Below are positions 1 to 33,471 of a stretch of 33,471 nt of DNA, piece by piece (within the stretch, counting starts at the first letter, position 1; each line of letters opens with the position of its first letter). The DNA comes from a virus. The notes under the pieces are model-generated. The model saw only the letters and a list, made by a program, of their open reading frames with translations, was not told where the DNA came from and searched no databases. The position numbers and the translations under genes are program-made. Location: positions 1 through 33,471 of the IMG/VR virus record IMGVR_UViG_3300047095_000639. The stretch is one strand, 5' to 3'.

Positions 1-10
1 ACAAACGAAT

Positions 11-59
11 TTAGAAGCCTTCTAACGAATTATTTTTACCTTTGTGGTATATAGATACC
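11..59 (+). promoter_or_regulatory. Promoter with flanking inverted repeats
   Basis: A Bacteroidetes -7 box TACCTTTG lies at 37-44, matching TAnnTTTG. A perfect 7-bp inverted repeat, TTAGAAG-C-CTTCTAA, occupies 11-25, where the -33 element should be. A second one, GGTAT-ATAG-ATACC, occupies 46-59 and would cover the transcription start. The -33 box itself is poor (TTAG instead of TTTG). This is the layout of an operator-controlled promoter for the rightward genes from position 95. The repeats and the -7 box are seen directly. Regulation by a bound repressor is inference. Confidence 0.55.
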
Positions 60-94
60 AATGACAGTATAAAAGTGGTTTAAAACGCATAAAA

Positions 95-562
95 ATGACT
101 AAAAACAACAAATTAAGATTACAGAAGTTACACGCAGATTATAATAAGGCAAAACATCCTAACTTTCCGGAGTATGCTCTGCCGAAAAAATCATTTAACG
201 ATAATTCCACAAACGGACTTACTAAATGCGTTATTGAATTTCTAAATTATTCAGGACATCAGGCTGAACGTATCAGCACAACTGGAAGATGGATAGTTGA
301 TAAAGGCAGCGTTAAAGGTGGGTACTTCATACCTGGAACAGGAACGAAAGGCAGCGCAGATATATCAGCTACGATTAAACCTAATAACTTTCCTTTTGGG
401 GTATCTGTTAAAATTGAGATTAAATACGCAAAGGACAGACAATCTGATGTTCAGAAAAAATACGAACAGCATATACAAGCCGCCGGAGGTGTTTACATTA
501 TTGTTAGAGATTTTGATTCTTTTGTTGAATGGTACGATAAATTTATAAATTATGGCGTTTAA
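95..562 (+). CDS. VRR-NUC/PD-(D/E)XK-like nuclease
   Basis: A 155-residue protein with the layout of small VRR-NUC or Holliday-junction-resolvase-like nucleases. An acidic residue sits in GTKGSADI (Asp89). A strand IEIKY follows with Glu108 and Lys110, and then DRQSDVQKKYEQ, whose Gln120 matches the conserved Q of this fold. The end, AAGGVYIIV, is the typical closing strand. Phage members of this family cut branched or replicating DNA. Here the gene lies upstream of the terminase, so a role in DNA processing before packaging is possible. The next small gene overlaps its end by 11 nt. Family membership is judged from motifs only. Confidence 0.65.
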   Translation: MTKNNKLRLQKLHADYNKAKHPNFPEYALPKKSFNDNSTNGLTKCVIEFLNYSGHQAERISTTGRWIVDKGSVKGGYFIPGTGTKGSADISATIKPNNFPFGVSVKIEIKYAKDRQSDVQKKYEQHIQAAGGVYIIVRDFDSFVEWYDKFINYGV

Positions 563-701
563 ATTTACAGCTCAAGGCGTTGAGTTTATCATCATAGCTA
601 CTGAAAAAAGAAATGATGGATATTACGATCTTGTTAAAAATATTCAAACAGGAAAAACTAACTGGATGCTGAGTGATGATCTTAAAAAATTTGGTAGATA
701 A
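552..701 (+). CDS. Small protein of unknown function (49 aa)
   Basis: An ATG at 552 inside the end of the nuclease gene opens a 49-codon frame ending in TAA at 699-701. The product starts MAFKFTAQGVEF and contains IQTGKTNWML near residues 31-40. Its alternating hydrophobic residues suggest a small beta-rich domain. No family is recognised. The 11-nt overlap with the upstream gene and the coding-like composition support a real, translationally coupled gene. Confidence 0.5.
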   Translation: MAFKFTAQGVEFIIIATEKRNDGYYDLVKNIQTGKTNWMLSDDLKKFGR

Positions 702-737
702 TAAAAAAGTTTATACCTTGCATTAAAATTATAAAAC

Positions 738-1043
738 ATGGCAAGCATTTTAGACATTTATTTGAAAGCTGAGGTTTTAGAAACCTTGCTTCAAGTAGTT
801 AAAGCAAAACAGGAGAAAGGTGTTGCAATTACTGTAAACATCAATGATGAGACAAACCAATACGGGCAAAACGTAAGCGCACACGTATCTCAGAAAAAAG
901 AGGAACGTGAGGCAAAGAAAGCTAAGTATTATGTTGGCAATGGTAAGGTAGTTTGGACAAGTGGAACTATTCAGAAAGCTGAAAAGAAAGAAGAGGAAGT
1001 TCAACAGGCTAAAGTAATATCATCAAATGATTTACCCTTCTGA
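738..1043 (+). CDS. Unknown protein with SSB-like acidic tail
   Basis: A 101-residue charged protein. The N-terminal ~30 residues form a helix. The middle (GVAITVNINDE, then YYVGNGKVVWTSG) looks beta-stranded. Residues 75-92 are rich in Glu and Lys. It ends SSNDLPF, which resembles the D-D-D-I-P-F tail through which single-stranded DNA-binding proteins recruit partners. There is no clear OB-fold and the protein is short, so an SSB assignment is only a suggestion. The next gene starts 17 nt before its stop codon. A weak -7-like sequence lies at about 710-720. Confidence 0.55.
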   Translation: MASILDIYLKAEVLETLLQVVKAKQEKGVAITVNINDETNQYGQNVSAHVSQKKEEREAKKAKYYVGNGKVVWTSGTIQKAEKKEEEVQQAKVISSNDLPF

Positions 1044-1398
1044 GTGGGAGATTGATGCATGGGATTGGGCATTTAATTCTTATAACGAATATATGGCATC
1101 TTATAACGATTATCCTGAATCAGTAGTTAATAATGCTAAACGTGCTATTGCTATTAATGAGAAGTTAGGTAATCGTTGTGCTACTCAGGTAGGTAAGGTA
1201 AGGGCGCAGCAACTGGCAAATAAAGAGCCTATCTCAGTTGAAACAATACAGAGAATGTACTCGTATTTAAGTAGGGCTGAGGCTTATTACAATGAGAATG
1301 ATGAAGAGGCTTGCGGTAGCGTGAGTTTTTTGCTCTGGGGTGGATTGGCAGGTAAACGATGGGCTACAGCTAAATTGAAACAATTAAAACTAATCTAA
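1027..1398 (+). CDS. Phage accessory-domain protein, function unknown
   Basis: A 123-residue protein. Residues ~35-110 carry a recognisable phage module: NAKRAIAINEKLGNRCATQ, then VGKVRAQQLANKEPIS, then VETIQRMYSYLSRAEAYY and a late SFLLWGGLAGKRWA. From memory, this arrangement (NAKR, RArqLAn, S-x-ETI-x-RM-x-SY, LWGG) occurs as a free-standing protein or fused to head-maturation and other phage proteins. Its biochemical role is not known to me. It lies between early-type small genes and the terminase and overlaps the upstream gene by 17 nt. Confidence 0.6.
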   Translation: MIYPSEWEIDAWDWAFNSYNEYMASYNDYPESVVNNAKRAIAINEKLGNRCATQVGKVRAQQLANKEPISVETIQRMYSYLSRAEAYYNENDEEACGSVSFLLWGGLAGKRWATAKLKQLKLI

Positions 1399-1399
1399 T

Positions 1400-1543
1400 A
1401 TGCCATTCAAATCTAAAAAGCAACAGGGACTTTGTTACTACTTACAATCAGTAGGACAGGCAGGTAGTTGGAACTGTTCTAAATGGAGCAAAGAAACAAA
1501 CTTTAAAGGCTTACCAACTTATGCACCTAAAAAGAAAAAATAA
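1400..1543 (+). CDS. Small basic protein (47 aa), unknown
   Basis: An ATG at 1400, just after the preceding TAA, opens a 47-residue frame ending at 1543. Its TAATG stop-start overlap with the terminase small-subunit gene is typical of coupled phage genes. The product begins MPFKSKKQQGLCYYLQS and ends TYAPKKKK. It is strongly basic and has two Cys and several aromatic residues. No family is recognised. Position next to the terminase suggests a role in packaging or expression timing, but this is inference. Confidence 0.5.
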   Translation: MPFKSKKQQGLCYYLQSVGQAGSWNCSKWSKETNFKGLPTYAPKKKK

Positions 1544-2016
1544 TGATAGGTAAACCAAAGACATTTAAAACACCTGAAGATTTATGGAATCATTTCTTAA
1601 AATACGTTGAGTATGTTAAGAATAATCCGTTATTAGTACATGACTACGTTGGTAAGGATGGTAACTCTGTTTATAGAGAGAAACAGCGCCCTTTAACGTT
1701 TCAAGGTTTTGAAGTTTGGTTATCTCAGGAAGGTGTTATAAAGTATCCTGATTTATCTGATTATTGCGATGGTAAAAACCCATCCTACGCAGATTATCTC
1801 CACATCACTCGCGCTATAAAGAAGGCGTGCAGCGTATCTCGTATAGAGGGTGCAATGGCTGGAATCTTCAACGCTAACTTAGCTGCGAGATTAGACGGCT
1901 TAAATGAAGAGGATAAAAAAGACAAGCCAGGATATACAATACCACAAATTACAATTAAATACGAATCAAATGGAACAGGAACAGGAACAGCATCGAGTGA
2001 AGTTGACGGCGAATAA
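1543..2016 (+). CDS. Terminase small subunit
   Basis: A 157-residue protein of the phage DNA-packaging small-subunit type. It starts KPKTFKTPEDLWNHF, has RPLTFQGFEVWLS in the middle, and then a helical stretch with AIKKACSVSRIEGAMAGIF followed by NANLAARLDGL. This matches small terminase proteins of Bacteroidetes phages. Its role is to recognise the packaging site on concatemeric DNA and deliver it to the large subunit encoded from 2169. The C-terminus is Gly/Thr-rich (NGTGTGTASSEVDGE) and probably disordered. Confidence 0.8.
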   Translation: MIGKPKTFKTPEDLWNHFLKYVEYVKNNPLLVHDYVGKDGNSVYREKQRPLTFQGFEVWLSQEGVIKYPDLSDYCDGKNPSYADYLHITRAIKKACSVSRIEGAMAGIFNANLAARLDGLNEEDKKDKPGYTIPQITIKYESNGTGTGTASSEVDGE

Positions 2017-2215
2017 TTTAGTAACCGACTACTGCAATCGTGCAAAGAAAAAAGTTAAGAATCTTAAACATGAGGATTATCTACAGATAATAGGTCATGC
2101 GGCTGCTGTAGGTATGTACACAGGTTTAAAGATGGCAAAAGATTCATTGCAGACAATAAAGATGAAAGATGATAGTTCTGCATCAGAAACAGTGGAAAGC
2201 ACTACAGCTCAGTAA
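1970..2215 (+). CDS. Small helical protein between terminase genes
   Basis: A frame between the two terminase subunit genes. ATG at 1970 gives 81 residues. GTG at 1997 gives 72 residues and is equally plausible, because the first nine residues are only the shadow of the Gly/Thr repeat in the other frame. The core, with CNRAKKKVKNLKHEDYLQ and IIGHAAAVGMYTGLKMAKDS, looks alpha-helical and basic. It overlaps the terminase small subunit at its start and the large subunit by 47 nt at its end. No family is recognised. A terminase accessory role is a guess from position. Confidence 0.5.
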   Translation: MEQEQEQHRVKLTANNLVTDYCNRAKKKVKNLKHEDYLQIIGHAAAVGMYTGLKMAKDSLQTIKMKDDSSASETVESTTAQ

Positions 2216-3479
2216 GGGAGAATCTGTATCAGCATATTTGGGTGGAATACGATCCGGTAAGACAATAACTGGATCGCATTTCGCTTTGGATATGATTGTA
2301 AAGCGACCTAATGAATTGGGTGGCATTGCATCAAATACAAATAAGCAGTTAACAAAAGCAACATTAAAGGAATTTAAACAGATACTTGCGCTGTATGGTT
2401 TGTATGAGAATGAGCATTACTATGTAAACAAAAATCCTGAGAAACATTTTAATTACCGTTCAAAGTTTACGGATCACACCGGCGTGTGGAGTTTCTATAA
2501 CGGTTGTCAAATTTATACCTTCTCACTTGAAACACAGATACGAGGAGTTGAGTTCGGATGGACTTGGCTCGATGAAATTCAGGAAGCCTCATTGGATCAA
2601 CTTAACATTGTATTAGGTCGTATGTCAGGATCAAAGAATCCAAGAACTTTTTATACGTTAACGCCTCCACATTCTAACCCTGAGATTGATGAACTGATTT
2701 ACGGAGAGAACAGCATACCATTAGTAATAGGTACAACCTACGATAATCAAAAGAACTTGCCAGCCAATTACATTAATACGTTGGAAAAAGTATATGATAA
2801 GTACACATTCAGGCGTGAGGTATTATGTGAACGTGTTACTTTAGCAGGTATGAACTGGTTGTATGCATTCGATAGACAAAGGCACGTTTCAGAGTTGGCA
2901 TTGTACGAACCAACTAATATGGTTTATGTTAGCTTTGACTTTAACGTGAATCCGTTTGTTTGTACGTTAGCGCATAGAGGAGTAAAGAATGGTAAGCGTT
3001 ACATTCATTACTTTGATACTGTGGTTGTAACTCCTGAGCATATACAAGGTATGGAGTACATCGATGCAATTGTTAAAATAATAAAAGACAGAACACCGGC
3101 GCAGGCAAGGTATAACTTGTACCAAGTAACTGGTGATACATCAGGCAGGTCTCAGAACGTATTAGGTAAGGTAGGTACTACGATATGGGATAAAGTTGTT
3201 AGGACATTCGGCATAAGTTTGAATCAACTTCATTTGAACTCAACTAATCCAACGCATCAGGAAGCGAGGGTATTGTGTAACGCAATGTTTAGTAACTATG
3301 ATGAGATATTGATACATCCAAAGAATAAAGAGTTAATAAGAGATTGTGAGTTTGTTAAAGCTAAGGCAGACGGGCATAGGATGAAAGATAACCGTTCAGA
3401 TGTAACGCAGCAGTCAGACTTATTGGATGCGATGATATATGACTTGAATATGTGGAACAGAGATTTTATTATTAGATAA
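2169..3479 (+). CDS. terL: Terminase large subunit
   Basis: A 436-residue ATP-driven DNA-packaging motor and nuclease. Walker A is GGIRSGKT at residues 25-32. Walker B is in GWTWLDEIQEA. The C-terminal RNase H-like nuclease has acidic residues in VSFDFNVNPF (Asp257), TGDTSGRS (Asp323) and QSDLLDAMIYD (Asp417/Asp420). The ATG at 2169 is preferred because HQKQWKALQLSKGES before the P-loop matches the usual N-terminus. The start overlaps the upstream gene by 47 nt. Length is normal and all catalytic motifs are present. Confidence 0.93.
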   Translation: MIVLHQKQWKALQLSKGESVSAYLGGIRSGKTITGSHFALDMIVKRPNELGGIASNTNKQLTKATLKEFKQILALYGLYENEHYYVNKNPEKHFNYRSKFTDHTGVWSFYNGCQIYTFSLETQIRGVEFGWTWLDEIQEASLDQLNIVLGRMSGSKNPRTFYTLTPPHSNPEIDELIYGENSIPLVIGTTYDNQKNLPANYINTLEKVYDKYTFRREVLCERVTLAGMNWLYAFDRQRHVSELALYEPTNMVYVSFDFNVNPFVCTLAHRGVKNGKRYIHYFDTVVVTPEHIQGMEYIDAIVKIIKDRTPAQARYNLYQVTGDTSGRSQNVLGKVGTTIWDKVVRTFGISLNQLHLNSTNPTHQEARVLCNAMFSNYDEILIHPKNKELIRDCEFVKAKADGHRMKDNRSDVTQQSDLLDAMIYDLNMWNRDFIIR

Positions 3480-3486
3480 ATTTTTG

Positions 3487-3494
3487 TATATTCG
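3487..3494 (+). promoter_or_regulatory. Possible -7 promoter box
   Basis: TATATTCG at 3487-3494 differs from TATATTTG at one base and ends 6 nt before the ATG at 3501. No convincing TTG lies 19-21 nt upstream. It has the same short box-to-ATG spacing as better promoters in this window, but it is weak alone. Confidence 0.35.
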
Positions 3495-3500
3495 TAGCTT

Positions 3501-4091
3501 ATGGCTACTTATAAAAATGCAGATGAGTGGGCAGCTGCCACATTAGAGAAACTTCGTAAGTCAATAGATGTTAAGAACTACTATGAGCTTACTAATGAGA
3601 TTATAAGTAGGCAGAGTAAAAGAGTATTTGACAAAGGAACTCCAGGCGAAGGCACAGCATACAACTACAGCCGAAAGCCAATATATGCAAGTAACCTATC
3701 TAAGTACACACCACGTAAAAATCCACCAAGAGGTAAGAATAGTAACAGCCCTACATTTGCTAATGGCAATCGTAGGAAGTCCACATACTTTGCAGGTGGG
3801 TATGGACAGTTTAAGCAGGCAGTAGGTAAAGGATCAGGAGGTAAGGTTAATTTATGGCTGTTTGGTAACTTTCGCCGGATGTTTCAGAACGCAGGTAAAA
3901 ATCCATTGGCAAGGAATACACAGACAGGTGTAAGTATCTTTGTTCAGCTTATAGCATCTTCAAATAATCCTGCCGGTAAGATTGATGGCATACTGGAACG
4001 CTACCCTAATATGTTTAAGTTAACGAAAGGAGAGAGAGGATTTATCGTAAAAAGATTTAGAGAGATATTATTGGAAAATATAAATAAATAA
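3501..4091 (+). CDS. Head-tail completion protein, gp10-like
   Basis: A 196-residue basic protein downstream of the terminase. Residues ~90-130 carry KSTYFAGGYGQFKQAVG followed by VNLWLFGNFRRMF. This resembles the G-Y-x-x-F-K/R...G...V-N-L-x-L-x-G-x-L pattern of phage virion-morphogenesis and HK97-gp10-like completion proteins. The C-terminus (KLTKGERGFIVKRFREILL) is helical. Such proteins sit at the head-tail joint. The following gene looks like a tail terminator or connector, which fits. No direct evidence of function beyond the motif and context. Confidence 0.5.
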   Translation: MATYKNADEWAAATLEKLRKSIDVKNYYELTNEIISRQSKRVFDKGTPGEGTAYNYSRKPIYASNLSKYTPRKNPPRGKNSNSPTFANGNRRKSTYFAGGYGQFKQAVGKGSGGKVNLWLFGNFRRMFQNAGKNPLARNTQTGVSIFVQLIASSNNPAGKIDGILERYPNMFKLTKGERGFIVKRFREILLENINK

Positions 4092-4100
4092 TTAACTTTG
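4071..4100 (+). promoter_or_regulatory. Promoter, probably leaderless
   Basis: TTG at 4071-4073, a 19-nt spacer and TAACTTTG at 4093-4100 form a good Bacteroidetes promoter. The ATG at 4106 starts 5 nt after the box, about where transcription should start. The stretch TTTGTAATTATGA (4097-4109) recurs exactly at 18972-18984. Confidence 0.6.
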
Positions 4101-4105
4101 TAATT

Positions 4106-4786
4106 ATGATTGAAGCTGTCATCAGTTATATAAATACTAACCTAACCAACTTAAATATTTTTAAGGAGGTAAAGGGTTTGACTGAACTGATTACAGAGGA
4201 TGATAAAACATTCCCTGCCATATACACAGGCAAAGATAATCTAAGATTTATAACATCGTATGACTTTCGCAATGGTTTGATATTCCATTTAAAGAATGGT
4301 ACTGCTGCAATGGAGGACTTGGATAGAGTTATATCTTCATCAGCGTATAGACAGTACAGCCATCCGATGAGGGCGGTTATGATTCACGGAAGGAATATCT
4401 ACCAGGACAATAACTACTCACAGGAATATGTGGCTAATAATATTGTGAATGCAATTAACCGCAGGAGTATTCCATCCTTGCGCCCTGTGATTGGAGTGGA
4501 TAGAGTTGCTGTGAATGTAACTAACTATTCGACAAATAAAGAGGATTTAGCAGGGATATTTGAGAATGTAGATTTAGGATTGAGGCACGATCTTGATGCT
4601 GTGATTGTGGATTACAATATTGTGTTGAGAGCTAATCAGAAGTGCTTTGATAATTATGGATGTTCGACTAATCCAGTTCCTGGAGTTTGTGTAGATATAG
4701 ATTATGATGTGTTTGTGGATAGCGTATTAGTTCAGAATGGAACTTATAATACTTGTAGTGATTTAACAATTGATATTGATTTATGA
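4106..4786 (+). CDS. Tail terminator/connector-like protein
   Basis: A 226-residue protein. The N-terminal region (MIEAVISYINTNLTNL, then TFPAIYTGKDN) resembles the opening of neck or tail-terminator proteins that cap the tail tube. The middle contains GRNIYQDNNYSQEYVANNIV and a conserved-looking pair of prolines around RRSIPSLRPVIGVD. The C-terminal ~40 residues form a Cys/Asp-rich appendage (CFDNYGCSTNP to CSDLTIDIDL), likely a separate beta domain. Order after the gp10-like gene supports a head-tail interface role. The stop overlaps the next ATG as ATGA. The assignment is by position and general pattern. Confidence 0.4.
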   Translation: MIEAVISYINTNLTNLNIFKEVKGLTELITEDDKTFPAIYTGKDNLRFITSYDFRNGLIFHLKNGTAAMEDLDRVISSSAYRQYSHPMRAVMIHGRNIYQDNNYSQEYVANNIVNAINRRSIPSLRPVIGVDRVAVNVTNYSTNKEDLAGIFENVDLGLRHDLDAVIVDYNIVLRANQKCFDNYGCSTNPVPGVCVDIDYDVFVDSVLVQNGTYNTCSDLTIDIDL

Positions 4787-5457
4787 GTGGATTAATAATA
4801 AATATAAACAACATCTCAAACAAGGTGCGTAGTACAGTCCTAACAGGATTGAATACTGCGTTAACAGGTACTATTACAGCAACTGATACTGTGCTTCAAG
4901 CCTTTGGTAAGTTACAGAATCAGATTAATAGCATTCCCCCTAATACTGCTTACGGATTATTTGCACAGACAGCAAATAGCACACCAATTACAGGAACGAA
5001 TGTAGAGACATCATTAATTAATGGAGGAGTAGGTACTTTATCTGTACCTGCGAATGGCTTTGCAGTAGGTGATAGTTTTACAACTATTTTAGGAGGTGTT
5101 TTAACTGCTGCTAATAATCAAACAATAAGAATAAAGGTTAAATCAGGATCGGTTATACTTTTAGATAGTGGTGTTCAAAATATTAGTAATATTACTAATG
5201 ATGTATTTTCTTTGAACTTAAATTTTACCATTAGGCAGATTGGAGGTACAGGTACTGCATCGATAGTTTCATTAGGTACATTCCATTATGTTAAAACATC
5301 TAACGCTACTACTCAGGGCTTCGCTTTTAATGTGGTTAATAATACTACATTTAATACTACGATTGCTAACACATTAGATATAACAGTTCAATGGGGTAGT
5401 AATAATGCAGGTAATACTATCTATTCAGATATTTTTGTTTTAAATAAAATATATTAA
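4783..5457 (+). CDS. Tail appendage / receptor-binding-like protein 1
   Basis: A 224-residue Thr/Asn/Gly-rich protein. Residues ~22-50 carry a tail-fibre motif: GLNTALTGTITATDTVLQ followed by AFGKLQNQI. The remaining ~150 residues look like a beta sandwich, starting LSVPANGFAVGDS and ending in alternating hydrophobic strands to the C-terminus. The same plan occurs in the protein at 5590-6276, so the two are likely distant paralogues. These proteins usually form trimeric fibres or adhesins that bind the host surface. Low charge and high Asn/Thr content agree with an extracellular structural role. Confidence 0.6.
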   Translation: MSGLIININNISNKVRSTVLTGLNTALTGTITATDTVLQAFGKLQNQINSIPPNTAYGLFAQTANSTPITGTNVETSLINGGVGTLSVPANGFAVGDSFTTILGGVLTAANNQTIRIKVKSGSVILLDSGVQNISNITNDVFSLNLNFTIRQIGGTGTASIVSLGTFHYVKTSNATTQGFAFNVVNNTTFNTTIANTLDITVQWGSNNAGNTIYSDIFVLNKIY

Positions 5458-5458
5458 T

Positions 5459-5587
5459 ATGAGATGGGGTAACATAATAAAGTTTCAGTTGTTTCAGCAG
5501 ACTATTGAGGATGAGGAAACTGAAATAATGACTGAGCTATTAGAATTTTTAATGACAGAAGACAATAATAATTTAATAATTGAATAA
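5459..5587 (+). CDS. Small acidic protein (42 aa), unknown
   Basis: An ATG at 5459, one base after the previous TAA, opens a 42-residue frame ending at 5587, with the next ATG at 5590. The product begins MRWGNIIKFQLFQQ and is then very acidic and helical (TIEDEETEIMTELLEF). No family is known. It sits exactly between two appendage genes with no spare bases, which supports it being translated. It could be a chaperone or linker, but nothing in the sequence proves that. Confidence 0.45.
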   Translation: MRWGNIIKFQLFQQTIEDEETEIMTELLEFLMTEDNNNLIIE

Positions 5588-5589
5588 AT

Positions 5590-6276
5590 ATGAGTAACAT
5601 TAAAATATCGCAATTAAACAATGCGACAACTCCATTAGCCGGTACTGAGGTAGTTCCTATCGTACAGAGTGGATCAACTAAAAAGGTAACTGTATCTAAT
5701 ATCGTAGCAGGTAAACAAGATACGTTAACATTAACCACAACTGGAACAAGTGGTGCTGCAACATTGGTTGGAAGTACATTAAATATTCCACAATATTCAG
5801 GTGGTAGTGCTAATCCTTCAGTAATAGCTTTAAGTGCTACAAATGGAACAGCTGTAACAGGTACTACTAATGATACTTTATCAAGGAGTTTATTAATCCC
5901 TGCAAATACATTTACAGGTAATGGTATGTTAGAAATATTAGCAAGGTCTTTTAAAACTGGTAGTGCAGGTAATCAATCTTTAAGAGCATATACAAATACA
6001 TCTGCAAGTTTAACAGGTGCTACATTAATAGCTACTTTTATGGCAGCATCAAGTCAAGTATTACCTCAAGGAATAAGAACATTTAGGATTAATTCAAATA
6101 CTTTGAGTGGTACTTTTGCAAGCACATCAGGTAATAGTGATTATGTTGCTGCAAATGGTAAAAGTTCAGCTACATTTAATACAACAGTAGATAATTATAT
6201 AATCATTTCCATACAATTAACAAATGCAGCAGATAGTTCAGTAGTAGAAATGGCAAGAGCAGTAAAATATATATAA
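5590..6276 (+). CDS. Tail appendage / receptor-binding-like protein 2
   Basis: A 228-residue protein that begins MSNIKISQLNNATTPLAG, then TEVVPIVQSGSTKKVTVSN. This opening is common in Bacteroidetes phage tail-fibre and appendage proteins and forms the attachment segment. A Gly/Thr-rich hinge (TGTSGAATLVGSTLNIPQY) leads to a C-terminal beta sandwich starting LLIPANTFTGNGMLEIL. The C-terminal domain parallels that of the protein at 4783-5457. A role in host binding is inferred from family style and location. No enzymatic motif is visible. Confidence 0.6.
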   Translation: MSNIKISQLNNATTPLAGTEVVPIVQSGSTKKVTVSNIVAGKQDTLTLTTTGTSGAATLVGSTLNIPQYSGGSANPSVIALSATNGTAVTGTTNDTLSRSLLIPANTFTGNGMLEILARSFKTGSAGNQSLRAYTNTSASLTGATLIATFMAASSQVLPQGIRTFRINSNTLSGTFASTSGNSDYVAANGKSSATFNTTVDNYIIISIQLTNAADSSVVEMARAVKYI

Positions 6277-6277
6277 T

Positions 6278-6496
6278 ATGAATATAATTAAAATTACCAA
6301 CGGATTTGAAATGAATGGAATGCCTTATCTATTTGAATCAATAGATGGAAAGGAATATGAAATCATTTCTGAAAATCAGATGCACAGCTATACTAATAAT
6401 GGAGTAATCCTATTAGATTTATCAGTAAGTATAGATGGTCAATCTTTTACTGATATTAATTCATTTGCTGATTATTTATATGGCAAAGCAGCTTAA
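6278..6496 (+). CDS. Small protein of unknown function (72 aa)
   Basis: A 72-residue protein, MNIIKITNGFEMNGMPYLFE, with predicted short beta strands and ending SFADYLYGKAA. It begins one base after the preceding stop and overlaps the next small gene by 17 nt. No family is recognised. The context suggests a small virion or assembly protein. Confidence 0.5.
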   Translation: MNIIKITNGFEMNGMPYLFESIDGKEYEIISENQMHSYTNNGVILLDLSVSIDGQSFTDINSFADYLYGKAA

Positions 6497-6599
6497 AGAA
6501 TCTACAAAAGTTTCATTCGGTACTCGCAAACGTGGAGTATCTAAAAAGAAACGTAATAAGCATCAAAGTGTTAAACCTTATAATAGACAAGGCAGATGA
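6480..6599 (+). CDS. Very basic 39-residue protein, conserved type
   Basis: A 39-residue frame from ATG 6480 to TGA 6597-6599, too short for most gene finders. It starts MAKQLKESTKVSFGTRKRGV, continues with SKKKRNKHQS, and ends KPYNRQGR. About 14 of 39 residues are Lys or Arg. From memory, small proteins of this plan (K-E-S-x-K-V-x-F-G-x-R-x-x-G ... G-Q-G-R) recur in Bacteroidetes phages, but their function is unknown to me. It overlaps the previous gene by 17 nt and the next by ATGA, consistent with coupling. Nucleic-acid binding or DNA condensation would suit the charge. Confidence 0.55.
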   Translation: MAKQLKESTKVSFGTRKRGVSKKKRNKHQSVKPYNRQGR

Positions 6600-6991
6600 T
6601 AGTATGTATTTCTAATTGCACTCCGGCAAAGTGTTTACTTGCGCCTAATAAATGTGAAACTCCTCAGAACTTAGTTATAGGAGAGATGCCTGCTGCCAAT
6701 ACTGATTACTGGGTTTATGTTTATGATGAGAGTAGAGATAAGATTAAGCGCATTGAAGCTACATCAGATGCAAATAGTATTTTAACTATTGACCTATCAG
6801 ATCACGCAGCGTTCTATCATCCTTATGCTTATTATTATTTTTGGGTAACTGAGGAAGCTGCGGACATCACAGCAAAAGAGGATATTATAATTGATTCAGA
6901 AACTTATACCTGTTTTAAATTAGAGTTCTCAATGGCATTTAATGATACTAATGAGCAGGTGTTTATCACAACTCAGAACATTACAATATGA
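6596..6991 (+). CDS. Putative virion protein, beta-sandwich-like
   Basis: A 131-residue protein with four Cys, three of them in the first 20 residues (CISNCTPAKC, then NKCETPQN). The rest alternates hydrophobic residues as in an Ig-like or similar beta domain (DYWVYVYDE, YAYYYFWVTEE, CFKLEFSMAF, EQVFITTQNITI). It has ATGA overlaps with both neighbours. No specific family is recognised. Location among tail appendage genes suggests a structural or assembly protein. Confidence 0.45.
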   Translation: MIVCISNCTPAKCLLAPNKCETPQNLVIGEMPAANTDYWVYVYDESRDKIKRIEATSDANSILTIDLSDHAAFYHPYAYYYFWVTEEAADITAKEDIIIDSETYTCFKLEFSMAFNDTNEQVFITTQNITI

Positions 6992-7254
6992 TAGAGATTA
7001 TCTTAATTATGGCAGCCTTTGTAAATGGGCTCAAGATAGCTACCTATGATGGAATGATATTTGAGAAACCTGCAAAGTTGATACCTAATTTAATTCGTAA
7101 ACCATTGGTAGATTGTATCTATTGTATGGGTGGATTTTATACATTGATAGTAAGTTTATTATTAGGTTATGGGTGGCATAGCTTATTAATGAGTGGAAGT
7201 TGTATATTTGTGTCGGGATTATTTTATGAAATATTATATAAATTAGAAAAATGA
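6988..7254 (+). CDS. Small membrane protein, DUF1360-like
   Basis: An 88-residue protein with hydrophobic segments at about residues 1-15, 45-62 and 64-82. Between them is LVDCIYCMGGFYTLIVSLL, whose C-x-x-C followed by a membrane helix resembles the DUF1360 family of small bacterial and phage membrane proteins. Function is unknown. A membrane protein inside a tail operon is unusual. It could act in the infected-cell envelope or help lysis or exclusion. It overlaps both neighbours by ATGA. Domain similarity is from memory. Confidence 0.5.
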   Translation: MIEIILIMAAFVNGLKIATYDGMIFEKPAKLIPNLIRKPLVDCIYCMGGFYTLIVSLLLGYGWHSLLMSGSCIFVSGLFYEILYKLEK

Positions 7255-7904
7255 AACAGGCAATAGTAAGGAAAATCTACAGTGTACTACAGAATGACAT
7301 CTTAAAACTACAGGCAGAATTAAAGAAAACAGATTGGAAAGAAAAATGTGACTTTGCTTTTAGTGATGGTCAGTATGACTATTACAAGTTCAAATCATCA
7401 GATATGATTCCATTAAATCGTTTAGAACGTATTCAAGTTCAGGTTATTATGTTAGATAACAGATTGAGCAAGGCAGAATTTGAAACGCTTGTAGAGATTT
7501 GTATGCAGTCTTTAAATAAGACGTTGACAAGCATGAAGGAGGATAAGAAAATGGAAGGCATTACTCATGCTATTTGGGCGTTAGAAGAGATTAAGAGCAG
7601 AAAAGAAACGCTAATGTTTCACCCTGACATCATGACTGAATTAGCAGCGTTGAATCTTATCCGTAATGATGAGAATCCGTTTGAGATTAACGAAGTAATT
7701 CATAAAGAAAAGGTTGAATATTTAAAAAGAGAAGGGGGTGCTAACCCTTTTATAATAGAGAGTGGGTTGAACGTATATTTACCCAACTCCAAAGAATTAA
7801 TAAACGGACTCAAGGATACGTGGGAAGCACACCTAAGGATAGTAGAAAAATCAAATATGACATACGATACCATTCTTGGCGAGATAAAGTCTTCAACTTT
7901 GTAA
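7251..7904 (+). CDS. Probable tail assembly chaperone (G-like)
   Basis: A 217-residue mostly helical, charged protein immediately before the tape measure gene, the usual place of tail assembly chaperones. Such genes often have a longer form made by ribosomal frameshifting near the 3' end. Here a -1-frame open stretch overlaps the last ~160 nt and continues past the stop (see the entry at 7745-8062), which fits that pattern. No standard slippery heptamer is seen in the overlap. The sequence itself matches no family I recognise, so the call rests on position and the extension. Confidence 0.45.
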   Translation: MKQAIVRKIYSVLQNDILKLQAELKKTDWKEKCDFAFSDGQYDYYKFKSSDMIPLNRLERIQVQVIMLDNRLSKAEFETLVEICMQSLNKTLTSMKEDKKMEGITHAIWALEEIKSRKETLMFHPDIMTELAALNLIRNDENPFEINEVIHKEKVEYLKREGGANPFIIESGLNVYLPNSKELINGLKDTWEAHLRIVEKSNMTYDTILGEIKSSTL

Positions 7905-8062
7905 GTGAATATAAAGAGAATTTAATGGTATTGTGTAATGATGATGAGGTGGCGTTTAGATAATTATACAATCGTGGAATAGTTGATGATTTTTTTCGTA
8001 TATTAGCACGAACAATTAAGAAACGGAAAGCAGAACAGGCAGCAAACAATAATATAAATTAA
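7745..8062 (+). pseudogene. -1-frame extension of tail chaperone, TAA-interrupted
   Basis: In the -1 frame relative to the 7251 gene, an open stretch runs from 7745 to a TAA at 7961-7963. The same frame then continues without stop to TAA 8060-8062, 1 nt before the tape measure ATG. The translation looks like real protein on both sides: FYNREWVERIFTQLQRINK, then DKVFNFVSEYKENLMVL, and after the stop IVDDFFRILARTIKKRKAEQ. The second part has no start codon. GTG 7820 could start a separate 47-residue product. It may be a GT-type frameshift extension with a nonsense mutation, a readthrough signal, or a sequencing error. Confidence 0.45.
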
Positions 8063-8063
8063 C

Positions 8064-10298
8064 ATGGCTGTTGATAAAATAATACTTGAACTCCAGGCAG
8101 ATGTAAAAGGCTTTAAAACTGATCTGGCTAACGTACGAAAGGACTTAGATACTACACAGAAAAAAACTTCTGAAACAGGAAAGGCAGCTACTGAAAGTTT
8201 TAACCAGGTTTCAAATAGTTTAAAAGGTGTAGGTGCTGCTATTGGTGTAGCGTTTGGAGTACAACAGGTTATTCAATTTGGAAAGGCAAGCGTAAATGCT
8301 TACTTAGAAGCTGAGAAAAATGCAAAGTTATTATTGTTTGCGTTGAATGGTAACGCTGAGGTTCAACAAAGACTCATTGAACAATCTGCTAGGATTCAGA
8401 AAACTACCATTTATTCAGATGATCAGATTCAACAGGCGCAAACGTTCCTAGCTAATCAAGGTATGACTGAGGAGCAAATTATGAAAACGATTGATGCCTC
8501 TATTCAGTTAGCTACAGTTACGGGCGGTGATTTACAAACAGTAACTGAGCAATTATCTGCAACTTATGAAGGATCAGTAGGGAGATTAGGTAAATTAGAT
8601 GCAGGCTTTGGTAAATTAACAAAAGAACAGTTAGCTAACGGAGCTGCTGTTGATTTAGTAATAAGTAAATACAACGGATTAGCAGAGGCAGCAGGTGAAA
8701 CAACAGAAGGGCAATTAATAAGGTTTCAAAATCAGTTAGGAGATATTCAGGAAGAGATAGGGGCCGCCTTTATTCCTGTTATAAGTAATTTAATAGATAG
8801 CCTTTCAGAGTTCGCAGCAGAAACAGATTTTAACGCTGTTATGGCTGAACTTGGAGAAATATTTAGTACTATTTTCCAACCAATTAACCAGGTATTTTCA
8901 GCTTTAAATAATTTATTTGAGGCAGTAACTGGCACAACTTCAGCAGGTGATAAGTTAGTTGGAACATTAGATATTTTAGGCGGTGTGCTTGATATTTTAA
9001 CTAGCCCTTTAAGATTAGTTGCTGATATACTATCAACTTTAATTAACCTTATAGCCGATGGTATAAAATGGTTTAGACAAATAAGAGAAGAGGGCGGTTT
9101 ATTAGGAGAGGTTTTTGATAAGTTGGCAATTCCTTTTGAATTCATAGCAGAACAGATTGCAAAGTTAGGGGATGGTCAAGAAAAAGTAGCTAAGAAAATA
9201 ACACAAACCACAACAGCAGTTAAAGAACAAACAACAGCTGTTAAAACAGATACTGAGGAAACAAAGAAAAATACAGAAGCTAAAAAACAACAGTTAGGAG
9301 CATTTGATTTATTAAATAAGCAATTAAATGATGCCAAAAAATTATTAGCAGATAACGTAACGCTAGGTAAGGACTATTACGAACAAGAACGTAAAATAGC
9401 TGAATTAACAGAACGACTTGAAAAGATTCAACTAGAATATAATGCCGCATTAGATAGTACTGTTAAATTACAAGGTGTCATTAAAGAACCTACAAAAGAA
9501 TTAATCGATTTATTGCCACAACAAGAGCAAGCCTGGAATAAAAATACAGATGCAATTAAAAACTATGTTAGAGCCAACCAACAGCTTGCTGAAGCCGAAG
9601 ATCCTACTATTAAACGGATTAATAATATCATAAAAACATCTGAAGGCGTAGCTCAAGTTGCTGGTTCAATATCTGAGTTGTTTACCGCTATTGGAGATGC
9701 TGCGGCTGCATCAGGTCAAAAGAACGCCGAGTTTCAAAAGGCATTGGCTTTATTTGCTATTCAATTAAAGTTAGCTGAATCCATCGCTAACATCATTGCA
9801 AACATTACAAAAGAATCCGCTACGCCATTTGCTATTGCTGCTAATATTATTTCAGGGGTTGCTGCGGTTACGACTGCAATAGGTCAATCCATTGCAATAG
9901 TTAATCAATCTCAAGTACCTGCTTACGCAGAAGGTACTGCCTTTGTTGGATTAAACGGTAATCCTAGAGGGGTGGATACTATACCTGCCTGGCTTAACGA
10001 AGGTGAGGCGGTAATACCAACGGATAAGAATAATAAATATCCTGGTTTAGCTTCGGCGTGGATCAAAGGTAATTTAGATGATTATATCATGAGCAACTGG
10101 GTAGCTCCGGCAGTAGAGCAGGCAAGGAATAAAGATTTAGCTCAGAACATTGCAGAGGCTTTAAAAGTAAATAGTATCTTTGATGATTATAGATTGTACA
10201 GATCATTGGAAAAAAACTCTAATATTAATCAATCAGGGTTTCATACTTTGTCAAAGGCTATGAGTAGAAACAATAAGAAACGAGGAGGATATGCTTAA
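8064..10298 (+). CDS. Tape measure protein
   Basis: A 744-residue protein that sets tail length and is injected with the DNA. An N-terminal coiled coil (LQADVKGFKTDLANVRKDL) is followed by a TP901-type tape-measure core rich in Ala/Gln with a conserved pattern near YSDDQIQQAQTFLANQG. There are hydrophobic stretches near residues 300-340 and 560-620. The end (VGLNGNPRGVDTIPAWLN, then EGEAVIPT) is the usual tape-measure C-terminal signature. At roughly 0.15 nm per residue this predicts a tail near 110 nm. The gene ends 8 nt inside the next. Confidence 0.88.
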   Translation: MAVDKIILELQADVKGFKTDLANVRKDLDTTQKKTSETGKAATESFNQVSNSLKGVGAAIGVAFGVQQVIQFGKASVNAYLEAEKNAKLLLFALNGNAEVQQRLIEQSARIQKTTIYSDDQIQQAQTFLANQGMTEEQIMKTIDASIQLATVTGGDLQTVTEQLSATYEGSVGRLGKLDAGFGKLTKEQLANGAAVDLVISKYNGLAEAAGETTEGQLIRFQNQLGDIQEEIGAAFIPVISNLIDSLSEFAAETDFNAVMAELGEIFSTIFQPINQVFSALNNLFEAVTGTTSAGDKLVGTLDILGGVLDILTSPLRLVADILSTLINLIADGIKWFRQIREEGGLLGEVFDKLAIPFEFIAEQIAKLGDGQEKVAKKITQTTTAVKEQTTAVKTDTEETKKNTEAKKQQLGAFDLLNKQLNDAKKLLADNVTLGKDYYEQERKIAELTERLEKIQLEYNAALDSTVKLQGVIKEPTKELIDLLPQQEQAWNKNTDAIKNYVRANQQLAEAEDPTIKRINNIIKTSEGVAQVAGSISELFTAIGDAAAASGQKNAEFQKALALFAIQLKLAESIANIIANITKESATPFAIAANIISGVAAVTTAIGQSIAIVNQSQVPAYAEGTAFVGLNGNPRGVDTIPAWLNEGEAVIPTDKNNKYPGLASAWIKGNLDDYIMSNWVAPAVEQARNKDLAQNIAEALKVNSIFDDYRLYRSLEKNSNINQSGFHTLSKAMSRNNKKRGGYA

Positions 10299-12525
10299 AT
10301 TTATCTTAAACGGAACTGAATGTATAAACCCTCCGATAGGAGCTAACGATATAAGCGAAAGGCTGTATTATTCAGAAGTATTAAAAGGATATTTTTTAGA
10401 ACTCGAGGGAACGGTAACGTTTTTTAATGAAGATTATGAAACGCTTAGAAATATTTTTGATAATAACTATTGTGAAGAGGTTTCTATTGACATCCTAAAA
10501 GTTGAGGAAAATGAATTAGTATTTAGAGGGTTTATAAAAACATCTGATATTGAATGGGATAAGGTAAAATCTCAAGCTATTTGTGAGATCGTGGATGATT
10601 CATTCATGGCAAAGATTGATAACAATAAAAATATAAAGTTTAAACTAGGCGTTCCACGTTCAAAGAATGATGTAGATATTAGCAGTAGAACAGTACTATA
10701 CAATACATTTAATTTCTTTTCTCCATTTTACGGTAGGTATTTTGATGATGAAGCGGTTGGATTAGAACCTGCAAAAAGAACTGGAATGTTTTTATACGAT
10801 GCATTCAATTTTCTAATCGCGGCGATGACTGATGATACTGTTGATTTTGACAGTAACTATTTAACTTATAATATAGGTTCACCATCAAATGATACAGAGG
10901 CGGCGTGGACAGCTTTAATAAATGCACTAGAATTAAAAACAGGAACTGGAGTAGATATTTACATTTCATTTGAGGAATTATTTACTGATGTTCAAAAGTT
11001 GCTAAACCTTGCTATCTCAGTTGAAAGGCAAGCAAACAATAGACCGTTAATCCGTATTGAAGATTACGATTATTATAAACAACAGGATAGCAATATATAT
11101 TTTACAACTGTTGATTCATTAATTGAAAAGATAAATATAGATCGACAATACGCTAGGATTATCATAGGATGTTCAACACGCCCTGAAGATTTTCCATTAC
11201 CTGATGTACCATTAGCTTATCAAAATCAAGAGGAGTATCATTTAAAAGGACAGTGTAATATTGATTCAGAGTTTGACTTAAGAATGCAAAATGTAATTAT
11301 ACATAGCAATTCAATACGTCAAAACTTACCTTCTGTTAGTGGCTTTACAACTGCCCAATTGATAGCTGAAAGTTATACTAACTTTGCTAATAATCCATTT
11401 GAATTAGAAGACCCTGCGGCTGATTTTACAAATGCAGATGTACAAGTTGGGGATATTGCGTACAATTCATTGGATAATACATACACTTACATAACCGCTG
11501 TAACTGCTCAAGTATTAACATTACAGGATGATATATTTAATGGTCCTTTTGATAACTATAAAATATATAAACCAGACGGTAACCCAACTGATGATGAAGA
11601 TACAATACTTGTTCACTTAGATAAAAACGAAAGTAAAGGAAGTGATATTTTAGCGTATAAATCAGAGTTTACATTTGGCGGTATAACTCAATATTATTAT
11701 AATGATTTTTATTCTAATGCAAATGTATTAACAAGGCATCAAGGTTCTATACCTCAGGATGTAGCTATTTACTTAGGAGACGGTAACGATGTGTTCAGTG
11801 CTGAAACGAATACATATAATCAATCAAGTAATGCATTGTATTTCTTTAATACATTTAATTCTGATTATAAAAGAATTCGTTTTGATATTGAGATAACAGA
11901 CCCTAACTCCAACTATGATCCTGTAACTGGAATTTATACAGTTCCCGCGGATGGGGCTTATGAGTTTCAATCTGCTATAGGAATTAAGAATGCAAACTAT
12001 ACAGGGTTTTCTTTTTTCCAATGTGAGATGTGGCATACTGATTCAGCTAATACAGTATTAAAATCAGTACCTGTTTCTCAGGATGTTTTGTTTGTACCTA
12101 ATGGAACGGAATGGTATCCAAGTATTTCAGGTTGGATTAATGGAGTATTTAATTGCGAGGCTGGTGATTTAATCTATTGCGTTATAGCTCGCCCAAGTTC
12201 AACATCTGCACCATTTGCACCTACTGGACAGTTCAATGGGTTATGGGGTTATATTGCTGAAAGTTTTTTTAATTGTAACGCTGTAGCTAACGGTGGCGGT
12301 GTTTACCAACCTGGTTCAGCAGATGAAGCCTTTGTAGTTAATTTAGAATTCAATAATAAATTAGATTCTACAACTTGGAATAATTTAAAGGCTACGCCTT
12401 ACAAATACCTTAACGTTCAGTATGGAGAGAATAAGTTTGACTTAGGTTATCCTGAAGAGATTAATAGGAATGTAATAACAGGCGAAACAACAGTAAGATT
12501 ATTGCGAAAGAAATCAGGAATTTAA
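10291..12525 (+). CDS. Large tail-tip protein
   Basis: A 744-residue protein directly after the tape measure gene, where distal tail and tip proteins are encoded. The first ~120 residues (LEGTVTFFNEDYETLRNIF onwards) look like a baseplate or distal-tail beta domain. Residues ~366-428 hold a module with FTNADVQVGDIAYNS and DDIFNGPFDNYKIY that also occurs in the next protein. Residues ~515-660 look like a C1q/TNF-like jelly roll (YTVPADGAYEFQSAIGI). The mix of scaffold and binding modules suggests the tail hub or tip with adhesive parts. The precise equivalent in model phages is uncertain. Confidence 0.6.
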   Translation: MLKFILNGTECINPPIGANDISERLYYSEVLKGYFLELEGTVTFFNEDYETLRNIFDNNYCEEVSIDILKVEENELVFRGFIKTSDIEWDKVKSQAICEIVDDSFMAKIDNNKNIKFKLGVPRSKNDVDISSRTVLYNTFNFFSPFYGRYFDDEAVGLEPAKRTGMFLYDAFNFLIAAMTDDTVDFDSNYLTYNIGSPSNDTEAAWTALINALELKTGTGVDIYISFEELFTDVQKLLNLAISVERQANNRPLIRIEDYDYYKQQDSNIYFTTVDSLIEKINIDRQYARIIIGCSTRPEDFPLPDVPLAYQNQEEYHLKGQCNIDSEFDLRMQNVIIHSNSIRQNLPSVSGFTTAQLIAESYTNFANNPFELEDPAADFTNADVQVGDIAYNSLDNTYTYITAVTAQVLTLQDDIFNGPFDNYKIYKPDGNPTDDEDTILVHLDKNESKGSDILAYKSEFTFGGITQYYYNDFYSNANVLTRHQGSIPQDVAIYLGDGNDVFSAETNTYNQSSNALYFFNTFNSDYKRIRFDIEITDPNSNYDPVTGIYTVPADGAYEFQSAIGIKNANYTGFSFFQCEMWHTDSANTVLKSVPVSQDVLFVPNGTEWYPSISGWINGVFNCEAGDLIYCVIARPSSTSAPFAPTGQFNGLWGYIAESFFNCNAVANGGGVYQPGSADEAFVVNLEFNNKLDSTTWNNLKATPYKYLNVQYGENKFDLGYPEEINRNVITGETTVRLLRKKSGI

Positions 12526-12533
12526 TATCTTTG
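12502..12533 (+). promoter_or_regulatory. Promoter, probably leaderless
   Basis: TTG at 12502-12504, a 21-nt spacer and TATCTTTG at 12526-12533 match the Bacteroidetes consensus. The ATG at 12538 begins 4 nt after the box, about the expected transcription start. The upstream gene ends at 12525, so the box fills most of the 12-nt gap. Confidence 0.55.
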
Positions 12534-12537
12534 TGTT

Positions 12538-14298
12538 ATGCCAATACAATATTTACAAAACAGTCCCGTACAATTTTATAAGATAACAGGTCGTGGTCCT
12601 AACGATGCAAGTATATTTCAGAACTCTGCATACGATCAACGTAGAATTTACGATTGTGATTTTATAACGCCTTCATTTTGTCAAGAGGCGGATATAACCG
12701 ATAGTTATGGTTTTCAGTACAAAGCTTCAACAATCGGTAGCAATTTGTTCGATGAATTAATAGCTAATCCAATTGTGTTCGGTGCTAACACAAGCGTAGT
12801 AGCTAATCAGCTTGTAGATTCCGGAGCTTCGTTTTTTGCAAGTGGAGTTACGACTGGAAAGCTTGTAGTGAATACATCAGATAATTTATCATCTACAGTT
12901 ACTGGAAGTATAACAGCCACAACGGTTGGTTTGTTCGATGATATATTTACAGCCACTCCAAAGAACTATAAAATATATAATATTAATGTAGATACAGGAG
13001 TATACTTTGATAACAATACTTTTACGTTTTCAAATACAAATAATACAGGTGGTTTTGCTTTAAATACGGGTATCGTAGGTAATTGGTATAAAGTAAGTTT
13101 ATCAGTTACTGATTATGTATCAGGGGCGTTTACTGTTAAATTAGGTAATAATGCAATAGGTACGATAGGAGCAAACGGAACGTATACATTTTACGGTCAA
13201 ATGCTATCAACTTCTAAAATAGATTTTGATTATACTGCTGATTTTATTGGTAACATAAGTGCTATAAATGCATTAGAATTAAACCAAACATATTTAATAG
13301 AAATTAGAGATTTATCTGATAATTTAATCAGCTCAACAACTCATGTAGAAACAAGCGACAGTTTAAATATTGGTAACGTAGTTGTTCAGGGTTCATGGGG
13401 TGGTCAACTTGGAGAGGATTATTGTGGATGTTATAGATTTTGGATTTACGATAACGTAGGATGTCAATTAACAAACACACTACCTAATGGAGATTTTGAA
13501 AGTGATGGAGGATGGGAATTAACTAGCTTTACCAATATTTCAGAAGGAAAATTAAACTTTGTATCTGCAAGGGCTATAACTGATACGGCTACAAACTATT
13601 TATATTGTGGAAATGAAGCTATTGTATTCGATGGAACTACAAGCTATACAGTAACTTTCACAATAAGCAATAGAACAGAGGGCGGAGTTTATTTTGTATT
13701 AGGAACAACATCTTCTGCAACGTATTCATTAAATGGAACGTATAGCTTTACAATAACTCCAGGCATTGCATTTGATTCGATGTTTCAGATTGTAGCTTCC
13801 ACAACAAGTACAACATTAAGTATAGATAACATATCTGTTACAGTAGCTTCTGATGATTTAGTTGTAGATGGTAAGAGTGAATGTTTTCATGTTTGCGATC
13901 AGGATAACTGTACTATAAAAATATCATGGACAAACAATACTAATTCATTTGGATATTGGTATCAAGACGGTTTCACTAACTCAGTACGTTTAAATGCAAG
14001 GGTTAGGAATGCTAAGATAAATGATTTAGAATTTTCTCCTTTCAAAAATAGTTTAGGTAGAATGGGTATGCCTTATTACAACGGGCAAAAGATTGAGGAG
14101 CTTGCAATCAGCCCAATACCTGAATACTTGCATAACGCTTTGGCAGTTGGTTTATCACATCGTACAGTTACTATCCAGGATGTAGCTTATATAAGAACTG
14201 GTGATTATACGCCTGATTGGGATGATAACTCTGAGCTTGCTAAGGTAATTGTAGAAGTATCAAAAGTAGATCAAACAAATTTAGAAAATAGGTTTTAA
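12538..14298 (+). CDS. Tail adhesin with carbohydrate-binding-like domains
   Basis: A 586-residue tail protein. Residues ~78-147 carry LVDSGASFFASGVTTGKLV and end in DDIFTATPKNYKIY, the module shared with the preceding protein. Two jelly-roll regions follow: one after VDTGVYFDNNTFTFSN and one starting LPNGDFESDGGWELTSF, a typical CBM4/9-like opening. The C-terminal ~130 residues include GRMGMPYYNGQKIEELAIS and look like a conserved tail-attachment end. Host polysaccharide binding is the likely role. It has its own promoter just upstream. Confidence 0.62.
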   Translation: MPIQYLQNSPVQFYKITGRGPNDASIFQNSAYDQRRIYDCDFITPSFCQEADITDSYGFQYKASTIGSNLFDELIANPIVFGANTSVVANQLVDSGASFFASGVTTGKLVVNTSDNLSSTVTGSITATTVGLFDDIFTATPKNYKIYNINVDTGVYFDNNTFTFSNTNNTGGFALNTGIVGNWYKVSLSVTDYVSGAFTVKLGNNAIGTIGANGTYTFYGQMLSTSKIDFDYTADFIGNISAINALELNQTYLIEIRDLSDNLISSTTHVETSDSLNIGNVVVQGSWGGQLGEDYCGCYRFWIYDNVGCQLTNTLPNGDFESDGGWELTSFTNISEGKLNFVSARAITDTATNYLYCGNEAIVFDGTTSYTVTFTISNRTEGGVYFVLGTTSSATYSLNGTYSFTITPGIAFDSMFQIVASTTSTTLSIDNISVTVASDDLVVDGKSECFHVCDQDNCTIKISWTNNTNSFGYWYQDGFTNSVRLNARVRNAKINDLEFSPFKNSLGRMGMPYYNGQKIEELAISPIPEYLHNALAVGLSHRTVTIQDVAYIRTGDYTPDWDDNSELAKVIVEVSKVDQTNLENRF

Positions 14299-14300
14299 TT

Positions 14301-15215
14301 ATGGCAAAGTTGGCAACCATATTAGAGGAAAAATTAAAGCGTTTAGAAACAATACCTGATCAGTTTGCTACGCAAGTAGAGAAGACTCAAATAAAGGTAT
14401 TTAAAGCTATTCTAAGGGATTTAAATAAGTTACAACTAGATGTAGAAGGTGAAATATTATTGAATAATTATAACCTAGCTTTAATTGAAACCATAGGTGA
14501 AAAATATAGAGATGAATTGTATGCTCAAGGTTATACAGATTCAGTAACTTTTTTTGCCAAAGAAATGGATTTGCAGAACGCTTTAAATGTAGAATATTTA
14601 CAGGGTGCGCTAGGTAAATTTGATTATAAAAATATTTATAAAGCTGTTTACGAAACAAGTAAAAAAACTGCAATTGAATTACTTGCTGAATCGGCTGTAG
14701 TTACTGCTGTTGATGATTTTAAAATTTTACTTCAAGATTCAATAACTAATAGTGATACTTTTGGGGATATGGTGGACAGTATATCTGCATCCATACAAGG
14801 TAATAATAAAATTGAAGGTAACTTAGTAAGATACGCAAGGCAGAACGCTATAGACTTATTCGCCGGAACTGAACGGAACATGACTAAGGTTATTGCAGAT
14901 GATTTAGGTATTGAATTCTTTGAATACGCAGGTGGTTTAATGGATACTACAAGACCATTTTGTCAAGAAAGGGCAGGTAAAGTTTATCATAAAAAAGAGA
15001 TTGAAAGTTGGGGTACAAAAACATGGGCTGGTCAAGCAAAAGGAACAACACCTAGAACTATATTTACTTTGGCAGGGGGTTATAATTGCAATCATGATTT
15101 TATACCGAAAGGTTTAAAAGATGTACCTACAAGTGTTATTAAACGTAATATTGAGAACGGTAATATTGATCCTGATGATCTGCCTGAAAATATTAAAAAA
15201 AGAATTGGAATTTAA
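14301..15215 (+). CDS. Minor head protein, phage Mu F-like
   Basis: A 304-residue protein. The N-terminal ~200 residues are helical. Residues ~205-275 carry the Mu F/SPP1 gp7-like C-terminal motif: TTRPFCQERAGKVYHKKEIE, SWGTKTWAGQAKGTTP, then AGGYNCNHDF. The Cys...Cys-x-His pattern is typical. These proteins attach to the portal inside the head and aid assembly or DNA entry. Its placement among tail genes, far from the portal (19047), is unusual. The gene starts 2 nt after the upstream stop codon. Confidence 0.75.
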   Translation: MAKLATILEEKLKRLETIPDQFATQVEKTQIKVFKAILRDLNKLQLDVEGEILLNNYNLALIETIGEKYRDELYAQGYTDSVTFFAKEMDLQNALNVEYLQGALGKFDYKNIYKAVYETSKKTAIELLAESAVVTAVDDFKILLQDSITNSDTFGDMVDSISASIQGNNKIEGNLVRYARQNAIDLFAGTERNMTKVIADDLGIEFFEYAGGLMDTTRPFCQERAGKVYHKKEIESWGTKTWAGQAKGTTPRTIFTLAGGYNCNHDFIPKGLKDVPTSVIKRNIENGNIDPDDLPENIKKRIGI

Positions 15216-15233
15216 AAAAAAATTGTATATTTG
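15204..15233 (+). promoter_or_regulatory. Strong promoter for major tail protein
   Basis: ATTG at 15204-15207, an 18-nt spacer and TATATTTG at 15226-15233 form a strong Bacteroidetes promoter. The ATG at 15261 lies 27 nt further, leaving an A-rich leader of about 22 nt. This fits high expression of a major virion protein. Confidence 0.65.
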
Positions 15234-15260
15234 TCTATAAACTAGTAAACTTTAAAAATT

Positions 15261-15797
15261 ATGTCATACAACAACTGTTTCGATGACTTGCCAAACTACA
15301 GCGAAAACGCTTGTGGAATTAATAAGATTCCTGGAATTTCTGCAGTAGCTATCATCGACAAAGATCATGGCTTTACTGATTTCAGTAATGCTGCTCAGTG
15401 GACTGCTCAGATTGCAGCTGGTAATGTAAAAATTATCAAAGAAATTAAAGCAACTTATGTACAGGCTTCTCCTGTAACTGCTGCTAATCCACGTGCTAGA
15501 GGTGCTGCTAACGTATTAATGAAGTTAGAACATACTTTGAACGTTGAAGATCCTAACGTAGATAGTAATAACGATACATTCTACGAAACTCTTAACGGTC
15601 GTGAGACTTACTTAGCATGGTATAACTTTGAAGAGGATGAAATCAGAGTAGTTGTATTGCCAGTTACTTGGACTTGTTTGCCTGCAACTGATGATCTAAA
15701 TGCAGATTTTCAGAAGTATGTAAACACTGCTCAGTGGCGTTCAGCTCCTGATGAATTCCCAACTCTATATACTGCTCCTGCGGGTATCTTCGGATAA
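15261..15797 (+). CDS. Probable major tail (tube) protein
   Basis: A 178-residue protein with its own strong promoter and a codon choice shared with the capsid gene (frequent GCT, ACT, AAC, CGT), unlike most neighbours. This suggests very high expression. The sequence has a Cys-containing N-terminus (MSYNNCFDDLPNYSENACGI), AQIAAGNVKIIKEIKATYVQ, and an Asn/Asp-rich centre. Abundant small virion protein and position among tail genes point to the tail tube. No catalytic motif is present. The exact role should be tested by virion proteomics. Confidence 0.55.
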   Translation: MSYNNCFDDLPNYSENACGINKIPGISAVAIIDKDHGFTDFSNAAQWTAQIAAGNVKIIKEIKATYVQASPVTAANPRARGAANVLMKLEHTLNVEDPNVDSNNDTFYETLNGRETYLAWYNFEEDEIRVVVLPVTWTCLPATDDLNADFQKYVNTAQWRSAPDEFPTLYTAPAGIFG

Positions 15798-15810
15798 TAA
15801 ACAAACGCTT

Positions 15811-17661
15811 ATGGCAAGGGGCGTTTATATTCTCGCATTAAGAGATAACTCTTATTATAATTGGGCTGTAAACTTAGCTGCATCAGTTAAGTTTCACAGC
15901 CCTGAGTTATTTGTAACGTTACTACATGATGGTAACTTTAATAGCATACCAATAAATGAACAGTTTGTTTTTGATGCTAATATTAAAATAGATGAAACAG
16001 CGTATAATGTCAATAATGAATTTCAGCCCGGACATTGTAAACTATCTTTGTTTGATTACTTCTCACATGATGAGAATATTTATTTAGATTCAGATAGCAT
16101 TGCAATTGCTCCATTAAATCAGTTATTTGAAGCTTGTAAAAATAATCATGTAGGTTTACAGATAGTAAAAAAATATAACTATCAGGATTCAAACTGGGAT
16201 TGTATTTGGATGCAATGGGATGAACTTAAACAGGCTTATAAACTGCCTGAGAAGTTTAAAATTGTAGAAATTAATTCATCATTTATTTACACTAAAAAAA
16301 CAAAGGAAGCCAAAGCGTTTTGGAAACAAGCTAAGGCAAATTACATACCTAATTATAAATCAAAATGGGGTAATAAGTTTCCTGATGAATTAGCCTTTGA
16401 TGTAGCGGCTGCACAAACTGGTTTAAATGTAGAATTTAATAAAAGCTGTTCAACGTACCCCTGCCAAATGAATGGTAAAAAAGGAATTACACAACTTGCA
16501 AAAGATTCTGTATTCCTATCATTTTGGGGTGGTAAGCATCACGAGTATGCGTTTCATTATAAAAATTATGATTTGTATGCTCAACAAATCCATAGGAATA
16601 TTTTCGGTAAGCATAATCCGTACAAGATACAAACGCTGATGAAAAATAAAATGGTTCATAAAGCGAATGTAAGATTAGTTAAAACTGATAATTCTCAGGC
16701 AATTTTAGAACAGAATTTAAGAGCTGAATTAAGTCAATTTGATACACATATAAAAATAAATGATACGATTCTAATTGATTCTAAATTGTTACTTAAAAGC
16801 TACAAGGATCAACGTGGAAGAGATTTGAAAGTAACGAACTGGCTAAACGGGTCAATAATAAAATACAACGATAAGAATTTATTTTGTTATCGTATGGAGA
16901 TGCCACAGCCTCGTTTCTTTGAGAATCAAAAGTTAGGACTTGTTGAATTAGATAGTAATTACCAACCGATTGAAAAGACAAATAAACTATTAGATTTATA
17001 TAGTAGCTTCAGAGGTTTTCACGTTGAAGACCCTAGACTATTTGAAAGCAACGGAGATTTAATGTTAGCTTATACTGATGGGTATAAGATGGCTTTAGCA
17101 AACTTATCAAAGAATGATAAAGGTAGCTATTTAGAAAGTCCAAAACGTAACGGAGTAGGGCATGACGGCAGAGAAAAGAATTGGACACCATTTGATTATA
17201 ATAACAAAGTACATTTTGTTTATAATACAGCTCCTATTCATACTGTTGTAGATTTAGAAGGTAATATTTATGAACACGAATGGAATCCTGAGTTTAAATA
17301 CGGCTATCTTAGAGGTGGAACTCCGGCGTATAATATGGGTGATTACTATTTAAGTTTTTTTCATTCATCTTATAAATTAAATTCAGAGAAATGGGGTCGT
17401 GTTTATTTTGCTGGGGCTTATGCCTTTGAAAGTAAGCCACCTTTTAAACCGATAGCATACACAAAAGAGCCGTTAATTATGGGTGAGTTTTTTGATATGA
17501 GTATTGCACGACCTTGCAACGTTGTTTTTGTAGTATTCCCATGCGGTGCAATTTTAGATAACGGCGAATGGTCTGTATCATTTGGATACCAGGATTACGA
17601 GAATAGAATTTTCAAAATTAAAGATAAAGAATTATGGAGTTTAATGAGTTATTGCAAGTAA
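15811..17661 (+). CDS. Glycosyltransferase fused to GH130-like propeller
   Basis: ATG 15811 gives 616 residues; an in-frame ATG at 15751 lies inside the tail-protein gene and is unlikely. Residues ~1-280 look like a GT-A glycosyltransferase: MARGVYILALRDNS opening and a DSD metal/nucleotide-sugar motif (93-95) in NIYLDSDSIAIAP. Residues ~330-616 resemble a five-bladed propeller. HVEDPRLF (404-411) and EKNWTPF (455-461) match the EDPR and EKNW signatures of GH130 mannoside phosphorylases and hydrolases. It may build or trim a glycan on virion or host surface. It is followed by methyltransferase and glycosyltransferase genes. The fusion call rests on motifs. Confidence 0.6.
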   Translation: MARGVYILALRDNSYYNWAVNLAASVKFHSPELFVTLLHDGNFNSIPINEQFVFDANIKIDETAYNVNNEFQPGHCKLSLFDYFSHDENIYLDSDSIAIAPLNQLFEACKNNHVGLQIVKKYNYQDSNWDCIWMQWDELKQAYKLPEKFKIVEINSSFIYTKKTKEAKAFWKQAKANYIPNYKSKWGNKFPDELAFDVAAAQTGLNVEFNKSCSTYPCQMNGKKGITQLAKDSVFLSFWGGKHHEYAFHYKNYDLYAQQIHRNIFGKHNPYKIQTLMKNKMVHKANVRLVKTDNSQAILEQNLRAELSQFDTHIKINDTILIDSKLLLKSYKDQRGRDLKVTNWLNGSIIKYNDKNLFCYRMEMPQPRFFENQKLGLVELDSNYQPIEKTNKLLDLYSSFRGFHVEDPRLFESNGDLMLAYTDGYKMALANLSKNDKGSYLESPKRNGVGHDGREKNWTPFDYNNKVHFVYNTAPIHTVVDLEGNIYEHEWNPEFKYGYLRGGTPAYNMGDYYLSFFHSSYKLNSEKWGRVYFAGAYAFESKPPFKPIAYTKEPLIMGEFFDMSIARPCNVVFVVFPCGAILDNGEWSVSFGYQDYENRIFKIKDKELWSLMSYCK

Positions 17662-18197
17662 CACGAAGAGATATTTTAAGCCTTGATGATAGTCATGGAT
17701 ATACTACTGATATTAATCATATTTATGAACTATTTTATGCAGGCTTGGAACGTAATTGTAAAACTATTGTAGAGATTGGCAGTTATTTAGGTGTTAGCAC
17801 ATTAGCACTGTCCTACATTCAGCGTTTTTATCCTTTATTATCCATAACCTCAGTTGATTTATGCGATGAAATATCTTCAGATTATAGGCAGAATTACTGG
17901 CATAAACATGGAGTTAATTATATTGAATCAAAGGACTGCTCAACTTGGGATTTTATTAATAATGCAAGGTATAACAGAACTAAATATGACTATATTTTTC
18001 ATGATGCTCAGCATGGTGATATAGTAGTTAATGAATATATAGCACTATCAACACTAATTAACGAAGGCGGAGTACTAGCAATGCATGATTTAGATCAGAT
18101 AACTGATTTGGATGGGCTAATTAGTAAGATAAATTTTAAATCTTACAAGACAATGACAGATATTAAAGGCAGAACAACTGGAATTTTTTACAAATGA
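17634..18197 (+). CDS. SAM-dependent methyltransferase
   Basis: A 187-residue class I methyltransferase. The SAM-binding loop is VEIGSYLGVSTLAL (about residues 46-59). The second acidic strand is LSITSVDLCDE. A metal/catalytic-type site is YDYIFHDAQHGDIV with a later LAMHDLDQ. This layout fits the Methyltransf_24 group, many of which O-methylate sugars or small molecules. It overlaps the upstream glycosyltransferase by 28 nt and the downstream one by ATGA. An O-methylation step on a glycan is therefore the most likely role. The substrate is unknown. Confidence 0.68.
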   Translation: MEFNELLQVTRRDILSLDDSHGYTTDINHIYELFYAGLERNCKTIVEIGSYLGVSTLALSYIQRFYPLLSITSVDLCDEISSDYRQNYWHKHGVNYIESKDCSTWDFINNARYNRTKYDYIFHDAQHGDIVVNEYIALSTLINEGGVLAMHDLDQITDLDGLISKINFKSYKTMTDIKGRTTGIFYK

Positions 18198-18955
18198 TAG
18201 GGGTTACGATTGGCATAGGAGAGAAGTATAAACTTTACGCTGAAAAATCAGCTGAAGCGTTCAGAAAACATACAGGTTTAGATGTGTTTATACTGGAAGA
18301 AAAGCATTTAGATTTTTATTTGCCTGAAATTGAAAGTAAAGGAATAGAATATCTTAATGAGAAAACCTGGTATTTAAAGTTCAAGATATTTGATATACTA
18401 CCAACTGTTAATTCATACGTTTATTTCGATGCAGATTGGCACTGTATAGCCGAATGGAACCCTTTGAACTTAGACGGAAGCCCGTATTTTTGGTGTGTGA
18501 GGGATAGGATTTGGAAGGGAGACGTACAAAAGCAAGCCGAAAGGTTAGGGATTGATAAATCAGAGTATTTTAACGCTGGTTTTTATACTGTTAACCGTAA
18601 ATATCATAAGCATTTAATGGATTATTGCTGCGAAATTTATACCGATGTACCTAAGCAATGGGGCGAGCAATGTGTAATTAATAAAGCTATACATGATTTA
18701 AAGATACCTAAACAGTTCATGTCTAAGCGTTATAACTGGATGGATTATGAAGGCATTGATAAGTATATGGATATTATAGGGCTTCATGGTTCTCACAACT
18801 ATCCAATATACGAAGGCAAAGAACAGCTGATAAATATACCTAAAATAGAATGGGATGGGTTGGCTATGCAGTTAGAACCAGGTTTATCTGATGGTTCAAC
18901 TTTTGATGGTAGATATTGGTGTATAACAAAGGATGGTATAAAAATTTGTAATTAA
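18194..18955 (+). CDS. GT-A family glycosyltransferase
   Basis: A 253-residue enzyme. The opening (MIGVTIGIGEKYKLYAEKSA) and KTWYLKFKIFDILP lead to a DAD motif (79-81) in YVYFDADWHC, the metal and nucleotide-sugar site of GT-A enzymes. SEYFNAGFYTVNRK and EQCVINKAIHDL match the GT8-like pattern of an acceptor-side Asn-Ala-Gly and a glutamine-containing helix. An HGSHN sequence lies near the end. It probably adds a sugar to a virion protein or glycan, together with the two preceding enzymes. Donor and acceptor cannot be read from the sequence. Confidence 0.65.
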   Translation: MIGVTIGIGEKYKLYAEKSAEAFRKHTGLDVFILEEKHLDFYLPEIESKGIEYLNEKTWYLKFKIFDILPTVNSYVYFDADWHCIAEWNPLNLDGSPYFWCVRDRIWKGDVQKQAERLGIDKSEYFNAGFYTVNRKYHKHLMDYCCEIYTDVPKQWGEQCVINKAIHDLKIPKQFMSKRYNWMDYEGIDKYMDIIGLHGSHNYPIYEGKEQLINIPKIEWDGLAMQLEPGLSDGSTFDGRYWCITKDGIKICN

Positions 18956-18975
18956 TAAAAAAACATTTATATTTG
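18945..18975 (+). promoter_or_regulatory. Near-perfect promoter for head genes
   Basis: TTTG at 18945-18948, exactly 19 nt, then TATATTTG at 18968-18975: a consensus Bacteroidetes promoter. The microprotein ATG begins 5 nt after the box. The run TTTGTAATTATGA is identical to that at the 4106 promoter. Confidence 0.75.
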
Positions 18976-18980
18976 TAATT

Positions 18981-19040
18981 ATGAAACCATGTGGAGCTTG
19001 TAGCAAACCAAGACCGAAGCCGGTAAGACCAATTAAATAA
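18981..19040 (+). CDS. CxxC microprotein (19 aa), possible leader peptide
   Basis: ATG 18981 opens a 19-residue frame ending TAA 19038-19040, 6 nt before the portal ATG. The peptide is MKPCGACSKPRPKPVRPIK, with a C-x-x-C pair and a Pro/Lys/Arg-rich end. It lies directly behind a consensus promoter, so translation would begin at or next to the transcript 5' end. It could be a small zinc-binding peptide, a leader that sets portal translation, or simply untranslated leader. No family is recognised. Confidence 0.35.
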   Translation: MKPCGACSKPRPKPVRPIK

Positions 19041-19046
19041 ATTTAA

Positions 19047-21125
19047 ATGGAAGAAATAGTTTCTTTTATTGATAAGCTGGTTAGCGAGGCTGTCAGCAAA
19101 ATGACATTGAATAAAGTTGGAGAGAGATTGTATTCATTCAAAAATGGATATAATCTAAACGCTTATTATGATAGGCTCCCTGATTTTAATGATGTTTATA
19201 AAGAAACAATTAAGCAACATGATATAGTTGCTGTCCATGCTAAATTAGGCGTATTCCCTTATGAGATTTTAAGATCAAAAGCACCTAATCAATCTCCTGA
19301 TGAATGGGAATATCAGATGGGACTGTATGAATCTTACACAAACTCAACTTGGAATAGAGCTAAAAATAAAACTAAAATAATTGCTAATAAGCAAAATTAT
19401 TCTATAACTGGATGGGATGCTGAACAGAAACCTTATTTTTACTCTGATTATCCTGAGTATCATAGCTTGGAATCTTTTTTCTTTGACATTGTACGGGATC
19501 GTAAAATTGATTACCCGAACCAAATTCTTTTAATTAAGCCTGATCATATACCAGGTTATTATGATGAAGATGAAATATTTCACGCTGATCAATCAGAAAT
19601 GATTAGCCCCGTAGCTTATATCATTCCTGAACTTGATATTGTAGAATTTGATGAAAACGAATACTTGCTTATTATAACTGATAAAAAAGTTAAGTACATA
19701 GGATTTGATGGTAAATATAAGCATGATGGTATAGAATTTGAATTCTTTGATAAGAATAGCTATTGGAAAATTAAACAGGTTGGAGTTGAAAATAAAAAAC
19801 CCGTATTTGAATATACTTTAATGTATGAGCATAACTGGGGTTACGTTCCAGCTCGTAGATTAGGAGGTAAACCAATTGTAACTGAAGACGGCGATATTTA
19901 TTATCATTCGTGGTTTATTGATGCGGTGCCTGATTTGAATGATGTTATTAGATTATCATCTAATTTAATGATGTCAACTTATAAGCTTGCGTTTCCTATT
20001 ATTATAGCCGTTGTAGATCGTTGTAACTATACAGATAATTTAGGACAGGCTTGTAATAATGGTAAGATTTGGTATGGAGACAAAGGTAAATTTGGAGAAT
20101 GTCCATCTTGTAATGGAACTGGTAAACAGTCAAGCCATAGCCCCACAGGAGTTTATGAGATAGCTGCTACAAGAGGCATTGGACAAGATAATAATTTGGC
20201 AATGACACCTCCGATTCAGTTCGCTGCACCTAATTCAGATATTTTAGAATATACAAAATCTCAAATTGAAGAGAAAAAACGTTCTGCATTTAATTTTTTA
20301 TTTGAATCTGAGGAGGCTAAAAGTAATACAGCAACTGGATCAGCATTAGAAAAGGAAGAGTTTCATTCATTCTTATTACAGTTTAGTAATGAACTTTTTG
20401 ATTTGATGGAGTTCGCTATTGAAGGTATAGGATTTATGAGATATGGTGAAGCTTTTAAAATGCCTTCTATTCGCCGCCCTACATACTTCAGCTTTAGAAC
20501 AAATCAAGATATAACAGTTGAGATAGGTGATGCAATAAAAAATAACCTGCCGCAGCCTTATGTTAAAGAGTTGATTAACGAAAGTACAAATACTCGTTTC
20601 AATACAAATGCAGCAGCTGAATATGAAACTGAATTAGCTATGCAGATTGATAGGTTATGGTCTAAGGATTCCATGACAATTAGAACAATGATTGGAGTTA
20701 CTTGTACAAAAACTGAGGCTATAATTCACGATTCATTCAGTACAATTTATAAAGAAATTCTTGATGAAATTGGACTTGAAACATTTGTTGATTTATCACT
20801 AGATGAAAAGAAACAATTGTTTGTAGACAAAGCAAATAAGATTCTATTTACTTTACAACCTGCACCACAAACAGCGGCAGCTGATATACTTGCGTCTACC
20901 ACGTCAAACGCTATGGATAGTACAGCTGAACTGAGAGGGTCTGTTGGTGGATTGACAGGAATGATTGAGATAGTTAAGGCTGTAGCTTCAGGTCTATATG
21001 ATTTGGACGCTGCTGTAGCGTTAGTACAGGATAGATTTGGATTAACTGAGGAAGACGCAAGGGCTCAACTTGGAACTCCAAATATACCAACCTTGACATC
21101 TGCTGAAACAATATCAAAAGTGTAA
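19047..21125 (+). CDS. Portal protein with four-Cys insert
   Basis: A 692-residue protein with the size and plan of siphophage portals, the dodecameric ring through which DNA is packaged. The region around YEHNWGYVPARRLGG and LNDVIRLSSNLMMSTYKLAF looks like the core, with a long helical C-terminal half (EEKKRSAFNFLFESEEAKS, TGSALEKEEFHSF). Residues 326-355 hold C-x9-C-x15-C-x2-C ending in ECPSCNGTGK, like a zinc knuckle of DnaJ type. Such an insert is unusual for portals. The scaffold and capsid genes follow, as expected. Confidence 0.78.
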   Translation: MEEIVSFIDKLVSEAVSKMTLNKVGERLYSFKNGYNLNAYYDRLPDFNDVYKETIKQHDIVAVHAKLGVFPYEILRSKAPNQSPDEWEYQMGLYESYTNSTWNRAKNKTKIIANKQNYSITGWDAEQKPYFYSDYPEYHSLESFFFDIVRDRKIDYPNQILLIKPDHIPGYYDEDEIFHADQSEMISPVAYIIPELDIVEFDENEYLLIITDKKVKYIGFDGKYKHDGIEFEFFDKNSYWKIKQVGVENKKPVFEYTLMYEHNWGYVPARRLGGKPIVTEDGDIYYHSWFIDAVPDLNDVIRLSSNLMMSTYKLAFPIIIAVVDRCNYTDNLGQACNNGKIWYGDKGKFGECPSCNGTGKQSSHSPTGVYEIAATRGIGQDNNLAMTPPIQFAAPNSDILEYTKSQIEEKKRSAFNFLFESEEAKSNTATGSALEKEEFHSFLLQFSNELFDLMEFAIEGIGFMRYGEAFKMPSIRRPTYFSFRTNQDITVEIGDAIKNNLPQPYVKELINESTNTRFNTNAAAEYETELAMQIDRLWSKDSMTIRTMIGVTCTKTEAIIHDSFSTIYKEILDEIGLETFVDLSLDEKKQLFVDKANKILFTLQPAPQTAAADILASTTSNAMDSTAELRGSVGGLTGMIEIVKAVASGLYDLDAAVALVQDRFGLTEEDARAQLGTPNIPTLTSAETISKV

Positions 21126-21143
21126 TTTTTAATTAGTATATAT

Positions 21144-21503
21144 ATGGAGGAAAAGGTAATCTCAAACAGAAAAAGCGTTGAATTTATACGTGTTGATAAC
21201 CGTAGAAGTGAACGCAACGGTAAATTTAAACCAATGCCGTTAGGACAAATTGTAAAATTTAACAAGGCAGTAACTCTGAACAAAGATTTTAAGAAAAAAT
21301 TCGGTGATCAGGGATTAATGTTAGTTGAAGATTATGAAAAAGGTCTTTGGGCTGAATATGGAATTAAACAACCTAAGATCGTTGAACAACGTGAAGTTGA
21401 ATCTTTAAAAGAAACTAATGCAGCATTGCAGGCAAAGATAGCTGAATTAGAATCTCAAATGGCAAGTAAAAAATCTAAAAAAGTAGAAGATGGCACTAAC
21501 TAA
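21144..21503 (+). CDS. Head-associated coiled-coil protein, unknown
   Basis: A 119-residue protein between portal and scaffold genes. The first ~90 residues are basic and mixed (FIRVDNRRSERNGKFKPM). The C-terminal part (REVESLKETNAALQAKIAEL) is a heptad coiled coil ending in Lys-rich residues. It overlaps the scaffold gene by 14 nt. Position suggests a head assembly factor or minor capsid protein. No family is recognised. Confidence 0.5.
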   Translation: MEEKVISNRKSVEFIRVDNRRSERNGKFKPMPLGQIVKFNKAVTLNKDFKKKFGDQGLMLVEDYEKGLWAEYGIKQPKIVEQREVESLKETNAALQAKIAELESQMASKKSKKVEDGTN

Positions 21504-22308
21504 TGAACAGATTGAGGCAATCAAAGTTATACTACCAGACTTTGAAGCTACAGAAGAAACGACCTTAGACGATGTTAAAAATTTAGCAGGTCAACGGTTT
21601 ATTGATATGGAACTTCACAAAAAGGAAGTTGATGCAGCTTTTGGTAAGGCTCGAGGAACTGCTGAATCTAAGTTTAAAAAATTCTTAGGCGAAGAGGCTA
21701 AGGGTAAAAACTTTGATGAAATGACAGAACTCATTGAGCAAAGAATATCAACTTTTAAAACTGAGATTGAAGACCTTAAAAAGTCTAAGCCATCAGCAGC
21801 GACTGATAAAGAACTTGAAGAGGCAAAGAAACAACTTGCACAATATGAGCAGTTGAATCGTGAGGCTCAAGATAAAGTTGAGAAACTTACCTTAGAAGTT
21901 GAATCAGCTCGTAGCGAAGGCGAAACCAAACTAAGTCAATACCTATTAACTCAAGCTATTCAAAGCACATTCAGTTCAGCTAACTGGGTTGATGGTGCGG
22001 ATAACTACGTTAAACAAGGCGTATGGAATGCTGAGATAGAAGGTAAATATACTTTCAAAAAAGAAGGTGAACGTTTATTAGTATTCGATGCTGATGGGAA
22101 TATAGTAAAGGATGGAGTTACTCAAATGACTGCTGATAAACTATTTGAATCAGTCTTGAAAAAAGCGAATAAATTTAAATCTAATCAAGCCAAAGGAATC
22201 ACAATTGGTAAAACAACTGTAGCACCTTCAGGCGATCCTAAAAAAGAGGAGCAAATTAGAAAAATGTTAGAACACGCTGCTAAGATGAAAGCAGCATTAG
22301 GAAAATAG
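21490..22308 (+). CDS. Capsid scaffolding protein
   Basis: A 272-residue, highly charged, helical protein just before the capsid gene. Residues ~88-150 form a long coiled coil (TFKTEIEDLKKSK, then KELEEAKKQLAQYEQLNREA). The N-terminus begins MALTNEQIEAIKVILPDF and the C-terminus is basic (IRKMLEHAAKMKAALGK), as in many scaffolds that bind the capsid shell. Scaffolds are usually removed from the procapsid; no protease gene is recognised nearby. A strong terminator follows, so its transcript ends before the capsid promoter. Confidence 0.72.
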   Translation: MALTNEQIEAIKVILPDFEATEETTLDDVKNLAGQRFIDMELHKKEVDAAFGKARGTAESKFKKFLGEEAKGKNFDEMTELIEQRISTFKTEIEDLKKSKPSAATDKELEEAKKQLAQYEQLNREAQDKVEKLTLEVESARSEGETKLSQYLLTQAIQSTFSSANWVDGADNYVKQGVWNAEIEGKYTFKKEGERLLVFDADGNIVKDGVTQMTADKLFESVLKKANKFKSNQAKGITIGKTTVAPSGDPKKEEQIRKMLEHAAKMKAALGK

Positions 22309-22333
22309 TGTTTTCATAGTGTGTTGTTTTTGG

Positions 22334-22358
22334 GGGTGGGCTTATGCTCACCCTTTTT
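22334..22358 (+). terminator. Rho-independent terminator after scaffold gene
   Basis: GGGTGGGC (22334-22341), loop TTAT, GCTCACCC (22346-22353), then five T. Eight base pairs including one G-T. It ends transcription of the portal-scaffold operon. On the opposite strand there is no T-run, so it would not end the leftward gene, whose stop codon begins in the same T-run. Confidence 0.85.
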
Positions 22359-22864
22359 TATTGCCTTCCGTAATCATCAGATAAGCGTACAATATCATCC
22401 TCACCAAAATAATCACCAGTTTGCGTTTCAATAAATATAAGTTCAGTTTCACCTATGTTTTTTATTCTATGCTTTGATAGTTTAGGAATGTGAACATGAA
22501 AACCTTTGCCAACTTCAATGACTGTATCGTTAATAGTTAACTCGGCTTTGCCTTGCACAATTACCCAAACTTCAGAACGTTTATGATGGTATTGGTAGGA
22601 TAGCCGTTGTCCTGGATTAACTGTAATCCTTTTAACTTTACAAGTATCAGAATCTAATAATACTTCAAACTGTCCCCATTCCCTAACTTCATTTTTACCA
22701 ATTAGCTTTTGAATGTATAGGCTTGCATCCATCAGCTCCTCTTGTAAGTGTTTAAGAAAATTATCATTATTGTTTTGTTCTAATGTAGTACCGTATTTTT
22801 TGATACCCACCTCTGAACGTTGGATGTATTTATCCAACAGCTGTTTTACTACCTTGTCTTCCAT
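22358..22864 (-). CDS. MazG-like domain fused to phosphomannose isomerase cupin
   Basis: A 168-residue two-domain protein. Residues ~6-55 (YIQRSEVGIKKYGTTLE, then LQEELMDASLYIQKL) match MazG-like nucleotide pyrophosphohydrolases of phages, with the acidic EE-x-x-D set. Residues ~60-168 are a cupin like the C-terminal domain of type II mannose-6-phosphate isomerases: SYQYHHKRSEVWVIVQGKA, VHIPKLSKHRIKN, and the ending GEDDIVRLSDDYGR. Mannose-6-phosphate feeds GDP-mannose synthesis, which would suit the nearby glycan cassette. It is the only leftward gene inside the head operon. The pairing of these two domains is unusual. Substrates are inferred. Confidence 0.72.
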   Translation of the reverse strand: MEDKVVKQLLDKYIQRSEVGIKKYGTTLEQNNNDNFLKHLQEELMDASLYIQKLIGKNEVREWGQFEVLLDSDTCKVKRITVNPGQRLSYQYHHKRSEVWVIVQGKAELTINDTVIEVGKGFHVHIPKLSKHRIKNIGETELIFIETQTGDYFGEDDIVRLSDDYGRQ

Positions 22865-22868
22865 ACCT

Positions 22869-22876
22869 CAAAATTA
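22869..22876 (-). promoter_or_regulatory. Possible -7 box for leftward cupin gene
   Basis: Read leftward, TAATTTTG (22869-22876) matches TAnnTTTG and ends 4 nt before the ATG at 22864, the same close spacing seen at several rightward genes. No good -33 TTG lies upstream. It is back to back with the capsid promoter. Confidence 0.35.
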
Positions 22877-22883
22877 AAAAAAA

Positions 22884-22914
22884 TTTGTTAATTAAAAAAA
22901 TATCTATATATTTG
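22884..22914 (+). promoter_or_regulatory. Strong capsid gene promoter
   Basis: TTTG at 22884-22887, exactly 19 nt, then TATATTTG at 22907-22914: a perfect Bacteroidetes consensus promoter. Transcription should start near 22919, giving an ~89-nt leader before the capsid ATG at 23008. This fits very high expression. Confidence 0.8.
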
Positions 22915-22916
22915 CT

Positions 22917-22965
22917 TTTGAATACTCAAGTGTCGGCGGACATCATACGCAAGTGCTAGCCAGCA
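22917..22965 (+). other. Structured leader of capsid mRNA
   Basis: Three small hairpins with four-base loops follow each other at the start of the capsid leader: TTTGA-atac-TCAAG (22917-22930), TGTC-ggcg-GACA (22931-22942) and TGCT-agcc-AGCA (22954-22965). They lie just inside the predicted transcript 5' end. Such structures commonly stabilise abundant mRNAs. The pairings are seen; the function is inferred. Confidence 0.4.
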
Positions 22966-23007
22966 ATACAGGCAATCAATTATTAATTAACTTTAAATCT
23001 ATAAATC

Positions 23008-24072
23008 ATGTCACAATTAAGTTCATTTGTATCTTGTCCTAACGTACAGGAATCATTGGCTATGGCTTGGGGTTATGATAACCTTAAACTTGGCAACGTT
23101 AATTTAGTTCGTTTCTTATTATCAGACATTAACAAATCTGATGTTATTCAAAACCAAATCAACTTCCGCGCTGGAGGTTTAAAAGGTGTTGAGGTTGTTT
23201 ACGGACAGCGTTTCTTAGAATCTTCTGTTTCTGAATCAGGTCGTGTATCTTGTTCAGGTTTCTCAGTTGATGGAGAAACTTCTAAAGTTTACGAAATCGA
23301 TCCTACTGTAGGAGCATCTTTCGGTCTTAAACTTACTTTATCTGATCTTCAAACTCGTTGCGAAGCTGATTCTACTTACTTAGGTCGTGAAGTACTTAAG
23401 TTGATGAACGCTTTAATTCAGAAAATGGAAACTGATGCTGCGCTTGCAGTTATTGGAAACTCTGGTAACTTCGCTTCTGATGTTATCGATGGTAATGCTG
23501 CTGGAACTACTTCAGTTAAAGTTACTAAGACTAAAACTGCTGGAGGTGCTATTCTTACTAACGCTATCGAAGATGTAGCTTTTGAAAACATGGCGAATGA
23601 GTTTACTCAAACTCCTTACGTTTTCGGTGGAGCTGCTTGGGAAAAATACGCTAAGGCTTTAGGAGCTGCTTGTTGTGGCGATCTTGGAGTTGATGCTGGT
23701 GTTTACTCAACTAATAGCGGTGTAACTATCGTTTATACTCCTAAAATCCAAACTAACTCTGCTGAGGTAGATTATGGATATTCTATTATTCCAGGTACTG
23801 TTCAGGTTATCACTTATAACGAATTCGGTGGAGAAGGTAATATCTTCGCAATCGATGATGATAGCTTGAAGCAAGGTACTATCACTCACCCTGAACTTCC
23901 TTTAACTTTCGATTATTATGCAAAGTACACTTGTACTGATGCAAATACAAAAGTATGGGAGATCGGAGTAGCTCTAGCTTACGATTTCATTTTCTTACCT
24001 GCTGATATGTATCAGGCTGGTGATGTAATGGAAGGCGTAAACGGAGTATTGGCATTCGACATCGACAACTAA
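23008..24072 (+). CDS. Major capsid protein
   Basis: A 354-residue protein behind the strongest promoter of the window and directly after the scaffold gene. Codon choice is strongly biased (GCT, ACT, GGA, CTT, AAC, CGT), like the probable tail tube gene, as expected for the most abundant virion protein. The N-terminal region (MSQLSSFVSCPNVQESLAMA) and the mid part (NALIQKMETDAALAVIGNSG, helix like the HK97 spine helix) fit a capsid subunit. A terminator follows the gene. It has no recognisable protease site. The identity rests on position, size and expression signals. Confidence 0.78.
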   Translation: MSQLSSFVSCPNVQESLAMAWGYDNLKLGNVNLVRFLLSDINKSDVIQNQINFRAGGLKGVEVVYGQRFLESSVSESGRVSCSGFSVDGETSKVYEIDPTVGASFGLKLTLSDLQTRCEADSTYLGREVLKLMNALIQKMETDAALAVIGNSGNFASDVIDGNAAGTTSVKVTKTKTAGGAILTNAIEDVAFENMANEFTQTPYVFGGAAWEKYAKALGAACCGDLGVDAGVYSTNSGVTIVYTPKIQTNSAEVDYGYSIIPGTVQVITYNEFGGEGNIFAIDDDSLKQGTITHPELPLTFDYYAKYTCTDANTKVWEIGVALAYDFIFLPADMYQAGDVMEGVNGVLAFDIDN

Positions 24073-24103
24073 AATAATGCCTGTTTTCCTTGCCATCAAT
24101 AAT

Positions 24104-24132
24104 GGGGGGTGGTGACATCCCCCTTTATTTTT
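24104..24132 (+). terminator. Rho-independent terminator after capsid gene
   Basis: GGGGGGT (24104-24110), loop GGTGAC, ATCCCCC (24117-24123), then TTTATTTTT. Seven pairs including one G-T. It lies in the gap before the 24153 gene and limits read-through from the capsid promoter. Confidence 0.8.
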
Positions 24133-24152
24133 AATATTTAAAATCAAAAATT

Positions 24153-25154
24153 ATGCGTTGTTTAGAAAATCAGGTATTAATTTGGGATGGCTGTACAACC
24201 AAAGAATCCAACAAAATATATATAAATGACTTGCCAGGTTTTGACTTATCAATGCCTGAATATTTAACTACTCAACAGGTTGCAGATGGGATGCAACTGC
24301 TTGAAGACAAAAGGAGAATGGCAAGCGAATTTCTGAAACATGAAATTCAAAATTTCTTAAACCCACGTTCTCAGATGGGTACTGTAGTAGCTAACCAAAC
24401 TGCTGGATACTACAGAGAAGATCGTAAATTAATTAATTTAGAAGCTAATAAATATAAAGGTATTCAAATCTCATTAGAGAATTACCCTTATTTATCACTA
24501 TACATAAACTCAATAACAGTATTTTGGGATGCTGCTGTAAATACTAACGTTAAGGTATATAACTTAACTACAGGTGAGTTATTAGATACGTTACCTATTA
24601 CAACTGTTGCGAATGAACCTACTGTTTTAAACGTAAACAAAGAATATAAAAATAGCGGACAATTTTTAAACCTTATTTTTGTAGTTGATAGCTCGCTTGC
24701 TGATGCATACGAAACTACTATACTACCAAAAGGGTGTACAAGTTGTTTTGCTCGTTATGAATTATTTAATCAATACGCTGGAGGTAGAGGTATAAAAATA
24801 AACCAAACGGCTACAATAAATAATCAATCATTGCAATCTGAACTTCATACTCATGGTGTTTCAGTTGATTATTCAATCGGTTGTGATCATGAATATTTTA
24901 TCTGCAATATGGCAAATCGTTTTGCCCTACCTATGTTCTACAAATTCGGAATTGAATTAATGGATGAAATTATTTACAGTAAGCGTTTGAATAGTTTAAC
25001 AACTGTTCACAAGGATGATGCTATAAATTTGAAAACTGAATACCTTATAAAGTATCAGGAAAGCATGAACAACGTATTGAATTATATACAACTTCCTAAT
25101 AACATCTGCTACAATTGTACGCCTCACGTAGCTATTAATACTCGTATTCCATGA
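24153..25154 (+). CDS. Putative virion protein downstream of capsid
   Basis: A 333-residue protein directly after the capsid gene and its terminator. It starts MRCLENQVLIWDGCTTKESN and contains DLSMPEYLTTQQVADGMQLL, a middle beta-rich domain, and a helical end with LMDEIIYSKRLNSLTTVHK. Ten or more Cys, including CTSCF and CYNC near the end, make it Cys-rich for a phage protein. It resembles uncharacterised proteins found after the capsid gene in Bacteroidetes phages, perhaps an adaptor or decoration protein. Function is not established. Confidence 0.5.
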   Translation: MRCLENQVLIWDGCTTKESNKIYINDLPGFDLSMPEYLTTQQVADGMQLLEDKRRMASEFLKHEIQNFLNPRSQMGTVVANQTAGYYREDRKLINLEANKYKGIQISLENYPYLSLYINSITVFWDAAVNTNVKVYNLTTGELLDTLPITTVANEPTVLNVNKEYKNSGQFLNLIFVVDSSLADAYETTILPKGCTSCFARYELFNQYAGGRGIKINQTATINNQSLQSELHTHGVSVDYSIGCDHEYFICNMANRFALPMFYKFGIELMDEIIYSKRLNSLTTVHKDDAINLKTEYLIKYQESMNNVLNYIQLPNNICYNCTPHVAINTRIP

Positions 25155-25399
25155 TAAAATTTATAAAACAATCATTCGATAACTTGCCAGGTGGTGCTTC
25201 ATCAAAAAAGCTAACTGGTTTTTGGTTTGTGGTTGTTTTAACTACTCCTGTTGTTATTAGTTGGTTGCATTGGGCTTATACTCATGATGATTGGAATCAT
25301 TTGCCTGAAGTATTGTTAATCATTGTACCTGCCGGATTGTTAGCGTTAGGTATTAACACAATAGAAAAAATTAAAGGGAAAGAGAATGGAACTAATTGA
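25151..25399 (+). CDS. Small membrane protein, holin candidate
   Basis: An 82-residue protein with two membrane segments, about residues 22-42 (GFWFVVVLTTPVVISWLHW) and 52-68 (LPEVLLIIVPAGLLALGI), and charged ends. It overlaps the capsid-associated gene by ATGA and the next gene by 14 nt. It begins a run that includes a DUF5675 protein and a spanin, so a holin making pores for lysis is likely. Two-helix topology and length suit class II holins, but no family motif is seen. Confidence 0.5.
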   Translation: MIKFIKQSFDNLPGGASSKKLTGFWFVVVLTTPVVISWLHWAYTHDDWNHLPEVLLIIVPAGLLALGINTIEKIKGKENGTN

Positions 25400-25610
25400 T
25401 AAACTCAATCAGATTGAAAGTGATGTAAAGGAGATAAAAACTGCTTTACTTGGAGATGATTATGGCAATAAAGGATTCATGCAGAGATTAGAAAAGGTTG
25501 AGCATCACGTTGAGGAAACTAAAAAAAGAGTTTGGATAGAACGTGGAATTATGATATCTTTAGCTTTTGGATGGGGAATAGTTTTAAAACTATGGGACAA
25601 AATTTTTTAA
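25386..25610 (+). CDS. Coiled-coil tail-anchored protein, XhlA-like
   Basis: A 74-residue protein: an N-terminal coiled coil (LIDKLNQIESDVKEIKTALL, then FMQRLEKVEHHVEETKKRVW) and one C-terminal membrane helix (GIMISLAFGWGIVLKLW). This plan matches small XhlA-type haemolysin or holin partner proteins. It sits between the holin candidate and the DUF5675 gene with overlaps on both sides. A holin or anti-holin role is inferred from plan and location. Confidence 0.5.
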   Translation: MELIDKLNQIESDVKEIKTALLGDDYGNKGFMQRLEKVEHHVEETKKRVWIERGIMISLAFGWGIVLKLWDKIF

Positions 25611-26128
25611 ATGTAATTGTAAACAGGTATTTATTCAATGAAAACTGGACTATAAGCAGGTTTTTCTTTGATGGTAATTTTAAATACAAAGGCAATCTAT
25701 ATGAGTTCAATAATCAGTTAATGGGTTATGGTATTGAGGATGAAATCCGTAAAGTAAAAGTAAAGCACGAGACTGCAATACCTTCAGGAACTTATAAACT
25801 TTCATTAACTCAATCTCCACGTTTTAGTAAATCATACTATGTAAATTCAGAGGGTTTAATACTTGCTTCTGCTGAACGTGATAGCATAGCAGCAGCTTTG
25901 GATTTTGCACAGCCGCATCCCTTAGTAACAATTGATGAAGTACCGAATTTTTCTCGGGTGTTGATTCATTGGGGAAATACTGACAAAGATACCTCCGGCT
26001 GTTATTTAGTTGGAAGTGGAGTAGGTAAAGGCACTATAATAAAATCAAGGGCAAAATATGAGGAAATTTATCCTATATTATACAGGGCAATAAAAAGCGA
26101 GGCATCATGCAAAATTATTATTGGATAA
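25592..26128 (+). CDS. DUF5675 family protein, likely lysis enzyme
   Basis: A 178-residue protein from ATG 25592; an upstream in-frame ATG at 25532 falls deep inside the preceding gene. It matches the DUF5675 plan: KHETAIPSGTYKLSLTQSPR, then VPNFSRVLIHWGNTDKDTSG, followed by a conserved Cys and YLVG. DUF5675 proteins are common near phage lysis genes and have an H-x-G-N ... S/T-x-G-C arrangement like L,D-transpeptidase folds. The enzyme activity has not been shown to my knowledge. Here it lies between the holin candidates and the spanin. It overlaps the next gene by 22 nt. Confidence 0.7.
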   Translation: MGQNFLNVIVNRYLFNENWTISRFFFDGNFKYKGNLYEFNNQLMGYGIEDEIRKVKVKHETAIPSGTYKLSLTQSPRFSKSYYVNSEGLILASAERDSIAAALDFAQPHPLVTIDEVPNFSRVLIHWGNTDKDTSGCYLVGSGVGKGTIIKSRAKYEEIYPILYRAIKSEASCKIIIG

Positions 26129-26517
26129 TTATACTATTTTTTATTAGTAGCTGTACTACTCAACAGCCTACCATTATTAATAATGAGAAAGAAACTGTTA
26201 TAATCAAACGTGATAGCATTATTAAAGGCTCAACTGTACGGGATACAATAACCATTGATAAAGTAACAAATAATGTAACCATAATCAGAGATTCATTAGG
26301 TAGAACGGAATTACGTTATTTTAAGGATGCCTATGGTCGGTTAGTTGCAGAATGTGAGGCTAAAGATTTAACAGTTGAATGGTTAGAGAAATACGTTAAA
26401 GAGAAAAAAACTGAGATAATTAATATAGAAAAAAAGTATATACCTTCGTGGCTATGGATAATCATAGGAATATTGATTATCCCAGCTGCGTATGGTTTAT
26501 TTAAAATAATTATATGA
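26107..26517 (+). CDS. Single-gene spanin (u-spanin) candidate
   Basis: A 136-residue protein with both ends in membranes. The N-terminus MQNYYWIIILFFISSCTT is a lipoprotein signal with a lipobox Cys16. The C-terminal ~24 residues (SWLWIIIGILIIPAAYGLF) are an inner-membrane helix. The middle is a Thr/Ile/Asp-rich stretch of beta-like repeats (IIKRDSIIKGSTVRDTITID). This outer-lipoprotein plus inner-helix plan is that of unimolecular spanins such as phage T1 gp11, which fuse the membranes at the end of lysis. Context in a lysis cassette supports it. Confidence 0.68.
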   Translation: MQNYYWIIILFFISSCTTQQPTIINNEKETVIIKRDSIIKGSTVRDTITIDKVTNNVTIIRDSLGRTELRYFKDAYGRLVAECEAKDLTVEWLEKYVKEKKTEIINIEKKYIPSWLWIIIGILIIPAAYGLFKIII

Positions 26518-27467
26518 AACAAACGAAGGTAGGTAAAGAGGCTCAATTACTTTGTAAAAAGTTCCCTAAGGCATCTACAAGAGCATTATCTCGTATGTTA
26601 TACGATATGATGCCGGAGCAGTTTACTAATTTAGATTCTGCTCGTACAATGATAAGAAATTATAGAGGTGAAAAAAGTCATTCTGTTAAAAAAGATAATC
26701 AGGTTAAGCATATCATTATTCCTAAAAGTAAAAATGAGGATAGAGAAAATTTTAAGTTATCTACGGGGAGATGGCTTATTTTAAATGATATTCATTTTCC
26801 TTACCATTGTGAGGAGTCATTAGAAATTGCGTTAAACTACGGTATTGAAAACGGATTTAATAAAGTTCTCATCAATGGTGATATGTTGGATATGTATAAA
26901 CTATCACGTTTTGATAAAGATCCTCGTAAGCCAGGAATAAATGAGGAGTTTACAATGGCTCGTGAATTTCTTAAAGGATTAACTGAACATTTTGATGAGA
27001 TAGTTTTTAAAATAGGTAATCACGATGAACGTTGGGAAAAATGGCTAATTGCAAAAGCCCCTGAATTATTGGACTGCGATGAGTTTCAGTTAAATATATT
27101 GCTACGTTTCGGTGAATTAGGTATTAAAGAGGTTAAAACTAAACAGTTAATAGAGGCAGGTAATATGATTATTGCTCATGGTCATGAGATGCCTTCAACT
27201 TCCGGCGGTGTTAATCCTGCTCGTACTATGTTTTTAAAGGCTAATACATCAATTGCCGTAGGTCATTTTCATAGGACTACTACTCACGTTGAAAGAAATA
27301 TAAATAATCATGTTACTGTTACGCATTCTATGGGCTGTCTTTGCCACCTTTCACCAGATTATATGCCTTACAATAATTGGAATAATGGCTTTGCTACAAT
27401 CGAAATAAAAGCAAACGGAGAATATCAATTTGATAATAAAAAAATTATTAATAAGATTATATGTTAG
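26514..27467 (+). CDS. Calcineurin-like metallophosphoesterase
   Basis: A 317-residue protein. Residues ~1-60 look like a small helical DNA-binding-type domain (FPKASTRALSRMLYDMMPEQ). The rest is a dimetal phosphoesterase: LNDIHFPYH, INGDMLDMY, IGNHDERW, AHGHEMP and VGHFHRTTTH supply the five metal motifs. Phage enzymes of this type may act on nucleic acids or nucleotides. The substrate is unknown. The N-terminal domain suggests a nucleic-acid target. It overlaps the spanin gene by ATGA and the next gene by 7 nt. All active-site motifs are intact. Confidence 0.8.
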   Translation: MKQTKVGKEAQLLCKKFPKASTRALSRMLYDMMPEQFTNLDSARTMIRNYRGEKSHSVKKDNQVKHIIIPKSKNEDRENFKLSTGRWLILNDIHFPYHCEESLEIALNYGIENGFNKVLINGDMLDMYKLSRFDKDPRKPGINEEFTMAREFLKGLTEHFDEIVFKIGNHDERWEKWLIAKAPELLDCDEFQLNILLRFGELGIKEVKTKQLIEAGNMIIAHGHEMPSTSGGVNPARTMFLKANTSIAVGHFHRTTTHVERNINNHVTVTHSMGCLCHLSPDYMPYNNWNNGFATIEIKANGEYQFDNKKIINKIIC

Positions 27468-27754
27468 TAGGTGTAAAAGTGATTGATGAGTTAGGGGATG
27501 AGTTTTATATGCGTGTCAATCCTTTTCATGTTGTTAGTATTACTATTGCTAACTCAAAAAACCCTGATGCAGGGAGTTATTTATTATTCAGAACAGGTGA
27601 ACAGATATTCTCGCCTGATCCTATTGATATTATTGATCGTAGATTTAATGAAGTAGTAAATACATTTGCAAGTCAAACGATGATGCAGATTATTAATGAG
27701 TATGCTCAAGCAAGTAAGCCTAAAAGGGGAAGACCTAAGAAGTCAAATAACTAA
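27461..27754 (+). CDS. Small protein with C-terminal AT-hook
   Basis: A 97-residue protein. Residues ~1-80 form an unrecognised mixed domain (VGVKVIDELGDEFYMRVNPF). The end KPKRGRPKKSNN contains the R-G-R-P core of an AT-hook, which binds the minor groove of AT-rich DNA. Such a protein fits an AT-rich genome and could compact or regulate DNA. It ends 20 nt inside the 3' end of the leftward methyltransferase gene. No terminator separates the two. Confidence 0.55.
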   Translation: MLVGVKVIDELGDEFYMRVNPFHVVSITIANSKNPDAGSYLLFRTGEQIFSPDPIDIIDRRFNEVVNTFASQTMMQIINEYAQASKPKRGRPKKSNN

Positions 27755-29063
27755 AAATGTGAGCAATTACATCCACAGTCCAACCGTTTCCTAACATCTT
27801 ATACCTTTGAGAATCTGATACATGAGCAGTATAATTATCTTTCACGGTTTGTAAGCGTTCACATTCTATTGGGGTTAATCTGCGGATAAGTGAGTTAATT
27901 AAAATTTTCTCATCACATGATGTACTTGTTAATGTTGGTGAAATTCCATTTTGATCATATACTCTATTTGATTTATCAAAAATATTTATTTTTTCTTCAA
28001 ATATCATTATACTTTCATCAAATTCATCAGTTTTAATATCAAGTAATTTTTTTAATTTTAACCATATATTTTTATCAGGAATTGAAAAATAATTATCTAT
28101 TCTAAACCAATGATCAACCATTGTTTTATTAACATTTAATTCTTCAGAAATTTTTTTATTATTAAATTTTTTATGTTTTTTTAAACACTCTTGTAATTTA
28201 ATAATATTTACTTCATATTTTCTTACATTAACTATTTCTGGTATATTATGAGTAATAATTTTTCTAACCTCCACAGCATTAGTATTCCCAGTATGTACAA
28301 CTAAATCATCTACACCTTTACCACCAATTTTTAGACAATTAGATTTTTCATAATCATTTGGTATTCGTGGAATAAATTGATGCTTGTTTTTTATTCTATC
28401 AAAAATAAATGAATTTTGTTTTAAAAAATACTTGTCATCAACTTCACTTTCTAAAATATCCTTTAAAAGTATGCCTTTATCTTTTGGCTGTTGAATAATA
28501 CTTTCTAAATCTCCAAATAATCCAGCAGGTTTCATTCCTATATTTGTCCAGTATAATCTTTGCCTATTCTGTGCAGATACTAAACTACTGTTAATCATTA
28601 TTGGATTAACTCCAATTGCTTTACTTAATACCTTCTCCCATTTCTCTCCCATCATCACATTTTCCAATAAGAAATATTTAGGCTTTACTTCATGCAGTAA
28701 TCTCATATACTCCCAAAATAAATATGACTGCCCTTCAAATTCATACTGTTCAGATTTAAGCTGTAAATAATCCTCTAAAGTCAATATCTCTTGCTCATCC
28801 TTTGTACTCATTCCTTTCCTTTTACCTGCAAATGAGAATGATTGGCAAGGCGATCCACCTATTAATAAATCAATCTTTGGCAAATTTGAAGCGTTTACAT
28901 TTCTCACATCTCCAAGTTGAATAGTATTAGGATAATTTGACATCGTTACTTTTATTGCATACTTATCTACTTCAGATGCATAGTAATTATCTACTTTAAT
29001 TCCAATCCTTTCTAATGCCTGCTGACCACATGACATCCCATCGAATAAACTTAATACATTCAT
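27735..29063 (-). CDS. C5 cytosine DNA methyltransferase with embedded HTH
   Basis: A 442-residue enzyme that methylates cytosine at C5 in DNA. Motif I is LSLFDGMSCGQQAL. Motif IV is GGSPCQSFSFAG with catalytic Cys73. ENV is at 134-136 and QNRQRLYW at 165-172. Motifs IX and X are LTPIECERLQTV and MLGNGWTVDVIAHIF. Between VIII and IX, residues ~285-350 carry a helix-turn-helix-like segment (NNKKISEELNVNKTMVDHWF, then RIDNYFSIPD) within the target-recognition region. It may protect phage DNA from host restriction. Last gene of the leftward operon; its start overlaps the preceding gene by ATGA. Confidence 0.9.
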   Translation of the reverse strand: MNVLSLFDGMSCGQQALERIGIKVDNYYASEVDKYAIKVTMSNYPNTIQLGDVRNVNASNLPKIDLLIGGSPCQSFSFAGKRKGMSTKDEQEILTLEDYLQLKSEQYEFEGQSYLFWEYMRLLHEVKPKYFLLENVMMGEKWEKVLSKAIGVNPIMINSSLVSAQNRQRLYWTNIGMKPAGLFGDLESIIQQPKDKGILLKDILESEVDDKYFLKQNSFIFDRIKNKHQFIPRIPNDYEKSNCLKIGGKGVDDLVVHTGNTNAVEVRKIITHNIPEIVNVRKYEVNIIKLQECLKKHKKFNNKKISEELNVNKTMVDHWFRIDNYFSIPDKNIWLKLKKLLDIKTDEFDESIMIFEEKINIFDKSNRVYDQNGISPTLTSTSCDEKILINSLIRRLTPIECERLQTVKDNYTAHVSDSQRYKMLGNGWTVDVIAHIFSYLTS

Positions 29064-29398
29064 TTCATTTTACTTTTAAAAGTTACAACTACCAAATCAC
29101 AATCTACATCACCAACTGTTAACTCTCCGTAATCCTTTGGAAGTTTCTTTAATTTAATTCTTTTCTTTTCAGGTACAGGAGCTGCAGCCTGCTCAATTGC
29201 AAACTGCTTAAAAAGCATTTTTTTTAATCCTATTAAATGCTTACCGTATTCTATTGCATTACTAATATTAGCAGCATAGCATTTATATTTTTTAGTGAGC
29301 ATTGGATGGGTTTTGCCTTGCAGATACTCCTCATAGATTTGTATGCTCGTATCATCGTCAAACATCCGGCGATGTACTGGTTGAAATGTTTTACTCAT
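29060..29398 (-). CDS. Unknown protein, possible DNA-binding
   Basis: A 112-residue protein. The first ~60 residues (DDTSIQIYEEYLQGKTHPML, then TKKYKCYAANISNAIEYGKH) read like a helix-turn-helix (a 'eyl.Gkt...lakkY....s.I...i' pattern). A Lys/Pro-rich linker follows, and a short beta-like end (DCDLVVVTFKSK). It ends by ATGA overlap with the methyltransferase. A near-identical 40-bp repeat covers its start codon region and the 3' end of the upstream lysozyme-like gene. Confidence 0.5.
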   Translation of the reverse strand: MSKTFQPVHRRMFDDDTSIQIYEEYLQGKTHPMLTKKYKCYAANISNAIEYGKHLIGLKKMLFKQFAIEQAAAPVPEKKRIKLKKLPKDYGELTVGDVDCDLVVVTFKSKMK

Positions 29399-29425
29399 AA
29401 ATATGCAATTTAATGCGTTTTAAAT
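29386..29425. repeat. Direct repeat copy A
   Basis: A 40-bp segment, 37 of 40 bases identical to 29448-29487 and offset by 62 bp. Read leftward it would encode a near copy of the last residues of the lysozyme-like protein (KRIKLHIY) followed by stop codon, and it spans the start codon of the 29398 gene. Confidence 0.7.
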
Positions 29426-29447
29426 AATCTTTTATTAAATGGAATGT

Positions 29448-29487
29448 ATGTTTTACTAATAAATATGCACTTTAATGCGTTTCAAAT
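29448..29487. repeat. Direct repeat copy B
   Basis: Partner of the repeat at 29386-29425. This copy encodes the true end (KRIKVHIY) of the lysozyme-like gene. A 62-bp tandem duplication at this gene junction explains both copies. Confidence 0.7.
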
Positions 29488-29902
29488 ATTCACTGTACTT
29501 AATATCCTTCACACTACATGATGTACCTGTTTTATAGCCCCACCATGCAATGAAATCGTAATAATCGCCTGATTTATGGTACTTATCCCACATTTTACAT
29601 TCTAATTTTGCAAAGTAGGATATACATTCCCTCCATGAATCAAACTGAAGGTAACTGCATCCGTTATGAAGCCCAAATAAGTTATGATCTTCTAATGCTA
29701 TCCTACTCTTAAGATGTCCAGTTTCTACCATGATTATCTGAAATGCAGCGTGTGGATTAATTACATTGGCTTTAATCAACTCTTCATAAACTTCCTTTTT
29801 AGTCGGCTGTGCTGATAATTGTCCTATAAATAAGAGGAATGTAATAGCTGCTATTGAAAGCCAAAATAAAAAGTATTCAATGATGTTACGTTTATTTTTC
29901 AT
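29456..29902 (-). CDS. Secreted glucosaminidase/lysozyme-like protein
   Basis: A 148-residue protein. The N-terminal hydrophobic segment (LFWLSIAAITFLLFIGQLSA) is a signal peptide or anchor. Residues ~38-120 resemble glucosaminidase or lytic transglycosylase-like enzymes: AAFQIIMVETGHLKSRIALE, HNLFGLHNG, QFDSWRECISYFAK. The Glu in VETGHLKS is the likely catalytic acid. Five Cys could form disulphides outside the cytoplasm. It lies in the leftward operon, away from the lysis cassette, so it may help entry, superinfection exclusion or a second lysis step. It overlaps the HTH gene by ATGA. Confidence 0.6.
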   Translation of the reverse strand: MKNKRNIIEYFLFWLSIAAITFLLFIGQLSAQPTKKEVYEELIKANVINPHAAFQIIMVETGHLKSRIALEDHNLFGLHNGCSYLQFDSWRECISYFAKLECKMWDKYHKSGDYYDFIAWWGYKTGTSCSVKDIKYSEYLKRIKVHIY

Positions 29903-30177
29903 TTCTTACAAGGTTTAATCATTACACCATCTTTATATCCTACACATCCTCCACCATGACAATGGCAGGCAAACGTAAAGGTACTAAAATCTAACATATC
30001 TGGAATCATCATATTTAACTCATTCGCTATAATTAATAATACTTTATAACGTGTAATATTCTGATGATCTCCTTTTACCCAGTTGCTTATCGTTTCATAA
30101 TGTACTCCTGTTTGCTCTGATATCTCAGCTTTAATACGTGGAGTAATTCTCTGTTTAATTTCTGTTTTTAGTCGCAT
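29899..30177 (-). CDS. HTH (XRE-like) protein with Cys-rich tail
   Basis: A 92-residue protein. Residues ~10-60 form a helix-turn-helix of XRE type (AEISEQTGVHYETISNWVKG, with TRYKVLLIIANELNMMIPDM). The C-terminus FACHCHGGGCVGYKDGV plus a final CKK provides Cys/His residues that could bind metal. It could repress phage promoters, for example one with the inverted repeats at 11-59. No binding site can be proven. It overlaps the preceding gene by 23 nt and the lysozyme-like gene by ATGA. Confidence 0.6.
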   Translation of the reverse strand: MRLKTEIKQRITPRIKAEISEQTGVHYETISNWVKGDHQNITRYKVLLIIANELNMMIPDMLDFSTFTFACHCHGGGCVGYKDGVMIKPCKK

Positions 30178-30376
30178 AATTTTTAAATTCTGTTATTAAA
30201 TCTTGTTCATTGTGTGCTTCTATTATTGTATGTTTGTCCCAATCAGTTGTGTGATAAATTGTATAGTATTCATTTTCTGAACTGAGATGAGTTACAATTT
30301 CCATTCTTATATTACATAAGCCATTCTCATTGGCTATCTTAGTAATCTCATGCTTTAAGGCTTTGATAGTATTCAT
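30155..30376 (-). CDS. Small protein of unknown function (73 aa)
   Basis: A 73-residue protein, MNTIKALKHEITKIANENGL, with mixed helix and strand (EYYTIYHTTDWDKHTIIEAH). It overlaps both the exonuclease gene (29 nt) and the HTH gene (23 nt), typical of this operon. No family is recognised. Confidence 0.5.
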   Translation of the reverse strand: MNTIKALKHEITKIANENGLCNIRMEIVTHLSSENEYYTIYHTTDWDKHTIIEAHNEQDLITEFKNYATKNRN

Positions 30377-30971
30377 TTGCTTCGTTTATACGGTTATACA
30401 TTCTTTTTATATCGTCTTCGTTATAATCAACTGAAATCTCACAGATACGCTGCGCAGTTGGTATATCATCAAAGTTAAATTCCTTTGGATCACAGGTACG
30501 AAATCTCGTTTCACGTTCTATAATCTCATCCGGTGTATTCGATAGTACATAAACTAACTTAGCTGACTTTTTACCAAACAAATCCATATAAGCCTGTAAC
30601 TGCCAATAATAATCCTTATTAATTGCCTTGCTATGCTTTGATGCCATAAAGGTAAAAATATCCCAACTACTTTTTATATCAATGATGCATTCATCTGTAA
30701 TGATGTCAGGCTCTCCTGTAATGTAATCATTCTGATGGCGATAGTTATTCTTTTTATAGAATTCACCAGTATGCAATGAATAAAGAGTAATAGATTGCTC
30801 CTCAACTGCTATGCCTTTATTCATGTACTTGCTATCAATTACTTTTTTCCTTCCGTAATTTTGTTCAATCCACAATTCTAATAAATAACTTTTAGTGGTT
30901 TCTGACAGTGCCTCCGATTTACTTCGTGAATCTGTCATTAATTTGCCTATTGCCGATGCCCTGTATTTCAT
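30348..30971 (-). CDS. YqaJ-type recombination exonuclease
   Basis: A 207-residue lambda-exonuclease-like nuclease. RASAIGKLMT opens the domain. GEPDIITDECIIDIKSSWD provides the PD-(D/E)XK catalytic set (Asp in EPD; D-x-K in IDIKSS). YYWQLQAYMDLFG is the conserved Q-L-Q-x-Y-M motif. Such enzymes resect one DNA strand to produce tails for an annealing protein. The partner is encoded upstream at 31049-31666. All catalytic residues are present. Role: recombination or replication of phage DNA. Confidence 0.82.
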   Translation of the reverse strand: MKYRASAIGKLMTDSRSKSEALSETTKSYLLELWIEQNYGRKKVIDSKYMNKGIAVEEQSITLYSLHTGEFYKKNNYRHQNDYITGEPDIITDECIIDIKSSWDIFTFMASKHSKAINKDYYWQLQAYMDLFGKKSAKLVYVLSNTPDEIIERETRFRTCDPKEFNFDDIPTAQRICEISVDYNEDDIKRMYNRINEANEYYQSLKA

Positions 30972-31083
30972 TGTTGTATAAATATTTAATGTATCTTTTT
31001 AATTGTTTATATGTTTGTTCTTTGCTTAAATCTTGTTCAAATAGCTTATCAACTGCCTTGCTGAAACTTACTATGTGCTTCAT
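30919..31083 (-). CDS. Small protein between annealing protein and exonuclease
   Basis: ATG 31083 opens a 54-residue frame that bridges the gap between the annealing-protein and exonuclease genes. It overlaps the first by 35 nt and the second by 53 nt. The start, MKHIVSFSKAVDKLFEQD, then LSKEQTYKQLKRYIKYLY, reads as a helical domain; the last ~13 residues are just the exonuclease gene in another frame. It is probably a coupling gene. No family is recognised. Confidence 0.4.
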   Translation of the reverse strand: MKHIVSFSKAVDKLFEQDLSKEQTYKQLKRYIKYLYNNEIQGIGNRQINDRFTK

Positions 31084-31666
31084 ACTGTTTCTTAATTTTT
31101 GCTTTTAACTCAGGTGTATCTGCTTTTTCTAAAAGTAACTGTAAGCGATTGCGTTCCTCTTCAGCTTTCTCTTGCAAAGTTACATCCATTGAATGAGGTG
31201 CAAGATCTTTGCGATTTAAATCACTTCCGAATAATCTTCCGAAATGATCACAGGCATCTTTAATTGCCAATGTCTTAGCCATCGGGAAAGCCATACTCAC
31301 TGCTCCGTTATTAATGTTGCCTAAGTCTGCCGGGCTGCTGCCTTGCTTAGTTTGTAACTGCATAGCTCCGATACCATCATGAAATAACCATTCTCCTGTT
31401 ATTGGGTTTTGATAATGTACACGTACACGTACATAAACTCCATTAAATGACTGCCCCTGATCGGTGACTTCAATCTTATAGGCTTTGAATATACGTTTTA
31501 ATAAATACTCAACTTTGTCAATCGGGAGGTACTTATATCCTTTAATATATGGATGTGTTTTAATCCAGTCAGGCTTAGGATCTTGATTAAGTAGATACTG
31601 CAACTGATCCTGCTGTGCGGCTGCCTGTATATCTGAATACAAGTCAGCAATTTTAACTATACTCAT
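31049..31666 (-). CDS. Single-strand annealing protein, Rad52-like
   Basis: A 205-residue protein. Residues ~45-150 carry YLPIDKVEYLLKRIFKAYKI, VRVRVHYQNPITGEWLFHDG and MAKTLAIKDACDHFGRLFG, the beta-beta-beta-alpha pattern and A-K-x-A-I-K-D-A-x-x-x-F-G signature of Rad52/Sak-like phage annealing proteins. The C-terminus is a charged helix (TPELKAKIKKQYEAH). It pairs complementary single strands made by the YqaJ exonuclease. Together they form the phage recombination system, like Red beta with lambda exonuclease. Confidence 0.75.
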   Translation of the reverse strand: MSIVKIADLYSDIQAAAQQDQLQYLLNQDPKPDWIKTHPYIKGYKYLPIDKVEYLLKRIFKAYKIEVTDQGQSFNGVYVRVRVHYQNPITGEWLFHDGIGAMQLQTKQGSSPADLGNINNGAVSMAFPMAKTLAIKDACDHFGRLFGSDLNRKDLAPHSMDVTLQEKAEEERNRLQLLLEKADTPELKAKIKKQYEAHSKFQQGS

Positions 31667-31965
31667 AATGTTATAAGTTCAAAGTTAGCATTACATAAAT
31701 AATCAATAACATCAGATTCGCAGTACTCAAACCCATCTAAATAAGGATTAAATATAAACTGCTCCTCTTTTGGTGATTCAGTTGAATAATCCCATGTAAA
31801 ATATGAGCCTTTACATGATAAATCTAAATCAGTAAGTTTAAACTCATGCTGTAGTAATGTTTCACAATCTACCTGGAATGTCGCTACACATGATGTATTA
31901 TTCGTGTCGTACATCTCAACCTCACACTTGCGGTCATTGTACATAAAAGTAAAATAGGTTTTCAT
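31663..31965 (-). CDS. Unknown protein (100 aa)
   Basis: A 100-residue acidic protein with predicted strands (KTYFTFMYNDRKCEVEMYD, FQVDCETLL) and six Cys (KCEVE, SCVATF, VDCETL, SCKGS, YCESD, LCNAN). It overlaps the annealing-protein gene by ATGA. No family is recognised. Second gene of the leftward operon. It may be a partner of the recombination proteins. Confidence 0.5.
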   Translation of the reverse strand: MKTYFTFMYNDRKCEVEMYDTNNTSCVATFQVDCETLLQHEFKLTDLDLSCKGSYFTWDYSTESPKEEQFIFNPYLDGFEYCESDVIDYLCNANFELITL

Positions 31966-31966
31966 A

Positions 31967-32188
31967 TTAAGATAAATAAATTGTTATGTTGTTTAAAGTA
32001 TATTTAACTGAGCCAGTTGCTATAACAGAAAATTTAAAATCTAAGTTATAGATATCACATGATAAATCCTGATTGAAATGTGCATAGAGTTTTATATCCT
32101 CTGCAAAAAACTCAATACTATAAAAGTTTTCAAGTTTAATTCCAGTCTCTTCAGACCATTTTTTTAATTTCTCAAGTTGTGTTGTCAT
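31967..32188 (-). CDS. Unknown protein (73 aa), first gene of operon
   Basis: A 73-residue protein, MTTQLEKLKKWSEETGIKLE, with a beta-rich second half (SVKYTLNNITIYLS). It is the first gene after the leftward promoter, about 25 nt from the -7 box, so it is likely expressed first and early. No family is recognised. Confidence 0.5.
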   Translation of the reverse strand: MTTQLEKLKKWSEETGIKLENFYSIEFFAEDIKLYAHFNQDLSCDIYNLDFKFSVIATGSVKYTLNNITIYLS

Positions 32189-32213
32189 AATTGTGTGTTT
32201 TAATTTGATAAGA

Positions 32214-32245
32214 CAAATATAAAGCGAATAAATATAGCCACCAAA
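32214..32245 (-). promoter_or_regulatory. Leftward early operon promoter
   Basis: Read leftward: TTTG (32242-32245), 20 nt, TATATTTG (32214-32221). This is a near-perfect Bacteroidetes promoter. Start site would be near 32209, with a ~20-nt leader before the 32188 ATG. It drives the operon down to 27735. Confidence 0.75.
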
Positions 32246-32294
32246 TTTTTATTTGTTAAATTTTTGTTAATTGCTAATTTTAACATTTAAGGGT

Positions 32295-32323
32295 TTTGTT
32301 TTAAAATATTTTGCTTATATTTG
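32295..32323 (+). promoter_or_regulatory. Rightward promoter for structured leader RNA
   Basis: TTTG at 32295-32298, 17 nt, TATATTTG at 32316-32323. The spacer is slightly short but both boxes are exact. Start would be near 32328, which is the first base of hairpin 1 below. Divergent from the leftward promoter ~50 nt away. Confidence 0.65.
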
Positions 32324-32327
32324 CATT

Positions 32328-32408
32328 ACTCGTCAGCTACCGAGTGAATATTAAAAATTATTCGCCCCTTTGGATTTATATGTGTAGCTGCGTATAGATA
32401 CTCAGGGG
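32328..32408 (+). ncRNA. Structured leader RNA with complementary loops
   Basis: Three hairpins fill this stretch. H1: ACTCG-loop-CGAGT (32328-32345), loop TCAGCTAC. H2: GAATA-loop-TATTC (32346-32363). H3: CCCCT (32365-32369) with AGGGG (32404-32408), with an internal arm (32372-32383 pairing with 32390-32401, one mismatch) closing the six-base loop GTAGCT (32384-32389). H3's loop is the exact complement of AGCTAC in the H1 loop, so a kissing interaction is possible. The element ends in a T-run directly before the 32426 gene. It may be an attenuator, a riboswitch-like element or a small RNA. No known RNA family is recognised. Confidence 0.5.
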
Positions 32409-32420
32409 TTTTTTATTTTA
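32365..32420 (+). terminator. Terminator/attenuator before nuclease gene
   Basis: CCCCT...AGGGG closes a long hairpin whose inner arm is formed by 32372-32401. TTTTTT (32409-32414) and more T follow. The nuclease ATG is at 32426, so termination here would block its expression and anti-termination would permit it. Confidence 0.6.
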
Positions 32421-32425
32421 TTTTT

Positions 32426-33382
32426 ATGGTAAAAATTACAGATGCTCGCTGGGAAACATCAACTGAGAAACAACAGCGAATCGATTACTTTGCTAAAAAG
32501 CAAAACAACTCTAAGGAGTACTCAGTCATTTATTGTAATCAATTTAATGACAAACTTGTTAAATGGTATAATGAATTTAAAGTTGATTATACAAATGAAT
32601 TAATCTTAAAAGAAGAAAAAGACTATGTAAAAAGGATTAATTCTTTTAATGAATATAAAAAAAATCGCCGAGAAAAAGATAAAATTATTGATGACATTCG
32701 TTACAATAATAAAGAATATCTTTGTGAATGTGGCAATAAACTAAAATACGTTGAAAATTTTAATTTTGTTGGATGCACTAATTACAGAGATAAAACAAAA
32801 AATCACGCTTATATTAATTATACAGATTGGGAAAAATTAAATCAACAGGAATTAAATATTACTGTCAATAATGTTGAATACTCAAAAAATCATTTAGATT
32901 TATTTAGGGTTAGATATGACATTCCTAAAAATGTTAAAATGTCTGTAATTTATAAAACTCTAAAATCTAATGGTGTTAAATTTCTTTGTGATATAAATGA
33001 AAGTAGGTTTAATATTGCTAAAAATTCAAGCAATAATTCAAATCTTGAAGAAATTTTAATCAAAGAAATTTTAGAAAATAAATTTGAAAAGGTATCTTAT
33101 CAACCTGGAATTAAGTACAAAACTGAAAGCTCATTAAATTGGCAACTTAAAATACCTGATTATATTTGTCAAAATTCTGAATCTATATTTATTTTTGATG
33201 CGAAGAAAAATGTAGAAAATTTAGATATTGATCAATTAAATTATTACCATCAATTAGTTGATTTTATAAGATTAAAACATGGTATTAATAAACAGGTTAA
33301 ATCATACTTTATTGTCTTTGATCCTTTGAATGCTGATAAAATTTCTAATTGTCTTACTATTAATAAACTTAAATCATTATGA
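32426..33382 (+). CDS. PD-(D/E)XK nuclease with zinc-ribbon-like segment
   Basis: A 318-residue protein. Residues ~100-127 (C100-x-C102 ... GCTNYRDKTKNH) look like a topoisomerase-type zinc ribbon, with only three Cys visible and His as a possible fourth ligand. The C-terminal domain has PDYICQNSESIFIFDAKKN (Asp245, Asp258, Lys260), a PD-(D/E)XK active site, followed by a helix and VKSYFIVFDP. The combination suggests an endonuclease, perhaps restriction-like or host-DNA-degrading. It follows a structured leader RNA and ends by ATGA overlap with the next gene. Function and target are inferred. Confidence 0.55.
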   Translation: MVKITDARWETSTEKQQRIDYFAKKQNNSKEYSVIYCNQFNDKLVKWYNEFKVDYTNELILKEEKDYVKRINSFNEYKKNRREKDKIIDDIRYNNKEYLCECGNKLKYVENFNFVGCTNYRDKTKNHAYINYTDWEKLNQQELNITVNNVEYSKNHLDLFRVRYDIPKNVKMSVIYKTLKSNGVKFLCDINESRFNIAKNSSNNSNLEEILIKEILENKFEKVSYQPGIKYKTESSLNWQLKIPDYICQNSESIFIFDAKKNVENLDIDQLNYYHQLVDFIRLKHGINKQVKSYFIVFDPLNADKISNCLTINKLKSL

Positions 33383-33471
33383 ATTATATATATATTGCTG
33401 AAGAATTTATTTATGAAGGTTATAATCCTTTACCTTTACTTAATAATAAAGCTCCAAAACTACCAAAGGAT
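33379..33471 (+). CDS. Partial gene at window edge
   Basis: ATG 33379 overlaps the nuclease stop codon (ATGA) and stays open to the last base of the window (31 codons). The start reads MNYIYIAEEFIYEGYNPLPL. It is the next gene of the rightward operon, cut by the window. No family can be judged from this fragment. Confidence 0.55.
   Translation, partial: MNYIYIAEEFIYEGYNPLPLLNNKAPKLPKD

Follow-up and report, generated by a model that had tools for sequence, protein, structure and literature searches.

The leader and CI RNA of satellite phage P4 act in immunity through self-complementary leader segments that lie ahead of a gene for replication (primase), and transcription there ends prematurely. 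The leaders described here are likewise self-complementary, can stand before a primase gene and are predicted to terminate transcription prematurely, but no separate CI-like RNA gene was seen, the leaders were absent from the sampled host chromosomes, and a phage can carry several different copies. In the available excerpt of PMC9378689, the put RNA of phage HK022 is described as about 70 nt long, with two similar stem-loops in both copies, and as acting on distant terminators. Like our leaders, put is a structured nascent RNA just past early phage promoters (putL directly follows PL), is present in more than one operon per phage and is linked to termination control. That excerpt mentions no loop-loop helix, whereas the leaders have freely varying kissing loops and a built-in terminator; their kissing hairpins, H1 and H3, are separated by a linker and no two copies in a phage are alike, in contrast to the two adjacent stem-loops of put, which are similar in sequence between copies. 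A further hallmark of put is that it binds the beta' zinc-binding domain of RNA polymerase. The IsrK locus of the Salmonella prophage Gifsy-1 resembles the leaders in having a phage promoter from which transcription either stops to give a short RNA or reads through to give an mRNA, although the excerpted text of PMC4825925 reports neither a kissing-loop architecture nor a multi-copy family. In the lambda pR'-tR'/6S leader (cf. PMC6606751), the order of promoter, short leader, terminator and genes is similar and an activator, Q, is needed for read-through, but Q acts via a DNA site and a paused polymerase and not via an RNA kissing fold. By this comparison, none of the four systems fits as the family of the leaders, which may be likened to them by mode of working.

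Little is established about gene timing in Bacteroidota phages. The viruses that carry the leader have Bacteroidota as their host group, and the RNA element is apparently undescribed: a search of one open-access library of papers returned no report of such an element, and the phage and Bacteroidetes passages of PMC8040213 report none.

Architecture of the leader

The window (the whole stretch of DNA analysed, 33,471 nt) is a virus record of 33.5 kb. Its genes form a set of Caudoviricetes type, among them those for a large terminase, a RecE-like exonuclease and a C5-methyltransferase. The element occupies 32328-32414, downstream of a promoter, and comprises H1, a weak H2 and the H3 terminator. 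The features, with the basis of each, are as follows.

32252..32271, no strand assigned: direct repeat TTTGTTAA, two copies (32252-32259 and 32264-32271) with 4-nt spacing, upstream of the promoter; conserved in relatives
32295..32323, + strand: Bacteroidota-type promoter TTTG-N17-TATATTTG, with TTTG at 32295-32298 and TATATTTG at 32316-32323; sequence
32328..32345, + strand: hairpin H1 (ACTCG/CGAGT), the expected 5' end of the transcript, with kissing strand CAGCTAC at 32334-32340; fold and covarying homologues
32346..32363, + strand: H2, a weak A/T hairpin (GAATA/TATTC) forming the H1-H3 linker; fold and rough geometry
32364..32409, + strand: H3, predicted intrinsic terminator stem, with kissing strand GTAGCTG at 32384-32390; outer stem 32364-32369/32404-32409, inner stem 32375-32383/32390-32398, loop GTAGCT 32384-32389; fold and stem and loop covariation in alignment A3
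32409..32425, + strand: T6 tract (32409-32414) and A/T-rich gap before the start codon; sequence
32426..33382, + strand: first ORF after the leader, 318 aa, an orphan and a possible PD-(D/E)XK nuclease; ORF list, no family matches

The promoter, hairpins and T-run of the preliminary description are present, sequence and fold being in agreement. Its six-base complementarity of GTAGCT and AGCTAC is lengthened here to 7 bp, the final G of GTAGCTG opening the T.G pair that closes H3. The placement of the T-run ahead of the start codon also holds, with 11 nt between T6 and the ATG at 32426. The leader RNA (98 nt) folds at -27.0 kcal/mol, compared with -15.6 +/- 2.8 in dinucleotide shuffles (z -4.0; 1/200). 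If kissing and a complete H3 coexist, H2 would need to open. The loop match of the window by itself is only mildly surprising at 7 bp (a hand estimate, for a match chosen post hoc, puts it well under 1%); it is a lead and not proof, and the weight of the kissing claim rests on the relatives.

The TTTGTTAA repeat is a probable operator or upstream element of a divergent control region. In relatives, these repeats are also conserved beside both divergent promoters, and they are seen before the leftward operon in L003 and L005.

Occurrence and covariation of the leaders

A primase alignment (A1) supplied 80 viral loci for the leader scan, which used a structural descriptor in which the loop of a 5' hairpin is complementary to a loop within a terminator, and which demanded TAnnTTT[GA] and a T-rich tract. 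In its strict form (promoter, ATG and at least 7 bp), the descriptor gave 30 matches versus 0, 0, 0, 1 and 0 in shuffles. A second, fold-based implementation located leaders in 59 of the 80 primase loci, the other 21 being without a match, and found none in three shuffles of 713 kb or in unrelated viral contigs totalling 485 kb; the leader scan also found none in 400 kb of one Bacteroidota chromosome. A helicase-anchored locus set supplied further leaders and brought the number of distinct ones to 58, with 24 loop pairs, figures that include the window and phage 11b. The DNA pattern AGCTACCGAGT...GTAGCT was tried as well; its 54 matches in viral contigs were unrelated and mostly coding, and were reused as a negative control.

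Six isolated phages were examined. Leaders were found in Flavobacterium phage 11b (at 33629, loops CGGGCAGG/CCTGCCCG), in Flavobacterium phage hemulen6-1 (at 13734, before an annotated endonuclease gene, loops GTCGTCG/CGACGAC) and in Croceibacter phage P2559S (at 33909, loops GTGCAG/CTGCAC), and none in phi12:1, lotta8-1 and PM708P4. Hemulen6-1 was reached via a weak blastn match of the promoter region only, and blastn searches with the leader, run against plasmids and phages, gave nothing else of use. Presence in three isolated, genome-sequenced phages makes the function of the leader directly testable.

Because the descriptor itself selects complementary loops, two checks against circularity were needed. 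Loci without a match were scanned for promoter, fold, terminator and ATG only, loop complementarity not being demanded, and on inspection nearly all of the non-coding, leader-like results had complementary loops (L084, L110, L113 twice, L114, L119, L123, L130 and L140), the exception being L147, which is ambiguous. A covariance model of one subfamily (R1), with the kissing helix left out, was also searched against 675 kb; it returned 12 matches at E<=1, all of them already identified leaders of other families. The window matches R1 at E=1.4 only, so its membership rests on architecture and direct relatives and not on that model. Rfam 15 gave no match at or above the gathering threshold for the window, seven relative loci and 11 further leader loci, permissive scans yielding sub-threshold noise, which bears out the earlier remark that the element matches no recognised RNA class. 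A recurrent, covarying kissing-loop/terminator leader at operon starts that lacks an Rfam family would add a new class to the regulatory RNAs of phages.

The alignment of homologues proposed in the preliminary description was carried out, and their loops vary with compensation, as its kissing-loop reading had predicted. Alignment A3 holds 21 leaders, 18 of them distinct, and in these 18 all 540 cells (100%) are paired in the named structure, kissing helix included. Two-sided changes occur at 15 pairs (101 cells), a level reached by 0 of 500 shuffles, counts that are not probabilities since the A3 rows are related; the covariation argument is carried by the many different loop types. In slid-partner controls, pairing falls to 28-49%. 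Within the kissing helix of A3, four of eight pairs show two-sided changes and none is broken. The near-minimal pair L239 and L240 (CTCTCAC/GTGAGAG versus CTACCAC/GTGGTAG) differs by two compensated loop substitutions, the leaders being otherwise almost identical. When the window is aligned with its relatives L078 and L079, the promoter region and direct repeat are conserved and the leader has diverged with matched loops: CAGCTAC/GTAGCTG in the window and CCACTAC/GTAGTGG in these nearest relatives represent two double compensations among seven pairs. As a structure predicted from these comparisons, the kissing fold is well supported. A loop match of 6-7 bp in one sequence is only moderately unlikely, and could by itself be credited to chance hairpins in an A/T-rich intergenic region; compensated changes over 24 loop types, together with empty controls, refute that explanation and leave it a negligible probability.

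Across types, H1 usually starts within about 10 nt of the -7 box, linkers measure 4-36 nt, and the start codon lies about 8-25 nt past the stem. TAnnTTTG is exact in 17 of 24 loop-type representatives, and a T-rich tract directly follows the stem in 24/24 loop types, as the scan demanded. Such a natural series, in which similar scaffolds bear different matched loop pairs, would be useful for RNA-structure and synthetic-biology work. In some phages (L082/G018, L113, G012, G013) there are two or three copies, and their loops always differ. In the A3 family (L083-L122), loop types GGTCTCAC, GATTCCAC and GGTTCGAC all precede one common small gene, and one loop type is found before different genes, as if the leader had been exchanged as a module. 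A larger variant (L082:5914-6033, L086:5908-6027, L095:4136-4255) has two hairpins inside the terminator domain, and a second short complementarity (CGAAG/CTTCG) in its relatives L119 and L130 hints at double kissing.

Proposed conditional attenuation and alternative readings

The leaders have the layout of an intrinsic terminator or attenuator, with a G/C-closed hairpin and an immediate U-tract between the promoter and the first gene. That promoter, kissing hairpins, intrinsic terminator and start codon are conserved together suggests a conditional form of attenuation, and we rate at somewhat better than even the reading that the leader is a cis-acting transcription attenuator of phage operons, with kissing as part of the terminated fold. 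RNA polymerase would start at or just before H1, which would fold first. As the inner H3 hairpin emerges, its loop would form a kissing helix of 6-8 bp with that of H1, and only then would the outer G/C stem and the U-tract finish the terminator. Most transcripts would then stop at the U-tract, giving a kissing-locked small RNA of 80-120 nt, and the operon would be read through when something, such as a phage factor, a modified polymerase or a competing RNA, blocks or overrides the kissing/terminator fold. We infer from sequence that termination is premature, that it is conditional and that the kissing helix favours and does not delay it; the sign of the kissing effect is close to a coin toss.

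Taken as a free duplex, the helix between the loops has a stability of -6 to -16 kcal/mol. By rough geometry, kissing and a finished terminator are compatible in 15 of 22 types when stacked coaxially and in 18 of 22 when bent. Since this permits coexistence in most types, a mutually exclusive switch is not demonstrated, and a model in which the terminator geometrically excludes kissing was dropped; we weakly favour kissing as part of the terminated fold.

The opposite sign is expected if early kissing slows the closing of the outer H3 stem or has a put-like action on RNA polymerase, so that kissing means expression and its loss termination. The kissing partners are indeed transcribed ahead of the outer 3' stem, linkers of 4-11 nt in some types are short relative to H3, and the HK022 excerpt offers a precedent of structured RNA at early phage promoters that requires no dedicated factor (PMC9378689). 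We nevertheless regard antitermination as rather unlikely: the linker is long enough for coexistence in most types, and put, as far as that excerpt goes, consists of adjacent, similar stem-loops acting on distant terminators, whereas leader loops are hypervariable and the terminator is internal.

The variety of loops bears on another reading, in which a terminated leader RNA pairs loop-to-loop with nascent leaders of the same type, loop types serving as specificity tags by a P4-like logic; the outcome would be feedback on each operon or the shutting out of related phages. Two mutually complementary loops per RNA would permit such intermolecular pairing, loop types are swapped on similar scaffolds, also before one shared downstream gene, and copies within one phage never share loops, with 0 of 54 cross pairs having at least 6 complementary bases. 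About one such match is expected by chance, which makes the zero weak, and neutral drift under a pairing constraint would diversify loops too. A search of 395 Bacteroidota genomes with R1, which represents mainly one subfamily, returned no kissing-type match, its single weak, non-kissing match being a plain terminator (L206), and a prophage role is thus unlikely. Trans recognition is, in our judgement, quite improbable, and we extend the same low credence to the idea that each operon and phage lineage bears its own loop tag as an RNA-coded self-recognition that times or excludes related phage operons.

RNA stability or ribosome access could also be the purpose of a strong hairpin that adjoins a U-tract and a start codon. 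Were this its main role, the kissing fold would shield the mRNA 5' end, the U-tract and A/T gap would offer ribosomes an unstructured site in hosts whose initiation does not depend on Shine-Dalgarno pairing, and termination would be incidental. The position of H1 at the expected 5' end and the start-codon distances given above agree with such a role, which we consider very improbable because a G/C-closed stem abutting a U-tract, the intrinsic terminator layout of all types, is unneeded for stability or translation.

The first genes after leaders encode a BT4734-like primase, a VirE-like helicase (DUF5906), a C5-methyltransferase, a DnaJ-domain protein, an HNH protein, nuclease-like proteins and small unknown ORFs; given this variety, the leader is not tied to one gene. 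Of the attenuator first proposed, the layout recurs in all 24 loop types; control specific to "the nuclease" is unsupported, the leader preceding many gene kinds. No common regulatory signal is evident among so many unrelated genes. In L113:3961, L143:2788, L110:4307 and L296:2394, leaders precede proteins of 177-232 aa that share a nuclease-like motif, RID..L..FGIExK; the one such protein scanned was not recognised by Pfam.

Downstream gene and relatives of the window

The 318-aa ORF had been called a nuclease, an identity that our searches did not confirm. It has no Pfam, PHROGs or NCBIfam family and no relatives in viral contigs, phages or the PDB; AlphaFold gave a pLDDT of 34, so the fold is not predictable, and the sole nuclease hint is a PD-x10-DAK motif spotted by eye. 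Its Pfam and NCBIfam matches include no toxin family. A type III toxin-antitoxin system (ToxIN-like) was considered and rejected, the leader having no visible tandem RNA repeats and the ORF family matches no ToxN/AbiQ-type toxin.

Four contigs have the leftward early operon in common with the window, with exonuclease amino acid identities of 96-97% (L003, L004 and L006) and 76% (L005). At the site equivalent to the window leader, these relatives have ParB-like and PAPS-reductase/DUF3440 genes instead; the TTTGTTAA repeats and promoter are located further along, followed by a matching leader architecture and then a BT4734-like primase gene. The ParB-like and PAPS-reductase/DUF3440 pair (IbrB/IbrA- or Dnd-like) lies between two divergent operons in L003, L005 and L006 (e.g., L005:2347-4713), and the window is without it. 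In the window, the stop of the 318-aa ORF is overlapped by a second ORF (33380-33471), truncated where the contig ends, whose opening sequence, NPLPLLNNKAPKLPKD, looks like a prim-pol N-terminus.
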